Origin: Oxalobacteraceae bacterium CAVE-383
Lineage (GTDB): Bacteria > Pseudomonadota > Gammaproteobacteria > Burkholderiales > Burkholderiaceae_D
Assembly: GCA_004134995.1 (NCBI GenBank)
Contig: REGP01000006.1
Span: 186,001-250,000, forward strand
Reading direction: 5' to 3'
DNA: 64,000 bases
A program made the position numbers and the translations under genes. This document shows positions 1 through 64,000 of the stretch, piece by piece. The notes beneath the pieces were generated by a model. It did no database searches. It was not told the DNA's origin and saw nothing but the letters and a program-made list of their open reading frames with translations. Each line of letters starts with the position of its first letter. The first letter of the stretch is position 1.

Positions 1-34
1 GTATGTGCCATTAATCGTCGAATATGTGACAAAA

Positions 35-835
35 ATGCCTGACACTCCTTCCCGTAGCAGGGACGCGCTGGCGTATCAGTTCGTTCCCCGGATCGTCACC
101 GCCCTGGCCAAAGAGGAGGCGCATGGCGCCGCCATTGCGCCGCATTCGCATGTGCGCGCCCAGTTGCTGTATGCCAGCGAGGGCGTGATGCAGGTCAGCA
201 GCGAGGACGGCGTCTGGCTGATCCCGCCGCAGCGCGGATTGCTGATTCCGCCCGGCGTGGAACACGAATTGATCATGCTGGGCAAGGTCAGCATGCGCAC
301 GCTTTACATCGAAGCGGGCGCCGCGCAGGGCTTTGGGCCGGGCTGCCGGGTGATTGAAGTCAGCCGCCTGCTGCGCGAACTGATCCTGGCGCTGGTCGCG
401 GAGCCGATCGAATATCCATTGCCGGGCCGCGGCGAACATCTGGCGGCGCTGATCCTGTCCGAAATCGCCGCCGCCGCGACCGTGCCGATCGCCATTCCGT
501 GGCCGCGCGACCGGCGCCTGACCGGCATTTGCAGCGCCATCATGCGCCAGCCCGGCGCGCAGCGCACCATCGAAGAATGGGCCGGCGACGCCGGCGCCAG
601 CGGCCGCACCCTGATGCGTCTGTTCCCGAAGGAAACCGGCTTGCGCTATCGCCAGTGGGTGCAGCAGGTGCATCTGGCCGATGCCTTCTGCCGTCTCGCG
701 CGCGGCGAGAGCGTAGGCCAGATTGCCAGCGCGCTGGGCTATGCCAGCCCGAGCGCCTTCACCACCATGTTCCGCCGCATTCTCGGCAAGACGCCGCAGC
801 ATTATTTAACCGAATGGCGCCGGCGCGCCGATTGA
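35..835 (+). CDS. AraC-family transcriptional regulator with cupin sensor domain
   Basis: Predicted DNA-binding regulator of about 266 residues. The N-terminal half reads as a cupin sensor (HSHVRAQLLYASEGVMQV, then LIPPQRGLLIPPGVEHEL). The C-terminal half carries the two AraC helix-turn-helix motifs, ending in QIASALGYASPSAFTTMFRR and the typical GKTPQHYL tail. The ATG at 35 was chosen. An in-frame GTG at 5 is possible, and the upstream context is cut by the window edge. It ends 3 bases before the stop of the convergent CDF gene. The effector and targets are unknown. Confidence 0.85.
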   Translation: MPDTPSRSRDALAYQFVPRIVTALAKEEAHGAAIAPHSHVRAQLLYASEGVMQVSSEDGVWLIPPQRGLLIPPGVEHELIMLGKVSMRTLYIEAGAAQGFGPGCRVIEVSRLLRELILALVAEPIEYPLPGRGEHLAALILSEIAAAATVPIAIPWPRDRRLTGICSAIMRQPGAQRTIEEWAGDAGASGRTLMRLFPKETGLRYRQWVQQVHLADAFCRLARGESVGQIASALGYASPSAFTTMFRRILGKTPQHYLTEWRRRAD

Positions 836-838
836 TTT

Positions 839-1882
839 TCAAGCCGTCGCCGGATGCAGGATGCAGGAATGGTCGGTCGTTCCCTGTTCGATCTGCAGGG
901 TGCTGTGATGCACCGAAAATCGATCCTTCAATTCGCACATCACCTTGTCCATGAAGGCGTCGCCCGGATAGCCGTCCGGCATCACCAGATGCACGGTGAG
1001 GGCGCTTTCCGTGGTGCTCATGCCCCAGATGTGCAGATCATGGATGTCGCTGACGCCCGGCTGGCGCCGCAGGTAGGCGGCAATCGCGTCGCTTTCGATG
1101 TTGGCCGGCACCGCATTCAGCGCCAGTTGCACCGACTCGCGCAGCAGGCCCCAGGTGCCGATCACGATTACGATCACAATCACCAGGCTGATCACCGGAT
1201 CCAGCCAGTACCAGCCGGTCAGCAGCATCGCCACGCCCGCCACAACAACGCCGAGCGATACGGCGGCGTCCGCCATCAGATGCAGATAGGCGCCCCGGAT
1301 ATTCAGATCGCCTTTGCTGCCCTTGACGAACAGCCAGGCCGAGAGGCCGTTGACGGCGATGCCGGCCAGGGCCACCAGCGTGACGGTCATGCCGGCCACT
1401 GCCGGCGGCGAAGCGAAGCGGTGAATCGATTCCAGCGCGATTGCCCCCGAAGCCAGCAACAGCAGCATCGCATTGCCCAGCGCCGCCAGGATCGAGGTGC
1501 TGCGCAGGCCATAGGTATAGCGGGCGTTCGGCGCGCGCTTGGCAAGCACCGCGGCACCCCAGGCCAGCAGCAGTCCCAGCACGTCCGACAGGTTGTGGCC
1601 GGCATCGGCCATCAGGGCGGTTGAATTGGCGATATAGCCGTAAGCGAATTCGATTGCGACAAAGATCGTATTCAGCGCTACCGCAATCGTGAAGGCGTTG
1701 TTGTGATCTGCCGGCACGCCATGATGATGGCCGCCGTGTCCGTGCGAATGGCCGTGATCATGTCCATGTCCTTCATGGCCCTTATGGCCGGCATGGCTGG
1801 CATGGCTGGCATGGTCATCGTGCGCATGGCCTGAATGATCGGCGTGATCTGAATGAGCTGCATGAGTATGGCGTTCGGTCAT
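839..1882 (-). CDS. Cation diffusion facilitator (CzcD/ZitB-like metal exporter)
   Basis: Inner-membrane proton-coupled exporter of divalent metals such as zinc, cobalt or cadmium, about 347 residues. The first 60 residues are extremely His-rich (repeated GHxH/HGH), a likely cytosolic metal-binding tail. Six hydrophobic segments follow, with the two HxxxD metal-site motifs in TM2 (HNLSD) and TM5 (HLMAD), and a C-terminal cytoplasmic domain. The start was set at the ATG of MTERHTHAAH because the upstream in-frame extension is Arg-rich and unlike the family. The substrate cannot be told from the sequence. Confidence 0.9.
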   Translation of the reverse strand: MTERHTHAAHSDHADHSGHAHDDHASHASHAGHKGHEGHGHDHGHSHGHGGHHHGVPADHNNAFTIAVALNTIFVAIEFAYGYIANSTALMADAGHNLSDVLGLLLAWGAAVLAKRAPNARYTYGLRSTSILAALGNAMLLLLASGAIALESIHRFASPPAVAGMTVTLVALAGIAVNGLSAWLFVKGSKGDLNIRGAYLHLMADAAVSLGVVVAGVAMLLTGWYWLDPVISLVIVIVIVIGTWGLLRESVQLALNAVPANIESDAIAAYLRRQPGVSDIHDLHIWGMSTTESALTVHLVMPDGYPGDAFMDKVMCELKDRFSVHHSTLQIEQGTTDHSCILHPATA

Positions 1883-1949
1883 GAAATGTAATTTTCTGTA
1901 AAGGTGCGCTAAGTGTAGCCGAATCGCGCGGAGGCATCGTCCGGAGGCG

Positions 1950-2666
1950 TCATTCCGAGGTAACGGGATTCCAGAACGCCTGCGATACATATGGCTTCGC
2001 GCTCAAATGGGCGATGATGCGGTCCAGGTCGTCGGCATCGACCGAGGTCGACATCAGGGTAACCTTGATTTCGACATCCTCATCCCCGAACGCCTCGACC
2101 TCGATATCGCCGATCGGGTATTTGGCGACGTCGAGCAATTGCTCCATCGAGGTCAGCGCATGCTTCTGCTCGTCCATCGACGTGATGATGCACATTTGAT
2201 AAGTCATTTCGCTCGACATTTCGTCGATCGGCATCCGGCTCAGGACATTGGCGACCGGCCGCAGCAGCGTATTGGCGCTCAGCACGAAGGCGGCCGCCAC
2301 CAATGCCTCGGCGCCCAGCCCCGCGCCGGCGCAGGCGCCCACCGCGGCCGAGCCCCACAAAGTGGCGGCAGTATTGAGGCCCTGGATATTCATGCCGTCC
2401 TTCATGATCGCGCCCGCGCCCAGGAAACCGACCCCCGACACCACATAGGCGATCACCTGGGTGGTGCCGGCATTGCCGTTGATGCGGCCGGCCAGATCGA
2501 CGAAGACAGTGGCGCCGACGGCGACCAGCGCATTGGTGCGCAGGCCGGCGGTGCGCTGCCGGTACTGGCGTTCGAAGCCGATGATGCTGCCGAGGACGAA
2601 AGCGGTGGCGACGCTGATCAGCGTGTCGGATAGCGCCAGCAGATTGAAATTGTCGATAAACCGCAT
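1950..2666 (-). CDS. MgtC/SapB family membrane protein
   Basis: Integral membrane protein of 238 residues. The N-terminal MgtC domain is clear: ALSDTLISVATAFVLGSIIG, FERQYRQRTAGLRTNALVAVG and the GVGFLGAGAIMKDG signature. The C-terminal 90 residues form an ACT-like soluble domain. The start at 2666 is preceded by a good AAAGGAG ribosome binding site. Family members are tied to low-magnesium survival and modulation of the F1Fo ATPase, but no such link is visible here. It lies between the CDF gene and the small Oxidoreductase-like gene on the same strand. Confidence 0.9.
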   Translation of the reverse strand: MRFIDNFNLLALSDTLISVATAFVLGSIIGFERQYRQRTAGLRTNALVAVGATVFVDLAGRINGNAGTTQVIAYVVSGVGFLGAGAIMKDGMNIQGLNTAATLWGSAAVGACAGAGLGAEALVAAAFVLSANTLLRPVANVLSRMPIDEMSSEMTYQMCIITSMDEQKHALTSMEQLLDVAKYPIGDIEVEAFGDEDVEIKVTLMSTSVDADDLDRIIAHLSAKPYVSQAFWNPVTSE

Positions 2667-2760
2667 GTCTGCTCCTTTTTCGTTTCCCCAAGGCGGAAAG
2701 GCTGCGGCGCACAGCATAGCGCAAACGGCGTGGCTTTAGGGCCTTGCGGGAGCTCCGATC

Positions 2761-2937
2761 CTACGGCTTGCCCGCTTTCTGTTTTTCCCACAATTTCATG
2801 GCCGCGCGATAGCGATCCATTGCGTCGTCATAGGTATCGAACACGCAGGGATAGCAACCGCGATTGCAGCAATCGTCGAGATCGGGCTGCACTGGCGCCA
2901 CCGGCTTCTCCATCGGCGGATTGTTATGTTGAGGCAT
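2761..2937 (-). CDS. Small Oxidoreductase-like domain protein (58 aa)
   Basis: A 58-residue protein beginning MPQHNNPPMEKP. Its centre reads DDCCNRGCYPCVFDTYDDAM and continues DRYRAAMKLWEKQ. This Cys-Cys-x3-Cys-x2-Cys pattern followed by a [VW]x[DE]xY helix matches the Oxidoreductase-like N-terminal family (Oxidored-like), whose short bacterial members have no assigned reaction. Four cysteines suggest metal binding. No clear Shine-Dalgarno precedes either possible ATG (residue 1 or 9). It lies 94 bases upstream of mgtC on the same strand. Confidence 0.75.
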   Translation of the reverse strand: MPQHNNPPMEKPVAPVQPDLDDCCNRGCYPCVFDTYDDAMDRYRAAMKLWEKQKAGKP

Positions 2938-3126
2938 TGGACATTGGAATCGTGGCTGAAATGAACGAACGTCAATTTAAACAGTTTAACAATTCCTGGC
3001 TGGTCATTGTTAAGACGAACGCATTCTTTCTGACGCATAATTCGTGTTTATAAAATAATAAGGCGCGATATCGGCTTTCTCGCCTTTTCCTGTTTTCAAC
3101 TAGTTTTGCAAGCGGAAGGATGCCGG

Positions 3127-4929
3127 ATGGATTGGAGTCGTGAACTGGTTGCCAGCCTGACCTGGCTGGCGCAAGCCTTTGTCATCAGCATGATCGGTTT
3201 GACGGCAGGCATTCTGCTGATCGCGCGTTTTACGGTATGGGGACGGCAGTTCCGCCGCTTGACCTGGGAATACTTTTCACCGCGGCGTAATAAGCGGCCT
3301 TTGCTGTGGCTTAGCCTGATCGTCTTGCTGACCCTGTTCGCGGTGCGCATGGAGGTGCTGTTTTCGTTCTGGTACAACGGCTTCTACAGCGCATTGCAAA
3401 AACTCGATATCGGGGCATTCTGGTTCATGCTGGGGGTATTCGCGGTGCTGGCGACCATCCATGTCGGGCGCGCGCTGATCACCTTCTGGCTGCGCCAGGC
3501 GCTGCTGATCCGCTGGCGCGCCTGGATGACCAATGCGCTGATGGACCGCTGGCTCGGCAAGCAGGTGTATTACCGCAGCCGCTACGTCGACGAAGTCACG
3601 GATAACCCGGATCAGCGGATCCAGCAGGATATCGAAAGCTTCGTCACCAGCTCGCTGACCCTGCTGATGGGTTTGCTCAGCGCGGTGGTGTCGCTGTTCG
3701 CTTTCAGCATTATTCTGTGGAGCCTGTCCGGCCCGCTGGCGATTGCCGGGATGGAGATTTCGCACGGGATGATCTTCGTGGTGTACGTGTATGTGCTGAT
3801 TGCCACGGTATTCGCCGTCAAGCTGGGCCATCCCTTGATACGCCTGAGTTTCCTGGCCGAGAAATTCAATGCGAATTTCCGTTATGCGCTGATCCGGCTG
3901 CGCGAATACAGCGAAAGCATCGCGTTTTTCCAGGGCGAGGATGTCGAGCGCAGCGGCCTCGGCCGGCGCTTTGCGCATGTCATCGGCAATTCCTGGGCGC
4001 TCATGTACCGGAGCCTAAAATTCAGCGGTTTCAATCTGGTGATTTCGCAGGCCAGCGTGGTATTTCCGTTTATCGTGCAGGCGCCGCGGCTGTTCAGCAA
4101 GCAGATCACGCTGGGCGACATGATGCAGACCTCGCAGGCTTTCGGCCAGGTCGAGGGCGCCCTGTCTTTTTTCCGCAGTTCCTATGACGATTTCGCCGGC
4201 TACCGCGCGGTGCTGCTGCGCCTGAACGGTTTCCTCGATCTGATGGAAAGCACCGAAGCGCTGCCGGGGCCCGCGATCGCCTCTCAGCCGGGCAATTTCG
4301 GCGTGCGCGGGCTTGACGTGACGGTGCCTTCGGGCGAGGTGCTGCTGAACGATCTGAATCTGCAATTGGCGCCGGGCAGCGCCTTGCTGGTGCGCGGCCG
4401 TTCCGGCGTCGGCAAGACCACGCTGCTGCGCGCGATCGCCGGTTTGTGGCCGTTCGTCAAGGGTACGGTGCTGCGCCCTGAAGGCGGACGCGCATTGTTT
4501 CTGCCGCAGGAGCCGTATCTGCCGCTCGGCACGCTGCGCGCCGCGCTGTATTATCCGGCGGTTCCGGTCGACGGCGGCGAAGCGGCGAAGGTACTGGAAG
4601 ATTGCCTGCTTGCCAAATTGATTCCACGGCTAGACGACGAGGATGACTGGAGCCGCATCCTGTCGCCCGGCGAGCAGCAGCGGCTGGCGATCGGCCGCGT
4701 GCTGCTGGCGCGGCCGCAACTGGTATTCCTTGACGAAGCCAGTTCGGCGATGGATGAATCGCTGGAACATGCGATGTACACCCTGGTGCGCGCGCGGCTG
4801 CCGGACGTGATCATGATCAGCGTCGGCCATCGCAGCAGCCTCATGGCGTTTCATGGCGAAGGGCTGGAATTGCTGGGCGAAGGGAAGTGGACTTTGGGGA
4901 CGATCGCGGCGCCGTCGATCACGGCTTAA
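3127..4929 (+). CDS. ABC transporter, fused permease/ATPase (YddA/SbmA-BacA type)
   Basis: About 600 residues. The N-terminal half is an ABC_membrane_2 domain with several TM segments and the family stretch MTNALMDRWLGKQVYYR. The ATPase domain has Walker A GRSGVGKTT, signature LSPGEQQRLAIGR, Walker B LVFLDEASSAMDE and an H-loop in VGHRSS. The ATG at 3127 was chosen over an upstream TTG at 3106 because GGAAGGA lies just in front. Relatives export or import peptides or very long-chain acyl compounds. The substrate here is unknown, and the gene stands alone. Confidence 0.88.
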   Translation: MDWSRELVASLTWLAQAFVISMIGLTAGILLIARFTVWGRQFRRLTWEYFSPRRNKRPLLWLSLIVLLTLFAVRMEVLFSFWYNGFYSALQKLDIGAFWFMLGVFAVLATIHVGRALITFWLRQALLIRWRAWMTNALMDRWLGKQVYYRSRYVDEVTDNPDQRIQQDIESFVTSSLTLLMGLLSAVVSLFAFSIILWSLSGPLAIAGMEISHGMIFVVYVYVLIATVFAVKLGHPLIRLSFLAEKFNANFRYALIRLREYSESIAFFQGEDVERSGLGRRFAHVIGNSWALMYRSLKFSGFNLVISQASVVFPFIVQAPRLFSKQITLGDMMQTSQAFGQVEGALSFFRSSYDDFAGYRAVLLRLNGFLDLMESTEALPGPAIASQPGNFGVRGLDVTVPSGEVLLNDLNLQLAPGSALLVRGRSGVGKTTLLRAIAGLWPFVKGTVLRPEGGRALFLPQEPYLPLGTLRAALYYPAVPVDGGEAAKVLEDCLLAKLIPRLDDEDDWSRILSPGEQQRLAIGRVLLARPQLVFLDEASSAMDESLEHAMYTLVRARLPDVIMISVGHRSSLMAFHGEGLELLGEGKWTLGTIAAPSITA

Positions 4930-5492
4930 TCGAAATAGCGCCGCGCCATTTCATAGCGCTCCGCGTAATAGTGATTGTCCAGCCGGTCGATGCGGACGTG
5001 GCCGTTGGTTGACGGCGCATGCACGAAACGGTTTTCGCCGATGTAAATGGCGACGTGCGAAAACGGCTTGTGTTCGGTGTTGAAAAAAACCAGGTCGCCG
5101 GGGCGCAATGTTTTCGGATCGATTTCCCTGCCGCGCCTGGCGATATCGGCGGCGCTGCCGCTGACGCTGATGCCTGCGGCCTGGCGGTAAATGTAGCTGA
5201 CCATGCCGCTGCAATCCAGGCCGGCCTGCGGATTCTTGCCGCCGAAACGGTAGCCGGTGCCGATCAGATCGAGCGCATACAGGGCGACTTCGTTGCCGGT
5301 CTCGCTGGCCGGCTGCGGGGCGGGCGGCGTGGAAAAGCGCGATACCGAAGGGGATGTGGGGACGACGCTGCAGGCGGCAAGCAGGGATGCAGCAAAAAAC
5401 GCTGCGAATAACGAAATCAGTCGCGCCAAATAAACGGCAGGCCGCGAGGACTCTGAATACGAGTCGCCGCGGCCTGTTCCGTTTGGTTGCAT
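4926..5492 (-). CDS. NlpC/P60 family lipoprotein, peptidoglycan endopeptidase
   Basis: Predicted outer-membrane or periplasmic lipoprotein of 188 residues. It has a signal peptide ending in lipobox LLAAC, a Ser/Pro linker, then an NlpC/P60 domain with the catalytic Cys in GLDCSGMVSYIY and the His in FSHVAIYIGENRFVHAPS. Such enzymes cleave gamma-D-Glu-diaminopimelate bonds in wall peptides. The start at 5492 gives a normal signal peptide; the longer frame upstream is Arg-rich and overlaps argD. It is tail-to-tail with the ABC exporter, overlapping by 4 bases. Confidence 0.88.
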   Translation of the reverse strand: MQPNGTGRGDSYSESSRPAVYLARLISLFAAFFAASLLAACSVVPTSPSVSRFSTPPAPQPASETGNEVALYALDLIGTGYRFGGKNPQAGLDCSGMVSYIYRQAAGISVSGSAADIARRGREIDPKTLRPGDLVFFNTEHKPFSHVAIYIGENRFVHAPSTNGHVRIDRLDNHYYAERYEMARRYFD

Positions 5493-5515
5493 TGCAATTC
5501 GCCTTTTAGTTCGCC

Positions 5516-6721
5516 CTAAGCCGCTTTCAACTGGCCCAGGATCTCGGACAGCGCCGCGATCATCTGATCGATCTCGTCCTTGCTGACGTTGAGCGCCGGC
5601 ATGAAACGCAGCAGATTCGGGCGCGGCGAATTGAGCAGGAGGCCGAGCGGATTGCGTTCGCGCGCGATCTCGACGATTTGCGGGCCGATATCGCTGCCCA
5701 GTTTCAAGGCGCGCAGCAAGCCTTCGCCGCGTTCGCCTTCGAGTCCGTGCTTGTCGCACAGCTTCAGCAGCTCGGCGCTCAGATAATCGCCTTTTTCCCT
5801 GACCGACGCCAGGAAGCCCGGTTTCAGCAGTTCACGCATGACCGCCGTGCCGACCGCGGTCATCAGCGGATTGCCGTTATAGGTGCCGCCCTGGTCGCCG
5901 GCTTCGAAGCAGGCCACTTCCTCGCGCGCCAGCAGCGCCGCCAGCGGCACGCCGCCGCCGATGCCCTTGCCCAGGGTCATGATGTCCGGTTCGATGCCCG
6001 ACAATTGATAGGCGAACATTTCGCCGGTGCGGCCGAAGCCGGTCTGGACTTCGTCGACGATCAGCAGCAGGCCTTGCTCTTTGGTCAGCTTGCGCAGCGC
6101 CTGCATGAATTCGCGCGTCGCCGGCAGCACGCCGCCTTCGCCCTGGATCGGCTCCAGCATGACCGCGACGGTGCGGCTGTTGATCAGCGCTTCGACGCTG
6201 CGCAGATCGTTCAGCTCGGCTTTTGGAAAACCGGGCACCTGCGGCGCGAAAATGGTGTCCCAGCCCGGTTTGCCGCTGGCCGACATGGTGGCCAGCGTGC
6301 GGCCGTGGAAACTGTGGTTGAAGGTGATGATTTCGTAGCGGCTTTCATTGCCGCCGTTGCGATGCTTCTTGCCCCATTTGCGCGCCAGCTTGATGGCGCC
6401 TTCGTTGGCTTCGGCGCCGCTGTTGGCGAAAAAGACGCGGTCGAAACAGGAGTGTTCGGTGAGCAGCCCGGCCAGTTCGGCCGACGGCTGGTTGAAGAAT
6501 GCAGGCGAGGGGTTCAGGATTTTTTTGGATTGCGCCACCAGCGCGTCCTGGATGCATTGCGGCGAATGCCCCAGCGCATTGACCGCCCAGCCCTGCAGGA
6601 AATCCAGATAGCGCTTGCCGTTGTTGTCGGTCATGAACATGCCGCTGCCTTCGGTAAACACCAGCGGCGGGCGGTTGGTGACATACATCAGCTTGTCGGT
6701 ATCGAATTGCTTGAATTCCAT
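5516..6721 (-). CDS. argD: Acetylornithine transaminase-like class III aminotransferase
   Basis: PLP enzyme of 401 residues, probably converting N-acetylornithine to the semialdehyde in arginine synthesis. Visible motifs are [36 protein letters not shown], the cofactor Asp in [13 protein letters not shown] and the Schiff-base lysine in [16 protein letters not shown]. The start at 6721 has AGGAGTC in front. Other class III transaminases (succinylornithine or GABA-type) look similar, so the exact substrate is inferred. It is the second gene after the ferredoxin reductase on the same strand, 106 bases apart. Confidence 0.82.
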
Positions 6722-6759
6722 TGAGACTCCTGCACAGGAAATTAAAATAAAGAACCGCC

Positions 6760-6789
6760 ATGATAACGGCATAAGCCCGCCACTGTAAC
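6760..6789 (-). promoter_or_regulatory. Candidate sigma70 promoter for argD
   Basis: On the minus strand GTTACA (6789-6784) is followed after 18 bases by TATCAT (6765-6760), 39 bases upstream of the argD ATG. It is a moderate match to the consensus and is the only good pair in the 106-bp gap. Confidence 0.35.
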
Positions 6790-6827
6790 GCGTCCGGATG
6801 ACGAAATCGTGACCGGAGGCATCCTAT

Positions 6828-7853
6828 CTAGCCCAGCAGATCGGCGGTCGAGGTAAAGGCGTCGGCGAAAAACTCGGTTTCCGGCAAATTGCATTGGGCG
6901 ACGAAATCGCGCTGCGCCGATTCCACCACGATCGGCGCGCCGCAGGCGTATACCTGGTAGCCGGACAGGTCGGGATGGTCTTCCACCACGGCGCGATGCA
7001 CGAAGCCGGAGCGGCCCTGCCAGCCGTCTTCCGCGCTTGCGTTCGAAATCACGGGAACGTAGCGGAAGTTCGGCAGCGTTTCGGCCCATTCGCGGCACAG
7101 CGCATCCATATACAGATCCTGCGGGCGGCGGCCGCCCCAGTACAGGATCATCCTGCGTTCGGATTTGTTGTGCGCGGCCTGTTCGATGATCGCCTTCAGC
7201 GGCGCGAAGCCGGTGCCGGAAGCCAGCAGGATCATCGGCTTGGCCGAATCCTCGCGCAGGAAGAAGGTGCCCATCGGCCCTTCGAAACGCAAAATGTCGC
7301 GTTCCTTCATGGTGGAAAACACGGCATCGGTAAACAGGCCGCCCGGCATGTGCCGGATATGCAGCGTCATCAATTCGTCCTTGAACGGCGCGTTGGCCAG
7401 GCTGTAGCTGCGGCGCTGGCCGTCGCGCAGCATGAATTCGATGTACTGCCCGGCCAGGTATTGCAGGCGGTCGGAAGCGGGCAATTGCAACGACATCACG
7501 ATGACGTCGTCGGCCACTTTTTCCAGTTTGGCGATGCGCGCCGGCATCTTGCGCACCGGGAAATCGCCGGCGCCGGCCACTTCGCGCGCTTCGATGACGA
7601 CGTCCGAATGCGGTTTCGCCACGCAGAACAGCGACCAGCCGCGCGCCTCGTCGGCCGCACTGAGGGTTTTGTCCTGATGCGCCCCATGGGTGACGCTGCC
7701 TTCCAGCAGCTTGCCCTTGCAGGAACTGCAGGCGCCGTTCTTGCAGCCGTAGGGCAGGCCGACGCCGGCGCGAATGGCCGCATTGAGGATGGTTTCATCC
7801 GCTTCGCATTGAAATTGATGGCCGCTCGGTTGGACAGTGACTTGGAAACTCAT
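6828..7853 (-). CDS. 2Fe-2S ferredoxin / FAD / NAD oxidoreductase (AscD-like reductase)
   Basis: Electron-transfer reductase of 341 residues. The N-terminal plant-type ferredoxin domain has Cys ligands in YGCKNGACSSCKGKLLEG and a later FCVAKP. It is followed by an FAD-binding domain with RRSYSLANAP and an NAD domain with LLASGTGFAPLKAIIEQA and YACGAPIVVESAQRDF. The architecture matches CDP-6-deoxy-hexulose-3-dehydrase reductases and phenol-hydroxylase-type reductases. No oxygenase partner is nearby, so the acceptor is unknown. Its ATG lies 12 bases from the divergent epimerase ATG. Confidence 0.88.
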   Translation of the reverse strand: MSFQVTVQPSGHQFQCEADETILNAAIRAGVGLPYGCKNGACSSCKGKLLEGSVTHGAHQDKTLSAADEARGWSLFCVAKPHSDVVIEAREVAGAGDFPVRKMPARIAKLEKVADDVIVMSLQLPASDRLQYLAGQYIEFMLRDGQRRSYSLANAPFKDELMTLHIRHMPGGLFTDAVFSTMKERDILRFEGPMGTFFLREDSAKPMILLASGTGFAPLKAIIEQAAHNKSERRMILYWGGRRPQDLYMDALCREWAETLPNFRYVPVISNASAEDGWQGRSGFVHRAVVEDHPDLSGYQVYACGAPIVVESAQRDFVAQCNLPETEFFADAFTSTADLLG

Positions 7854-7858
7854 ACAAT
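7831..7858 (+). promoter_or_regulatory. Candidate promoter placing transcription start at the epimerase ATG
   Basis: TGGACA (7831-7836), 16 bases, then TACAAT (7853-7858): each hexamer matches the sigma70 consensus at 5 of 6 positions. Normal spacing puts the start of transcription at about 7865-7866, on the A of the ATG at 7866, which would make a leaderless message. The promoter lies inside the 5' end of the divergent reductase gene. Confidence 0.5.
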
Positions 7859-7865
7859 CCCGGTA

Positions 7866-8819
7866 ATGAAAAAACACGCCATCTCTAAAAAAATCGGCTT
7901 GCCGCGGCTGCTCATCGTCGGCTGCGGCGACGTCGGCATGCGTTTGCTGCCGCTGGTGCGCGATCGCTTCCGCGTGTTCGCCGTAACCAGCAACGCCGAA
8001 CGCTGCGCGCCATTGCGCGCGGCCGGCGCGGTGCCCATCGTGGCCGACCTGGACCGGCCGTCCAGCCTGGCGCGGCTGGCGCGGCTGGCGCATTTCGTGG
8101 TGCACCTGGCGCCGCCCCAATCCGATGGCGTGCGCGACCGCCGCAGCCGTAATCTGGCCGCTATTTTACCCGACCGCGCCACCCTGGTTTATATCAGCAC
8201 CACCGGCGTATACGGCGACTGCGGCGGGGCCCTGATCGACGAAACCCGTCCGGTCGCGCCGCGCAATGCGCGGGCCCTGCGGCGGGTCGATGCGGAACAG
8301 ACGCTGCGGGCCTGGGCGCGGCGCGCCGGCGGCCGTCTGGCGATACTGCGCGCGCCCGGCATTTACGCGGCCGAGCGGCTGCCGCTGGAACGCCTGCGCA
8401 ACGGCACCCCGGCGCTGGCGGCGCCGGAGGATGTGTTCACCAATCATATTCACGCGGACGATCTGGCGCGGCTGGCGGCGCTGGCGCTGTTCAGGGCGCG
8501 TCCATTGCGGGTGTATAACGCCGTCGACGATACCGACCTGGCCATGGGCGCCTATTTCGACGCCGTGGCGGACGCCTTCGCCCTGCCGCGCCCGCCGCGG
8601 CTGCCGCGCGCCGAACTGGCGCGGCAGGTTTCGCCGATGCTGTTGTCGTTCATGTCGGAATCGCGCCGTTTGTCGAATGCGCGCATCAAAGGGGAACTGG
8701 GCGCGCGGCTGGCTTATGCGGATGTCGCGGCGCTGTTGCGGCGCCTGCCGGCGAAGGCCGTGCAACGTCCGCCCGCGCCGCCGAAACCGGCGTCCCCGCA
8801 ACTGGAGCTGCCTCTGTAG
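7866..8819 (+). CDS. NAD(P)-dependent epimerase/dehydratase-like SDR protein
   Basis: Rossmann-fold protein of 317 residues with an N-terminal nucleotide-binding loop (LLIVGCGDVGMRLLP). The substrate half is of extended-SDR type (LVYISTTGVYGDCGGALIDE, then ILRAPGIYAAERLPLERL). It resembles the YeeZ-like group of sugar-nucleotide epimerase relatives whose substrates are not established. The start at 7866 gives the normal N-terminus and has no Shine-Dalgarno, in line with a leaderless transcript. The last 20 residues are Pro-rich. Confidence 0.82.
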   Translation: MKKHAISKKIGLPRLLIVGCGDVGMRLLPLVRDRFRVFAVTSNAERCAPLRAAGAVPIVADLDRPSSLARLARLAHFVVHLAPPQSDGVRDRRSRNLAAILPDRATLVYISTTGVYGDCGGALIDETRPVAPRNARALRRVDAEQTLRAWARRAGGRLAILRAPGIYAAERLPLERLRNGTPALAAPEDVFTNHIHADDLARLAALALFRARPLRVYNAVDDTDLAMGAYFDAVADAFALPRPPRLPRAELARQVSPMLLSFMSESRRLSNARIKGELGARLAYADVAALLRRLPAKAVQRPPAPPKPASPQLELPL

Positions 8820-8887
8820 CGCAACAAAACATGACGAATCCGGCGCGGCGGTGTATCTTGCCTGCTCGTTGTTCCAATGAATCGATT

Positions 8888-9958
8888 ATGCCTATTTCCA
8901 TCACCCTTCCCGCGATCGCCGCGACGCACGATGCCGCACTGGCCGCGGCGCTGGCCCGCGCCATCGTCAACAAGACCAAGCCGCCGGGCAGCCTCGGCAT
9001 GCTGGAAACGGTCGCGGCCCGGATCGGCCTGATTCAGGGCACCGTGGCGCCGCAACTGTCGGCGCCGGAAATCCTGGTATTTGCCGCCGACCACGGCGTG
9101 GTGGCCGAGAACATCTCCGCGTTTCCGCAAAGCGTAACCTGGCAGATGGTGCATAACTTCCTGGGGCAGGGCGCCGCGATCAATGTCTTCGCGCGCCAGA
9201 ACGGCTGCGCGCTGAAAGTCATCGATGCCGGCGTCAACCACGATTTCGGCGCGCTGCCCGGCTTGCTGGATCGCAAGGTCGGTTTCGGCACCGCCAATTT
9301 CGCGCGGCAGCCGGCGATGAGCGCCGAACAATGCCGGCTGGCGCTGGAACATGGTTTCGCCTTGGCGGCGCAAGTCGAAGGCAATGTGATCGGTTTCGGC
9401 GAAATGGGCATCGGCAATACCACTTCCGCGGCCGCGCTGATGCATGCGCTGACCGGTATCGCCGCGGCCGATTGCGTCGGCGCCGGCACCGGGTTGGATG
9501 CCGCCGGCGTGGCGCACAAGGGCCGGGTGATCGCGGCGGCGGCGCAATTGCACGGCGTCGATCCGGCCGATCCGCTGGAGGCGCTGCGCACTTTAGGCGG
9601 TTTCGAGATCGCCATGATGGCCGGCGCCATGCTGCAGGGCGCCGCCATGCGCAAGGTATTGCTGATCGACGGCTTCATCGTCAGCAGCGCCTTGCTGGTC
9701 GCGGCGCGGCTGCGCCCGGCGATCCTGGATTACTGTATTTTTTCGCATTGCTCGGACGAGCATGGCCATCGCCGCCTGTTGCAGGAATTCGACGCGCGGC
9801 CCTTGCTGCAACTCGATCTGCGCCTGGGCGAAGGCACCGGCGCGGCGCTGGCCTTGCCGCTGCTGCATGCCGCCGTCAATTTCCTGCGCGACATGGCGAC
9901 TTTCGACGGCGCCGGCGTCAGCGGCAAAAACGGAGCAGCGGATGGCATCGCCGCCTGA
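8888..9958 (+). CDS. cobT: Nicotinate-nucleotide:dimethylbenzimidazole phosphoribosyltransferase
   Basis: Makes alpha-ribazole phosphate for the lower ligand of cobalamin; about 356 residues, the usual CobT length. Visible motifs are NKTKPPGSLGMLE near the N-terminus, VFAADHGVVAE, GFGEMGIGNTTSAAAL and the C-terminal LRLGEGTGAALALPLL containing the catalytic Glu. The ATG at 8888 was chosen because the upstream extension is unlike the family. It is the first gene of cobT-cobS-cobC and overlaps cobS by 17 bases. No B12 riboswitch was seen in front of it. Confidence 0.95.
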   Translation: MPISITLPAIAATHDAALAAALARAIVNKTKPPGSLGMLETVAARIGLIQGTVAPQLSAPEILVFAADHGVVAENISAFPQSVTWQMVHNFLGQGAAINVFARQNGCALKVIDAGVNHDFGALPGLLDRKVGFGTANFARQPAMSAEQCRLALEHGFALAAQVEGNVIGFGEMGIGNTTSAAALMHALTGIAAADCVGAGTGLDAAGVAHKGRVIAAAAQLHGVDPADPLEALRTLGGFEIAMMAGAMLQGAAMRKVLLIDGFIVSSALLVAARLRPAILDYCIFSHCSDEHGHRRLLQEFDARPLLQLDLRLGEGTGAALALPLLHAAVNFLRDMATFDGAGVSGKNGAADGIAA

Positions 9959-10787
9959 TCTGCACGATCTGCCTGATCTGCCTGAAGCCCAGGCGGCCGT
10001 CGGCATGCGCCGCAAGGCTGTGCACGAACTGCGGCTGTTTTTCCTGGCGCTGCAATTCTTCACCCGCTTGCCGATTCCGCGCTGGGTCGGTTTCGATGCC
10101 GCCTGGCAGCGCCATGCAATCCGTTATTTCCCGGCCGCCGGCCTGCTGGTCGGCATCGTCGCCAGCGCGGTATATGCGCTCGCCATGCTGTTCTGGCCGC
10201 CGGTGGTGGCGGTGCTGCTGGCGGTCGGCGCGGGGCTCTGGATTACCGGCGCAATGCATGAAGACGGTTTGGCCGATACCTGCGACGGCCTGGGCGCGGG
10301 CGGCGGCGCGGAACGGATTTTACGGATCATGCGCGATTCGCACACCGGCGTCTTCGGCGTGCTGGGCCTGATCATGGCGCTGGCGCTGAAGTGCGCGGCG
10401 CTGACCGCGCTGCCGCCGCATCATGCCTGCATCGCGCTGGTGCTGGCGCATCCCTTGTCGCGATTGGCCTGTTTTCCGCTGATCCGCAAATTGGACTATC
10501 TGCGGGAGGAAGGCAAAGCCAAGGCGCTGGCCGAACAGATTACCGTGGCGGAGTACCGGATCGGCGCGGCGACGGTGCTGCCGCTGTTATTGCTGATCGC
10601 TGCGGGCGGCTGGCTGCCGCGGGCCGGCCTGTTGTTCGGCTTGCTGCTGATGTTGCTGGGCGTTTGGTGGCTGGCGCGCCTGTTCGTCAAGCGCATCGGC
10701 GGCTATACCGGCGATTGCCTGGGCGCGGTGCAGCAGAGCGCCGAGGTGCTGTTTTATCTTGGCCTCGCTGCGGCCTTGCGCATCTAG
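9942..10787 (+). CDS. cobS: Adenosylcobinamide-GDP ribazoletransferase (cobalamin synthase)
   Basis: Polytopic membrane enzyme of 281 residues that joins adenosylcobinamide-GDP to alpha-ribazole. Typical motifs are FFLALQFFTRLPIPRW, GAMHEDGLADTCDGLG (acidic metal site), RDSHTGVFGVLGL and GGYTGDCLGAVQQSAEV. The start inside the 3' end of cobT is preceded by GGAGCAG, so translation is probably coupled. A short acidic N-terminal extension (DLHDLPDLPEA) precedes the family core. Confidence 0.95.
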   Translation: MASPPDLHDLPDLPEAQAAVGMRRKAVHELRLFFLALQFFTRLPIPRWVGFDAAWQRHAIRYFPAAGLLVGIVASAVYALAMLFWPPVVAVLLAVGAGLWITGAMHEDGLADTCDGLGAGGGAERILRIMRDSHTGVFGVLGLIMALALKCAALTALPPHHACIALVLAHPLSRLACFPLIRKLDYLREEGKAKALAEQITVAEYRIGAATVLPLLLLIAAGGWLPRAGLLFGLLLMLLGVWWLARLFVKRIGGYTGDCLGAVQQSAEVLFYLGLAAALRI

Positions 10788-10822
10788 CATTCAAGCCGCT
10801 CAATCATTCGGTCATTTCAATC

Positions 10823-11395
10823 ATGCATGTTTATCTGATTCGCCATCCATTGCCGCTGGTGGAAGCCGGGGTTTGCTACGGCCATACCGATCTGACGTGC
10901 GCGCCGGAACAGCAGGCCGCGACCCTGCGCGATGCCTTGCCGCTGTTGCCGCCATCGCTGGCCGGCATACCGGTTATTTCCAGTCCATTGCGCCGCTGCG
11001 CCGACCTGGCGCTGGCGCTGCCCGGCGCCGCCGTGACGTTCGACGCGCGCCTGAAGGAAATGCATTTCGGCGCATGGGAAATGCAGCGCTGGGACGCAAT
11101 CGCCCGCGGCGAAATCGACGCCTGGGCCGAAAACCTGCTGCATTACCGTCCCGGCGATGGCGAAAACGTCATGCAATTGACCCGGCGCGTGCACGACTTT
11201 TACCTATCGCTGCTCGAGCGCGACGACCCGCATCTGGTGGTGGTGGCCCACTCGGGCAGCATGCGCGTGCTGGCGGCATGCGCGCCGGATCGCAGCGTTG
11301 AACAGATCGCCGCTCTGGTCAAGGGCACGCCGAGTCCGAAATATGGCGAAGTGGTGGTCTGGCAGCCAAAAAACATCATTGCCAAAAAGCAATGA
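10823..11395 (+). CDS. cobC: Alpha-ribazole phosphatase, histidine phosphatase family
   Basis: Removes the phosphate from alpha-ribazole 5'-phosphate. The 190-residue histidine-phosphatase fold shows VYLIRHPLPLVEAGVCYGHTD, ISSPLRRCADLA, the acid-base Glu in LKEMHFGAWEMQRWD and the second His in VVVAHSGSMR. The catalytic triplet is RHP rather than the commoner RHG. It starts 35 bases after cobS. The 130-bp hairpin repeat begins 16 bases after its stop codon. Confidence 0.88.
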   Translation: MHVYLIRHPLPLVEAGVCYGHTDLTCAPEQQAATLRDALPLLPPSLAGIPVISSPLRRCADLALALPGAAVTFDARLKEMHFGAWEMQRWDAIARGEIDAWAENLLHYRPGDGENVMQLTRRVHDFYLSLLERDDPHLVVVAHSGSMRVLAACAPDRSVEQIAALVKGTPSPKYGEVVVWQPKNIIAKKQ

Positions 11396-11411
11396 AAAAC
11401 ATGCCGCAGGA

Positions 11412-11541
11412 GTCAAGGCGCCGTCAGGCGCGGCGCAATGGGGTGTTGTGCGCAGTGAGGTAAAGGGGGAGGGGGCGCAGCCCCCGGAGGACACGAACGG
11501 AGTACAACGCCCCATTGCGCCGCGCCTGATGGCGACTTGAC
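11412..11541. repeat. 130-bp long-hairpin repeat, copy 1
   Basis: Imperfect palindrome with 38-base arms (11412-11449 and 11504-11541, three mismatches) around a 54-base core. The core carries AGTGAGGTAAAGG, an inner GC hairpin (GGGGG-CGCA-GCCCCC) and GGACACGAACG. The same core and half of the arm recur, inverted, at 61499-61628. It lies between cobC and the cobalamin promoter. It could end the cobC transcript but has no T-run. No transposase lies next to it. Confidence 0.85.
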
Positions 11542-11566
11542 GGCAACCGAACGACCACCCATCGGC

Positions 11567-11595
11567 TTGCAACTTCACAGGCCGCCCCCTATACT
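11567..11595 (+). promoter_or_regulatory. Promoter of the cobalamin operon
   Basis: TTGCAA (11567-11572), 17 bases, then TATACT (11590-11595). This is a good sigma70-type pair with expected transcription start near 11602, directly ahead of the first conserved riboswitch elements. It is the only plausible promoter upstream of the 17-gene run. Confidence 0.7.
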
Positions 11596-11601
11596 GCGCG
11601 G

Positions 11602-11812
11602 GTAGCAAAACTTCAGGTGTTTCAACAACAGTCGTTGTTGAAATTAAACGGGAAGCCGGTGCGTCGCTGTGACGGCAAAGCCGGCGCTGCCCCCGCAACG
11701 GTCATCGAATAAGCTTGTTCGCGAAATGCCACTGTGCAAATGCACGGGAAGGCGCGGCAGGCAAAACGGCGCAGCCGTTTGATTCGTGAGCCCGGATACC
11801 GGCCTGTCGTGT
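11602..11812 (+). promoter_or_regulatory. Cobalamin (AdoCbl) riboswitch aptamer
   Basis: Conserved pieces occur in the right order: a P-arm hairpin TTTCAACAAC/GTTGTTGAAA (11620-11643), AAACGGGAAGCCGGTGCG, GCCGGCGCTGCCCCCGCAAC then GGT (11680-11702), the B12 box GCCACTG (11728-11734), GGGAAGGCG, and the closing GAGCCCGGATACCGGCC (11788-11804). CAGG at 11614 can pair with CCTG at 11803 as the outer stem. The ligand is inferred from the class. Control of the downstream cobalamin operon fits the usual feedback role. Confidence 0.93.
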
Positions 11813-11890
11813 ATTTGGTGAGTTTGCATCGCGGAGGGCGATCCAGGCGGATTGCCTTGCTGCGCACCCGTCTTTTCCCCTCTTGGCAGG

Positions 11891-11921
11891 CTCTGGAACC
11901 CATCCCCAGAGAATTTCTATG
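11891..11921 (+). promoter_or_regulatory. Ribosome-binding-site hairpin, likely riboswitch expression platform
   Basis: CTCTGG (11891-11896) can pair with CCAGAG (11906-11911). The right half contains the AGAG that serves as Shine-Dalgarno 7 bases before the ATG at 11919. Folding would hide the site, suggesting translational control by the upstream aptamer. No T-run terminator was seen between the aptamer and the gene. Confidence 0.5.
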
Positions 11922-12257
11922 AGAACCCACACCCGGCACGTCCTGATGTGCACCGGCCCCCGCTGCACCGAAAACGGTGAACGCTCGCAAGCGATGTTCG
12001 AGCTGATGGGCGCCAAAATCGACGCCCGTCCCGAACTGCGCGTCAAGCGCACCCGCACCCATTGCATGGTGGCCTGCAAGAATCTGGGGCCGATCCTGGT
12101 TGTATATCCCGAAGGCACCTGGTATCGCTGCCTGGACGAGGCGTCCCTGGAGCGCATCGTCAGCGAACATCTGGAACAGGGGCGTGAGGTCGAGGATCTT
12201 GTGTTTCATCGCCTCGGCAGCGGCGACGTGCCTTGCCTCGAAAATCCGGATGCCTGA
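11919..12257 (+). CDS. Thioredoxin-like (2Fe-2S) ferredoxin of the cobalamin operon
   Basis: Small soluble electron carrier of 112 residues. The N-terminal HVLMCTGPRCTENG and the later HCMVACKNLGPILVVYPEG supply the four-Cys pattern of thioredoxin-fold 2Fe-2S ferredoxins. LDEASLERIVSEHLEQG forms the typical terminal helix. Such ferredoxins (CbiW-like) occur in cobalamin operons, perhaps supplying electrons to corrin steps. It is the first gene after the riboswitch and overlaps the cobN start by 8 bases. Confidence 0.87.
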   Translation: MRTHTRHVLMCTGPRCTENGERSQAMFELMGAKIDARPELRVKRTRTHCMVACKNLGPILVVYPEGTWYRCLDEASLERIVSEHLEQGREVEDLVFHRLGSGDVPCLENPDA

Positions 12258-15200
12258 AACCATCATGACCGATACAACGATGCCCGATGCAGGCACCTCC
12301 GATACAAGCGAACCGCATCAAAGCCCGGCCGCGCCCCAATCCGCCGCCATCGCCCTGCTGACCCACGCACCCAACGACCTGACCGTCCTGCAGCATGCGC
12401 GCACGCTGCTGCCCGGCGAGTTCGCGCCGATCGCCGGCGTGAATTTGCAGGCGTTGCAAAACGACGCCGACATGGCCGCGCTGCTGGCCGGCCAATTGCA
12501 GGGCGGCCGCATCGTGGTACTGCGCGTGCTGGGCCGTCTCGGCAGCGTGCCCGGCATCGGCGAACTGCTGCGCGCGGCGCAGCGCGACGGCATGTATCTG
12601 ATCGCCGTCAGCGGCGCCGGCGAACCCGATCCCGAACTGGCCGCAGTGTCGACCGTGCCGGCCGATGTGCTGCAGCAGGTCATGGCCTATTTCCAGGCCG
12701 GCGGCAGCATCAACCTGGCGCAGTTGCTGCGCTACCTGTCGGACCGCCTGCTGCTCAGCGGCTTCGGCTACGATCCGGTGCAGGCGCTGCCGGAGCATGG
12801 CGTCTATCATCCCGATCTGGCGCAGGGCGAAGGCGTGGACGAATGGCTGGCGCGGCGCGATCCCTCGCGTCCTGCCGCCGGCATCGTGTTTTACCGTGCG
12901 CACTGGATCAGCGGCAATACGCGTTTCATCGACGCCCTGATCGACGCGCTGGAACGGCAAGGCATGAATGTGCTGCCGGTATTTACCTCTTCGCTGCGCG
13001 CCGGCACGGGCGACGGCTTGCCGACCGCGCTGGCGTTTTTCCAGGCCGCGCAAGTTGCCGTGCTGATCAATACCACCGCCTTTGCGATGGGCGAAATCAA
13101 TGCCGGCGGCGCCACCCCGGCCGGCTGGTCGGTCGCGGCGCTGGAGCGTCTGAACATACCGGTATTGCAGGCCATGACCAGCGGCATGCAGCTCGATCAT
13201 TGGCGGCAGTCGCCGCGCGGCATGAATCCGCTGGATGCGGCGATGAACGTGGTGCTGCCGGAATTCGACGGGCGCATCATCAGCGTGCCGCTGTCGTTCA
13301 AGGAACCGGTGGCGGCGACCATAGCCGGGACAGCATCGGCGAGCCTGGTCGAATACCGGCCGCTGGCCGATCGCGTGCAGCGCATCGCCGGCCTGGCCGC
13401 CCGTTTCGCCCGCCTCAAATCAACCCCCAACCGCGACAAGCGCGTCGCATTCATCTTCACCAATTCCAACAGCAAGGCTTCCCAGATCGGCAATGCGGTC
13501 GGCCTCGACGCGCCGGCCTCGCTGATGCATATCCTGCGCGCGATGCAGGACGCGGGTTACCGCATCGGCGATCTGCCCGGCAGCGGCACCGCGCTGATCC
13601 ACGAGCTGGTCGACCGTTGTTCATACGATGAAGTCCATTTGAGCGAACAGCAATTGGCGCGCGCCGCCGGCCGCGTGCCGGCCGCGCAATATGCCGAATG
13701 GCTGGCCGACCTGCCGCCCGAAATGCAGGACAAAATGACCGCGCAATGGGGGCCTGCTCCCGGCGCGGCCTATGTGCATGACGGCCATCTGGCGCTGGCC
13801 GGCATCGAACTCGGCAACGCCTTCGTGGCCTTGCAGCCGCCGCGCGGCTACGGCATGGATCCCGATGCGATCTATCACCAGCCCGACCTGCCGCCGACCC
13901 ATCATTACCATGCGCTATACCGCTGGCTGCGCGATACCTGGCGCGCTGACGCCATCGTGCACGTCGGCAAGCACGGCACGCTGGAATGGCTGCCGGGCAA
14001 GGGCGTGGGATTGTCGGTGCAATGCTTCCCGGATGCGCTGCTGGCCGACATGCCGCTGTTCTATCCGTTCATCATCAACGATCCGGGCGAGGGCGCGCAG
14101 GCCAAGCGGCGCGCGCACGCGGTGGTGGTCGACCATCTGACGCCGCCGATGACCACCGCCGATACCTACGGCGCGCTGGCGCAGCTGACGCAACTGGTCG
14201 ACGAGTACTATCAGGTCGAAGTGCTCGACCCAAGCAAGCTGCCGCTGCTGCAACAGCAGATCTGGGAACTGGTGAAACAGACCAATCTCGATACCGATCT
14301 GCAGGCCCGGCTGCTGCATCATGACCATGACCACGATCATGCGCATGGCTACGGCGATCACGATCATCCGCATCCGCACGGGGCGCACGAGGGACACGAC
14401 GAAGCGCTGCCGGCCGAGTTGCGCGCCATGGGCGGCGCCGACGTCGCGCATCTGATCGAGGATCTGGACGGCTATCTGTGCGAACTCGGCGCGGCGCAAA
14501 TCCGCGACGGCCTGCATATCCTCGGCCAGGCGCCCGACAGCACGCAGATGGTCGATATGCTGGTATCGCTGACGCGCCTGCCGAACCAGGATGTGCCGGG
14601 CCTGCAGGAGGAAATTGCGCGCCTGTTCGGACTGAAGATCGACATGCTGCTGGATGAAAAAGGCCGCCGCCTGAACGTGGCCGGCGCGCTGGCGCGGCTG
14701 GCGGGACGGGCTGTGGTCACTCGGGCCGATGCGCTCGAAGCCATCGAAGCGCTTTCGGTGCGATTGTTCGCGGCGCTGCAATCCGATGGATTTTCCGCGG
14801 AACGGATCAATGATGTATTGAAAACCGTATTCAACGGTCTCGATATCGACGGCGCCGGCGTGGCGCAAAGCCGTTTGCAGCCGGCCGCTCCGGTGCGCAA
14901 TGCCGGCGTGAGCGTGCTGGCGCAGGCGCGGCAGCGCGTCCGGATCGCGCCGAAGGCAGGCATTGCCGCATCCACGGCCGTTTCCGCTGCCGCCACTGTT
15001 GCTGCTGCTTCCATCCCTGCCGCATCCGTCGCCGACTTCAGCGCCTTGCGCCGCATACTCCAGTTCGCCTGCGCGCAACTGGTGCCGAATCTCGGCCGAG
15101 CCTCCGATGAAATCGGCAATCTGCTGGCCGGCCTGTCCGGCGGCTATGTGCCGGCCGGCCCCAGCGGCTCGCCCACGCGCGGCATGGCGCATATCCTGCC

Positions 15201-16485
15201 GACCGGCCGCAATTTCTATTCCGTCGATCCGCGCAGCGTGCCGTCGCAATCGGCCTGGCGCGTCGGCCGGCAATTGTCCAACGAAGTGCTGCAACGCCAT
15301 TTGCGCGAAACCGGCGCCTATCCGGAAAGCGTCGCCATCAGCGTCTGGGGCACCAGCGCCATGCGCACCCACGGCGACGACGTCGCGCAGATATTGGCGC
15401 TGCTCGGCGTGCGGCCGGTATGGCGTCCCGAGAACCGGCAACTGATCGGCGTCGAGCCGATTCCGCTGGCGCAACTGCAGCGGCCGCGCATCGACGTCAC
15501 GGTGCGCATCAGCGGCTTCTTCCGCGACGCCTTTCCGCAATTGATCGAACTGGTCGACGACGCGGTCAACGCCGTGCTGCTGCTGGACGAGCCGCCCGAG
15601 CAGAATTTCGTGCGCAAGCATTACCTGGCCGAGCTGCAGGACTGGCTGGGGCAGGGCCTGGCGCAAGAAGATGCCGCCGCGCGCGCCGCTTATCGGATAT
15701 TCGGCGCCAGGCCCGGCAGCTACGGCGCCGGCATCCTGCCGCTGATCCAGGAAAAGAACTGGCAGACCGACGCCGATTTCGCGCAGGCCTATGTCAACTG
15801 GGGCGGTTATGCCTATGGCCGCAAGTTGCAGGGCGGCGACCAGCGCGATGCATTCCGCGTGCGCTTGTCCGGCGTGCAGGTGGCCCTGCATAACCAGGAC
15901 AACCGCGAACACGATATTTTCGATAGCGACGATTACCTGCAATTCCACGGCGGCATGATCGCCACCATCCGCGCTCTGACCGGCCAGCAGCCGCGCCATT
16001 ATTTTGGCGACAGCCACAATCCGGCGCGCGCCCAGGTGCGCGATCTGAAAGAAGAAACGCTGCGGGTGTTCCGTTCCCGGGTGGTCAATCCGAAATGGCT
16101 GGACAGCATCCGGCGGCACGGCTACAAGGGCGGCCTGGAATTGACCGCGACCGTCGATTACCTGTTCGGCTACGACGCCACGGCGCAGGTCATGGACGAC
16201 TGGATGTACCAGCAGGTCGCGCAAACCTATGCCTTCGATCCGAAAATGCAGGAATTCCTGCAGGAAGCCAATCCCTGGGCGCTGAACGCCATAGCGGAAC
16301 GGCTGCTGGAAGCGGCCGGACGCGGCATGTGGGAGGCGCCGGAAGCTGGTACGCTGGAGGGCTTGCGCGAACTGTATCTCCATAGCGAAAGCCTGCTGGA
16401 GGCGCGCGGCGAGGTCGGACGTGGCGCCCAAAGCGTGCAAGCCGGCAAATTTACATCAAACACAACAATGAAAGTCGATTCATGA
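12250..16485 (+). CDS. cobN: Cobaltochelatase large subunit CobN with His-rich insertion
   Basis: Large subunit of ATP-dependent cobaltochelatase, inserting Co2+ into hydrogenobyrinate diamide in the aerobic pathway; about 1411 residues. Signatures include VHVGKHGTLEWLPGKGVGLS, FIINDPGEGAQAKRRAHAVVVDHLTPP and the C-terminal LELTATVDYLFGYDATA. Odd features are a His/Asp-rich insertion at about residues 690-717 (HDHDHDHAHGYGDHDHPHPH) and an Ala-rich linker near residue 900. The start is the ATG at 12250 overlapping the ferredoxin stop; the ATG at 12265 is an alternative. It overlaps the next gene by 4 bases. Confidence 0.93.
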   Translation: MPETIMTDTTMPDAGTSDTSEPHQSPAAPQSAAIALLTHAPNDLTVLQHARTLLPGEFAPIAGVNLQALQNDADMAALLAGQLQGGRIVVLRVLGRLGSVPGIGELLRAAQRDGMYLIAVSGAGEPDPELAAVSTVPADVLQQVMAYFQAGGSINLAQLLRYLSDRLLLSGFGYDPVQALPEHGVYHPDLAQGEGVDEWLARRDPSRPAAGIVFYRAHWISGNTRFIDALIDALERQGMNVLPVFTSSLRAGTGDGLPTALAFFQAAQVAVLINTTAFAMGEINAGGATPAGWSVAALERLNIPVLQAMTSGMQLDHWRQSPRGMNPLDAAMNVVLPEFDGRIISVPLSFKEPVAATIAGTASASLVEYRPLADRVQRIAGLAARFARLKSTPNRDKRVAFIFTNSNSKASQIGNAVGLDAPASLMHILRAMQDAGYRIGDLPGSGTALIHELVDRCSYDEVHLSEQQLARAAGRVPAAQYAEWLADLPPEMQDKMTAQWGPAPGAAYVHDGHLALAGIELGNAFVALQPPRGYGMDPDAIYHQPDLPPTHHYHALYRWLRDTWRADAIVHVGKHGTLEWLPGKGVGLSVQCFPDALLADMPLFYPFIINDPGEGAQAKRRAHAVVVDHLTPPMTTADTYGALAQLTQLVDEYYQVEVLDPSKLPLLQQQIWELVKQTNLDTDLQARLLHHDHDHDHAHGYGDHDHPHPHGAHEGHDEALPAELRAMGGADVAHLIEDLDGYLCELGAAQIRDGLHILGQAPDSTQMVDMLVSLTRLPNQDVPGLQEEIARLFGLKIDMLLDEKGRRLNVAGALARLAGRAVVTRADALEAIEALSVRLFAALQSDGFSAERINDVLKTVFNGLDIDGAGVAQSRLQPAAPVRNAGVSVLAQARQRVRIAPKAGIAASTAVSAAATVAAASIPAASVADFSALRRILQFACAQLVPNLGRASDEIGNLLAGLSGGYVPAGPSGSPTRGMAHILPTGRNFYSVDPRSVPSQSAWRVGRQLSNEVLQRHLRETGAYPESVAISVWGTSAMRTHGDDVAQILALLGVRPVWRPENRQLIGVEPIPLAQLQRPRIDVTVRISGFFRDAFPQLIELVDDAVNAVLLLDEPPEQNFVRKHYLAELQDWLGQGLAQEDAAARAAYRIFGARPGSYGAGILPLIQEKNWQTDADFAQAYVNWGGYAYGRKLQGGDQRDAFRVRLSGVQVALHNQDNREHDIFDSDDYLQFHGGMIATIRALTGQQPRHYFGDSHNPARAQVRDLKEETLRVFRSRVVNPKWLDSIRRHGYKGGLELTATVDYLFGYDATAQVMDDWMYQQVAQTYAFDPKMQEFLQEANPWALNAIAERLLEAAGRGMWEAPEAGTLEGLRELYLHSESLLEARGEVGRGAQSVQAGKFTSNTTMKVDS

Positions 16486-18617
16486 GTTACTACCCATTTA
16501 GCGCGATCGTCGGCCAGCCGGACATGAAACTGGCGCTGTTGCTGTGCGCGATCGATACCAGCCTCGGCGGCGTGTTGATCTGCGGCGACAAGGGCAGCGC
16601 CAAGAGCACCGCCTCGCGCGCCTTGACGGCGGTGCTGCCGGCGATCAAGCGGCGGCCGGGCTGCCTCTATAACTGCGTGCCGGAAGCGCCCTGCGCCGTC
16701 TGCACGGTCTGCAATGTGGAACATCCCGAGCCGGGCATATCCGGCACGGTGCCGTTTGTCACGCTGCCCCTGGGCGCGACCGAAGACCGCGTGATCGGCG
16801 CGCTCGATCTGGAGCGCGCCATCCGCGGCGCCACCACGCTGCAGGCGTTCAAGCCGGGCATGCTGGCCACCGCGCACCGCGGCGTGCTGTATATCGACGA
16901 AGTCAATCTGCTGTCCGACCATCTGGTCGATGTGCTGCTGGATGTGGCGGCCATGGGCGTCAATACGGTCCAGCGCGAAGGCATGTCGCTGAGCCATCCG
17001 GCGCGCTTCACGCTGATCGGCACCATGAATCCGGAAGAAGGCGACCTGCGTCCGCAATTGCTGGACCGCTTCGGGCTGATGGTCGACGTGCTGGCGCCGC
17101 GCGACAAGGCGCTGCGCACCGAGGTCGTGCGGCGCCGCATCGCCTTCGAAGCCGATCCCGAGGGCTATGCCAAAGGCTGGGAGCGCGAACAGCTGGACTT
17201 GCGCCGGCAAATCTACAATGCGCAGTGCCTGGCGCCGGATGTCGAGGTGAGCGATGCCTTGCTGGAACTGATCAGCCATCTGTGCTGCGAATTCGAAGTC
17301 GCCAGCATGCGCGCGGACATCGTCATGTACAAGGCGGTGCGGGCGCTGGCGGCGCTCGACGGCCGCAACGCCGCGGCGCCTGCCGATGTACGCACCGCCG
17401 CCGAACTGGTATTGCCGCATCGGCGGCGCCGCAAGCCGTTCGAACATCCGGGCCTGGACCGCGGGAAACTGGACCAGCTGATGCAGGATGCGCCGAAATC
17501 CGATGCGGGGCAGTCGCCGCGCGGCGGCCGGCAGCATGCGGAAAAAGCCGAAACGGTCGCCGCATCCGGCGATGATTCGGAGTCTGATATAGGCAGCGAG
17601 ACTGAGACTACGCAAGGCCATGACGGCGGCCGGGAATCCGGCGGCGATTCGGATCGTGGTCCAGATAATGATTCGGACAGTGATTCGGGTCGCGATTCAG
17701 ATCGCGATTCCGATAGTGAATCCGAGCAGGATTCCGATATGGGGAGCGAGCAGAATACGCAGGTGTTCCTTGCTTCGGCAAACGCGGCAAACGCCGCCGC
17801 GCCGCGCATCCGCATTGTAAATCCGCGGGCCAGCAGCATTGCCGGCCGCCGCAACGTTACCGCCAATGCCGAACGCGGACGCACGGTGCGCATCGTGGCC
17901 GATCCCGACGTCAGCGCCGGCGCGATTGCCGTGGGCGCCACCTTGCGCGCCGCGAATTTGCGGCACAAGGCCATGTACGGCCGGAAATCGACCGAGCCGA
18001 TATCGCTCATGCAATCCGATCTGCGGCGCCAGGTCAAGGAAGGCAAGCGCGCCAGCCTGATCCTGTTCGTGGTCGACGCTTCCGGCTCGATGGCCGCGCA
18101 GCGCCGCATGGAAACGGTCAAGGGCGCGGTCCTGAGCCTGCTGACCGATGCCTATCAGCGGCGCGACCAGGTGGCGGTGATCGCCTTCGGCGGCCCGCGG
18201 GCGACGATGCTGCTGGCGCCGACCCGCAGCGTCGACCAGGCCGAAGAGGACCTGCGCGAATTGCCTACCGGCGGCCGTACGCCGCTGCCGCATGCATTGC
18301 AATTGGCATTGACGACAGTCAAGCAGGCCGGCAACGGCAAGGAATGCGCGCCGATCCTGATATTGCTGAGCGACGGCAAGGCCAATGTGGCGCTGGCCGA
18401 AGGCGGCGACGCCTGGCAGGAAAGCCTGGCGCTGGCCGAACAGCTGGCGGCGAACGGCGTGGCGTCGCTGGTGCTGGATACCGAAAACGGCTATCTGCGG
18501 CTGGGACGCGCCGCGCAACTGGCGCAGGTGCTGGGCGCGCAATGCGTGGGGTTGGATGATTTGGGCGCGGATGCAACACACTCACTCGCGCTCGCCGTAA
18601 AAGGACGCATGTCATGA
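16482..18617 (+). CDS. Fused ChlI-ChlD-like chelatase subunit (AAA+ plus VWA)
   Basis: A 711-residue protein joining an AAA+ motor and a von Willebrand A domain, the likely ATPase partner of CobN in place of separate CobS/CobT chelatase subunits. Walker A is GDKGSAKST and Walker B is [10 protein letters not shown]; a Cys cluster ([13 protein letters not shown]) sits in the AAA+ part. Residues about 363-426 are an acidic Asp/Ser/Glu repeat linker. The C-terminal VWA domain has the MIDAS motif DASGSM and a later TGGRTPL. The ATGA overlap with cobN implies coupled synthesis. Confidence 0.9.
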
Positions 18618-19321
18618 TTATCTGCATCGGCGCCGGCCCCGGCGATATCGGCTATCTCACGCAGCGCGGTGCGCAATTGATCGCCGAGGCCGATGTGGTG
18701 GCGGGCTTCGACGCCGTATTGGCGGTGGTGCAAAGCATCATCCCGGCCACGGCTGAAACGGTCAAAATGAATTACCGCGACCAGGTCGCGCAGCTCGACC
18801 TGGTCGCGCAAGCCCACCATGCCGGAAAAAAATGCGTGGTGGTGTTCATGGGCGATATCCATTTCAGCGGTTTTCAATATCTGGAACGTGTCGAGCGCGC
18901 CTGCGGCCATCCGGTCGAGACCTTGCCCGGCATTTCATCGGCACAGATCCTGGCCTCGCGCGCCAAGGTCTGTTTTGACGAAACCACTTTCATTACCTTC
19001 CACCGCCGCGGCGACCTGACGCCGTTCAAGCGCCATCTGGTGCATGTGCTGCAGGACGATCGCAACGCCATCGTGATTCCCTGTCCGTGGGATGCGGCGC
19101 GTTCGTTCATGCCGCGCCATATCGCGGCCTATCTGCTGGAGCAGGGCGTGGCGGCCGATCACCCGACCGAAGTCTGGGAAAACCTGACCCGCGGCGAAGC
19201 CGAATGGCACGGCACGCTGGCCGATTGCGCAGGCATCGAGTTCAGCGACATGAGCATCATGCTGATCCGCACCCGCGCGCCGATGGCGAGCCAGATCGAA
19301 GCGCCGCCGGGAGCCGCCTGA
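18614..19321 (+). CDS. cbiE: Cobalt-precorrin-7 (C5)-methyltransferase
   Basis: SAM-dependent corrin C5 methylase of 235 residues, tetrapyrrole methylase fold. Visible motifs are [46 protein letters not shown], and the late region [19 protein letters not shown] typical of CbiE/CobL. It is a stand-alone CbiE: there is no fused or adjacent CbiT (C15-methylase/decarboxylase). It overlaps both neighbours (ATGA at the start, TGATG at the end). Confidence 0.9.
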
Positions 19322-20985
19322 TGGAAGCCATGCGATCGGCGGCCGCAACAGCAACAACCGCAACCGCAACCACGGTGCAGTTCGAGCATGATTTCGGCAT
19401 CGTGATCGCCGGCCATGGCAGCCGCGATCCGGCCAGCGTGCGCGAATTCGAAGCGCTGGTGGAACTGGTGCGGGCCCGCGCCGGCGAGGCGTCGGCTGCA
19501 TCCACTGCATCCACTATCGTCACGCATGGCTATCTGGAATTCGCCGCGCCCACCATCACCGCCGCGATCGAACAGAATATCGCCGCCGGCAGCCGCCGCA
19601 TCGCGGTCGTGCCCGGCGTCCTGTTGGCGGCGCGCCACGCCAAGAACGATATGCCGAGCGAAATGCTGGAGGCCGCGCGGCGCCATCCCGACACCGAACT
19701 GCATTTCGGCGCGCCGCTGGATCTGCATCCGAAACTGCTGCAACTGGCGCAGCAGCGCATCGTGGAAGCCGAGGCCGGCGCACCCGCGACGGTCGCGCGC
19801 GCCGACACCTGCCTGGTGCTGGTGGGGCGCGGCACCACCGATCCTGACGCCAACGGCGACATCGCCAAGCTGGCGCGCATGCTGGAAGAGGGCATGGGCT
19901 TCGGCGCGGCGGCGGTATGTTATTCGGGCGTGGCCGCGCCGCTGGTGGCCGACGGTTTGCGCATGGCGGCGCGGCAGGGATACCGGCGCCTGATCGTGCT
20001 GCCGTTTTTCCTGTTCGACGGCGTGCTGGTCAAGCGCATCTATGCGGCGGTCGACGATATGCGGGAGCGCGAGCCGCAGTTGGAAATATTGAAGGCCGGT
20101 TATTTCGGCGCCGATCCGCTGGTCGCCGAAGTGATGATCGAACGCGCGCGCGAGGCGATCGAAGGCCGCGCCGCGATGAATTGCTCGCTCTGCAAATACC
20201 GGGTGCAGATCGTCGGCTTCGAACATCAGGTCGGCGAAGCGCAGCGCGCGCATCATCTGCCGGTGCAGGGTTTGCTGGCGAGGGAGCAGGCCAATGCGCA
20301 GGCCAATGAGAAGGCCACTGCGCAGGCCGGCGTGTTCCCGCCATACGAAGCCCATCCGATCGAAATCGAAAGTTTCCGCATCATCGCGGCCGGCCGCGAC
20401 TGGTCCGCGTTCCCCGCCGCGCATTTGACCGTGCTGCAGCGCCTGGTGCATACCAGCGGCGATTTCCAGGCCATCGACGATTTGTTCATCTCCGCCGGCG
20501 CGATCGAAACCGGCATTCGCGCGCTGCTGCGCTGCAAGCGTGTGGTGACCGACGTCACCATGGTGCAGACCGGACTCAAGCGCGCCTTGCTGGAACAGCT
20601 CGGCATCGATACCTGGTGCAGCGTGCACGACCGCGAAACGCATCTGATCTCGCAGGCGCAAGGCATTACCCGTTCGGCCGCGGGAATCCGCCGCGCCTGG
20701 GAAAAATTCGGCAACGATATCGTATTGGCCATCGGCGACGCGCCGACCGCCATCATGGAAGCCACGCGCCTGATCCGCGAGCATGGCTGGCGGCCGCAAC
20801 TGGTGATCGGCCTGCCGGTCGGCTTTGTCGGCACGCGCGAAAGCAAGGACGACCTGCGCCGCTGCCTGCAGGTGCCGCGCATCACCAATGCCGGCACCCG
20901 CGGCGGATCGCCATGGGCGGCCAGCGTGGTGAACGGCCTGATGATCGACGCGGTCACGCAATTGCATGAGCGCTCCGTCCAATAA
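19321..20985 (+). CDS. Fusion of sirohydrochlorin cobaltochelatase CbiX and precorrin-8X methylmutase CbiC
   Basis: A 554-residue two-enzyme protein. Residues about 20-290 are a long-form CbiX with [29 protein letters not shown] and [15 protein letters not shown], inserting cobalt early in the anaerobic route. After a Gln/Asn/Ala-rich linker (about 310-335), residues from about 341 are CbiC/CobH, with [32 protein letters not shown] and [16 protein letters not shown]. CbiC shifts the C11 methyl to C12. Cys-containing MNCSLCKYR before the linker may bind a metal or cluster. The start overlaps the cbiE stop. Confidence 0.93.
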
Positions 20986-22153
20986 TCGCGAAACGGCGCC
21001 GGAATTGCGGCGCGCCGAATTCGACCTGTGCGTACTGGCCGATAACGGCCTGCGGCGCGGACGCACCACCGGCAGCTGCGCGACCGCCGCGGTGATCGCG
21101 GCGCTGGCGATGCTGCTGCGCGGCGAACGGCGCGACAAGGCCGAGGTGGCGCTGCCGGACGGCCTGCATTTCCTGCTGGTGCCGATCATGGCGGTGCGGC
21201 GGCTGAATGCATCGACGGTGCGGGCAGATGTATTGAAAGACGGCGGCGACGATCCCGACAATACGCACGGCGCGACGATCTTCGCCGAAGTGCGGCGCAA
21301 CGACTGCGGCCAACTGCGGTTTTTTGCCGCGGAGGGGGTCGGCACCGCGACGCAGCCCGGCTTGCGGGTGGCGGTCGGCGAGCCGGCCATCAATCCGGTG
21401 CCGCGCGCGATGATGCGGCAGGCGGCGGCGGAGCTGCTGGCGGAATTTGGCGAAAATGCGGACCAAGGTTTCGATCTGGCGATCGGCTGCGAGAACGGCG
21501 AAGTCATCGCGCGCAAGACCTTCAATCCGCGGCTCGGCATTGTCGGCGGCATTTCGATACTCGGCACCTCGGGCATCGTCGAGCCGATGTCGATGGCTTC
21601 GTGGGTGGCGTCGATCGAGGTGTATGTGCGGGTGGCGCTGGCAGGCGAAGCGCCGGCGGTGGCGTATCTGCCCGGCAAGATCGGACGCGGTTTCGCGCGC
21701 GACGTGCTGGGCCTGAGCGAACAGCGCACCGTGCAGATCGCCAATTTCCTGGGTGACGCGCTCGATTTCACCCAGGCCGCGCTGGAACAGGAAGGACGCC
21801 GTTTGCCGGTGCTGTGGCTGGCCGGCCATCCGGGCAAGCTGGCCAAGGTGCTGGCCGGCGTATGGGATACGCATTCGAGCAAGAGCGACATGGCCATGGC
21901 GAGCGTGGCCGAAGCGGCGCGGCAACATGGGTGCAACGCGCAAATAGTGGAAAGCATGGAGCAGGCAAATACAGTGGAAGCAACCATCGATATCTTGAAA
22001 TCCGGACTGGGCGAGACCGAGGCGCGGGCATTCTGGCGCGGCGTCGAGCAACGCATCGCACAACTGGTGCAGGCACGCGCGCCGGCAGTGGCGCGGGTGG
22101 AAGTCAGGCTGTTCGACCTGGCCGGCAAGCTGCTCGGCGCGGAGGCCGCATGA
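20966..22153 (+). CDS. cbiD: Cobalt-precorrin-5B C1-methyltransferase
   Basis: Anaerobic-route C1 methylase of 395 residues. The family signature [19 protein letters not shown] is near the N-terminus, followed by [43 protein letters not shown] and the late [15 protein letters not shown]. Its presence, with CbiG and CbiX, marks the oxygen-independent pathway. It overlaps the cbiX-cbiC fusion by 20 bases and the next gene by 4. Confidence 0.95.
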
Positions 22154-22917
22154 GCCTGCGCGAATCGACAGCAATGGGCCATTTCTGGGGCATCGGCGTG
22201 GGGCCGGGACCGCAGGGCTATTTGCCGTTGGCGGCACTGGAAGCATTGCAGGGCGCGGATCTGATTTTCACGCCGCGCGCGCGCGGGGCGGAAACCTCGG
22301 TCGTGCTGCAATGCCTGGCCGGAATCGGGCTGGACGCCGCGCGCCTGCGTGAAATCGAATTCAATATGGACCCCGACCGCAGCGTGCTGCGCAGCCATTA
22401 CGGCGACCTGGCCGACAGCATCGCCGCCGAATTGCGCGCCGGCCGCAGCGTCGCCTATCTGACCATCGGCGATACATTGACGTATTCAACCTACGGCTAC
22501 GTGCTGGCCGCGCTCAAGCAACGCCTGCCGGGCTTCGCGCATCGCACCTTTCCCGGCATCACCAGCTATGCGGCGGCCGCGGCGGCGATGGACTGGCCGC
22601 TGGGCGAGGGCAAGCAGCGCATGCTGGTGCTGCCGTGCCCGGACGACGCGGCAGCCTTGCGCGCCGACATCGAATCGCACGATATCGTGGTGCTGATGAA
22701 AATCGGCGCGCGCCTGGAGTGGGTGCTGGCGCTGCTGCGCGAGATGGGCATCGCGCGCCATTGCGCATTTGCGCGCAAGATCGGGTTGCCGGGCGAATTG
22801 CTGGCGCCCGATGCGGAGCATCTGGATGCAAGCCGGGCCAGCGGCTATCTGGCCACCTTGCTGATACGCAAGACCGCCGTGGAACAAAGAGCGGAATTCG
22901 GCGGCGCCAAAGCATAG
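22150..22917 (+). CDS. cobI: Precorrin-2 / cobalt-factor II C20-methyltransferase
   Basis: SAM-dependent C20 methylase of 255 residues. Motifs are WGIGVGPGPQGYLPLAALEA, IGDTLTYSTYGYVLAAL, FPGITSYAAAAAAMDWPL and VVLMKIGARLEWVLALL. The sequence fits either CobI or CbiL; in this operon the substrate is probably cobalt-factor II. The start overlaps the cbiD stop as ATGA. Confidence 0.9.
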   Translation: MSLRESTAMGHFWGIGVGPGPQGYLPLAALEALQGADLIFTPRARGAETSVVLQCLAGIGLDAARLREIEFNMDPDRSVLRSHYGDLADSIAAELRAGRSVAYLTIGDTLTYSTYGYVLAALKQRLPGFAHRTFPGITSYAAAAAAMDWPLGEGKQRMLVLPCPDDAAALRADIESHDIVVLMKIGARLEWVLALLREMGIARHCAFARKIGLPGELLAPDAEHLDASRASGYLATLLIRKTAVEQRAEFGGAKA

Positions 22918-22954
22918 AATCCGAAGAAAACAGTAACAAGAAGAGAAATCGAGC

Positions 22955-23776
22955 ATGAAAGTCTATTTTGTCGGCGCCGGTCCGGGCGCACCCGATCTGA
23001 TCACCCTGCGCGGCGCCAAACTGCTGGGCCAGGTAAAAATGGTGTTGTACGCCGGCTCGCTGGTGCCGGTCGAGATGCTGCGGCATTGCGATCCGGCGGC
23101 CGAACTGATCGATACCGCCAAGCTGGACCTGGAACAGCAGCAGGCCTGCTACCAGCGCGCCCAGGCCGCCGATTGCGACGTGGTGCGGCTGCATTCCGGC
23201 GATCCGGCGATCTATGGCGCCACCGCCGAACAGATGCGCCGTCTCGATGCGCTCGGCATCGCTTATGAAGTGGTGCCGGGCGTATCGTCGTTTACCGCGG
23301 CGGCGGCGGCGGTGCAGGCCGAGCTGACCAAGCCGGAAGTGTCGCAAAGCGTTATCCTGACGCGTGTGTCGGGGCGCGCCTCGGCGGTGCCGGAACTGGA
23401 ATCGATCGCCCGGTTGGCCGAGCATCGCGCCACCATGTGCATTTTCCTGTCGGGGCCGCATCTGAAGAAGATCGTCGGCGATCTGCGCCTGCATTACCCG
23501 CCGGAGACGCCGGTGACGCTGGTCTACCGCGCCAGCTGGCCGGAGCAGAAAACCTATCAGGGCACACTGGCGACGGTATTGTCAGAAACCAAACGCGGCG
23601 CCTGGAATCTGACCACGATGATGCTGGTCGGCGCCGCCCTGGACCGGGGCGAACAGGCCGAATCGAGCCTGTATTCCAAGGATTTCACGCATCTGTTTCG
23701 CGTCGTCAAAAAAAAGCGCAAGCCTAAAAATGCCGAAGCAATCACCATGCAGCACAGCGAAAAGGAGACACTCTGA
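22955..23776 (+). CDS. cobM: Precorrin-4 / cobalt-precorrin-4 C11-methyltransferase
   Basis: C11 methylase (CobM/CbiF) of 273 residues: VYFVGAGPGAPDLITLRGAK, LHSGDPAIYGATAEQMRRL, VPGVSSFTAAAAAVQAELT, and ILTRVSGRASAVPE. A Lys-rich tail (KKKRKPKN) extends past the usual end. A 37-base gap separates it from cobI, the largest in this operon, and the gene overlaps cbiG by one base. Confidence 0.92.
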   Translation: MKVYFVGAGPGAPDLITLRGAKLLGQVKMVLYAGSLVPVEMLRHCDPAAELIDTAKLDLEQQQACYQRAQAADCDVVRLHSGDPAIYGATAEQMRRLDALGIAYEVVPGVSSFTAAAAAVQAELTKPEVSQSVILTRVSGRASAVPELESIARLAEHRATMCIFLSGPHLKKIVGDLRLHYPPETPVTLVYRASWPEQKTYQGTLATVLSETKRGAWNLTTMMLVGAALDRGEQAESSLYSKDFTHLFRVVKKKRKPKNAEAITMQHSEKETL

Positions 23777-24567
23777 TGAGCGAAGACCAAACTCTGGGCA
23801 TCTGGCCGGTGCGGATTGAAGGGGAAGCGCTGGCGCTGCATTTGCAGGAACGGCTGGGCGGCACGCTGTATCGCCCGTGGCTGCAGGCCGAACTGCCGCA
23901 GAAAAGCCAATTCGCGGCGGCTTACGGCGTCGGCCGCCATTCCAAGTGGATCATGCTGGGCGCCAGCGGCATTGCCCTGCGTTTTCTGACAGGACTGATC
24001 AAGGATAAATATACCGATCCGGCCGTGGTGCTGATGGACGAGGCCGGCCGCTTCGCCGTGTCGCTGCTGGCCGGCCATGAAGGCGGCGCCAATCAGCTGG
24101 CGTATAAAGTCGCCAACACGGTCGGCGCCGTGCCGGTGGTGACCACCGCGACAGAGGCGCTGAAGCCGTTCGTGCTCGGCCTCGGCTGCCGCAAGGGCGT
24201 GCCGGTGGAGCGCATCGAGGCGGCCGTGCTGCTGGCCCTGAACGGCCGCTCGCTGCAGCAGATACGCGAAATCGCCACGGTCGACCTGAAAGCCGAAGAA
24301 CCGGGACTGCAGGCGTTTTGCGCCGCGCATGATATTCCGCTGCGCGTGTTTTCGCATGCCACGCTGGCGGCGCGCGCCTGGTGCGGCAAGCCGTCGGAAT
24401 GGGTGCGCGAAAATATCGACCTGGACGGCGTCTGCGAACCCTGCGCGCTGGTGGCCTGCGCGCGCGGCGAGCTGATCGTGCCGAAAACCACATTGGACGG
24501 CGTGGCGGTGGCGATCGCGCACGACTTGAACGATATCTGGCGAGACGGCGAAGGAAGCCCTGCATGA
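23776..24567 (+). CDS. cbiG: Cobalt-precorrin-5A hydrolase CbiG
   Basis: Opens the ring-contracted lactone and releases acetaldehyde in the anaerobic route; 263 residues. The central domain has IMLGASGIALRFLTGLIKDKY, VVLMDEAGRFAVSLLAGHEG and GANQLAYKVANTVGAVPV. The C-terminal CbiG domain begins at LGLGCRKGVPVERIEAAV. It overlaps cobM and the cobJ-cobK fusion. It is shorter than some CbiG proteins and is not fused to another enzyme here. Confidence 0.92.
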   Translation: MSEDQTLGIWPVRIEGEALALHLQERLGGTLYRPWLQAELPQKSQFAAAYGVGRHSKWIMLGASGIALRFLTGLIKDKYTDPAVVLMDEAGRFAVSLLAGHEGGANQLAYKVANTVGAVPVVTTATEALKPFVLGLGCRKGVPVERIEAAVLLALNGRSLQQIREIATVDLKAEEPGLQAFCAAHDIPLRVFSHATLAARAWCGKPSEWVRENIDLDGVCEPCALVACARGELIVPKTTLDGVAVAIAHDLNDIWRDGEGSPA

Positions 24568-26237
24568 GCGGTGTATTGAATCTGGTGTCGGCCGGTCCAG
24601 GCTTCGCCGACATGATCGTGCCGCGCGCCGAAGCGGCCTTGCGCGGCAGCGACGTCATCGTGGCCTATGAACTGTATTTGCGCTGGGTTGCGCCCTGGCT
24701 GGACGGCAAGGAAATCCATACGCCGCCGCTGACCCAGGAACGCGAGCGCGCGCTGCTGGCGATCGAGAAGGCGCGCGGCGGCGCCAAGGTGGCGCTGATT
24801 TCCAGCGGCGACATCGGCATCTATGCGATGGCGGCGCTGGCGTTCGAGGAAATGCGCGAAGACGATGCCTATGAAGTGAATGTGATTCCCGGCATTACCT
24901 CGGCCAATGCCTGCGCGTCGCTGCTGGGATCGCCTTTGTCGCACGATTTCGCCACGCTGAGCCTGTCCGATTTGCTGTGTCCGTGGGAATGGATAGAACA
25001 CCGCGCGCGCCATATCGCCCAGGCCGACCTGGCCTGCGTGTTGTACAACGTCCAGAGCGCCGGCCGCCGGGAGGGTGTGTACCGCGTGCTCAAGCTGATG
25101 CTGGAATCCAAGGCGCCGCATACGCTGTGCGGCGTCATCAGGAATGCCTACCGGCCGGGACAGGAAGTGGCGATTTACCGGCTGGACGAATTACCGGCGC
25201 TGCAATTCGACATGCTGACCACCATCGTGATCGGCAACCGCTTCACGCAGCGCAAGCGCGGCTGGATTTTTACGCCGCGCGGCTATAACGACTGGTCGGC
25301 GGATGCCGATGCCGATATGCCGACGCCAGTGCTGGTGCCAATGCCAACGGCGGCGGATAAGACCGGACCGGCATCCGCATCCGCGTTCGCCGGCGGGCCG
25401 GAAGCCATGCCCGCAAACGCGGTATGGGTCTTTTCCGGCACCGGTGACGGCAATGCGCTGGCCAAGGCGGTGGCGGCGCAGGGTGCGCCCGTGGTGGTGT
25501 CGGCAGCCACCGAGTATGGCGCCAGCCTGGCCGCGCAGGATTGCCCGGGCGTATCGGTCTGGGCCGGCCGGCGCGGCGTCGAAGCGCGGCGCCAGGCATT
25601 GCGGCGCAGCGGCGCGCGCGTGCTGCTGGACGCCACGCATCCTTTCGCCACGGCGATTTCGACGCAATTGATAGCGCTGTCGGCCGAGCTCGGCATTCCC
25701 TATCTGCGCTATGAACGGCCGAGCGGTCTGGGCGGCGAAGCCATGCAGGAAGGCAGCGGCGTCGAGCTGTGCGATTCCATGGAACAGGCCGCGGCCAGCG
25801 CGGCCGCATTTGCGGCAAGCGGCAAGCGCATATTCCTGGCGACCGGTTCCAAGGATCTGGCGCAGTTTCTGCAGGCCCCCGGCGCGGCGCAAGGCGAATG
25901 GTTTGCGCGCGTCACGGCCGAACCGGAATTCGTGCAGCGCGCGCTCGATCTCGGCATTCCGCGCAGCCGGCTATGCGCCATGCAAGGCCCGTTTTCGCAA
26001 GGCTTCAATGAGGCCTTGTGGCGCGATTGGAACATCGATTGCGTGGTGACCAAGGATGCCGGCGACGTCGGCGGCTACGGCGCCAAGCTGGCCGCGGCGC
26101 GCGCGCTCGGCATTCATCTGATCGTGGTGAAACGTCCCGTGCTGGATTATCCGGCGGCGGTAGGCACCGTCGATGCCGCCTTGCGCCAATTGGCCTCGTG
26201 GAACGTATTGAACATGCGGGACGAAGCGCTGCAATGA
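24564..26237 (+). CDS. Fusion of precorrin-3B C17-methyltransferase and precorrin-6A reductase
   Basis: A 557-residue bifunctional protein. Residues 1 to about 245 are CobJ/CbiH, the ring-contracting C17 methylase: LNLVSAGPGFADMIVPRAEA, ISSGDIGIYAMAALAFEE, VIPGITSANACASLLGSPL, GVIRNAYRPGQEV. An Asp/Ala/Pro linker of about 45 residues follows. From about residue 287 (VWVFSGTGDGNALAKAV) it is CobK/CbiJ, with DATHPFATAIS, YLRYERPSGLG, IFLATGSKDL and VVTKDAGDVGGYGAKLAAA. The ATGA overlaps at both ends mark it as part of the operon. Confidence 0.93.
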   Translation: MSGVLNLVSAGPGFADMIVPRAEAALRGSDVIVAYELYLRWVAPWLDGKEIHTPPLTQERERALLAIEKARGGAKVALISSGDIGIYAMAALAFEEMREDDAYEVNVIPGITSANACASLLGSPLSHDFATLSLSDLLCPWEWIEHRARHIAQADLACVLYNVQSAGRREGVYRVLKLMLESKAPHTLCGVIRNAYRPGQEVAIYRLDELPALQFDMLTTIVIGNRFTQRKRGWIFTPRGYNDWSADADADMPTPVLVPMPTAADKTGPASASAFAGGPEAMPANAVWVFSGTGDGNALAKAVAAQGAPVVVSAATEYGASLAAQDCPGVSVWAGRRGVEARRQALRRSGARVLLDATHPFATAISTQLIALSAELGIPYLRYERPSGLGGEAMQEGSGVELCDSMEQAAASAAAFAASGKRIFLATGSKDLAQFLQAPGAAQGEWFARVTAEPEFVQRALDLGIPRSRLCAMQGPFSQGFNEALWRDWNIDCVVTKDAGDVGGYGAKLAAARALGIHLIVVKRPVLDYPAAVGTVDAALRQLASWNVLNMRDEALQ

Positions 26238-27472
26238 GCGGCCCCATCCCCGTCACGATCGTCACCGGCTTTCTCGGATCGGGCAAGACCACCTTGCTGG
26301 CCAGCCTGATCGAAGGCCGCAAGACGCGCCGGCTGGCGCTGCTGATCAATGAATTCGGCGAGGTATCGGTCGACGGCGCGATTATTCGCGCCAGCGCCGC
26401 CGCCGGGGAAGCCGAGGGCGGCGCGCTGCCGCCGATACGCATCGATGAATTTCCGCACGGCCTGATCGCCTATGGCGACGACGATCTGTTCCTGCCGGCG
26501 ATGCAGGCGATCGCGGCGCGCCGCGCCGGGGTCGACCATGTGCTGATCGAAACCTCCGGGCTGGCGCTGCCGAGCGCGGCGATGGAGTTGCTGCAAGGGC
26601 CCTTGCTGTCGGCGGACTTTGTGCTGGACGCGACGCTGGCGGTGGTGGATACGCCGCTGCTGCTGGCCGGACGGTTCGGCGGCTGCGAGACTGGGGCCGA
26701 GCCGGTATCGGCGCCGGCATTGGCCGCCGCCGCGGTCTTGTTCGACCAGCAACTGGCGCTGGCCGACGTGGTGGTGCTCAACAAGATCGATGTGCTGGAC
26801 GATGCGGCGCTGCTGCGCGCGGAAGAACTGGTGCGCGGCCGCGCGCCGGGCGTGCGCTTTCTGGAGCTGGCCTATAAAGCCCGTCTTGACATCCGGCTGG
26901 CGCTGGGCTTGCGGCTGCATCAGGCGGCGCAGGACTTGTCATCGCATTTATCCTCGTATTCATCCTCGCCCCACGCGCACGGCATGGCATACGCGCCCTT
27001 GCCCTCATCGGATCATCTGAACGGCCACGCGCATTCCGGCATCGGCGCGCACAGCCATGGGCTGGCTACCCACAAGCATTTCCATCAGCAGGATCCAGGC
27101 TGGCTTTCGTTTACATTACGCAGCGACGCCATGCAGCCGCTGCCGCAACTGCAGCAGGCGCTGGCGGAAGCGGCGCGGCTGGAGCCTATTTTGCGCAGCA
27201 AGGGCTTTGTGCGCGCGGAGGGAAGCGCCGCGGGCCGGACGCGGTCCGTGCTGGTGCAGGGCGTGCGCGAACGCGTGACGCTGGCGCCGGGAAATGAGGC
27301 TGCGGATGACGCCGCCGATGACGCCGCCGATGCCACCGATAATGCAGGCAATGGCGCATCGCAAGCCGTGCGGCCCGCGCGGCGCTCCGAACTGGTCTTT
27401 ATCGGCTATCACGCCAGCCGCGCGCGCATCGCCGGCTTGTTGTCCACCATTACCGCCACCCATTGGAGCTGA
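26234..27472 (+). CDS. cobW: CobW-like GTPase metallochaperone
   Basis: COG0523-family G3E GTPase of 412 residues, the presumed cobalt chaperone for chelation. Walker A is GFLGSGKTTLL, with IETSGLALPSAAM (switch region) and VVLNKID (guanine specificity). The usual CxCC metal motif is absent: the aligned stretch reads IDEFPHGLIAYGDDD without cysteines. A His-rich loop lies at about residues 245-285 (PHAHG, GHAHSGIGAHSHG, THKHFHQ), and an Asp/Ala repeat sits near the C-terminus. It overlaps the cobJ-cobK fusion by 4 bases. Confidence 0.9.
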   Translation: MSGPIPVTIVTGFLGSGKTTLLASLIEGRKTRRLALLINEFGEVSVDGAIIRASAAAGEAEGGALPPIRIDEFPHGLIAYGDDDLFLPAMQAIAARRAGVDHVLIETSGLALPSAAMELLQGPLLSADFVLDATLAVVDTPLLLAGRFGGCETGAEPVSAPALAAAAVLFDQQLALADVVVLNKIDVLDDAALLRAEELVRGRAPGVRFLELAYKARLDIRLALGLRLHQAAQDLSSHLSSYSSSPHAHGMAYAPLPSSDHLNGHAHSGIGAHSHGLATHKHFHQQDPGWLSFTLRSDAMQPLPQLQQALAEAARLEPILRSKGFVRAEGSAAGRTRSVLVQGVRERVTLAPGNEAADDAADDAADATDNAGNGASQAVRPARRSELVFIGYHASRARIAGLLSTITATHWS

Positions 27473-27474
27473 GC

Positions 27475-28077
27475 ATGAAAACCGATCCCGATTCGCACAA
27501 GCGCATGACGCAGCGCCATAAAGAAGGTTTCGAGAAAAAGAAGGCGGCGGCGCAGAAGGAAAAAGGCCTGCTGATGGTCTACACCGGCACCGGCAAAGGC
27601 AAATCGACAGCCGCATTCGGCATGGGGCTGCGCATTCTGGGGCACGACATGAAACTGGGCGTGGTCCAGTTCATCAAGGGCGCCTTGCACAGCGCCGAAC
27701 GCCAGGTGCTGAGCCGCGATCCGCATTGCGATTTCCATGTGGTCGGCGCCGGCTATACCTGGGATACGCAAGACCGCGAAGCCGATATGCGCACCGCCGC
27801 AGCCGGCTGGGCCGAAGCGCGCCGCATGATCGAAGATCCTTCGTACGACATGGTGATCCTGGACGAAATGAACATCGTGTTGAAATACCAGTATCTGGAT
27901 ATTGCCGAGGTGCTGGATGTGTTCGCCAAACGCCGCGAGATGCTGCATATCGTCGTCACCGGCCGCCACGCGCCCGACGCGCTGATCGAACTGGCCGATC
28001 TGGTCAGCGAAATCAGGCCGCTCAAGCATCCCTATCAGACGCAAGGCATCAAGGCCCAGAAAGGCGTCGAATTCTAG
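27475..28077 (+). CDS. cobO: Cob(I)yrinic acid a,c-diamide adenosyltransferase (CobO/BtuR)
   Basis: Adds the 5'-deoxyadenosyl ligand to the corrin cobalt; 200 residues. The P-loop is VYTGTGKGKSTAAFGMGLR, followed by GVVQFIKGALHSAERQV, VILDEMNIVLKYQYLD and IVVTGRHAPDALIELADLVSE. The ATG at 27475, with GGAG 7 bases ahead, was chosen over an upstream TTG. The N-terminal 30 residues are Lys/Arg-rich, as usual for the CobA/CobO family. Confidence 0.94.
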   Translation: MKTDPDSHKRMTQRHKEGFEKKKAAAQKEKGLLMVYTGTGKGKSTAAFGMGLRILGHDMKLGVVQFIKGALHSAERQVLSRDPHCDFHVVGAGYTWDTQDREADMRTAAAGWAEARRMIEDPSYDMVILDEMNIVLKYQYLDIAEVLDVFAKRREMLHIVVTGRHAPDALIELADLVSEIRPLKHPYQTQGIKAQKGVEF

Positions 28078-29408
28078 TGCTTCGCCATTGCCCGGCGCTA
28101 TTCATCAGCGCGCCCGCCTCCAATCACGGCAAGACCACGGTCACCGCCGCGCTGGCGCATTTTCATGCGCGGCAGGGGCGGCGGGTGCGGGTGTTCAAGA
28201 GCGGGCCCGACTTCCTGGATACGATGATCCTGCAGCGCGCGGCGCAATCGGCGGCCGGCGCCTATCAGCTGGATCTGTGGATGGCCGGCGCGCAGGCGTG
28301 CAGGGCGCTGGTGCATGCCGCCGCGGCGGAAGCCGACCTGATCCTGATTGAAGGCGTCATGGGGCTGTTCGACGGCGACCCATGCAGCGCCGATCTGGCG
28401 CAATTGCTCGATGTGCCGGTGCTGGCGGTGATCGATGCCGCCGGCGCGGCGCAAACGGCGGGCGCGGTCGGCCTTGGGCTGGCGCATTATCGCGAAGGCC
28501 TGAAATTCGCGGGCGTGCTCGCCAATTCCGTGGCCAGCGCGCGCCATGCGGAAATGATCGAACAGGGCATGTCGGCGGGGCTGGCCTATCTGGGCGGCAT
28601 GCCGCGCGATGCCGGATTCAAATTGCCGGCGCGGCATCTGGGCCTGTTGCCGGCGTCTGAAATCGCCGATCTGGACGCCCGGCTCGGCGCCGCCGCCGAC
28701 GCCATCGGCCGCACCGGCCTGGCGGCGTTGCCGAAGGCGGTGGGCTTCGGTCCCGACACTGGGCCGCCGCCCGCAGCCGGACATTCTTCGGCCTTGCAAG
28801 GCGTGCGCATCGGCATTGCGGCCGATGCCGCTTTTTCATTTATCTACCAAGCCAATCTGGATTTGCTGCGGGCGATGGGCGCGCAGTTGCTGTTTTTCTC
28901 GCCGCTGGCCGACGCCGCATTGCCGCAGGTCGACAGCGTTTACCTGCCCGGCGGCTATCCCGAGCTGCATTTGCAAGCGCTGCAGGACAATAACGCGATG
29001 CAGCAGGCGCTGCGTCGGCATCATGAACAGGGCCGTCCGATCTACGCCGAATGCGGCGGCATGCTGTATCTGCTGGAATCCCTGAGCGACGCCGGCGGAC
29101 AGCGGGCGCGCATGGCCGGCCTGCTGCCCGGCGAAGCGGCGATGCAGCCGCGGCTGCAAGGGCTCGGCTATCAATCGGCGGCTTTTCCGGGCGGCGTGCT
29201 GCGGGCCCATACTTTCCATCATTCCGTCATGCGCACCGGCATGCAGCCGATCGCGCATGGCGAGCGATTGCACAACACGTCCGCGGGGGAGGCGGTATAC
29301 CGCGCCGGCAGCCTGGTGGCCAGTTATCTGCACGCCTATTTCCCATCCAATCCCGCTGCCGCCGCGGCGCTGTTTGCGCCGGTTGTCCGGCCAAATGCCC
29401 ATGTTTAA
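28077..29408 (+). CDS. cobB: Cobyrinate a,c-diamide synthase (CobB/CbiA)
   Basis: ATP- and glutamine-dependent amidase of 443 residues. The N-terminal dethiobiotin-synthetase-like domain has ISAPASNHGKTTVTAAL, VFKSGPDFLDTMIL and IEGVMGLFDGDP. The C-terminal GATase domain has VYLPGGYPELHLQAL, YAECGGMLYLLESL with the nucleophilic Cys, and a terminal SYLHAYF. The start is a GTG that shares a base with the cobO stop (TAGTG). It overlaps the permease gene by 14 bases. Confidence 0.94.
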   Translation: MLRHCPALFISAPASNHGKTTVTAALAHFHARQGRRVRVFKSGPDFLDTMILQRAAQSAAGAYQLDLWMAGAQACRALVHAAAAEADLILIEGVMGLFDGDPCSADLAQLLDVPVLAVIDAAGAAQTAGAVGLGLAHYREGLKFAGVLANSVASARHAEMIEQGMSAGLAYLGGMPRDAGFKLPARHLGLLPASEIADLDARLGAAADAIGRTGLAALPKAVGFGPDTGPPPAAGHSSALQGVRIGIAADAAFSFIYQANLDLLRAMGAQLLFFSPLADAALPQVDSVYLPGGYPELHLQALQDNNAMQQALRRHHEQGRPIYAECGGMLYLLESLSDAGGQRARMAGLLPGEAAMQPRLQGLGYQSAAFPGGVLRAHTFHHSVMRTGMQPIAHGERLHNTSAGEAVYRAGSLVASYLHAYFPSNPAAAAALFAPVVRPNAHV

Positions 29409-30471
29409 GAATCTTCCCGCCGCTACCGCCGCCGTCGCCGCCATGCCGCCGCGCCGGCGCGGCGCGGTCATCCTCGGCCTGCTGTTGCTGCTGGCGCTGG
29501 TGGCGTTCCTGATCGCCGGCGTCAGCGGCTCGGTGACGCTGTCGTTCAAGGAACTCGGCTATGGCGCCGGCCAGTTGTGGCATGGCCGGCCCGGCATGCT
29601 GGGCACGGTGCTGCAGTTGCGGCTGGAGCGCGCCGCCTCGGCTTTCGCGGTCGGCGCGATGCTGGCGCTGGCCGGGGTGCTGATGCAGGCGCTGCTGCGC
29701 AATCCGCTGGCCGATCCTTATGTGCTGGGCGTATCCGGCGGGGCTTCGGTGGGCGCCTTGCTGGCGATACTGCTGGCCGGCGCGGCCTGGATGATCGACG
29801 CGGCGGCCTTCGGCGGCGCGCTGCTGGTGAGCCTGCTGTTGTTCGCGCTGGCGCATCGCGATCTGCACGACGGTTACGCAGGGCGATCGGTGCAGGCCGC
29901 GCGCGATCCCTCGCTGTTGCTGCTGACCGGGGTCATCGTGGCGTCCGGCTGCGGCGCCCTGGTGACCCTGATGCTGTCGCTGGCGCCGGATGCGCGGCTG
30001 CGCGGCATGGTGTTCTGGCTGATCGGCGATTTGTCGGCAGTGCAGTCGCGCTGGCTGCCGTGGCTGCTGCTGGCGGGCGTGTTGCTGGCGGCAATGCGCG
30101 CCGCGCGCGCCATCAATTTATTGGCGATGCATGCGGAAGGCGCGGTGGCGCTGGGCATCCGGGTCGGCGCGCTGCGGCGCGGCCTGTTCGCGCTGGCGGC
30201 GCTGTTGACGGCGGGCGCGGTGGCGAGCGCCGGCAGCATCGGTTTTGTCGGGCTGATCGTGCCGCATGCCTGCCGTTTCGCATTGGGGCCGGACCATCGC
30301 CTGCTCTTGCCGGCGGCCACCATCGGCGGCGGCATATTCCTGATGCTGGCCGATACCGCCGCGCGCAGCGTGCTGGCGCCGCAGCAGTTGCCGGTAGGCG
30401 TGATCACGGCCCTGATCGGCGCGCCGCTGTTCCTGCTGCAACTGCATTATCTAAGAAGGAAACTGCCATGA
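29395..30471 (+). CDS. btuC: FecCD/BtuC-type ABC permease in the cobalamin operon
   Basis: About 358 residues with roughly ten hydrophobic segments. The FecCD fold is clear from LRLERAASAFAVGAMLALAG, LMQALLRNPLADPYVLGVSG and the C-terminal SAGSIGFVGLIVPHACRFALG. With the next gene it forms the membrane part of a corrinoid, cobalt-complex or siderophore importer; a corrinoid role is inferred from the context. The start may be 29395 or 29401. No substrate-binding protein or TonB receptor gene lies nearby. Confidence 0.88.
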   Translation: MPMFKNLPAATAAVAAMPPRRRGAVILGLLLLLALVAFLIAGVSGSVTLSFKELGYGAGQLWHGRPGMLGTVLQLRLERAASAFAVGAMLALAGVLMQALLRNPLADPYVLGVSGGASVGALLAILLAGAAWMIDAAAFGGALLVSLLLFALAHRDLHDGYAGRSVQAARDPSLLLLTGVIVASGCGALVTLMLSLAPDARLRGMVFWLIGDLSAVQSRWLPWLLLAGVLLAAMRAARAINLLAMHAEGAVALGIRVGALRRGLFALAALLTAGAVASAGSIGFVGLIVPHACRFALGPDHRLLLPAATIGGGIFLMLADTAARSVLAPQQLPVGVITALIGAPLFLLQLHYLRRKLP

Positions 30472-31238
30472 TGCGCGGCATCGAACTCAGCCTGAAGATT
30501 GGCGGCAAGCTGTTGCTCGCCGGCCTGGACCTGCATGTCGAAGCGGGCCAGTGCTGGTGCGTGATCGGCGCCAACGGGGCCGGCAAGACGACGCTGCTGC
30601 GCACGCTGGCCGGTCTGCGTCGACCCGATGGCGGCAGCGTGCAGCTTGACGGCCGTCCCTTGTCCGAATGGACGCCGGAAGAGCAGGCGCTGCGGCGCGC
30701 CTTTCTGCCGGCGGGGCGCGACGATGCGTTTGCCTATACGGCGCTGGCGACGGTGCTGGCGGCGCGCCATCCGCATCACGCCGGCCGCCAGTGGGAAAGC
30801 GCGAACGACCAGGCCGAGGCGATGACGGCGCTGGAACGGCTCGGCGCGGCGCATCTGGCGCCGCGCGATGTGCGCACCTTGTCCGGCGGCCAGCGTCAGC
30901 GGGTGGCGCTGGCGGCGCTGCTGGCGCAGCAGACGCCGCTGTTGATCATGGACGAACCGACCAGCGCGATGGATCTGGCGGGCCGTGTCGGCGTCATGAA
31001 ATTGCTCGGCGCGCTGTGCCGCGAGGAGGCGAAAAGCGCGATCCTGGTCAGCCACGATCTGAACCTGGCCTATGGCGCGGCCAGCCATGCCCTGCTGCTG
31101 ATGGGCGACGGCGGCTGGGAAGCCGGACCGGTGGCGCAAACCATGACGGCGCCGCTGCTGAGCGCCTGCCTCGGCCATCCGATCGAGATTGCCATGCATG
31201 CCGGCCGCCCGGTCTATGTCGCGCAGGAGGCCTTATGA
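30468..31238 (+). CDS. btuD: BtuD/FecE-type ABC ATPase
   Basis: ATPase partner of the preceding permease; 256 residues. Walker A is GANGAGKTTLL, the signature is LSGGQRQRVALAALLAQ, Walker B is LLIMDEPTSAMD and the H-loop is ILVSHDLN. AAGAAGGA lies 8 bases before the ATG, which overlaps the permease stop (ATGA). As with the permease, corrinoid import is the contextual guess. Confidence 0.9.
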   Translation: MMRGIELSLKIGGKLLLAGLDLHVEAGQCWCVIGANGAGKTTLLRTLAGLRRPDGGSVQLDGRPLSEWTPEEQALRRAFLPAGRDDAFAYTALATVLAARHPHHAGRQWESANDQAEAMTALERLGAAHLAPRDVRTLSGGQRQRVALAALLAQQTPLLIMDEPTSAMDLAGRVGVMKLLGALCREEAKSAILVSHDLNLAYGAASHALLLMGDGGWEAGPVAQTMTAPLLSACLGHPIEIAMHAGRPVYVAQEAL

Positions 31239-31813
31239 GCAACACCTTGACCTTGACGCGCACCCTGATTCTCGGCGGCGCGCGTTCCGGCAAGAGCCTG
31301 CATGCCGAGCAACTGGCCCTGGCGTCGGGCAAGGAACTGATCTATATCGCCACCGCCCAGGCGCACGACGCCGAAATGGCGGCCCGCATCGGATTGCATC
31401 GGCGGCGGCGCGCCGAAATGGACGCCGCGCGCTGGATCACTGTCGAGCAGCCGCTGGCGCTTGGAGACGCGCTGGCGCAATGGTGCGCGCCGCAGCGCCT
31501 GGTGCTGGTCGATTGCCTGACGGTGTGGCTGTCGAATCTCTTGTTTGCCGAGGCGCGCGATTATCCCGAAGTCGGCCGTATCGATCCGCCCGCCTGCTTT
31601 TCCGAACAGCGCGCCGCATTTCTGCTGGCGCTGGCGCAGGCCGGCGGCGACGTGGTCCTGGTGTCCAACGAAGTCGGCATGGGCATTGTGCCGCAAGGGG
31701 CGGTGTCGCGCTGGTTCGTCGATGAGGCGGGGCGGCTGCATCAGGCGGCCGCCGCCGTCTGCGAGCGCGTGCTGCTGGTGGCGGCCGGGCTGCCGCTGGC
31801 ATTGAAAGGCTGA
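31235..31813 (+). CDS. cobU: Adenosylcobinamide kinase / guanylyltransferase (CobU/CobP)
   Basis: Phosphorylates adenosylcobinamide and then attaches GMP; 192 residues. P-loop [19 protein letters not shown], then [33 protein letters not shown] and [20 protein letters not shown]. All CobU landmarks are present. The start overlaps btuD as ATGA. Confidence 0.94.
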
Positions 31814-31814
31814 T

Positions 31815-32771
31815 GTGAGCGCCGGGCTTTCCTGGCTGGCGCTGGCATCGCTGGCGGCGTTGGGCATGCTGCTCGATAGCCTGCTGGGCGAACCGCGCCG
31901 GTGGCACCCGCTGGTCGGTTTCGGCATGCTGGCGAACCGGCTCGAACGCTTGCTCAATCGCGGTTCCTCGCGAATCCGTTACTGCGCGGGCGCATTGGGA
32001 TGGCTGCTGGCGGTATTGCCGCTGACGCTGCTGTCGTATTGGCTGCTGGCGCGGTTGGCGATGCGATGGCCGGCCGCGGCGTTTGCCGGGCATGCGCTGC
32101 TATTGTATTTCGCGATCGGCTTGCGCAGCCTGCGCGACCATGCGCTGCCGATCGCCGACGCCTTGGCGGCCGGCGATCTGGCGCGGGCGCGGGCGCTGAC
32201 CGCCCGCATCGTCAGCCGCGACACCGCGCAGGCCGGCCCGGCCGATCTGGCCAAGGCCGGCGTGGAGTCGCTGCTTGAGAACGGCAACGACGCCGTCTTC
32301 GGCGCGCTGTTCTGGTTCGTCGTCGCAGGCGGGCCGGGCGCTTTGCTGTTTCGCCTTGCCAATACCCTTGATGCAATGTGGGGTTATCGCACCGAGCGAT
32401 TCAATGCCTACGGATTTTCCGCCGCGCGCCTGGACGATCTGCTGAATCTGATGCCGGCGCGGCTGACCGCGTTTTCTTATGCCTTGCTGGGCAATACCCG
32501 CGCGGCCTTGCATTGCTGGCGCACCCAGGCGCGGCTTTGGGAAAGCCCGAACGCCGGGCCGGTGATGGCGGCGGGCGCGGGCGCATTGCACGTATTGCTG
32601 GGCGGCAGCGCAACGTATCACGGCAAGCCGGAAATACGGCCGGCTTTGGGCGCGGGAAATGCCGCGCAAGGACAAGATATCCGGCGCGCCTGGCGGCTGG
32701 TGGCGCTGACCGGCGTTTGCTGGCTGCTGGCGCTGATCGCGGCCGGTTTGCTGGAACTGTTTTTCGCCTGA
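31815..32771 (+). CDS. cbiB: Adenosylcobinamide-phosphate synthase (CbiB/CobD)
   Basis: Membrane enzyme of 318 residues joining the aminopropanol arm to adenosylcobyric acid. Motifs are [59 protein letters not shown] and [13 protein letters not shown]. The start is a GTG one base after the cobU stop. It is the last gene of the operon. The threonine-phosphate decarboxylase that would make its substrate is not in the window. Confidence 0.93.
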
Positions 32772-32901
32772 CTGGTTGATAGGAATATGACGGCGGTTTA
32801 TCGTCCATCTCCAACGTTTATTTAAGTTGAGTCCGATAGATATTCCCGGTCGTTAAAACTAACATTTATCTCTCGATTATTTTTTTGCTGAAGAGAGAGC
32901 T

Positions 32902-33603
32902 ATGCATATTCCATCGGTTTTATCGGTTCCTTTCAATTTCATCGCCAAGGGCTTTTCCCGGCTCTCGACCACGTCTGGGAGCGTCACCCGATATCAGCGG
33001 CACGATACCTTTCCGGAGCCCGGCAGGCAAAAAATCCGCATTTTCAGATCCTTGATCTCAAGCGGGCGCAAATCTCACGATCCTTACGGCCCATTTACCT
33101 CGATGGCTGAACTGCGCCGCAGGACTTACGATGAATCGAACTGCTTTCATATCAGGAGCAGACGTTTTTTCGGCTTGCGCTTCAGGCGTTCCGAGTCGGC
33201 TGTTGCAAGCAATTATTCCAAAAACATTACTTCCGTGTTTCTCGGCGATTTCCAGCATCTGGAATCGAATCACGGCTCGCCTTGGCTCTCGCGTGCGCCT
33301 TCAACGCGTCCCGCGGCGCGCGATTCGATCGCGCCGGACGATGACACTGCTTCCATCCGCAGCACAGAGGAAAGCGATTCGGGGAGCGCTATCATGATCG
33401 AGGGGATGTTCGCGGATGTTATCGCCTATGCGGACCGGTTGATGGGAAGATTGCCCGAACAGCTTGCGCTATCGGATGCGGAAGCGGAAACAGAAGCGGC
33501 GAAGAACGTCATGCGGCCACGCAGCCCCGGCGCTGATTCAGCCGATCGGCGGCCGTTCAAGGCCAGGGTCGTCGATGAACTTCTGAAGCCGCATCAGAAA
33601 TAG
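32902..33603 (+). CDS. Orphan protein of unknown function (233 aa)
   Basis: Not recognised. A strong ribosome binding site (AGAGAGAG) sits 5-12 bases before the ATG, supporting expression. The N-terminal 60 residues are Ser/Arg-rich (FSRLSTTSGSVTRYQRHD). The middle is basic (FHIRSRRFFGLRFRRSES), followed by an acidic Ser stretch (DDDTASIRSTEESDSG), a probable helix (MFADVIAYADRLMGRLPEQ) and a charged tail. There is no signal peptide or TM segment. Base composition is visibly more AT-rich than the cob genes. A disordered N-terminus would fit a secreted effector, but that is speculative. Confidence 0.6.
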   Translation: MHIPSVLSVPFNFIAKGFSRLSTTSGSVTRYQRHDTFPEPGRQKIRIFRSLISSGRKSHDPYGPFTSMAELRRRTYDESNCFHIRSRRFFGLRFRRSESAVASNYSKNITSVFLGDFQHLESNHGSPWLSRAPSTRPAARDSIAPDDDTASIRSTEESDSGSAIMIEGMFADVIAYADRLMGRLPEQLALSDAEAETEAAKNVMRPRSPGADSADRRPFKARVVDELLKPHQK

Positions 33604-33613
33604 TACGAGGTCT

Positions 33614-33647
33614 GATCTCCCATAGGATGATATGCATTTGGGAGGTC
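33614..33647. other. Hairpin between the two orphan genes
   Basis: GATCTCCCA (33614-33622) can pair with TGGGAGGTC (33639-33647) in RNA with one U-G pair, around a 16-base loop. No T-run follows, so it is a weak terminator candidate or a leader structure for the second orphan gene. Confidence 0.35.
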
Positions 33648-33714
33648 GCCCGATTGATTTGCTCTGTCGACAAATCTAGGATGTCGCTTCCGTAAATCGA
33701 CCAGAAAGATATTC

Positions 33715-34572
33715 ATGTTTGCTCCCCGAATCCTGCCGTATGTTTTTAGCGGCCTCCCGAAAAATGTATGCCGGGAAGTCGCGCAAAGAATTCGGGGCAA
33801 ATGGGAAAAGACAAAATTGCGATACGAACGCAGCGAGCGCCCGGAAGGCGGTGTTCTCGGGCGCGCCGGCGCCAATCGCCCCGCGGGCCGCGTCAAGCAC
33901 CGGAAAATCGATATATCGCAAATTCAGGTGATGCATGGCGCTTCTTCGTGTTCGACGGCGCCTTCAAAACCCATGGCGCCTCGCAAGGTATTCGCCAATA
34001 GCGGAAGCGGAAGTGGCGGCGAACATCGAAGCGCGGCAAGCACAACGCCTTTGGGAAAGTTGATTGCAACGCTTGACTTCGAACTTGTACCGCGGGCGAC
34101 GCTTTCAAAGACTGTTGCGGCATCGGCTGCCACCTTGTCCGAATCGCAAAAATTCACGGAAATCATGACGGCGGCGCGGAAAAATCTGTTCGTCCGGTAT
34201 GAGGTGAAATTCGCCGGTTTGATGGAAAAATCGGGCGCTGAATTGCGCGCCGCGGAAATCGAATGCGATGCGGCATATCAAAAAATCTATTTGAAGGAAT
34301 TCGATGCTTTTCTCGGTGAAGAAAGAGGGGCTGGAAAAATCTCGGAACGGGCCCTGGAGCAAGCGCATGTCCATGCAGCGGCGGTAGCGGTGGAATATCT
34401 GGGCGCCTCCGGAAGCATTGACGACAGGAATTACGCCAGATTTCTATCGACGTTCAAGTTGGCATTCGTTCCCAAGGCGCCCGGTATTCCGCCAAGGAGC
34501 GGCGTCGTCGCTTATCGGGGAGGAACGGGATTGCTGCAGCCGCGGGAGGAGAGCAACAGCAGGGAGATTTGA
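33715..34572 (+). CDS. Orphan protein of unknown function (up to 285 aa)
   Basis: Not recognised. The frame opens at 33715, but an internal ATG at 33931 (MHGASSCSTAPS), with AGGTG ahead, may be the true start, giving about 214 residues. From there the N-terminus is Ser/Ala/Pro/Gly-rich (SGSGSGGEHRSAAS). A helical, charged region follows (LSESQKFTEIMTAARKN, LMEKSGAELRAAEIECDAAY, LKEFDAFLGEERG). No signal peptide or TM segment. It is AT-richer than its surroundings: 29 of 60 bases at 34141-34200 are G or C. It may form a pair with the preceding orphan. Confidence 0.55.
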   Translation: MFAPRILPYVFSGLPKNVCREVAQRIRGKWEKTKLRYERSERPEGGVLGRAGANRPAGRVKHRKIDISQIQVMHGASSCSTAPSKPMAPRKVFANSGSGSGGEHRSAASTTPLGKLIATLDFELVPRATLSKTVAASAATLSESQKFTEIMTAARKNLFVRYEVKFAGLMEKSGAELRAAEIECDAAYQKIYLKEFDAFLGEERGAGKISERALEQAHVHAAAVAVEYLGASGSIDDRNYARFLSTFKLAFVPKAPGIPPRSGVVAYRGGTGLLQPREESNSREI

Positions 34573-34594
34573 TCCGCAAGCGCTGATTGGATGT

Positions 34595-36169
34595 TCAGTT
34601 ACCGTTGCGCCGGCTGCCCGGCCTGTTTTCAATAAGCCGGTTAAACACTTGCCGGACTGCCGGCGCCAGTTCGCCGGCACACAATCCGATCGGTCCCACG
34701 CCTTGCTCGACCAGATAATCGGCGGCGGCGCCATGCAGCCAGACGGCGCCCAGCGCAGCTTCCCACGGCTGCCAGTGCTGCGCCAGCAAGGCCGCGCAGA
34801 TGCCGGTAAGCACGTCGCCGCTGCCGGCGGTGGCCAGCGCCGGATTGCCGGTCGGATTGACGGCCGCGAATCCATCGGGCCGGGCGATGACGGTGCCGGA
34901 TCCCTTCAGGATCACGATCGCCTGAAAACGCTGCGCCAGCGCGCGCGCCGCATGCAGGCGGTCGGCCTGTACCGCAACGGTATCGATGCCCAGCAGACGC
35001 GCGGCTTCCAGCGGATGCGGGGTCAGCAGGGCGGCGCCGAGCCGCTGCCGTGTCGACAATTTTTGCTGCAGGCCCGGTTCGGCGGCCAGCAGGTTCAGCG
35101 CATCGGCATCGAGCACCAGATTGGCCTGCGCATGCAGGGCGCGCGACAGCTGGTCATGGGCCTCCCGGCTTTCGCCCAGGCCAGGGCCGAGCGCGATCGC
35201 GCCGCGGCCGAAATCCAGCGACGCCGCCGCGCGGCACATCAATTCGGGATGCATGGCGTCGTAAGCGGGCGGCTGGTCCACGAAGCCCGCGTGGACGCGG
35301 CCGGCGCCGGTATGGGCGGCGGCGCGCGCGGCCAGGATCACCGCGCCGGCCAGGCCCGGAGCGCCGCCGACGATGCTGACATCGCCAAAACTACCCTTGT
35401 GCGAATTCTGTACGCGCGGATGCAGGCTGGCGGCAAAGCCCGATGGCGTATTCAGTATGACGCGCGGCGCCGTAAAAAATTGCCGATCGATGGCCAGATC
35501 GGCGATCTGCACCTGGCCGCTATGGTCGCGGCCGTCGCAAGTATGCAGTCCGGGTTTGGCGCCAATGAAGCTGATGGTATGGGTGGCGCGCACGGCGGGA
35601 TCGCCCGGCTGGCCTTTGCCGGGCGCGCTGACGATGCCGCCGGTATCGGCGTTCAGGCCGCTGGCGATATCCAACGCCAGTATCGGGCAATCAAGCGCAT
35701 TGACGGCAGCGACAACCGCGCGGTATTCCGGCGCCAGCGCCCGCTGCAAGCCGATGCCGAACAAGCCGTCCAGCACCAGGGTCCAGCCGGGAGCTGCACT
35801 GGTACCGCTGCCGGCGCTCAACTGCGGGAAGCCTATCCAGTCGATCGCGCAGGCTTGCGCGCGCTGCAGGGCGCGGCGCGCATCGTCGGCCTGTTGTTCG
35901 TGCGCCATCAGCAGCACCGACACCTCCAGGCCGCCGCTGCTGAGATCGCAGGCGGCTTCCAGCGCGTCGCCGCCATTGTTGCCGGGGCCCGCCAGGACCA
36001 GGATGCGCGCCGCCTGGCTGTCCGGTATCAGCCGGCGCGCCGCCGCGGCAGCCGCCGCGCCGGCGCGTTGCATCAGGGTGTATGGGGGCAGGCCTGCCAG
36101 CGCCGCCTGTTCGATGGCGCGTATTTCGGCGACGGAATAGAGCGCGGTCGCGGTGTGCGGATCGGTCAT
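34595..36169 (-). CDS. nnrDE: Bifunctional NAD(P)H-hydrate epimerase / ADP-dependent dehydratase
   Basis: Repairs damaged NADHX/NADPHX; 524 residues. The N-terminal YjeF_N epimerase domain shows VLAGPGNNGGDALEAACDL and LVLDGLFGIGLQR. The C-terminal kinase-like dehydratase has KGSFGDVSIVGGAPGLAGAV, IALGPGLGES, TPHPLEAARLLG, ILKGSGTVIA and NPALATAGSGDVLTGICAAL. It is separated from moeA by 69 bases on the same strand. It is convergent with the second orphan gene, 22 bases apart. Confidence 0.93.
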   Translation of the reverse strand: MTDPHTATALYSVAEIRAIEQAALAGLPPYTLMQRAGAAAAAAARRLIPDSQAARILVLAGPGNNGGDALEAACDLSSGGLEVSVLLMAHEQQADDARRALQRAQACAIDWIGFPQLSAGSGTSAAPGWTLVLDGLFGIGLQRALAPEYRAVVAAVNALDCPILALDIASGLNADTGGIVSAPGKGQPGDPAVRATHTISFIGAKPGLHTCDGRDHSGQVQIADLAIDRQFFTAPRVILNTPSGFAASLHPRVQNSHKGSFGDVSIVGGAPGLAGAVILAARAAAHTGAGRVHAGFVDQPPAYDAMHPELMCRAAASLDFGRGAIALGPGLGESREAHDQLSRALHAQANLVLDADALNLLAAEPGLQQKLSTRQRLGAALLTPHPLEAARLLGIDTVAVQADRLHAARALAQRFQAIVILKGSGTVIARPDGFAAVNPTGNPALATAGSGDVLTGICAALLAQHWQPWEAALGAVWLHGAAADYLVEQGVGPIGLCAGELAPAVRQVFNRLIENRPGSRRNGN

Positions 36170-36238
36170 TTTGCAGCCCCTGAAAGGTGGTGTGGCGAAC
36201 CCGGATATGACAGTGCGGGACGGAACGCGTTCTCCGGC

Positions 36239-37585
36239 CTATATCAAACCTTCGAACAACACAACGTCGACCATATCGCCGGCCTGCACGTCGCCGCTGC
36301 TGTCGTCCAGCACGATGATGCAGTTGGCGTCCGACATCGAGCGCAGAATGCCGGAGCCTTGCGCGCCGGTCAGTTTGACGCAGTAGTTGCCGTGCTGGTC
36401 AGGCGCCACGATGCCGCGCTGGTATTCGGTGCGGCCCGGGCGTTTGCGGATCGGCGACAGCGAGGGCACGCGCAGCCGCGGCAGCGGCGCATGCTCGGCG
36501 CCGGCCATTTGCAGCAGCGCGTTGCGCACGAAGAAATAAAAACTGATCATGACCGCCACCGGATTGCCCGGCAGGCCGAACAGCAGGGCGCGCTTGCCGT
36601 GCGACGCCAGGCTGCCGAACGCCATCGGCCGGCCGGGGCGCATGCCGATTTTCCAGAACAGTACTTCGCCCAGCGCGGCCATGCTTTGCTTGGTGTAATC
36701 GGCGGTGCCGACCGAGACGCCGCCGGAGGTGATCACCGCATCGGCGTTTTCGCAGGCGCTGCGCAGCGCCGCTTCCAGCGCGGCCGGATCGTCCTGCACC
36801 ACGCCCATGTCGATCACGTCGCAGCCCAGCCGGGTCAGCATGCCATACAGCGTGTAGCGGTTCGAATCGTAGACGCAGCCGGGTTCCAGCACTTGTCCGA
36901 CCGAACGCAGTTCATTGCCGGTGGAGAAAAATGCGACCCGCAGCCGCCGCCTTACCGTGACTTCGGCAATGCCCAGCGATGCCAGCAGGCCCAGATCGGC
37001 GGGACGCAGGATTTTTCCGCTGCGCAGCGCGGCCTGGCCGATATGCAGATCTTCGCCGGCCAGGCGGCGGTTGTCGCCACGGCGCACACAGGCGGCGCCC
37101 ATGGTGATTTGCGGCAGCGCCGGATTGCCGCCGACGATTTGCGTCAGCTCCTGCGGCACCACGGTATCGCAATCGGCCGGCATGACGGCGCCGGTCATGA
37201 TGCGCACGCATTCTCCGGGGGCGACCGCGCCCTGATGGCGGTCGCCTGCCTGCACATTGCCGACCACGCGCAGCGTCAGTTCGGCATCGGCCTGCAATTC
37301 ATCGCCATGAAACGCATAGCCGTCCATGGCCGAGTTGTCGTGCGCCGGCACGTTGATGGCGGATTGGATATCAACCGCCAGCACGCGGTCCAGCGCGCTG
37401 CGGATGGCGACCTGTTCGGTGGCCGTGACCGGCTGCACGAATTGCATGATCACCTGCTGGCCCTTGGCCACGGTGAGCGCGTTCGGATCGTAATCCGAAA
37501 GGCAGCTGACGATGTCTCTGAGGGACGCCGGCGGCGTGCCGGCCGCTTTGCCGGCGGTATCGGCCATATGTGCGCTTGAAGTCAT
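36239..37585 (-). CDS. moeA: Molybdopterin molybdotransferase
   Basis: Inserts molybdate into adenylylated molybdopterin; 448 residues. Landmarks are VPAHDNSAMDGYAF, VRIMTGAVMPADCDTVVPQE, VAFFSTGNELR, VYDSNRYTLYGML, ITSGGVSVGTADYTK and LFGLPGNPVAVMISFYFFV. The start at 37585 overlaps the mobA stop (ATGA), consistent with a moaA-mobA-moeA operon. A long upstream in-frame extension runs through mobA and was rejected. Confidence 0.94.
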   Translation of the reverse strand: MTSSAHMADTAGKAAGTPPASLRDIVSCLSDYDPNALTVAKGQQVIMQFVQPVTATEQVAIRSALDRVLAVDIQSAINVPAHDNSAMDGYAFHGDELQADAELTLRVVGNVQAGDRHQGAVAPGECVRIMTGAVMPADCDTVVPQELTQIVGGNPALPQITMGAACVRRGDNRRLAGEDLHIGQAALRSGKILRPADLGLLASLGIAEVTVRRRLRVAFFSTGNELRSVGQVLEPGCVYDSNRYTLYGMLTRLGCDVIDMGVVQDDPAALEAALRSACENADAVITSGGVSVGTADYTKQSMAALGEVLFWKIGMRPGRPMAFGSLASHGKRALLFGLPGNPVAVMISFYFFVRNALLQMAGAEHAPLPRLRVPSLSPIRKRPGRTEYQRGIVAPDQHGNYCVKLTGAQGSGILRSMSDANCIIVLDDSSGDVQAGDMVDVVLFEGLI

Positions 37586-38190
37586 GGGGAGGGTTGTTCG
37601 AGTTGCTGCAATTGCTGCAGTGTGTTGATGTTGCTGAAAGCGGCGGCGTCTTCGAAATGCACGTCGACCGATGCCAGCGCGCTCATCCAGGTTTCCATTT
37701 TGCGGCCGCCTCCTGCAAGAAACGCGTCGAGTTGCGGCAGCAGGGAGGTTTTCATGAGGCAGAAGACCGGATGGCGCTGCGGCCGGCCGGGCTGCTCGCC
37801 ATCCGTGCTGGCCAGCGCGAGATCGGCGCCGGCGTCCTGCAGCCCCTGCGACAGCCGCGCCGCCAGATCCAGCGGCAGCAGCGGGCTGTCGCAGGGGACG
37901 CTGAGCAGATATTGCGTGGCGCAACGGCTGAGGCCGGCCTGGAGCCCGGCCAGCGGGCCGGGGAATTCGGGGAGCAGATCGGGCCAGAGCGGCAGGCCGA
38001 ACGCCGCATACTGCTGCCGGTTGCGATTGACGTTGAGCGCCAGCGGGCCGACTTGCGGCGCCAGCCGGGCGATTACATGGGCGGCCAGCGGCAGGCCCTT
38101 GAATGACTGCAAGCCCTTGTCGATATGTCCCATGCGGCTGCCGCGGCCGCCTGCCAGGATCAGGCCGGTGATGGCGACGGCCGGTATCAT
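37582..38190 (-). CDS. mobA: Molybdenum cofactor guanylyltransferase
   Basis: Attaches GMP to molybdopterin; 202 residues. The nucleotide-binding start GLILAGGRGSRMGHIDKGLQ, WPDLLPEFPGPLAGLQAGL and LLSVPCDSPLLPLDLAARL are diagnostic. The start at 38190 is one base after the moaA stop. The long upstream continuation of the frame lies inside moaA and was not used. Confidence 0.93.
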   Translation of the reverse strand: MIPAVAITGLILAGGRGSRMGHIDKGLQSFKGLPLAAHVIARLAPQVGPLALNVNRNRQQYAAFGLPLWPDLLPEFPGPLAGLQAGLSRCATQYLLSVPCDSPLLPLDLAARLSQGLQDAGADLALASTDGEQPGRPQRHPVFCLMKTSLLPQLDAFLAGGGRKMETWMSALASVDVHFEDAAAFSNINTLQQLQQLEQPSP

Positions 38191-38191
38191 G

Positions 38192-39328
38192 CTATCCGCC
38201 GATGTAAGACATTTCGACCTTGCGGGCGATCCGTTCGATCGGCTCCCCGGCATGCGCCGCGCGCGATTCCGAATAGCGATCGGCGCGGTGGCCCCAGATA
38301 TGGCCGATGGCGTTGGCCAGGTCGCGCTCCCGGCTGCTGTCGTCGCCGCCTTCGCTGCGCAGCAAGGCGCGCAGGTCATGGCCGGCGGTGCCGAACAGGC
38401 AGGTATACAGCTTGCCTTCGGTCGACAGCCGGGCGCGGTTGCAATCGCCGCAGAACGCATGCGTCACGCTGGAGATGACGCCGATCTCGCCGCCGCCGTC
38501 GTCATAGCGCCAGCGGCTGGCGGTTTCGCCGGGATAGTTGGCGCCGACCGGGCTCAGCGGCAATTCGGCTGCAATGCGCGCGATCAGTTGATCCGAAGGC
38601 AGAACTTCATCCATGCGCCAGCCGTTGGAGCTGCCGACATCCATGTATTCGATGAAACGCAGGACGTATGGCGTATTCCTGAAGTGGCGCGCCATGGCCA
38701 GGATTTCATGGTCGTTGACGCCTTTCTTGACCACCATATTGATCTTGATCGGGCCCAGTCCGGCGCGGTGCGCGGCGTCTATGCCTTCCAGTACTTGCGA
38801 TACCGGAAAATCGGCGTCGTTCATGCGCTTGAAATTGGCGTCGTCCAGCGAGTCCAGCGAGACGGTGACGCGGTCGAGGCCGGCGTCTTTCAGCGCCTGC
38901 GCCTTTTTGGCCAGCAGCGCGCCATTGGTGGTCAAGGTCAGATCGAGCGGTTTGCCGTCCGGCGTCGGCAGCTTGCGCAGCATGTCGACCAGGCGCTCCA
39001 GGTTCTTGCGCAACAAGGGTTCGCCGCCGGTGAGGCGGATTTTCTGGACGCCATGCGCGACGAATACCTTGGCCACGCGCTCGATTTCCTCGAACGACAG
39101 CAACGCGCTGTGCGGCAGGAAGCGGTAATCCTTGTCGAATATTTCCTTCGGCATGCAATACACGCAGCGGAAATTGCAGCGATCGGTCACCGAAATGCGC
39201 AAGTCGCGCAGCGGGCGCCCCAATTGATCGAGCAACTGGCCGTCGGGCGGATAATCCATGGCGAAAGCAGGCGGGCTTGCGGCGGCCGGCCTTCTCTGGC
39301 GTATGTCATGGATGGGGATAACGGTCAT
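38192..39328 (-). CDS. moaA: GTP 3',8-cyclase
   Basis: Radical-SAM enzyme starting molybdopterin synthesis from GTP; 378 residues. The N-terminal cluster motif is [13 protein letters not shown] and the C-terminal second cluster is [21 protein letters not shown]; the chain ends with the conserved Gly-Gly. The ATG at 39328 was chosen; no clear Shine-Dalgarno is present and the first 45 residues are not conserved in type, so the true start could be MDYPPDGQ. It is the first gene of the moaA-mobA-moeA run. Confidence 0.92.
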
Positions 39329-39427
39329 ACTTTTATACGATGCATAAATCGGTTCTGGAATAGAGAAGATATCACGGCCGGGAGGCATCCGCTTTGACAG
39401 ACGTCAATATTGTCCGAATGAAAAAAA

Positions 39428-39450
39428 GGGAGCGAAACGCTCCCTTTTTC
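39428..39450 (-). terminator. Rho-independent terminator of rne
   Basis: Perfect 7-bp GC stem GGGAGCG/CGCTCCC with a three-base loop, A-run on one side and T-run on the other. In the minus direction it is followed by seven Ts and lies 27 bases after the rne stop. It is also terminator-like in the plus direction. Confidence 0.85.
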
Positions 39451-39476
39451 ATGGCCGGCCGGCGCTTACCGGTCGC

Positions 39477-42400
39477 TTAGGGCTGGCGCGTTTCGATTTG
39501 CACCAGCGGTTCGTTCGACAAGGCGGCCACCGGCTTGCGTTCGCGCGGCACATGCGGCGCCGGCGCGGTCCGGGCGGCTGCCTGCTGGGCGGCAAGCAGC
39601 TTTTCCGGATCGGTGGTGGCCAGGGTCAGGCCGGCGGCGCGCAGAACCTGCTGCAGATCGTCGGATGCCGTTGCCGGGGCCATGGCTGCAACCGCAGGCG
39701 CCGGCGCCGCGGCGGGGGCAACAGGCGCAGGAGCAGGAGCAGCTTCGACCGGCGCAACGACGACGGCTTCGACCGCCGCTTCGACGACCGGAGCAACGGC
39801 TTCGGGCGCGGCGATCGGCTGTGTCGCGTATTCCGACACCGGCGTTGGCGCTTCCGGCACGGCTTCCTGCGCCGGGGCTGGCGCGGCGGTGACAGGCTCG
39901 GCGGCTGCGATCGGGGCTGCGGCCGGTTCCGGCGCATCCTGCAACAGGCTGATCTGCTGCGGCGCCGTCGGTGCGCTGATGGCGTTGCTCAGGGCGCTGG
40001 GCGCGGCAGGCACGTCGTTGTCCGCTTTGGCGGCGGGCATGGTCGCCGGCGTTGCATCGGCATCCTGCTCGGCCGCTTCAACCGGCGCGCTGGTTTCGTA
40101 CCAGGCCTTGGCTTGAACGCGTTGCTGCGGAGGCGCGAAATTGTCGTCGGATTGCGCCGATTGGGTAATCTCACTGATTTCGGCGGCGTCGGCTGTTTCT
40201 GCCGAGTCGGATGCCATCGATTCGCCTGCTGCGTTCTCTGTACCTGGTTCGCGATCGCGCCGATTACGGTTGCGGCCGCCACGACGGCGGCGGCGACGCG
40301 GTTCTTCTCCGCCTTCGCCGGCAACGCCGTCGGCCGGCACGCCTTGCTTCAGTTCTTCGTCGCCTGCGGCGATCGGCTTGACCACGGCTGCCGCCGGGAT
40401 GCCGTTGGCGGCCAGGGTTGCATCCGCGCTCAGGACTTCATCGGCTTTGAGCGCGGCTTCCTTGCGGTCTTCGCGCGGTGGACGCGGCGGACGCTCGCGG
40501 CGGCCTTCGCGGCCTGCGTTTTCATTGCGGGCTTCGCCGGCTTCACGCGGTTCGCGCTGCTCTTTCGGCTCGCGCGGCTCCCTCGGCTCTCTCTGCTCAC
40601 GCGGAGGCCGCGGCGGACGCGCCGGCTTCATTTCGCCGTCGACGCCTGCGCCTGCATTCGCCTTGGCTTCGTTGCGGGCATTGCCGCCCTCGGCGTTTTC
40701 TTCACGGCCGCCGCGCGCATTGCGGTTGCGGCTGTTGCGCGAACCGCGGCCGCTGCGGTCGTTGCGGTCGCGGTTATGCGATGGCTTGACGGGAACCGGC
40801 ACCGGCGCCACAACCACGGGCGCAGCCGGCTTGCCGCCGAACAGGCCGGCCAGCCAGGCGAAAAAGCCGCCTTGCTGTGCCTGAGCCGGTGCGAATACCG
40901 GCGCTGCTTCCGCTTCGGCCACCTTGCGTTCGACGATCGGCGCAGGCTGGTCGGGTGTGATGCCCTTGACCACGGCTTCCTGGCGCGGCTTGGCTTCTTC
41001 TTTCTGATGCTTGCTGTAGCCGATGTCGGTTTCGGCCTGCTCCGCCATCGAATAGCTGGCTTGCACGTCGTCCAGGCGCGGATCGTCATGCTTGATGCGT
41101 TCCAGCTTGTAATGCGGGGTTTCCAAATGTTTGTTCGGAATCATGATGATGGTCACGCGATGGCGCGTTTCGATCTTCAGGATTTCGCCGCGCTTTTCGT
41201 TGAGCAGGAAGGCGGCGACGTCGACCGGGCCCTGAACATAGATGGCGGCCGAATTTTCCTTCATCGCTTCTTCCTGGATGATGCGCAGGACCTGCAATGC
41301 GGACGATTCGGTATCGCGGATGTGGCCGGTGCCGTTGCAGCGCGGGCAGGTCACGTGGCTGCCTTCGGACAGCGACGGACGCAGGCGCTGGCGCGACAGT
41401 TCCATCAGGCCGAAGCGCGAGATCTTGCCCATCTGGACCCGTGCGCGGTCGAAATGCAGCGCGTCTTTCAGGCGCGATTCGACTTCCCGCTGGTTCTTGG
41501 CGTTTTCCATGTCGATGAAATCGATCACGATCAGGCCGCCCAGGTCGCGCAGGCGCAATTGGCGCGCCACTTCTTCAGCGGCTTCCAGGTTGGTGTTGAA
41601 TGCGGTGGTTTCGATGTCGCTGCCGCGCGTGGCGCGGGCCGAGTTGACGTCGACCGAAACCAGCGCTTCGGTATGGTCGATGACGATGGCGCCGCCGGAA
41701 GGCAGCGGCACGGTGCGCGAATAGGCGGTTTCGATCTGGTGTTCGATCTGGAAGCGCGAGAACAGCGGCACGTCGTCGCGGTAGCGCTTGACCCGGTGCA
41801 CCATGTCCGGCATCACGTGGCTCATGAACTGCTGGGCCTGTTCGTAGATGTCGTCGGTGTCGATCAGGATTTCGCCGATGTCGGGCTGGAAGTAGTCGCG
41901 GATGGCGCGGATGACCAGGGACGATTCCTGGTAAATCAGGAAGGCGCCGGAGCCGGACTGGCCCGCGCCTTCGATGGCGCGCCACAGTTGCATCAGGTAG
42001 TTCAGGTCCCACTGCAGTTCATCGACATTGCGGCCGATGCCGGCGGTGCGGGCGATGACCGACATGCCGGTAGGCAGATCCAGGCGGTCCATGGTTTCGC
42101 GCAGTTCCTGGCGATCTTCGCCTTCGACCCGGCGCGATACGCCGCCGCCGCGCGGATTATTCGGCATCAGGACCAGGTAGCGGCCGGCCAGCGAGATGAA
42201 CGAGGTCAGCGCCGCGCCCTTGTTGCCGCGCTCTTCCTTTTCCACCTGGACGATGATTTCCTGGCCTTCGCGCAGGGCTTCCTTGATCGAGGCGCTGCGC
42301 ACGTCGACGCCGTCCTTGAAATAGGTGCGGGCGACTTCCTTGAACGGCAGGAAGCCGTGGCGTTCTTCGCCGTAGTTGACGAAGCAGGCTTCGAGCGAAG

Positions 42401-42551
42401 GCTCGATGCGGGTGATGACGCCTTTATAGATATTGGACTTGCGTTGCTCGCGGCCGGTGGCTTCGATGTCGATATCGATCAGTTTCTGACCGTCGACGAT
42501 GGCTACGCGCAGTTCTTCTTGCTGCGTTGCATTGAACAGCATACGTTTCAT
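39477..42551 (-). CDS. rne: Ribonuclease E
   Basis: Essential endonuclease and degradosome scaffold; 1024 residues. The N-terminal S1 domain starts [20 protein letters not shown]. The catalytic part has [20 protein letters not shown] and the zinc-link [12 protein letters not shown]. The C-terminal half is disordered: Arg/Glu/Pro/Asn-rich RNA-binding blocks, then an Ala/Pro/Val-rich tail ending in a conserved-looking [15 protein letters not shown]. It has a long 5' leader, as expected for an autoregulated rne. Confidence 0.95.
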
Positions 42552-43131
42552 GTTTCACTCCGTGGACCTTGAAGGTCCTCAATGCCGCTGCATATACTTG
42601 GTATTTGGCGAGCGGCAACAGTACAGGGATGTACGCGGAAACGAAATGCCTGGGGGAGGGAATTGCCTTAGTCTGCGTCAGCGCGGACGACCTGCGCTGG
42701 AACACAACGGGGCGCGGATGCAGTCAACCGAATGCCGAGCAGCACCACGGCCGCGCCGCACATGCCGCCTGGGGCGGGTGCGAAAGCGGCTGGTATGCAA
42801 TATTGGTGAGCCACGCAATGCAGCAAAGGCATGCATCGAGGGCGGCCAATCAATCGGCGAAACATGGTTAAACTACATCATCGGCCAGCTTCAAGCGGCA
42901 AGCTGGCCAAACTAATCCTAACAATCCCATACAATCCGGTTCACATCCCCGCTGCGTTATCCGATTGCAACTAACGGTGCAACCTTGATCGCGCAGGGAT
43001 GGTGCGTACACATTTTTCCATCAAATTTGCAAATTGGCGAGGCGGTGGTAGCGCCCCTGTGTAGAATGGTCTTTTTATTCTTACACCAACACGTGTCCTC
43101 GGACCCGTGTAGAAATGATTATATATTCAAA
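42552..43131. other. 580-bp divergent region: rne leader and rluC upstream region
   Basis: No convincing gene is seen. On the rne side it probably encodes a long structured leader. A perfect 9-bp stem GGCCAGCTT/AAGCTGGCC lies at 42883-42908 around an 8-base loop, and GC-rich stretches fill 42690-42800. RNase E autoregulates through its leader in enterobacteria; the same is inferred here. On the rluC side, a small hairpin (43089-43110, ACACG/CGTGT with CTCG loop) precedes the ATG. No strong -35/-10 pair could be assigned. Confidence 0.45.
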
Positions 43132-44148
43132 ATGAAGGACTTAGCGAGATTTTCTGGGAACTCGGTTGAAACGCCATCCCAAGCCGCGCAGCCGCAAGTC
43201 CAACTGGTGTCCATTTCCGAAGAAGACGCCGGCCAACGCATCGACAATTTCCTGCTGCGGGTCTGCAAAGGCGTCCCGAAAAGCCATATCTACCGGGTTT
43301 TACGCTCGGGCGAGGTGCGCGTCAACAAGGGCCGCATCGATCAGACCTATCGGCTGCAGGCCGACGACGTGGTGCGGATTCCGCCGATTAGGATGGCGGA
43401 AAAGACAACACAAACCGCGCCAGGCGCAGAATTCGAAATATTGCTGGAAGACAATCATCTGCTGGTCATCGACAAGCCGGCCGGCGTTGCCGTGCATGGC
43501 GGTTCGGGCGTCAGCTATGGCGTCATCGAGCAATTGCGGGCCTCGCGTCCCGACGCCAAGTTCTTGGAACTGGTGCATCGGCTCGACCGCGACACCTCCG
43601 GCATCCTGCTGCTGGCCAAAAAGCGCAGCGCCCTGACCAATCTGCACGAGCAGATGCGCGACGGCGTAACCGACAAGCGCTACCTGACCCTGGTGCACGG
43701 CAATTGGGTCAATCCGCGCCAGCATATCAAGCTGCCCCTGCATAAATACACCACCGCCGACGGCGAACGCCGCGTCGCGGTGCAGGAGGGCGGCCAGGCT
43801 TCGCACACCATATTTACGCTCAAGCGCCGTTACGGCGAATACGCCTTGCTGGAGGCCGAGCTGAAAACCGGGCGCACGCATCAGATACGCGTGCATCTGT
43901 CGGCCAGCGGCTTCGCCATCGCCGGCGACGATAAATACGGCGACTTCTCCCTGAACCGGGCGTTGCAGAAAGCCGACGGCGACCGGATTGCGTTCAAGCG
44001 CATGTTTTTACATGCATTCCAGATCACGTTCATTCATCCGGAAAGCGGTAAACCGGTGACGCTGAACGCGCCGCTGCCGCCGGAGTGCGAACGGTTTTTA
44101 AAAAGTTTGGAAAAAGTCGCACGGGATGCGGGCGCAAAACACGATTAA
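43132..44148 (+). CDS. rluC: 23S rRNA pseudouridine synthase C (RluC/RluD family)
   Basis: Converts uridines in 23S rRNA to pseudouridine; 338 residues. The S4-like domain (EEDAGQRIDNFLLRVCKG) is followed by the synthase domain with the catalytic Asp in VHRLDRDTSGILLLAKKRSA and by LKTGRTHQIRVHLSASGFAIAGDDKYGD. The position head-to-head with rne matches RluC. The start at 43132 lacks a clear Shine-Dalgarno; an upstream extension was rejected as unlike the family. Confidence 0.93.
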   Translation: MKDLARFSGNSVETPSQAAQPQVQLVSISEEDAGQRIDNFLLRVCKGVPKSHIYRVLRSGEVRVNKGRIDQTYRLQADDVVRIPPIRMAEKTTQTAPGAEFEILLEDNHLLVIDKPAGVAVHGGSGVSYGVIEQLRASRPDAKFLELVHRLDRDTSGILLLAKKRSALTNLHEQMRDGVTDKRYLTLVHGNWVNPRQHIKLPLHKYTTADGERRVAVQEGGQASHTIFTLKRRYGEYALLEAELKTGRTHQIRVHLSASGFAIAGDDKYGDFSLNRALQKADGDRIAFKRMFLHAFQITFIHPESGKPVTLNAPLPPECERFLKSLEKVARDAGAKHD

Positions 44149-44176
44149 CACTGATAATCGCGGAACGTACTTCATC

Positions 44177-44224
44177 AATATCTGAGATACCTGGCGCTGT
44201 GCGCCGCCAGGTATCTCAGGTATT
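44177..44224. terminator. Long hairpin between rluC and the Gph-like gene
   Basis: 20-base arms (44177-44196 and 44205-44224) pair with one mismatch around an 8-base loop; the stem centre is GAGATACCTGGCG. It starts 29 bases after rluC stops. No T-run follows, so it may end or stabilise the rluC message without being a classic intrinsic terminator. Confidence 0.55.
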
Positions 44225-44267
44225 TATGAATATATTCCACGGCACGGACCAGGGCGCTTAATTATTT

Positions 44268-44927
44268 ATGGCAAGAACGCAATTTGATTTGATCGTGTTT
44301 GACTGGGACGGCACGCTCATGGACAGCACCGCCACCATTGTGCAATGCATTCAGGCCGCGGCCAGGGACTTGGGGCTGCCGGTGCCGGACAAGCGGGCCG
44401 CCTCGCACGTGATCGGCCTCGGGCTGGCCGACGCAATGGCGGCGGCGATGCCGGACATCGACGCCAAATATTATCCGCGCATCGTCGAACGCTACCGGCA
44501 CCATTACCTGGGGCAGGATCACGATCTGACCTTGTTCGACGGCGTGCGCGAAATGCTGGCCGATCTGTCGCAGCAGAATTATTTCCTGGCGGTGGCCACC
44601 GGCAAAAGCCGCGTAGGACTGAACCGGGCGCTCAACGCCACCGGGCTGTTGTCGGTATTCGACGCCACGCGCTGCGCCGACGAAACGTTCTCCAAGCCGC
44701 ATCCTGCCATGTTGCAGGAGCTGACGCGCGAATTGGGGCAGGACATGGCGCGCACGCTGATGATCGGCGACACCACCCACGATTTGCAGATGGCGCTCAA
44801 CGCCGGCGCGGCCAGCGTCGCGGTCGAGTACGGCGCCCATCCGGTGCACGAACTGAGCGCGCTGAAACCGCGCTACAGCGCGCCGACGATACCGGCGCTG
44901 CACGCCTGGCTGCTGGAACATGCCTGA
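44268..44927 (+). CDS. HAD-family phosphatase, phosphoglycolate-phosphatase-like
   Basis: Soluble hydrolase of 219 residues: catalytic DWDGTLMDS at the N-terminus, ATGKSRVGL (motif II), Lys in FSKPHPAM and GDTTHDLQMALNAGA (motif IV). It resembles Gph, but next to rluC it is also the type often annotated only as an HAD hydrolase. The substrate is unknown. sppA starts 54 bases later on the same strand. Confidence 0.85.
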   Translation: MARTQFDLIVFDWDGTLMDSTATIVQCIQAAARDLGLPVPDKRAASHVIGLGLADAMAAAMPDIDAKYYPRIVERYRHHYLGQDHDLTLFDGVREMLADLSQQNYFLAVATGKSRVGLNRALNATGLLSVFDATRCADETFSKPHPAMLQELTRELGQDMARTLMIGDTTHDLQMALNAGAASVAVEYGAHPVHELSALKPRYSAPTIPALHAWLLEHA

Positions 44928-44981
44928 TGCGCCTGGCGCCGGCTGCAACGATTGAAGCGAATTGAAAAACGACGACATTGG

Positions 44982-46034
44982 ATGAACAACGACATGAGCA
45001 ATAACGATCTGGAACCGAACGCGAACGACGGCGCGCCCGCGTCTGTCGCTCCCGTAGCGCCGGCAACGCCGGCAACCGTGCCGGCGGCCGAAGATAAAAA
45101 GGGCGGCTGGGAACGCGACGTGCTGGAAAAACTGGCGATGTTTACCGTGCGCGAACAGCGCGCCCGGCGCCGCTGGGGAATTTTTTTCAAGATCGCGGCG
45201 TTGCTGGTGGCGCTCTACGCGATCTGGGCCGCCTTCAATTACAGCGTGGCCAGCAGCGAAACTGTCGGCGCGCATACCGCGCTGATCGATATCAACGGCA
45301 ACATCGAAGCGGATGGCCGCGGCTCGGCCCAGGTGGTCATTCCGGCGTTGGACAAAGCCTTCGCCGCCGCCGATTCCGTGGGTGTCGTGCTGCGCATCAA
45401 CAGCCCCGGCGGCAGCCCGGTGCAGGCCGGCATGATCTATGACGAGATCGTGCGCCTGCGCAAGATTTATCCGGCCAAGCCGCTGTATGTGGTGGTGGAG
45501 GAAATGTGCGCCTCGGGCGGTTATTACATTGCGTCGGCGGCCGACAAGATTTATGTCAACAAGGCCAGCATCGTCGGATCGATCGGCGTGCTGATGGACG
45601 GTTTCGGCTTCACCGGCCTGATGGACAAGCTGGGCGTCGAGCGGCGCCTGCTGACGGCCGGCGAGAACAAGGGTTTCCTCGATCCGTTCAGTCCGCAAAA
45701 CCAGAGCCAGAAGGATTACGCCAAGCAGATGCTGGCCGAAATTCACCAGCAGTTCATCGATGCCGTGCGGGCCGGCCGCGGCGCGCGCCTGAAAGAGTCG
45801 CCTGAATTGTTCTCCGGCCTGTTCTGGACCGGCTCCCGCGCCATCCAGCTCGGCCTGGCCGACGCCTACGGCACGGTAGATTCGGTCGCGCGCGACGTGC
45901 TGAAACAGGAAGATATCGTCGATTACACCCAGACCGAAGGCCTGCCTGAACGCGTGCTGAAGAAATTCGGCGTGGCGGTAGGCGCCGGCGTCGGCAAGGC
46001 AGTCGTCAGCGCGGGCAATATACAGGTTCGCTAG
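44982..46034 (+). CDS. sppA: Signal peptide peptidase SppA, S49 family (short form)
   Basis: Membrane serine protease of 350 residues degrading cleaved signal peptides. An Ala/Pro-rich cytosolic N-terminus precedes one TM helix (FFKIAALLVALYAIWAAFNY). The S49 domain shows VVLRINSPGGSPVQAGMIYD, the nucleophile region EEMCASGGYYIASAADKI and VNKASIVGSIGVLMDGFGF. It is the short, single-domain form. ATG 44982 was chosen; ATG 44994 is possible, as neither has a strong Shine-Dalgarno. Confidence 0.9.
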   Translation: MNNDMSNNDLEPNANDGAPASVAPVAPATPATVPAAEDKKGGWERDVLEKLAMFTVREQRARRRWGIFFKIAALLVALYAIWAAFNYSVASSETVGAHTALIDINGNIEADGRGSAQVVIPALDKAFAAADSVGVVLRINSPGGSPVQAGMIYDEIVRLRKIYPAKPLYVVVEEMCASGGYYIASAADKIYVNKASIVGSIGVLMDGFGFTGLMDKLGVERRLLTAGENKGFLDPFSPQNQSQKDYAKQMLAEIHQQFIDAVRAGRGARLKESPELFSGLFWTGSRAIQLGLADAYGTVDSVARDVLKQEDIVDYTQTEGLPERVLKKFGVAVGAGVGKAVVSAGNIQVR

Positions 46035-46070
46035 AAGCTGCGCCGCAGGTCTGGCTGCGCATGAACGATG

Positions 46071-46826
46071 CTATGCGGCCAGTAACAGGAATACGGTCGG
46101 TTTTTTGTGGAAATCCGGCGCCTTGCCGGCCTGCAGGGCGCTTTTCCATTTGGCCGCGCTTTGCGTGACGACGGTTTCGGTCGGCAGGCTCAGATCGGTG
46201 GCCACGCAGACCAGTGTGGCCGGATTGCACACGGAGGCCAGCGCCTCCAGCATGGCGCCGTTGCGATACGGCGTTTCGATGAACAACTGGGTTTGCTGTT
46301 CCTGGCGCGAACGTTCTTCGAGCGCCTTGATGCGTTTGCCGCGCAAGGCGGCATCGGTCGGCAGGTAGCCGTTGAAGGCAAAGCTTTGACCGTTCAGTCC
46401 GCTGCCCATGACGGCCAGCAGCAGCGACGACGGGCCGACCAGCGGCCGCACCGGCACGCCTTGCTGGTGCGCCAGCCGGACCAGATTGGCGCCGGGATCG
46501 GCCACCGCCGGCACGCCGGCTTCCGAAATCAGGCCGGCGTCGCGTCCGGCCAGCAGCGGCGCCAGCAGGGCCGGCAGCGCAGAGGCGGCGGTATTGACAT
46601 TGAGTTCCGCGATCTGGATGTCCTGGATCGGCGCGGCCAGCGGATGCACCGTTTTGAGCAGCGACAGGAAGCCGCGCGTGGTCTTGGCGTTTTCGGCGAT
46701 GAAGTAGTCCAGGCCGGCGCTGATGATCTGCACCTGCTGCGGAATCACGGCGTTGAGTTGCACGGCCGGCGCGGCGTCGCTGCCGCCGAGGGTATTGGGA
46801 ATGAGGTAGAGCGTGCCTGAAGTCAT
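46071..46826 (-). CDS. SAM-dependent tetrapyrrole-methylase-family protein (RsmI paralogue)
   Basis: A 251-residue member of the tetrapyrrole (corrin/porphyrin) methylase fold: LYLIPNTLGG at the N-terminus, LISEAGVPAVADPGANLVRL, VRPLVGPSSLLLAVMGSGL and FIETPYRNGAMLEAL. The layout follows the 16S rRNA 2'-O-methyltransferase RsmI, but the first motif differs (IPNTLGG instead of ATPIGNLGD). It is probably the diverged RsmI-like paralogue; the substrate is unknown. It is convergent with sppA. Confidence 0.8.
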   Translation of the reverse strand: MTSGTLYLIPNTLGGSDAAPAVQLNAVIPQQVQIISAGLDYFIAENAKTTRGFLSLLKTVHPLAAPIQDIQIAELNVNTAASALPALLAPLLAGRDAGLISEAGVPAVADPGANLVRLAHQQGVPVRPLVGPSSLLLAVMGSGLNGQSFAFNGYLPTDAALRGKRIKALEERSRQEQQTQLFIETPYRNGAMLEALASVCNPATLVCVATDLSLPTETVVTQSAAKWKSALQAGKAPDFHKKPTVFLLLAA

Positions 46827-46994
46827 GGTCGCCGATTCGATGATGGATGGAATATGGTCGCACGCCGCGCGAATGCCGTTTCGTCATCAATTGGTCATAT
46901 TGCGCGGCTATCGTATAAGACCATTTGACGGCGGCCGGCTTGCCGCAACGTCGAAGGCGCTATTGTATGAATAAACCCCATTGAGAGGGAATCG

Positions 46995-48464
46995 ATGTTT
47001 GCAGCAGTTGATTTGGGTTCCAACAGTTTTCGCATGCATATCGGTCGCCATGAAGGCGACACGATACGGGTCGTCAAGAGCGCGCGCGATCCGATCCGCC
47101 TGGCCGCGGCGCTTAACGCCGAGGGCTATCTGAACCAGCAGGCGATTACCGCCGCGGTCGAATCGATGGCGCGCTTCGGCGCGATCCTGCGCGAATATCC
47201 GCTCGATGCGGTGCGCGTGGTCGCCACCAACACCTTGCGCGTAGCCAAGAATGCGCAGGATTTCATACCGTACGCCGAACGCGCGATCGGCTATCCGATC
47301 GAAATCATCACCGGCGAGGAAGAGGGCCGCCTGATTTACATGGGCGTGGCCAGCTCGCTCGGGTTGCCGGACGAGCAGCGCCTGGTGATCGATATCGGCG
47401 GCGGTTCCAGCGAATTGATCCTGGGCAAGGGCTCGGCGGTGCAGCGGGTCGAATCGTTCAGCATCGGCAACGTCAACCAGAGCCTGGCTTTTTTCAAGAA
47501 CGGCGTGATTACGGAATCCGCATTCGAACAGGCGATTCTGTCGGCGCGTTCGCACGTGGAGGATTCGATTGCGCCGTTCGGCAAGCAATACTGGAGCAAG
47601 GCGTATGGATCGTCCGGCACGATGCGCGCGATTGCCGCCACCATCGCCAAGAACAATATCGGCGACGGCCGCGTCACGCTGAAAAACGTCGAGACCCTGA
47701 AGCAGTATCTGATCACGCGCGGCAATTCGAACCGGATCGATCTGGTCGGCCTGAAGAACGAGCGCACGCCGGTCATCATGGGCGGCCTCAGCGTGCTGAT
47801 CGGACTGATGCGTGAATTGAAGGTGGACGTGATCGCGCCGGTCGAGGCCGGCCTGCGCATGGGCGTGATGTGGGATCTGCAATTGCGCGCCACCAAGCGC
47901 GACCGGCGCGAAGAGTCGGTGGAGGATTTCGCGCAGCGCCTGCAGGTCGACACCTCGCGCGCGCGCCAGGTGGCGGCTGCCGCAGTCACCTTCTACGATC
48001 TGCTGAAACCGGTCGCGGGCGCCTATGGCAAGCATCTGCTGTGGAGCGGCATCCTGCACGAAATCGGACTGGCGGTGTCGCATACCGGGTATCACAAGCA
48101 TTCCGCCTATCTGGTGGCGAATGCCGATCTGCCGGGATTCACCACACGCGAACAGAAAGTCATGAGCATGCTGGTGCTGGGCCAGAAGGGCAATCTGCGC
48201 AAGGTCGGCACCCTGCTGTACGAACCGGATTTCGCCAAGGCGCTGTTGGCGCTGCGGCTGGCGGTCATGTTCATGCACTCGCATATCGCGCTGGAACTGG
48301 GCGAACTGAGCCTGCAGCAATTCCGCCTGAAGATGAAAAGCAAGATCGAATTCGACATCAAGTCGGCCTGGGTTGCGGAGCATCCCACGGTGTCCTACTG
48401 GATGGAAAAAGAGCAGGAGTGGTGGCGCGATGTCGGTGTCGACTTCGTGATCAGGACTTCCTAG
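46995..48464 (+). CDS. ppx: Exopolyphosphatase (Ppx/GppA family)
   Basis: Degrades inorganic polyphosphate, possibly pppGpp; 489 residues. Actin-like ATPase motifs are AAVDLGSNSFRMHIGRHEGD, IITGEEEGRLIYMGV and LVIDIGGGSSELILGKG; the C-terminal HD-like domain has HEIGLAVSHTGYHKHSAYLV. A strong GAGAGGGA site precedes the ATG. It diverges from the RsmI-like gene and is convergent with prfC, 12 bases apart. Confidence 0.92.
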   Translation: MFAAVDLGSNSFRMHIGRHEGDTIRVVKSARDPIRLAAALNAEGYLNQQAITAAVESMARFGAILREYPLDAVRVVATNTLRVAKNAQDFIPYAERAIGYPIEIITGEEEGRLIYMGVASSLGLPDEQRLVIDIGGGSSELILGKGSAVQRVESFSIGNVNQSLAFFKNGVITESAFEQAILSARSHVEDSIAPFGKQYWSKAYGSSGTMRAIAATIAKNNIGDGRVTLKNVETLKQYLITRGNSNRIDLVGLKNERTPVIMGGLSVLIGLMRELKVDVIAPVEAGLRMGVMWDLQLRATKRDRREESVEDFAQRLQVDTSRARQVAAAAVTFYDLLKPVAGAYGKHLLWSGILHEIGLAVSHTGYHKHSAYLVANADLPGFTTREQKVMSMLVLGQKGNLRKVGTLLYEPDFAKALLALRLAVMFMHSHIALELGELSLQQFRLKMKSKIEFDIKSAWVAEHPTVSYWMEKEQEWWRDVGVDFVIRTS

Positions 48465-48476
48465 TTCATCAATCAG

Positions 48477-50177
48477 CTAGTCCAGTTTTGCGGCGTGTTC
48501 CCGTGTTGCATGGAAGGTCACGCCGGGCCAGCGTTCCTGGGTCAGGCGCAGGTTGACGCCGGAGCTGGCCAGATAGGCCAGGTTGCCGGCCGCGTCGTGG
48601 GCCAAGTTGTGACCGGCTGACGACTTTTCGAATTCCGCCATCATTTTCTTGTCGTCGCAGGAGACCCACCGCGCGCTGCTGATGCTGGTGCCTTCGAACA
48701 CCGCATCGACGCCGTATTCGTTGAGCAGCCGGCTGGCCACCACTTCGAACTGCAGCACGCCGACCGCGCCCAGGATCAGATCGCTGTTGTTGACCGGCTT
48801 GAATACCTGCACCGCGCCTTCTTCGCCCAACTGCTGCAAGCCCTTGTGCAATTGCTTGATCTTGAGCGGATTGCGGATGCGCGCGACGCGGAAGAAATCC
48901 GGCGCGAAATAGGGAATGCCGGTGAACTGCAGCAATTCGCCTTCCGAGAAACTGTCGCCGATCTGCATATTGCCGTGATTCGGCAGTCCGATGATGTCGC
49001 CGGCATAGGCTTCCTCGACCTGTTCCCGGCTCGATGCCATGAAGGTCACCACGGTCGATACCTTGATATCGCGGTTCAGGCGCAGGTGCTTGATTTTCAT
49101 GCCGCGCTCGAAGTGCCCGGAGCAGACGCGCAGGAAGGCGATGCGGTCGCGGTGGGCGGGATCCATATTGGCCTGGATCTTGAAGACAAAACCGCTGAAC
49201 GGCGCTTCCACGGGCGCGACTTCGCGCACGGTGGCGTCGCGGCCGCGCGGCGCCGGCGCCCAATCCAGCAGCGCGTTCAGGATTTCGCGCACGCCGAAAT
49301 TATTGATCGCCGAACCGAAGAATACCGGCGTTTGCGTGCCGGCCAGGAACGCTTCCAGGTCGAACGGATGCGAGGCGCCGTGCACCAGTTCGACTTCCAT
49401 TTTCAATTGCTCGATCTCGCGCGGGAACATTTCGGCCAGCTTCGGATTGTCGATGCCCTTGATGATTTCCACGTTGTCCTGATTGGCCTTGGCGTCGCCG
49501 GCCGAGAACAGCATGATTTCGTCGCGCAGCAGATGGTAGACGCCGCGGAAGCTTTTGCCCATGCCGATCGGCCAAGTCACCGGCGCGCAGGCGATCTTCA
49601 GGACCGATTCCAGTTCGTCCAGCAATTCCAGCGGATCGCGGGTTTCGCGGTCCATCTTGTTCATGAACGTGATGATCGGCGTGTTGCGCATGCGGCAGAC
49701 GTTGAGCAGCTTGATGGTCTGTTCCTCGACGCCCTTGGCGGCGTCGATCACCATCAGCGCCGAGTCGACCGCCGTCAGCACGCGATAGGTGTCTTCCGAG
49801 AAGTCCTGGTGACCGGGCGTGTCGAGCAGATTGACGACGTGGTCGCGGTATTCGAATTGCATTACCGAGCTGGCCACCGAAATGCCGCGCTGCTTTTCGA
49901 TTTCCATCCAGTCCGAGGTAGCATGGCGTCCGCTCTTGCGGGCCTTGACGGTGCCGGCCATTTGAATCGCGCCCGAGAACAGCAGCAGTTTTTCCGTCAG
50001 CGTGGTCTTGCCGGCATCCGGGTGGGAGATGATGCCGAAAGTGCGGCGCCGCCTGACTTCGCGCGCGATCAGTTCCGGCGCGACCTTGGCGGCGCTGTTG
50101 ACGGCATCACCGGCCGCGTCATTCGCATCTGCCCCGGGCTGGTCGGAGACGTTGAGATCGGGAGTGGATTCTTGCAT
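48477..50177 (-). CDS. prfC: Peptide chain release factor 3
   Basis: GTPase that recycles RF1/RF2 from the ribosome; 566 residues. G1 is [16 protein letters not shown], followed by [32 protein letters not shown] and [10 protein letters not shown]3-specific regions are [20 protein letters not shown] and the terminal [21 protein letters not shown]. An unusual Asp/Ala-rich N-terminal extension of about 40 residues precedes the GTPase domain. Confidence 0.95.
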
Positions 50178-50273
50178 TGGCGGCGGACGGCTTATCGATT
50201 CGGGAGGCAGGATTATAGCGTATGTCGCGGCGCTTCCCGGCAGTCTCCACGGTCCCGGAGGTGTTCCGGGACT

Positions 50274-51269
50274 CTACATCCCGCTGCCGCTTCTGCGGGG
50301 CTGGGTCGATATCCGGTATCCGCCGGGGGCCTGCGGCGCGCTGCCGGCGTCGCGGGTGCTGATCGTGCCGGCCGTGTCGGGCGGCGCCTCGGTGCCGATT
50401 GAATAACCGTTGCCTGCGCTGTTGCCTTTCCCGGCGGCAGCGGCGGCGGTCCCGTGCTTGCGATATTGCGGATCATGCCGCCATTCGGCCAGGCCGGCGG
50501 TGGCGCCGTTGCCGTCGATTGCCGTCTGGCGCGCCATCAGGCGGCTGCTGCGCCAGTCGATGCGCGCGTCGTAGAAGGCGCGGTCGCGCACGGGGATACC
50601 GATGCTGAAAACCACGCCGGCGGGTTTGTTCTGCGGGGCGGCATAAGGCTGGGCCGCCCAGTATTCCGGCGACAGCATGCTGTTGCCGGCGGCGCCGTAG
50701 ACTTTTGCGGGATCGTAATAGGGGACATACAGCGTGCGCCTGTCGACCGGTTCGATGGTGATAACGCGATCCTGGCGCTGCGCCTGCTGATGGCGGCCGC
50801 TGTCGGCGCCCGGCGGCAGGGCGCCGTTATCGTAAGCGCGCTGGCGCAGCGCCTGCATGGTTTGCAGCAAAGCATCGGGCTGTTCGACGACGGCCGCGGC
50901 CAGTTGTTTGCTCCAGGCTTTTTCCTTGTCGAGAAAGTTTAGAACGGGCGCGAAAGGCAGCAAGGCCTTGACGCTTGCTTTCCAGCGCTGCGCGGCGATT
51001 TCCTTGGCGGAGGACGAGGGATGACGCGCAGCCCAGCGGGCCGCTTCGGCCACATCGAGCGGATAAGTCGCAGCCATCAGCAATTGCGCGAGCAGCGCGT
51101 CGGGATACAGCGCAACCGGCGCCGCGAGCCGGTCCAGCGCCGGTTCCTGCAAGGATGGCATGGGCGCGGCTTGTGTACCTTTGATTTGCGCATTCGCGGG
51201 CATTGGAATGCATGAGAGCAGGCCGCTGAAGAGCATTGCGCATACAATTTTTACATAGCTATGTTTCAT
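50274..51269 (-). CDS. DUF3300 domain secreted protein
   Basis: Exported protein of 331 residues with a signal peptide (IVCAMLFSGLLSCIPMPANAQ). The DUF3300 core is recognisable from LAAPVALYPDALLAQLLMAATYPLDVAEAARW, split by WKASVKALLPFAPVLNFL and YVPYYDPAKVYG. The C-terminal third is low-complexity Gly/Ala/Ser/Arg. The family has no known activity. The start is the ATG at 51269, directly after a TTG. It lies between prfC and tRNA-Pro. Confidence 0.88.
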   Translation of the reverse strand: MKHSYVKIVCAMLFSGLLSCIPMPANAQIKGTQAAPMPSLQEPALDRLAAPVALYPDALLAQLLMAATYPLDVAEAARWAARHPSSSAKEIAAQRWKASVKALLPFAPVLNFLDKEKAWSKQLAAAVVEQPDALLQTMQALRQRAYDNGALPPGADSGRHQQAQRQDRVITIEPVDRRTLYVPYYDPAKVYGAAGNSMLSPEYWAAQPYAAPQNKPAGVVFSIGIPVRDRAFYDARIDWRSSRLMARQTAIDGNGATAGLAEWRHDPQYRKHGTAAAAAGKGNSAGNGYSIGTEAPPDTAGTISTRDAGSAPQAPGGYRISTQPRRSGSGM

Positions 51270-51370
51270 CAACGGCCTGCTTTCTGGAAATTGTTCCGGC
51301 GCTTAATATTATTGATTATTTACAAGGAAGTGTTGACCGAAATCGCCCGGGAGGGTATTATTTCGTTCTT

Positions 51371-51447
<77 letters not shown>

Positions 51448-51493
51448 GATATCAGTAATAAAAAGTGGTAAAAAAAGTATTGTAGTAATAATT

Positions 51494-51530
51494 AAAGGTC
51501 TTGAAGATTTATCTTCAAGACCTTTTTGTT
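51494..51530 (+). terminator. Terminator after tRNA-Pro
   Basis: Near-perfect stem AAAGGTCTTGAAGA/TCTTCAAGACCTTT with a short loop, followed by TTTTTGTTTTG. It is positioned 47 bases after tRNA-Pro and upstream of tRNA-Arg. Confidence 0.85.
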
Positions 51531-51629
51531 TTGTTGTGCTGTATTCTGCATTTGCACGGCAGGGAAAGACGGACGCCGGACCGTTTCCCGGATGCGCTGC
51601 TGTGATAAAATCCGCGCTCTCTTACCTTA

Positions 51630-51703
51630 CTGCCCTTAGCTCAACTGGATAGAGCAATGCCCTTCTAAGGCATAGGTTACTGGTTCGATTCCAGTAGGGC
51701 AGA
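51630..51703 (+). tRNA. tRNA-Arg (TCT)
   Basis: Cloverleaf of 74 bases without encoded CCA. Acceptor CTGCCCT/AGGGCAG, D arm GCTC/GAGC, anticodon stem ATGCC/GGCAT with loop CTTCTAA giving TCT, T arm ACTGG/CCAGT. An AT-rich -10-like TAAAAT lies at 51606-51611, followed by a GC-rich discriminator. Confidence 0.94.
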
Positions 51704-51767
51704 CTTATTCCAACGCGATCAATCCTGGGGGGGCGATCGAATCGGCACCCCGCATGCCGGCGTTGTC

Positions 51768-53255
51768 TTAAAGAGGAAAATTGGCAATCTTTCTTGCATC
51801 GCCCGTGAGTTGCAGGATATGCATGCCGGTGGCCGCCCGGTCGACGATATAAATATAGCCGCGGTCATCGACTTCCACATTGTTGGTTTGGATGACGGCC
51901 TTGCAACCGTCCGTGCTACCCTCCTTGGTCCCGGCGGGGCAAGCCAGGTAGGTCTTGTCGGTGGCGGCAGGGATGTAAAATCCAATTTCCTTGGGCGCGT
52001 ACGGATTACGGATATCCACGGCCCGCACACCTGCGTTGAAGTGAGCAAGAAATACAATGCGCCGATAATAGATGGGCGAGAAGCTTTCATTGGACGAATG
52101 CGTGCCGAAGCGGCCTCCGCGGCTGCAAAAATTGCCGCTCGATTCCGGGACCGTGAAATTTGAGATTACTTGTGGTTTGTTCTCTATCGTTACATCGGCC
52201 AGCCATGCCATCTCGCGCGGCTCAGTGCATCCGCTGACCAGCGATTCGGGCACCATCAAGACAAAATTGCGCTTGCTGTCTTTATCCTTCGCGAATTCCG
52301 GCACATCCAATCCGATGATCGGAAATGTCGTATGAGAACCGTTCTTCGGTGACAATACGAGCCGGCCTACCTCCGGGAACGCAAGATTGGCATCGGTCGG
52401 TTCTTTCGGCCCGGTAAGAAGCTTGTTGCGATCCACGATTTGCAGCATGCCGTTCTGGTTGGTGCCATAACCGAAGTACACGCGATTGCCGGCGGCGCCA
52501 ATCGAAATGGCGCCGTGTATGCCTTCAGGCGCGGGACCTGTGGCGCCCGGCTGTTGTCCGGGCAGGCCGAAATTGCGAATGAATACCGGCTTTGCCGGAT
52601 CGCTTAAATCATAGACTTGGGTCATGCGCTTGACGCGCCATCCGGGAACGCCGGAAACCAGATAGGCAACACCGGTATCGCATTCCCAAAAATTCTTGTG
52701 CGTGCCTTCCACGCCTGTGATTTCGGCAATACGATTGGGCTTGGCCGGATCGCTGACGTCCCATATTTCATGCGCATGGTTGCCGAATACGCGCAGCAAG
52801 TAGAATTTGGCGGGATCGCCTTTGGGCAACTGCTTGCCCGAACAGACGCGCGCCATCTGGCCGCCGCCGCTTTCCCCCATGCCTTCCTCGCCGGGAATGT
52901 GCGCCAAATATTTCGGTTGCGCGGGATTGGTTACGTCGATGATCGAGGTGCCGTTGAACTCGTGCTGGCCATTTAACGGATTGATCGGCTTGGGATTCGA
53001 TGGCGTGCCGCCATGATGGCCGACATAGGCAATCCATCGGCCATTCTGTTCTTCAATGACAGGCTGGTACGCGCCGCGTCCTTGCAGGTCATTGGTTCCG
53101 ACCAGCGCCATATTGCTTGCTTCGGCAGTCTGTTGTGCCAAGACCTCAGCGGGGGCAATGCAAAGCATGCAGGACAACAGGATGCCGTGCCGGAAGAAAT
53201 TTTTGCGGCTTCGTCCGCCCTGGATCAGACTGCGTATCAAATTAGAAAAGTGCAT
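51768..53255 (-). CDS. Secreted LVIVD-repeat protein
   Basis: A 495-residue exported protein: Arg-rich N-terminus, hydrophobic segment (ILLSCMLCIAPAEVLAQ), then repeated units of the LVIVD type (TSIIDVTNPAQPKYLAHIP, IWDVSDPAKPNRIAEITG, VYDLSDPAKPVFIRNFG, AVDIRNPYAPKEIGFYIP, YIVDRAATGMHILQL), predicted to form a beta-propeller. Several cysteines probably form disulfides. Function unknown. It has its own promoter with a LacI-type palindrome over the start of transcription. Confidence 0.85.
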   Translation of the reverse strand: MHFSNLIRSLIQGGRSRKNFFRHGILLSCMLCIAPAEVLAQQTAEASNMALVGTNDLQGRGAYQPVIEEQNGRWIAYVGHHGGTPSNPKPINPLNGQHEFNGTSIIDVTNPAQPKYLAHIPGEEGMGESGGGQMARVCSGKQLPKGDPAKFYLLRVFGNHAHEIWDVSDPAKPNRIAEITGVEGTHKNFWECDTGVAYLVSGVPGWRVKRMTQVYDLSDPAKPVFIRNFGLPGQQPGATGPAPEGIHGAISIGAAGNRVYFGYGTNQNGMLQIVDRNKLLTGPKEPTDANLAFPEVGRLVLSPKNGSHTTFPIIGLDVPEFAKDKDSKRNFVLMVPESLVSGCTEPREMAWLADVTIENKPQVISNFTVPESSGNFCSRGGRFGTHSSNESFSPIYYRRIVFLAHFNAGVRAVDIRNPYAPKEIGFYIPAATDKTYLACPAGTKEGSTDGCKAVIQTNNVEVDDRGYIYIVDRAATGMHILQLTGDARKIANFPL

Positions 53256-53359
53256 GTGTCAGGCTCCCAAAATGGGGTTATTCGAGTTCAGGCGTCGGTT
53301 GCCGGTACGCTTTGGCGCGTGGCAATGCCGCCTGATATTTTTGCTTATACGCCTGTTCC

Positions 53360-53375
53360 ATGCAAACGTTTGCAT
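53360..53375. promoter_or_regulatory. LacI-type operator 1 (16-bp perfect palindrome)
   Basis: ATGCAAACGTTTGCAT is a perfect palindrome with the central CG typical of LacI/PurR-family operators. It sits at the expected transcription start of the LVIVD gene, where binding would block transcription. No LacI-family gene is in the window. Confidence 0.6.
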
Positions 53376-53380
53376 AAAAT

Positions 53381-53409
53381 ATGATAAATATCGTTAAAAA
53401 GAAAGTCAA
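53381..53409 (-). promoter_or_regulatory. Promoter of the LVIVD-repeat gene
   Basis: On the minus strand TTGACT (53409-53404), 17 bases, then TATCAT (53386-53381): a strong sigma70-like pair. The predicted start near 53374 falls on the edge of operator 1. Confidence 0.65.
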
Positions 53410-53493
53410 TGAATTCCTATAGTAGCGATATTTTAATAATCACTATATGGCAAAAATTTTATAACTATTCAGTATGAGTAAATTGCAGTTTTA

Positions 53494-53509
53494 ATGCATT
53501 CGTTTGCAT
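53494..53509. promoter_or_regulatory. LacI-type operator 2 (imperfect copy)
   Basis: ATGCATTCGTTTGCAT differs from operator 1 at two positions in one half. Its centre is 134 bp from that of operator 1, a spacing that could allow repression by looping. The surrounding 53256-53759 interval holds no convincing gene. Confidence 0.45.
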
Positions 53510-53526
53510 GGCGCGATACGCTAAGC

Positions 53527-53568
53527 TTAAGCTGCGGCCTTGTATACATCGCTTGCGGCTGGCATGGC
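53527..53568 (-). pseudogene. Relic of the 3' end of an OxlT-type antiporter gene
   Basis: The minus strand reads MPAASDVYKAAA then a stop, matching the C-terminus of the intact antiporter downstream (SPATSDPYKAVA, stop). DNA similarity covers roughly 53500-53562 against 54270-54331, including bases past the stop. No further upstream coding match was found, so this looks like the eroded remnant of a duplicated antiporter gene or of a local rearrangement. Confidence 0.55.
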
Positions 53569-53759
53569 GCGACGCCGGGGACATTCGCGGGTGGCTTTTT
53601 CCAAGGAATTTTTCAATGGGATCGCAATAAACATGGCGTGGCTGACATCGATGCTCTGGAACCTTATAAAATTACCGTGTTAAAACGCGCCGGCTGATTT
53701 TCAGTCAACGGGGCAAAAGGCGCTGCGGCATGCCGGGTTGCCACCAAGGGAGATAAAAA

Positions 53760-54209
53760 ATGATGCTCGTTGCCAGATTCATCCATATCCTGGGTTTTAC
53801 CGTCTGGATCGGCGGCATGTTCTTCGCCTATATGGCATTGCGCCCGGTCGCCGCAACCGTGCTGCAACCGGCGCAACGTCTTCCGCTATGGGCTGGCGTG
53901 TTCGGGAAGTTCTTTTTCTGGGTATGGCTGGCTGTGGCGCTGTTGTTTGCCAGCGGTTTCCATATGATGGCGCTGCTCGGGAAGCCGCCCGCGTACGCGT
54001 TGGTGATGCTGGCGCTGGGCACCGCGATGCTGCTGATTTTCGCCCATGTATTCTTTAGTCCGTATAAACGGCTGCAGCGCGCGGTCGCCGCGCAGGATTG
54101 GCCGGCCGGCGGCGCCGCGCTGGGGCGGATTCGTTTCCTGGTGGGGGCCAACCTGATCCTGGGAATATTGACTATGTGCGTTGGCGCGCTGGGGCCTTTG
54201 TCGGGATAA
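53760..54209 (+). CDS. Small CopD-like four-helix membrane protein
   Basis: A 149-residue integral membrane protein with four hydrophobic helices. FIHILGFTVWIGGMFFAYMAL, with its His, resembles CopD/YckC-like proteins, followed by FFWVWLAVALLFASGFHMMAL and a terminal ANLILGILTMCVGALG. A clear AAGGGAG site precedes the ATG. The family is linked loosely to copper or heme handling; the function here is unassigned. Confidence 0.75.
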   Translation: MMLVARFIHILGFTVWIGGMFFAYMALRPVAATVLQPAQRLPLWAGVFGKFFFWVWLAVALLFASGFHMMALLGKPPAYALVMLALGTAMLLIFAHVFFSPYKRLQRAVAAQDWPAGGAALGRIRFLVGANLILGILTMCVGALGPLSG

Positions 54210-54233
54210 GCCTCATCAGGCACGGCCTAACCA

Positions 54234-54273
54234 AAAAAGCCGCTTCTGCAATGACGCAGAAGCGGCTTTTTGC
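54234..54273. terminator. Bidirectional terminator between CopD-like gene and oxlT
   Basis: Perfect 16-base arms AAAAAGCCGCTTCTGC/GCAGAAGCGGCTTTTT around a 6-base loop. It serves the CopD-like gene (plus) and the antiporter (minus), which converge here. Confidence 0.92.
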
Positions 54274-54292
54274 CATGCGGCGATACTGAAGC

Positions 54293-55630
54293 TTAGGCTA
54301 CGGCCTTGTATGGATCGCTTGTGGCTGGCGATTGCTGCGCCAGCTTGTGGTTCGAATCATCGATAAAACGCTTGCGCATCGGCTTCAGGACGAATTTCGC
54401 CATGAGGGCCGCGGTGACCGTGATCACGGCGCCGGCGATGAATACGCCGTCCCAGTTGCCGCCTGCGGACAACACCGAGGCCAGCGGCACCAGCAGCGAT
54501 GCGGTGCCCTTGGCTGTGTACAAGGTTCCGGCGTTGCCTGCAGCGTACTTGATGCCGAAGGTATCCGCGCAAATTGCTGGGAAGATCGAATAGATTTCAC
54601 CCCAGAACAGGAAAATCAATGCGGCGAAAGTCATGAAGGCGATCGGATCGTGACCGTACTTCATCAATCCCAGCATTGCCAGGCCTTCTCCGAGAAACAC
54701 CACGAACATGGTGTTTTCGCGGCCGATGCGGTCCGAGATGAAACCGCACAATGGACGTGTGAAGCCATTGCAGAGATTGTCGATCGACAGTGTCATCGTC
54801 AGCAGCGGCAGCGTCATGCCGAGCAGACTGATCGGCAGCTTGGCCAGGCCGTAATCCTTGGCGATCGGTCCGAGCTGCGCCGTGGCCATCAGGCCGCCGG
54901 CGGCAACTGCCACGAACAAGGCATAGATCAGCCAGAAGATCGGCGTCTTCAGCATCTTGCCTGTGCTGTAGTCGACCTTGTTGGTGACCACGCGCGGCGC
55001 CGCCTGCACGCCTTTTGGCGGCGTCGGACGGAACATCATCATTGCCAGGGCGAAGATCAGCACGCCTTGCGCGATGCCGAACACCAGGAAGGCTTTCTCA
55101 TAGCCGGCATCCTGGATCATGTTGGCGATCGGGATCACGGTGAGCGCCGCGCCGGCGCCGAAGCCGGCCGCGGTCAGGCCGGCGGCCAGGCCGCGCTTGT
55201 CCGGAAACCATTTGAGCGCATTGCCGACACAGGTGCCGTACACGCAGCCCGCGCCGATGCCGGACAGGACTGCCGCGACATACAGCATCGGCAGGGTGGT
55301 GGCGTTGGCATTGCAGATCCAGCCGACCGCCGCGAAAATGGCGCCCGCCGCGATGACCGGGCGCGGTCCGAATCTATCGACCAGCCAGCCTTCGATCGGG
55401 ACCAGCCAGGTTTCCACCAGGATGAAGATGCTGAAAGACAACTGAATGCCGGTCAGTCCAAAATGATGCTTGGTTTCAATAGGCGTGACGAAGAGGGTCC
55501 ACGCGTATTGCAGATTGGCAACCAATCCCATACAGATGATGCCGAAAACAAGCTGAAGCCAGCGGTTGCGTAAAAAACTGGCGGGATTGTTGGGATCGTC
55601 GGCTTTCGCCATGTGAAGATGATTCTCCAT
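54293..55630 (-). CDS. oxlT: OxlT-type oxalate:formate antiporter (OFA family MFS)
   Basis: Twelve-helix MFS transporter of 445 residues, probably exchanging oxalate for formate or a related dicarboxylate. OxlT-like landmarks are NLQYAWTLFVTPIETKHHFGL, GIGAGCVYGTCVGNALKWFP, the Arg in NGFTRPLCGFISDRIGREN and the Lys in GTLYTAKGTASLLVPL, corresponding to the two cationic residues of the oxalate site. AGGAACA precedes the start. No oxalate decarboxylase or formyl-CoA transferase gene is nearby, so the substrate is inferred from the family. Confidence 0.88.
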   Translation of the reverse strand: MENHLHMAKADDPNNPASFLRNRWLQLVFGIICMGLVANLQYAWTLFVTPIETKHHFGLTGIQLSFSIFILVETWLVPIEGWLVDRFGPRPVIAAGAIFAAVGWICNANATTLPMLYVAAVLSGIGAGCVYGTCVGNALKWFPDKRGLAAGLTAAGFGAGAALTVIPIANMIQDAGYEKAFLVFGIAQGVLIFALAMMMFRPTPPKGVQAAPRVVTNKVDYSTGKMLKTPIFWLIYALFVAVAAGGLMATAQLGPIAKDYGLAKLPISLLGMTLPLLTMTLSIDNLCNGFTRPLCGFISDRIGRENTMFVVFLGEGLAMLGLMKYGHDPIAFMTFAALIFLFWGEIYSIFPAICADTFGIKYAAGNAGTLYTAKGTASLLVPLASVLSAGGNWDGVFIAGAVITVTAALMAKFVLKPMRKRFIDDSNHKLAQQSPATSDPYKAVA

Positions 55631-55809
55631 GATTTGTTCCTGTCTCTATTTCATTGGATTTATAGTGGTTCCGGCTTGTTCACCCGTCGATGAACGCCCA
55701 CATGAACTGGGTGAGCTCAGTGTGGAAGATTGAATTGCCGATTTCCTTGATCCAGGTCAGTATTTTTCGTCTGAAATGTAAAACCATGTTAATAATATAT
55801 ATCATATAG

Positions 55810-55840
55810 TTGACTCTTGAAGGATAGCATATTACTATCC
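55810..55840 (+). promoter_or_regulatory. Candidate promoter with overlapping inverted repeat
   Basis: TTGACT (55810-55815), 17 bases, TACTAT (55833-55838). A palindrome GGATAG-7-CTATCC (55822-55840) overlaps the -10 element and could be an operator. It would drive the solute-binding-protein gene through a leader of about 190 bases. The flanking 55631-56035 stretch is AT-rich and holds no convincing gene. Confidence 0.45.
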
Positions 55841-55929
55841 AAAAACATTGCGGCTTATTGACGCGATGCGTCGAACGGCTACGTAATATCCATGGCATAA
55901 AAAATAAAACGGCCGCCGACCTTCCTCCA

Positions 55930-55970
55930 AACCCATATGCTGTCCATGCGGCATATGAGGTTGTTTTTTT
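55930..55970 (+). terminator. Terminator-like hairpin in the leader of the binding-protein gene
   Basis: AACCCATATGC (55930-55940) pairs with GCATATG-A-GGTT (55951-55962, one bulged A) around a 10-base loop, followed by a seven-T run. It lies 66 bases before the ATG at 56036 and downstream of the only candidate promoter, so it may be a transcription attenuator. No clear antiterminator was identified. Confidence 0.55.
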
Positions 55971-56035
55971 ATATCTGTTTGAGTTCCGGCAATGGCTGTG
56001 CGATGTATCCATCCGATTGATCAGGGAGGGTTTGC

Positions 56036-57121
56036 ATGTACAAGCGGTATCCAAGGCGGCGGGCGATCAAGACAATTCTCGGCAGTGCAACGGCCTTGGC
56101 GCTGGGAACGCTCGGTTTTCCCGTTTTCGCCCAAGCCACAAAGAGCGTCAATACAGCATTGGCGGGCTATACCGGCCCGGACCGCCAGCAGCGCCTGATC
56201 GACGGCGCCAGGAAGGAGGGCAACGCGCTGACCATTTATACCTCGGCGCCGCCTGACGATATGGCGGTGTTCATCGATGCGTTCGAAAAGAAATACGGCA
56301 TCAAGGTAAAGCTCTGGCGTTCGGCTTCCGAGAACGTTTTGCAGCGCGCCATGGCGGAGGGCAAGGCAGGGCGGTTCGAGGTCGATATCCTGGATACCAA
56401 CGGTCCGGAACTGGAATTGCTGCACCGCGAAAAAATGCTGCAGGCGGTGGCCTCGCCTTTTCTTGCGGAATTAATCAGGCCGGCTATTCTGCCGCACGGG
56501 GAATGGGTCGGAACGCGCTTGAACGTCTTTACACAGGCTTACAATACCAAGCTGGTAAAAAAGGAAGATCTGCCGCAATCCTTTGAGGATTTTCTCGATC
56601 CGAAATGGAAAGGCAAGCTCGCCATCGAAGCCGGGGATCTGGACTGGCTGGCCAGCGTCGCCACCGAAATCGGCGAGGCCCGGGGATTGCAGCTGTTCCG
56701 CGATATTGTCGCGGCCAATGGCATGTCCATCCGCAAGGGCCATACTTTGTTGTGCAATCTGGTGGCCTCCGGAGAAGTGCCGATGGCGCTGACCATCTAT
56801 AACTACAAGGCCGAACAGATGAAGCGCAGGGGCGCGCCGATCGACTGGTTCGTGATCCCGCCGGCGTTCGCGCGGCCGAACGGCATCGCGATGCTGCGCC
56901 GCGCGCCGCATCCGCATGCGGCCGTGCTGTATTACGACTTCATGCTCAGCGATGCGCAAAAGCTCATGCTGAAGCTGGACTATGTCCCCACCAGCAAGGC
57001 GGTCGATACGCCGTTGAATGCCATGCCGCTGAAATTTGTCGATCCGCTGGTGGTGCTGGACGAGAACGACAAGTGGCAAAAATTGTATAACGAGATATTC
57101 ATCAACAAACGAAGCAAATAA
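56036..57121 (+). CDS. Orphan periplasmic ABC substrate-binding protein
   Basis: A 361-residue exported protein of the extracellular solute-binding type 1 / iron-type group (LTIYTSAPPDDMAVFIDAFE, KYGIKVKLWRSASENVLQR). The N-terminus has RRRAIKTILGS, possibly a Tat signal, ending near FPVFAQA. A strong CAGGGAGGG site precedes the ATG. No permease or ATPase gene is adjacent. The neighbour on the other side is the oxalate antiporter, so an organic-acid ligand is conceivable but unproven. Confidence 0.85.
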   Translation: MYKRYPRRRAIKTILGSATALALGTLGFPVFAQATKSVNTALAGYTGPDRQQRLIDGARKEGNALTIYTSAPPDDMAVFIDAFEKKYGIKVKLWRSASENVLQRAMAEGKAGRFEVDILDTNGPELELLHREKMLQAVASPFLAELIRPAILPHGEWVGTRLNVFTQAYNTKLVKKEDLPQSFEDFLDPKWKGKLAIEAGDLDWLASVATEIGEARGLQLFRDIVAANGMSIRKGHTLLCNLVASGEVPMALTIYNYKAEQMKRRGAPIDWFVIPPAFARPNGIAMLRRAPHPHAAVLYYDFMLSDAQKLMLKLDYVPTSKAVDTPLNAMPLKFVDPLVVLDENDKWQKLYNEIFINKRSK

Positions 57122-57146
57122 ACGGCATCAAACGGGCGCCGAACGC

Positions 57147-57183
57147 AAAAAAGGCCGCTTGCACTCAGCAAGCGGCCTTTTTC
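57147..57183. terminator. Bidirectional terminator after the binding-protein gene
   Basis: AAAAAAGGCCGCTTGC/GCAAGCGGCCTTTTT with a 5-base loop. It serves the convergent binding-protein gene (plus) and glycine-zipper gene (minus). Confidence 0.92.
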
Positions 57184-57216
57184 TTTGCGGCGCTATCGAT
57201 ACAATGCAGCGACTTC

Positions 57217-57813
57217 TTATCCGCGCGATCGCAGCGCCCCGTTCACAACGCGCACCCGGTCGCCGACGCGCCAGTTGGACGAGGATTGCGGAAATTCGCG
57301 CACCCGGCCGTTTTCCATGCGCACCACGACTTCATAGGTGGTAGTCGTTTGCGTATGTTTTTCTATTTCGTTGCCGGCATAGCCGCCGCCGGCCGCGCCG
57401 GCAACCGTGCCGAGAATGCGGCCGTTACCGCTGCCGATCTGATTGCCGAGCAGGCCGCCCACCACCGCGCCGCCGACCATGCCGATGCCGCTGGTCTTTT
57501 TCGGATGCTTGATGGCGCGTATGCCTTCGACTTCACCGCAGTTTTCACAGATTTCGGGCTTGGCCGGCGTTGCGGCCGCAGCCAATAGAGGAGGTGAAGC
57601 AGGCGGTGCGGATTTTTCGGCGTCGCGTTCGGCCGCGGCCTTGTCGGCGCTGCTGAGTTGCGATGACTCCGCCGTGCGCGGCGGGGTATTGGCGCTGCGC
57701 GATCCCGGCAGCAGGCCGGTGATGGCTGCCACGCCTACCATGCACACCAGGATGATTGCCACCGCGGCGCTGGCGATCAGCGGATGGATGCGGTTCTTGG
57801 TTACGGTTTCCAT
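57217..57813 (-). CDS. Glycine-zipper 2TM domain protein
   Basis: A 198-residue membrane or envelope protein. One N-terminal TM helix (LIASAAVAIILVCMVGVAAI) is followed by an Ala/Pro/Ser-rich linker and a Cys pair (ICENCGEV). The glycine zipper is GMVGGAVVGGLLGNQIGSGN, then VAGAAGGGYAGNEIEK. The tail (YEVVVRMENGRVREF, WRVGDRVRVVNG) is typical of the SlyB/PcP-like group. A good AGAGGA site lies before the ATG. Role probably structural in the envelope. Confidence 0.85.
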   Translation of the reverse strand: METVTKNRIHPLIASAAVAIILVCMVGVAAITGLLPGSRSANTPPRTAESSQLSSADKAAAERDAEKSAPPASPPLLAAAATPAKPEICENCGEVEGIRAIKHPKKTSGIGMVGGAVVGGLLGNQIGSGNGRILGTVAGAAGGGYAGNEIEKHTQTTTTYEVVVRMENGRVREFPQSSSNWRVGDRVRVVNGALRSRG

Positions 57814-57907
57814 GGTTGTCCTCTTACATATTGGATTAATGCTGTGTAGGACAACAGGAAGGGCGTCTTTGTTCCGTTTTTGCGAACGGAAAAGTAAGCG
57901 AACGTAA

Positions 57908-57930
57908 CGAAGAGGGGCGGATCCTCTTCG
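57908..57930 (-). terminator. Hairpin after lysS
   Basis: Perfect 8-bp stem CGAAGAGG/CCTCTTCG around a 7-base loop, 13 bases past the lysS stop. The T-run is weak, so termination efficiency is uncertain. Confidence 0.4.
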
Positions 57931-57942
57931 TATTTGATCGTA

Positions 57943-59490
57943 TTAATCTTCCCGGCGCAGATGCGGGAACAGGATGACGTCCCGGATATTCGGCGAATCG
58001 GTGATCAGCATGATCAGGCGGTCGATGCCGATGCCGCAGCCGCCGGCCGGCGGCATGCCGTATTCCAATGCGCGGATATAGTCGGCATCGTAATACATGG
58101 CTTCTTCATCGCCGGCATCCTTGGCGGCAACCTGCGCCTGGAAGCGCGCGGCCTGGTCTTCGGCGTCGTTCAATTCCGAAAAGCCGTTGGCGATTTCGCG
58201 TCCGGTAATAAACAGTTCGAAGCGTTCGGTAATGCCCGGAACCGTGTCGGAGGCGCGCGCCAGCGGCGAAACCTCGACCGGATAGTCGACGATATAGGTC
58301 GGATCCCATAACTGCGCTTCGGCGGTTTCCTCGAACAGCGCCAATTGCAGCGCGCCCTTGCCGGCGCCGGCCAATGGCGCCTGATCGGTTTTCAGGCCGA
58401 ATTTCTTGAGTTCGGCGCGCAGGAAGGCTTCGTCCTGCAATTGCGCATCTTCGTAATGCGGCGCGTATTTCTTGATTGCGCCGAGAATGGTCAGGCGTTC
58501 GAAAGGTTTGCCCAGATCGAGTTCGCGGCCTTGATAGGTCAGGGCCGCCGTGCCGTGCGCATCGATCGCCGCCTGTCGGATCACGTCTTCGGTGAACGTC
58601 ATCAGCCATTGATAATCGACATAGGCCGCATAGAATTCCATCATTGTGAATTCCGGATTGTGGCGCGGCGAGACGCCTTCATTGCGGAAGTTGCGATTGA
58701 CTTCGAACACGCGGTTGAAGCCGCCGACCACCAGCCGCTTCAAATACAGTTCCGGCGCGATGCGCATGAACATCTGCATGTCGAGCGCATTGTGATGCGT
58801 AATGAACGGTTTGGCCGCGGCGCCGCCGGGAATGGCATGCAGCATCGGCGTTTCGACTTCCATGAACTCGTTCTTTTCCATGAAACGGCGGATCGAGGAC
58901 AGGGCCGCGGTGCGCGCCTTGAAGGTGCGGCGCGTGTCTTCGTTGATGATCAGGTCGACATAGCGCTGGCGGTATCTGGTTTCCTGGTCGGACAGGCCGT
59001 GGAATTTGTCCGGCAGCGGGCGCAGCGATTTGGTGATCAGCCGCAGCGAGGTGACCTTGACCGACAATTCATTGGTCTTGGTCTTGAACAGCGTGCCTTC
59101 GGCGCCGAGGATGTCGCCCAGATCGTAATGCTTGAATGCCGCATGCGCGGCTTCGCCGGTGACGTCGTTGGTGATGTACAACTGGATGCGGCCGTCGGCC
59201 TGCTGGCCCGATGCATCCTGCAGCGTGGCGAAGGACGCCTTGCCCATGACGCGCTTGAGCATCATGCGTCCGGCAACCGTCACCGTGACCGGATTTTGTT
59301 CCAGGGCTTCATTGTCGAGCGCATCGTAGCGCGCGTGCAGGTCGGCGGCGTTGTGCTGCGGCCGGAAGTCGTTCGGGAACGCAATGCCTTGCGTACGCAG
59401 CGCCGCCAGTTTGGCGCGGCGTTCGGCAATGATGGCGTTTTCATCGACGGGCGCGCTGGCGTTGTCATGTGGCGTGGTTGGCGTAGTCAT
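57943..59490 (-). CDS. lysS: Lysyl-tRNA synthetase, class II
   Basis: Charges tRNA-Lys; 515 residues. The OB-fold anticodon domain ([21 protein letters not shown]) is followed by class II motifs: [15 protein letters not shown], motif 2 [21 protein letters not shown] and motif 3 [20 protein letters not shown]. The start was placed at ATG 59490, since the longer frame is unlike LysS. It is 78 bases downstream of prfB on the same strand, the usual prfB-lysS pair. Confidence 0.96.
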
Positions 59491-59568
59491 GGCGTAATGG
59501 GCAAAGGTTGCGGTAAAGGATGAATCGGTAAGCGTGCAAAAAACCGGCAAAAACGGACAGCGGCCGCG

Positions 59569-60673
59569 CTACACGCCCTGTTTCAGCGATGCGGCGATGA
59601 AGCCGTCCAGGTCGCCGTCCAGCACGGCCTTGGTGTTGCCGGTTTCGAAATTGGTGCGCAGATCCTTGATGCGCGACTGATCCAGCACATACGAGCGGAT
59701 CTGGTGGCCCCAGCCGACGTCGGTCTTGGAATCTTCCAGTTTTTGCTGCTCGCTCATGCGGTTGCGCAATTCCAGCTCGTACAGTTTTGCTTTCAGCATG
59801 TCCCAGGCTTCGGCGCGGTTGCGGTGCTGGCTGCGGTCGTTCTGGCACTGCACGACGATGCCGGTCGGGCCGTGCGTCAGGCGCACCGCCGAGTCGGTTT
59901 TATTGATGTGCTGGCCGCCGGCGCCGGAGGCGCGATAGGTATCGACGCGCACATCGGCCGGATTGACGTCGATGTCGATCGAATCGTCCACTTCCGGATA
60001 GACGAACAGGCTGGAGAATGAGGTATGGCGGCCGTTGGCCGAATCGAACGGCGATTTGCGCACCAGGCGGTGCACGCCGGTTTCGGTGCGCAGAAAGCCG
60101 TAGGCGTATTCGCCTTCGACCTTGATGGTGGCGGTCTTGATGCCGGCCACTTCGCCGTCGGACTGCTCCATGATTTCGGCCTTGAAGCCCTTGCGTTCGC
60201 AATAGCGCAGATACTGGCGCAGCAGCATCGAGGCCCAGTCCTGGGCTTCGGTGCCGCCGGCGCCGGCCTGGATATCGATGAAGCAATTGTTCGGATCCAT
60301 CGGGTTGCTGAACATGCGGCGGAATTCCATCTCCTCCACCATTTTCTGCAAACCGGCCGCGTCGGCTTCGATCGCCTCCAGCGTGTCTTCGTCCTTCTCT
60401 TCGCGCGCCATCTCGAACAGATCGCGCGCGTCGGCCAGTTCGCTGTCGATTTTGATCAGCGTATGGACGATGTTTTCCAGCGATTTCTTTTCCTTGCCGA
60501 GATCCTGCGCGCGTTTCTGGTCGTCCCAGACGGTGGGATCTTCAAGTTCGGCGTTGACCTGGTCGAGCTTCTCCGACTTCACATCGAAGTCAAAGATACC
60601 TCCGTAGTTCAACTGCGCGGGTGCCGAGGTCGCCCAGCAGGGCCTCTAGGGAATTTAAGCGTTCTGCTTCCAT
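59569..60673 (-). CDS. prfB: Peptide chain release factor 2 with programmed +1 frameshift
   Basis: Two frames are joined. The first 27 codons (60673-60593, [20 protein letters not shown] to RRYL) end at an in-frame TGA. Reading continues in +1 from 60591 ([12 protein letters not shown]), giving 367 residues. The shift site CTTTGAC (60595-60589) is preceded by an internal GGAGG three bases upstream, as in the classic RF2 autoregulatory site. RF2 marks are the GGQ loop in [17 protein letters not shown] and the codon-recognition [10 protein letters not shown]. Confidence 0.96.
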
Positions 60674-60756
60674 GATCTGTTCTTGTGCGGTCAAACCGGG
60701 CATTATACCGGAGCATGAGGCTTATCGGAGCATAGGGCTTTTCAGGAGCGCCGGAT

Positions 60757-61500
60757 ATGAAGTTGCGGAAGTTGCGGAAGTTGCGGTTCTTTCACGCTGT
60801 GCCGCTGTTGCTGCTGACGCTGGCGGCCTGTTCCTCCACGGCGCCGACCAGCCATGGCGAAGTGCAGGGCGCTTCCGCCAGCGGCCGCGAAATGGCGCAA
60901 TCCGATACCAATCGCGTCGCCACCATCGGCATGCAGGCCAATCTGGACAGCCTGTACACATTGATGGACAAGCTGTATCGCCGCAATCCCGCGGAATGCA
61001 GGAAGACCGGCGCCGACCGCGACGACTGCATCAAAAAGGTCAAGGAGGCGATTATCGGCCGCAAGGATTGGCCCGGCTTGCAGGGCCAGCGCGATATCAA
61101 GGCGCTGTCGACAGCTCTGAAGCCCGAATTCGAGGGCGACCGCGTCGCCGCCTTTATTTACGCCGTGGCCGACATGATCATTGCCGCGCACGGCGGCAAA
61201 ACCGAATTTTTCCTGGTCGACAGCCTGGATGCCCAATATTTGTACAACGCCGCGCGCAATGTCGAAATTGCGTCCTGGCTGCTGTCGAGCCGGCGCAATG
61301 CGGCAGGGCGCAGCCTGCTGTTGTCGGATGAAATCGGCGAGGCCGGCCGCAATCTGAGCTTCGAGCGCGAGTTCGGCAAGATCGTCGGCCGGCTCGATCT
61401 GCTGGCGGCCTTCGTTACCGAGAAATACCGCCGCGCGGGCATCGGTTATGTGCAAGGCTTGCTGGGCGGGCCGTTCCTGCAATTTCTGCCGGTGCATTAG
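60757..61500 (+). CDS. Putative lipoprotein of unknown function
   Basis: A 247-residue predicted lipoprotein: basic start MKLRKLRKLRFF, hydrophobic core and lipobox LLLLTLAAC. The rest is soluble and helical, with two cysteines (AECRKTGADRDDCIKK) and a distinct region GGKTEFFLVDSLDAQYLYN. I recognise no characterised domain. AGGAG lies 10 bases before the ATG. It is a plus-strand gene inserted between recJ and prfB, which are on the minus strand. The second 130-bp hairpin repeat begins at its stop codon. Confidence 0.8.
   Translation: MKLRKLRKLRFFHAVPLLLLTLAACSSTAPTSHGEVQGASASGREMAQSDTNRVATIGMQANLDSLYTLMDKLYRRNPAECRKTGADRDDCIKKVKEAIIGRKDWPGLQGQRDIKALSTALKPEFEGDRVAAFIYAVADMIIAAHGGKTEFFLVDSLDAQYLYNAARNVEIASWLLSSRRNAAGRSLLLSDEIGEAGRNLSFEREFGKIVGRLDLLAAFVTEKYRRAGIGYVQGLLGGPFLQFLPVH
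60760..60786 (+). repeat. Three tandem 9-bp repeats in a signal peptide
   Basis: AAGTTGCGG occurs three times in a row, encoding Lys-Leu-Arg three times right after the start Met of the lipoprotein. Slippage would change the length and charge of the signal peptide n-region without breaking the frame. Confidence 0.9.
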
Positions 61501-61628
61501 AGGCTGTAGCAAAATCAGGCGAGGCTGGGCGTTGTACTGCGTTCGTGTCCCCCGCCGGCCTGCGGCCGTCTCCTCCTTTACCTCACTTCGCACAACACCC
61601 AGCCTCGCCTGATTTTGCTACAGCCTCT
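61499..61628. repeat. 130-bp long-hairpin repeat, copy 2
   Basis: Same length as copy 1, in the opposite orientation. Arms of 37 bases (61499-61535 and 61592-61628) pair with a single mismatch. The core, read on the minus strand, has AGTGAGGTAAAGG, an inner stem CGGCC-GCA-GGCCG and GGACACGAACG. It fills the gap between two convergent genes (lipoprotein and recJ) and may terminate both, though it lacks a T-run. Confidence 0.87.
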
Positions 61629-61632
61629 TTAG

Positions 61633-63327
61633 TTACGCGGCTTCAGCGTGCTCGATCATCAATTGCACCCGGGTAACGCCATTGTATTCGTTGGCGTCGA
61701 GCCGGAACGCAACGCGGGCGTAATCAGGCAGGGAGGCGCTGTGGCCGAACCAGATCGCATCGTATTTGCGGCCGTCCTTTTCCAGCAGCAGTTTCAGGTG
61801 TTTTTCCTTCAGGATGCGTTGGCTCAATACGTGGAAACGGTCGCAAAACACCGGCGGCGCGAACCCCTGGCCCCAGACCTGGCTATCCATCAGCGCGATG
61901 AACTGGGTCGAGTAATAGGCGTCCTCCAGCATGCCGTCGGTATCGACCACGCGCTCCAGCTGATCCGATGTCAGTTGCGCGCGGCCAACAGCTTCGAATG
62001 CCGCGGAAAAGGCGTCGAACGCATCGGCGCGCAAGGTCAGGCCGGCCGCCATGGCGTGGCCGCCGAATTTGTCGATCAAGGTCGGCGCGTGCTTGGAAAC
62101 CAGGTCCAGCGCATCGCGCAGATGGAAACCAGCGATCGAGCGGCCGGAACCCTTGATCCAGCCGTCTTCGCCGGGCGCGAAGGTGATGGTCGGGCGATAG
62201 AACTTGTCCTTCAGGCGCGAAGCCACGATGCCGATGACGCCCTGATGCCAGGACGGATCGAACACGCTGATGGTCATGCTGTCGCGCGGGTTGAAGCTGT
62301 CCAGCAGCGTCAGCGCGGTATCCTGCATGCCGGCTTCGATATCGCGCCGGGTGCGGTTGATTTCATCCAGTTGCTGGGCGATGGCCCAGGCCCGCCCTTC
62401 ATCGTCGGTGGTCAGGCATTCGATGCCGAGCGACATATCGGCCAGCCGGCCGGCGGCATTGAGCCGCGGACCCAGCGCGAAGCCCAGATCGAACGGCGTG
62501 GCGCGCCGCGCTTCCCGGGCCGCCGCGCGAAACAGCGCGGCCACGCCGGCGTGCATGCGGCCGCTGCGCATGCGCTTGAGTCCTTGCGCCACCAGGATGC
62601 GGTTGTTGGCGTCCAGTTTGACCACGTCGGCTACGGTGCCCAGCGCCACCAGATCCAGCAACTGATCCAGCTTGGGCTGGCTTTGCTGATCGAATACATT
62701 GCGGCGCCGCAGTTCGGCCCGCAGCGCCAGCAATACATAGAACATGACGCCGACGCCGGCCAGATTCTTGCTCGGGAAGCCGCAGGACGGCTGGTTCGGA
62801 TTGACGATCACGCGCGCCGCCGGCAGGCTGTCGCCGGGCAGGTGATGATCGGTGATGACGACGTCGATGCCGCGCCGCGCTGCTTCGGCCACGCCGTCGA
62901 TGCTGGCGATACCGTTGTCGACGGTGACGATGATGTCGGGCGCCTTTTCGCGCACGGCCAGCGCCACGATTTCCGGCGTCAGTCCGTAGCCGTATTCGAA
63001 GCGGTTCGGCACGATGAAGTCAACCTTGGCGCCCATTGCGCGCAGTCCGCGCAGGCCGACGGCGCAGGCGGTGGCGCCATCGCAGTCGTAGTCGGCCACG
63101 ATCACCATTTTCTTGCCGGCCGCGATGGCGTCGGCGAGATAGACCGCAGCGGCGTCGATGTGCAGCAGGCCTGACGGCGGAATCAGGCCGCTCAGTTCAC
63201 TGTTGAGTTCGGCCGCGTCGATCAGGCCGCGCGCGGCGAAGACGCGGGCCAGAACCGGATGGACGCCGTCGCGGATCAGCTTGTCTGCATCGCCGCTCGC
63301 ATATTTGCGCACATTGATGCGGATCAT
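61633..63327 (-). CDS. recJ: Single-stranded-DNA-specific exonuclease RecJ
   Basis: 5'-3' exonuclease for recombination and mismatch repair; 564 residues. DHH-family motifs are VIVADYDCDGATACAVGL, VTVDNGIASIDGV, VVITDHHLPGD, LVALGTVADVV and, in the DHHA1 part, GSGRSIAGFHLRDAL and KFGGHAMAAGL. The start at 63327 overlaps the upstream gene's stop (ATGA). The upstream continuation of the frame was rejected. Confidence 0.95.
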   Translation of the reverse strand: MIRINVRKYASGDADKLIRDGVHPVLARVFAARGLIDAAELNSELSGLIPPSGLLHIDAAAVYLADAIAAGKKMVIVADYDCDGATACAVGLRGLRAMGAKVDFIVPNRFEYGYGLTPEIVALAVREKAPDIIVTVDNGIASIDGVAEAARRGIDVVITDHHLPGDSLPAARVIVNPNQPSCGFPSKNLAGVGVMFYVLLALRAELRRRNVFDQQSQPKLDQLLDLVALGTVADVVKLDANNRILVAQGLKRMRSGRMHAGVAALFRAAAREARRATPFDLGFALGPRLNAAGRLADMSLGIECLTTDDEGRAWAIAQQLDEINRTRRDIEAGMQDTALTLLDSFNPRDSMTISVFDPSWHQGVIGIVASRLKDKFYRPTITFAPGEDGWIKGSGRSIAGFHLRDALDLVSKHAPTLIDKFGGHAMAAGLTLRADAFDAFSAAFEAVGRAQLTSDQLERVVDTDGMLEDAYYSTQFIALMDSQVWGQGFAPPVFCDRFHVLSQRILKEKHLKLLLEKDGRKYDAIWFGHSASLPDYARVAFRLDANEYNGVTRVQLMIEHAEAA

Positions 63328-64000
63328 TGCGCCAGCCTCTGCAGACCGGGTTTGATCCAGAATTTGCGCAGGGCGTTGCGGCTGACGCTGCATTCGGCGA
63401 TCCGCTCCTGGCCGCTCAGGATCAGCCTGAGCGAATCCAGTTCACCGTTGCGCAAAGCCGCCAGCAGCGGCGCGAACCAGTCGCGCTCCAGCGTTTCGAT
63501 GCGTTCCAGCCAATAGCCCCATTCATTGGTCAGCCCCGGTTCCGCCAGCGCATCGAGCAGCAGCAGGCCGCGCCGGCCCGGATGCCGGATGAGCTGCGCG
63601 GCATCGATGTTTGATTCATCTTGCGCGGCGCCGGCCCGGCTTTCGAATGCCCGCATCCAGCCGGACAGATTGAAGCAGGCGTCATAGGCATGCGCCTGGT
63701 CGCCGGCCGGCAGGTCCGACGGATCGGCGCCGCCCCACAGCCAGAGCGAATTGACCGGCTTTCGGCCCAATGCTTCGCGTTGTTCGTTCAGCGGATGGGT
63801 AAACCAATGCATCTGGATTTCATTCTGCAGTTTGCGCCATGCGCGGTCGCCTTCGCCTTGCGGCATCCAGATGTCGACATTGCGGCCGCTGGCGGCGTCC
63901 GGCGTGGCGGTTCGCAACTGCGGCCAGTCGTCGGCGCGCATGAACCAGCTATCGGCGCTGCCGTACAGCAGCGTTTTGCCGACTTCGCCGAACAATGGCA
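63324..64000 (-). CDS. RpfE-like protein, 3' part (5' end outside window)
   Basis: About 225 C-terminal residues; the frame runs off the window edge, so the start is not seen. The stretches LGRKPVNSLWLWGGADPSDL and WGYWLERIETLERDWFAPLL, and the coupling to recJ, match the RpfE-type protein family (COG4255), sometimes annotated as a cofactor-independent phosphoglycerate-mutase-like protein. The molecular function is not established. It overlaps recJ by 4 bases. Confidence 0.75.
   Translation of the reverse strand, partial: PLFGEVGKTLLYGSADSWFMRADDWPQLRTATPDAASGRNVDIWMPQGEGDRAWRKLQNEIQMHWFTHPLNEQREALGRKPVNSLWLWGGADPSDLPAGDQAHAYDACFNLSGWMRAFESRAGAAQDESNIDAAQLIRHPGRRGLLLLDALAEPGLTNEWGYWLERIETLERDWFAPLLAALRNGELDSLRLILSGQERIAECSVSRNALRKFWIKPGLQRLAQ

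Follow-up and report, generated by a model that had tools for sequence, protein, structure and literature searches.

A dispersed bacterial palindrome family with a conserved core and divergent, self-complementary arms

The stretch of DNA analysed here, 64,000 nucleotides in full and referred to as the window, carries two near-perfect palindromes of 130 bp that are built around a common core. Copy 1 is located at 11412-11541 on the plus strand and copy 2 at 61499-61628 on the minus strand. Copy 1 is situated between a histidine-phosphatase gene, itself preceded by a CobS gene, and a cobalamin riboswitch (11598-11821), which is found shortly downstream of the element and ahead of a CobN gene. 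Copy 2 occupies the whole gap between an open reading frame (ORF) that matches nothing in Pfam and a gene encoding RecJ domains; the two genes are convergent, with ORF ends at 61500 and 61633. Both elements had been described in an initial annotation, and sequence and folding confirm their positions, their palindromic nature and their common core. The same annotation stressed that both copies measure exactly 130 bp; this equality is a coincidence, because arm lengths vary between copies.

In copy 1, which is of type B and gives a covariance-model match at 11431-11523 (95.3 bits), the outer helix is formed by a 5' arm (11412-11451) and a 3' arm (11502-11541). Enclosed by the arms on the same plus strand are the 5' side of a conserved internal loop (11452-11470, GCAGTGAGGTAAAGGGGGA), an inner hairpin with a C(GCA)G loop (11471-11485), and the 3' side of the internal loop (11486-11501, GGAGGACACGAACGGA). 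Copy 2, of type A, is matched by the model at 61516-61610 on the minus strand (101.5 bits). Its 5' arm spans 61590-61628, the internal loop and inner hairpin together span 61538-61589 with the core match at 61540-61586, and its 3' arm spans 61499-61537, all on the minus strand. We also note that GTGAGGTAAAGG, on the 5' side of the core (window 11455-11466), occurs within many 16S rRNA genes as well; the resemblance is probably a coincidence.

Folding of 140-base stretches as RNA gives z = -12.5 for the core strand of copy 1 and z = -12.6 for that of copy 2, and none of 200 shuffles folds equally well. The predicted fold of the core strand is more stable than that of its complement, at -99.7 versus -84.5 kcal/mol for copy 1 and -92.2 versus -83.2 kcal/mol for copy 2. 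The complement-strand folds and the DNA folds of both elements also lie far under the shuffles (z -9.4 to -13.1). Over the elements, Rfam returns no match at gathering score, only sub-threshold matches that are mostly to microRNA hairpins. No terminator-like site or T-run is reported at copy 1 (11412-11541), copy 2 having been inspected by eye only.

A core search of the whole 4.12-Mb host genome bears out the expectation that further copies exist: the pattern GTGAGGTAAAGG-N10..40-GACACGAACG occurs 82 times, and the reversed-pattern control occurs 0 times. Across the window and 80 sampled stretches, 32 copies are detected by the covariance model and 27 by the exact pattern, which places the genome total near 97. 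The check by covariance model proposed in the initial annotation reveals a strongly covarying fold. In an alignment of 45 copies with a 31-pair structure, 96.7% of the cells are paired, against 62.2% after shuffling; 29 of the 31 pairs change on both sides, and the covariation score is 0.885 compared with 0.218 for the shuffled alignment. Pairing falls to 36-43% when the partner is slid by 1 to 3 columns. Chance origin of the pattern is rejected by the empty reversed control and by this covariation. A second small family, with core GACGAACGTTTGAAGCCGAGAGG and arms that are unrelated but self-complementary, is present in three copies in the fetched part of the host genome (L379, minus strand, near 1580; L394, 3425; L405, 8209).

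The conserved part of the element is a purine-rich internal loop, with GTAAAGGRGGAG on the 5' side and CGGRGGACA on the 3' side, flanked by a short segment of tandem G-A pairs. This five-base segment beside the loop reads mostly N-N-G.A-A.G-N (129 of the 160 copies that could be parsed out of 166, six being unparsable), and both flanking pairs covary; five Watson-Crick pairs replace it in 17 of the 160. GGNGG is present on both sides of the loop in 241 of 248 units, seven of the 241 double matches using a neighbouring GG. The middle bases of the two boxes are A/G in 173 units, G/A in 55, A/A in three and G/G never, in a tally whose units from outside the host genome and G017 came mostly from a pattern with GGAGGAG and CGGGGG already fixed. 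C(GNA)G closes the inner hairpin in 78 of 82 host copies, in all 13 copies of the related genome G017, and in 57 of 109 others. GNA triloops and tandem sheared G-A pairs are stable in DNA hairpins; their occurrence here is therefore a hint, not a proof, of single-stranded DNA.

The outer arms had been described as unrelated between copies and yet self-complementary within each copy. Self-complementarity stands in spite of divergence, as pairs 10-36 are entirely Watson-Crick in 38 of 81 copies. The unrelatedness stands in part: a 27-nt arm segment shows a mean identity of 49% between copies (58 copies ungapped there), but 48 of the 81 copies share terminal consensus A (30) or consensus B (18), the remaining 33 matching neither at the thresholds used. 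Simple duplication with identical arms is ruled out by this divergence with pairing kept. The proposal that arm pairing is maintained or regenerated agrees with the finding that the arms change together. Among 48 copies with recognisable arm ends, 14 depart from the standard arm length, in every case by the same amount in both arms. These changes span -5 to +14 nt, seven being of one base and seven of 2 to 14. Equal multi-base changes in both arms are hard to obtain from independent mutations and thus fit arm-to-arm copying. Indels in one arm are observed in 13 of 81 copies, of which 12 are of a single base and one is a nine-base insertion (L073, by eye). The type A end, GAGGCTGTTGCAAAAT, has what we take to be a resemblance to an IS6-type terminal repeat. 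Short palindromes that carry this end and lack the core are found in the host genome at L353 (16904), L364 (C4:536536) and L082 (C6:296086), the last of them between tRNA-Glu genes.

Arm mismatches read on the core strand are predominantly G-U rather than A-C. With the tails trimmed, the G-U:A-C ratio is 51:8 in the host genome, 17:1 in G017 and 104:17 elsewhere; the untrimmed ratios are 64:21, 18:4 and 124:32, respectively. At the loci of named genomes, the relatives give 121:5 for inverted pairs and 51:8 for single copies. The p-values of such comparisons are nominal, since mismatches and copies share ancestry. Copies that are antisense to both neighbours give 6:0 in the host genome and 16:0 at the named-genome loci, and host copies between divergent genes give only 4:2. 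For the inner hairpin, a crude outside-in pairing gives 4:3 in the host genome, 5:9 in G017 and 26:3 in others. On balance, the fold of the core strand counts regardless of the direction of the neighbouring genes, and this points to selection acting on the element itself, or to single-stranded DNA, more than to neighbour mRNA. A strong mutational strand bias could also be the source of the G-U excess.

All 82 host copies lie outside predicted genes, the gene calls being those of home-made scorers. They comprise 42 copies between convergent genes, 17 in tandem sense, 12 in tandem antisense and 10 in divergent settings, and one at a contig end. The placement bias at gene 3' ends for which the initial annotation proposed a test is strong, with 42 of 81 copies in convergent gaps against a baseline of 16% for gaps of 40 bases or more. 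In 24 of the 38 type A copies located downstream of a sense gene, 35-47 bases separate the stop codon from the core, so that the arm begins close to the stop. Judged by GC skew, 55 of 82 copies have their core strand on the C-rich strand (p = 0.003); this bias runs opposite to the expectation for simple insertion into the lagging-strand template.

Placement in other genomes is likewise largely extragenic, with 93 of 101 copies at the named-genome loci outside predicted ORFs and eight overlapping one. Several species carry copies at the same site. The element lies beside boxB at 11 loci, ten of which have boxA directly downstream, and at five loci in different genomes it separates a gene for a sugar-binding protein from a permease gene; gene identity was confirmed at one locus per set (BoxB and BoxA at L141; solute-binding protein and permease at L209). 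Compensatory arm changes have occurred in place at both sets, with G-U:A-C ratios of 17:2 at the boxB-boxA loci and 9:1 at the sugar-transporter loci. Such same-site copies across species argue for a host function and for long residence, and elements between operon genes in several species may set relative expression. REP elements lie between malE and malF, and the sugar-transporter placement recalls these. Another conserved GC-rich repeat is located between boxB and the element at L141, L120, L150 and other boxB-boxA loci.

At the named-genome loci the element occurs largely in inverted pairs. Among 148 distinct model matches (154 entered, with five matches cut by a contig end and the two weakest left out, and four added from a second model search), 96 are in divergent pairs, none in convergent pairs, and 52 are single within 400 bp. 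The spacer measures 49-55 bases in 27 of 46 pairs, which were hand-picked and include same-site copies of related genomes, and the partners are often of different hairpin types. No inverted pair is seen among the exact-core copies of the host genome. In the Paucibacter/Rubrivivax/PBB2 group, 12 pairs align as one unit of ~310 bp with unrelated flanks, apart from two units (L138 and L156) whose flanks agree and which seem to represent a single site. By eye, the left end of the unit reads CGGCAC in 10 of 11 readable cases and the right end GTGCCG in 10 of 12; one unit (L142) holds an assembly gap and another (L203) is cut on the left. A composite with a gene enclosed between two distant inverted copies was considered at L119 and set aside, none of the ORFs read there by eye being recognisable.

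Loci that lack the element are found within the genus. In G016, which is ~71% identical in the neighbouring gene, the phosphatase gene of the 11412 locus leads to the riboswitch with no element between them, and in G021 both neighbour genes of the 61499 locus are present without the element; both were judged by eye, and the pattern would fit gain as well as loss. Most other members of the genus have different neighbours at these places. Together with the ~310-bp units that have unrelated flanks in one clade, these element-free loci support the suggestion of a mobile palindrome made in the initial annotation.

The amplification is patchy in the genus. Copy 2 finds matches in four of 61 genomes, with at least 25 in the host genome, a count that includes arm-only matches, at least 14 in G017, three in G047 and one in G008; many copies are thus seen only in the host genome and G017. 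An order-wide sample contains the element in 18 of 399 genomes, which belong to 10 of the 158 genera sampled, and a class-wide sample in four of 369 genomes, two of these in one family outside the order; all copy numbers in the genus, order-wide and class-wide samples are minimum values. A scan of named genomes yielded 103 stretches carrying the element, mainly under the titles Hydrogenophaga, Rubrivivax, Rhodoferax, Variovorax, Methylibium, Rhizobacter, Paucibacter, Albitalea and Herbaspirillum, along with unplaced Burkholderiales or Betaproteobacteria and a few MAGs with broad or doubtful labels. One copy with its surroundings (151 bp) is identical in L034/L207, L116, L131 and L167, which are a Herbaspirillum, two Hydrogenophaga and a Rubrivivax MAG; going by the sequence, this identity across genera suggests horizontal transfer or shared contamination. 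Viral carriage was considered and rejected, one core pattern having no match in a viral collection; a scan of the viral collection with the neighbouring phosphatase also found nothing.

Keyword and core-string searches of literature listings, as far as the listings go, met no description of the family, and the papers containing the core strings look unrelated to it, judged from their listing. The main text of two REP surveys has no mention of the Burkholderiales genera looked for. A survey of stem-loop families in bacterial genomes covers Bordetella, according to the part of it consulted (PMC2267715).

The family is a real and widespread structured repeat. What the observations best describe, with about even confidence, is a putative non-autonomous, BIME/REPIN-like mobile element partly in host service, whose functional part is the fold of one strand, with a long outer helix, a purine-rich internal loop and an inner hairpin that is mostly C(GNA)G. 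The folded strand, most likely single-stranded DNA, would be recognised through the loop by a putative trans-acting protein, which would also spread the repeat. The arms would need only to pair, and their sequence would therefore drift, while template switching that copies one arm from the other, combined with selection for foldability, would keep them complementary. Some old copies may since have been retained within operons by the host. The least certain point of this reading is the nature of the active folded strand, DNA or RNA.

In a somewhat unlikely but serious alternative, the family is a structured RNA element of transcript ends (an mRNA stabiliser, a terminator or a protein-binding 3' UTR element), and selection on the RNA preserves it at every site. 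The initial annotation had raised a transcript-end or structured-RNA role, and the part that stands is the 3'-end placement, with 42 of 81 copies in convergent gaps against 16%. The general excess of G-U over A-C mismatches is in its favour too, as are the boxB-boxA and sugar-binding/permease positions shared by several species, with their compensatory changes and ratios of 17:2 and 9:1. This role is weakened by the copies that run against both neighbours, in which the G-U signal is equally strong (6:0 and 16:0) and to which five antisense sugar-operon copies add 4:0. Nor do host tandem gene pairs show a clear orientation preference (17 sense, 12 antisense), and copy 1 has no terminator-like T-run and the elements no Rfam match. 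The inverted-pair design, the strand-specific hairpins and the extragenic placement would also suit true REP/REPIN elements that owe their mobility to a Y1 tyrosine transposase (RAYT), and the host genome does contain a Y1_Tnp match (25.5 bits, cut-off 23). The gene is, however, ~8 kb from the nearest exact-core copy, and the link to a REP-associated Y1 transposase raised at the outset is not supported: all 34 of 34 genus genomes have Y1_Tnp irrespective of the element, and although it is found in 11 of the 13 genomes tested, no match was found in the other two, G222 and G207, each with at least 10 element copies. GTAG, which defines REPs in the part of the literature consulted (PMC8266576), occurs within 12 nt 5' of the arm in five of 81 copies and is not conserved. 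With GTAG so rare and Y1_Tnp present irrespective of the element, the family is not filed under RAYT REPs, and we regard a RAYT origin as very improbable.

Among the genes neighbouring the elements, the largest protein clusters are mostly operon orthologues, and no recurrent transposase is apparent by eye in eight clusters. Scarcely credible is a further possibility, that the core is a small element inserting into the loops of existing palindromes, so that the arms are old palindromes. A few core-less palindromes do share the type A end, as this would predict, but in the fetched part of the host genome 83 repeats carry the core, whereas among 64 inverted repeats without the exact core only five have arms longer than 25, one of these being a degenerate family copy; the ratio is not a random sample, because many stretches were fetched around copies. 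Core insertion was rejected on the small number of core-less palindromes found.

Returning to the mobile element recognised through one folded strand, the family points to a putative recognition system for which a large folded internal loop would be the signal. A more far-reaching version, rather doubtful as a whole, is that of a new class of interspersed repeat: a strand-specific folded receptor in which two GGRGGA boxes flank a C(GNA)G hairpin and possibly form a two-layer quadruplex between helices, recognised by a protein, spreading as inverted pairs of two hairpin types, and with arms evolving in concert by arm-to-arm copying.

Among known systems, ERIC and other large imperfect palindromes are near 130 bp in size, intergenic and imperfectly palindromic with a conserved centre; the likeness of the present repeat to ERIC is one of size, intergenic location and conserved centre. 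The ~310-bp unit with its CGGCAC/GTGCCG ends and unrelated flanks, seen in 12 pairs of one clade, might be compared with a MITE; a target duplication was not established for it. Closer parallels exist with BIME and REPIN elements which, in the parts of the reports consulted (PMC3116915, PMC8266576), are likewise high-copy and extragenic, form spaced inverted hairpin pairs with singlets beside doublets, and display compensatory changes and strand-specific hairpin features. The present unit differs from these in its length of ~95-130 bp rather than 20-50, in the absence of a conserved GTAG and of a consistent Y1 transposase, in its conserved purine-rich internal loop, and in the occurrence of singles only in the host genome.

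The loop itself may be compared with the GGA-repeat RNA r(GGAGGAGGAGGA), which forms quadruplexes according to the consulted part of its description (PMC7080826). Both have four GG tracts with one-base linkers and an A after the second and the fourth (GGRGGA twice); in the present repeat, however, a hairpin separates the two GGRGGA boxes, and the likeness is one of sequence alone. For the arms, the nearest counterpart is template switching, which homogenises inverted repeats or maintains RNA hairpins (PMC8604942, PMC8794818), the two arms being made or kept alike by copying one from the other. In the parts of these studies consulted, the process concerns RNA hairpins and the coding sequence of a yeast lineage, whereas the present case is a dispersed bacterial family with a fixed core. 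It thereby offers, within one genome, ~100 parallel cases, equal indels in both arms included, of a palindrome that keeps its arms complementary while their sequence drifts.
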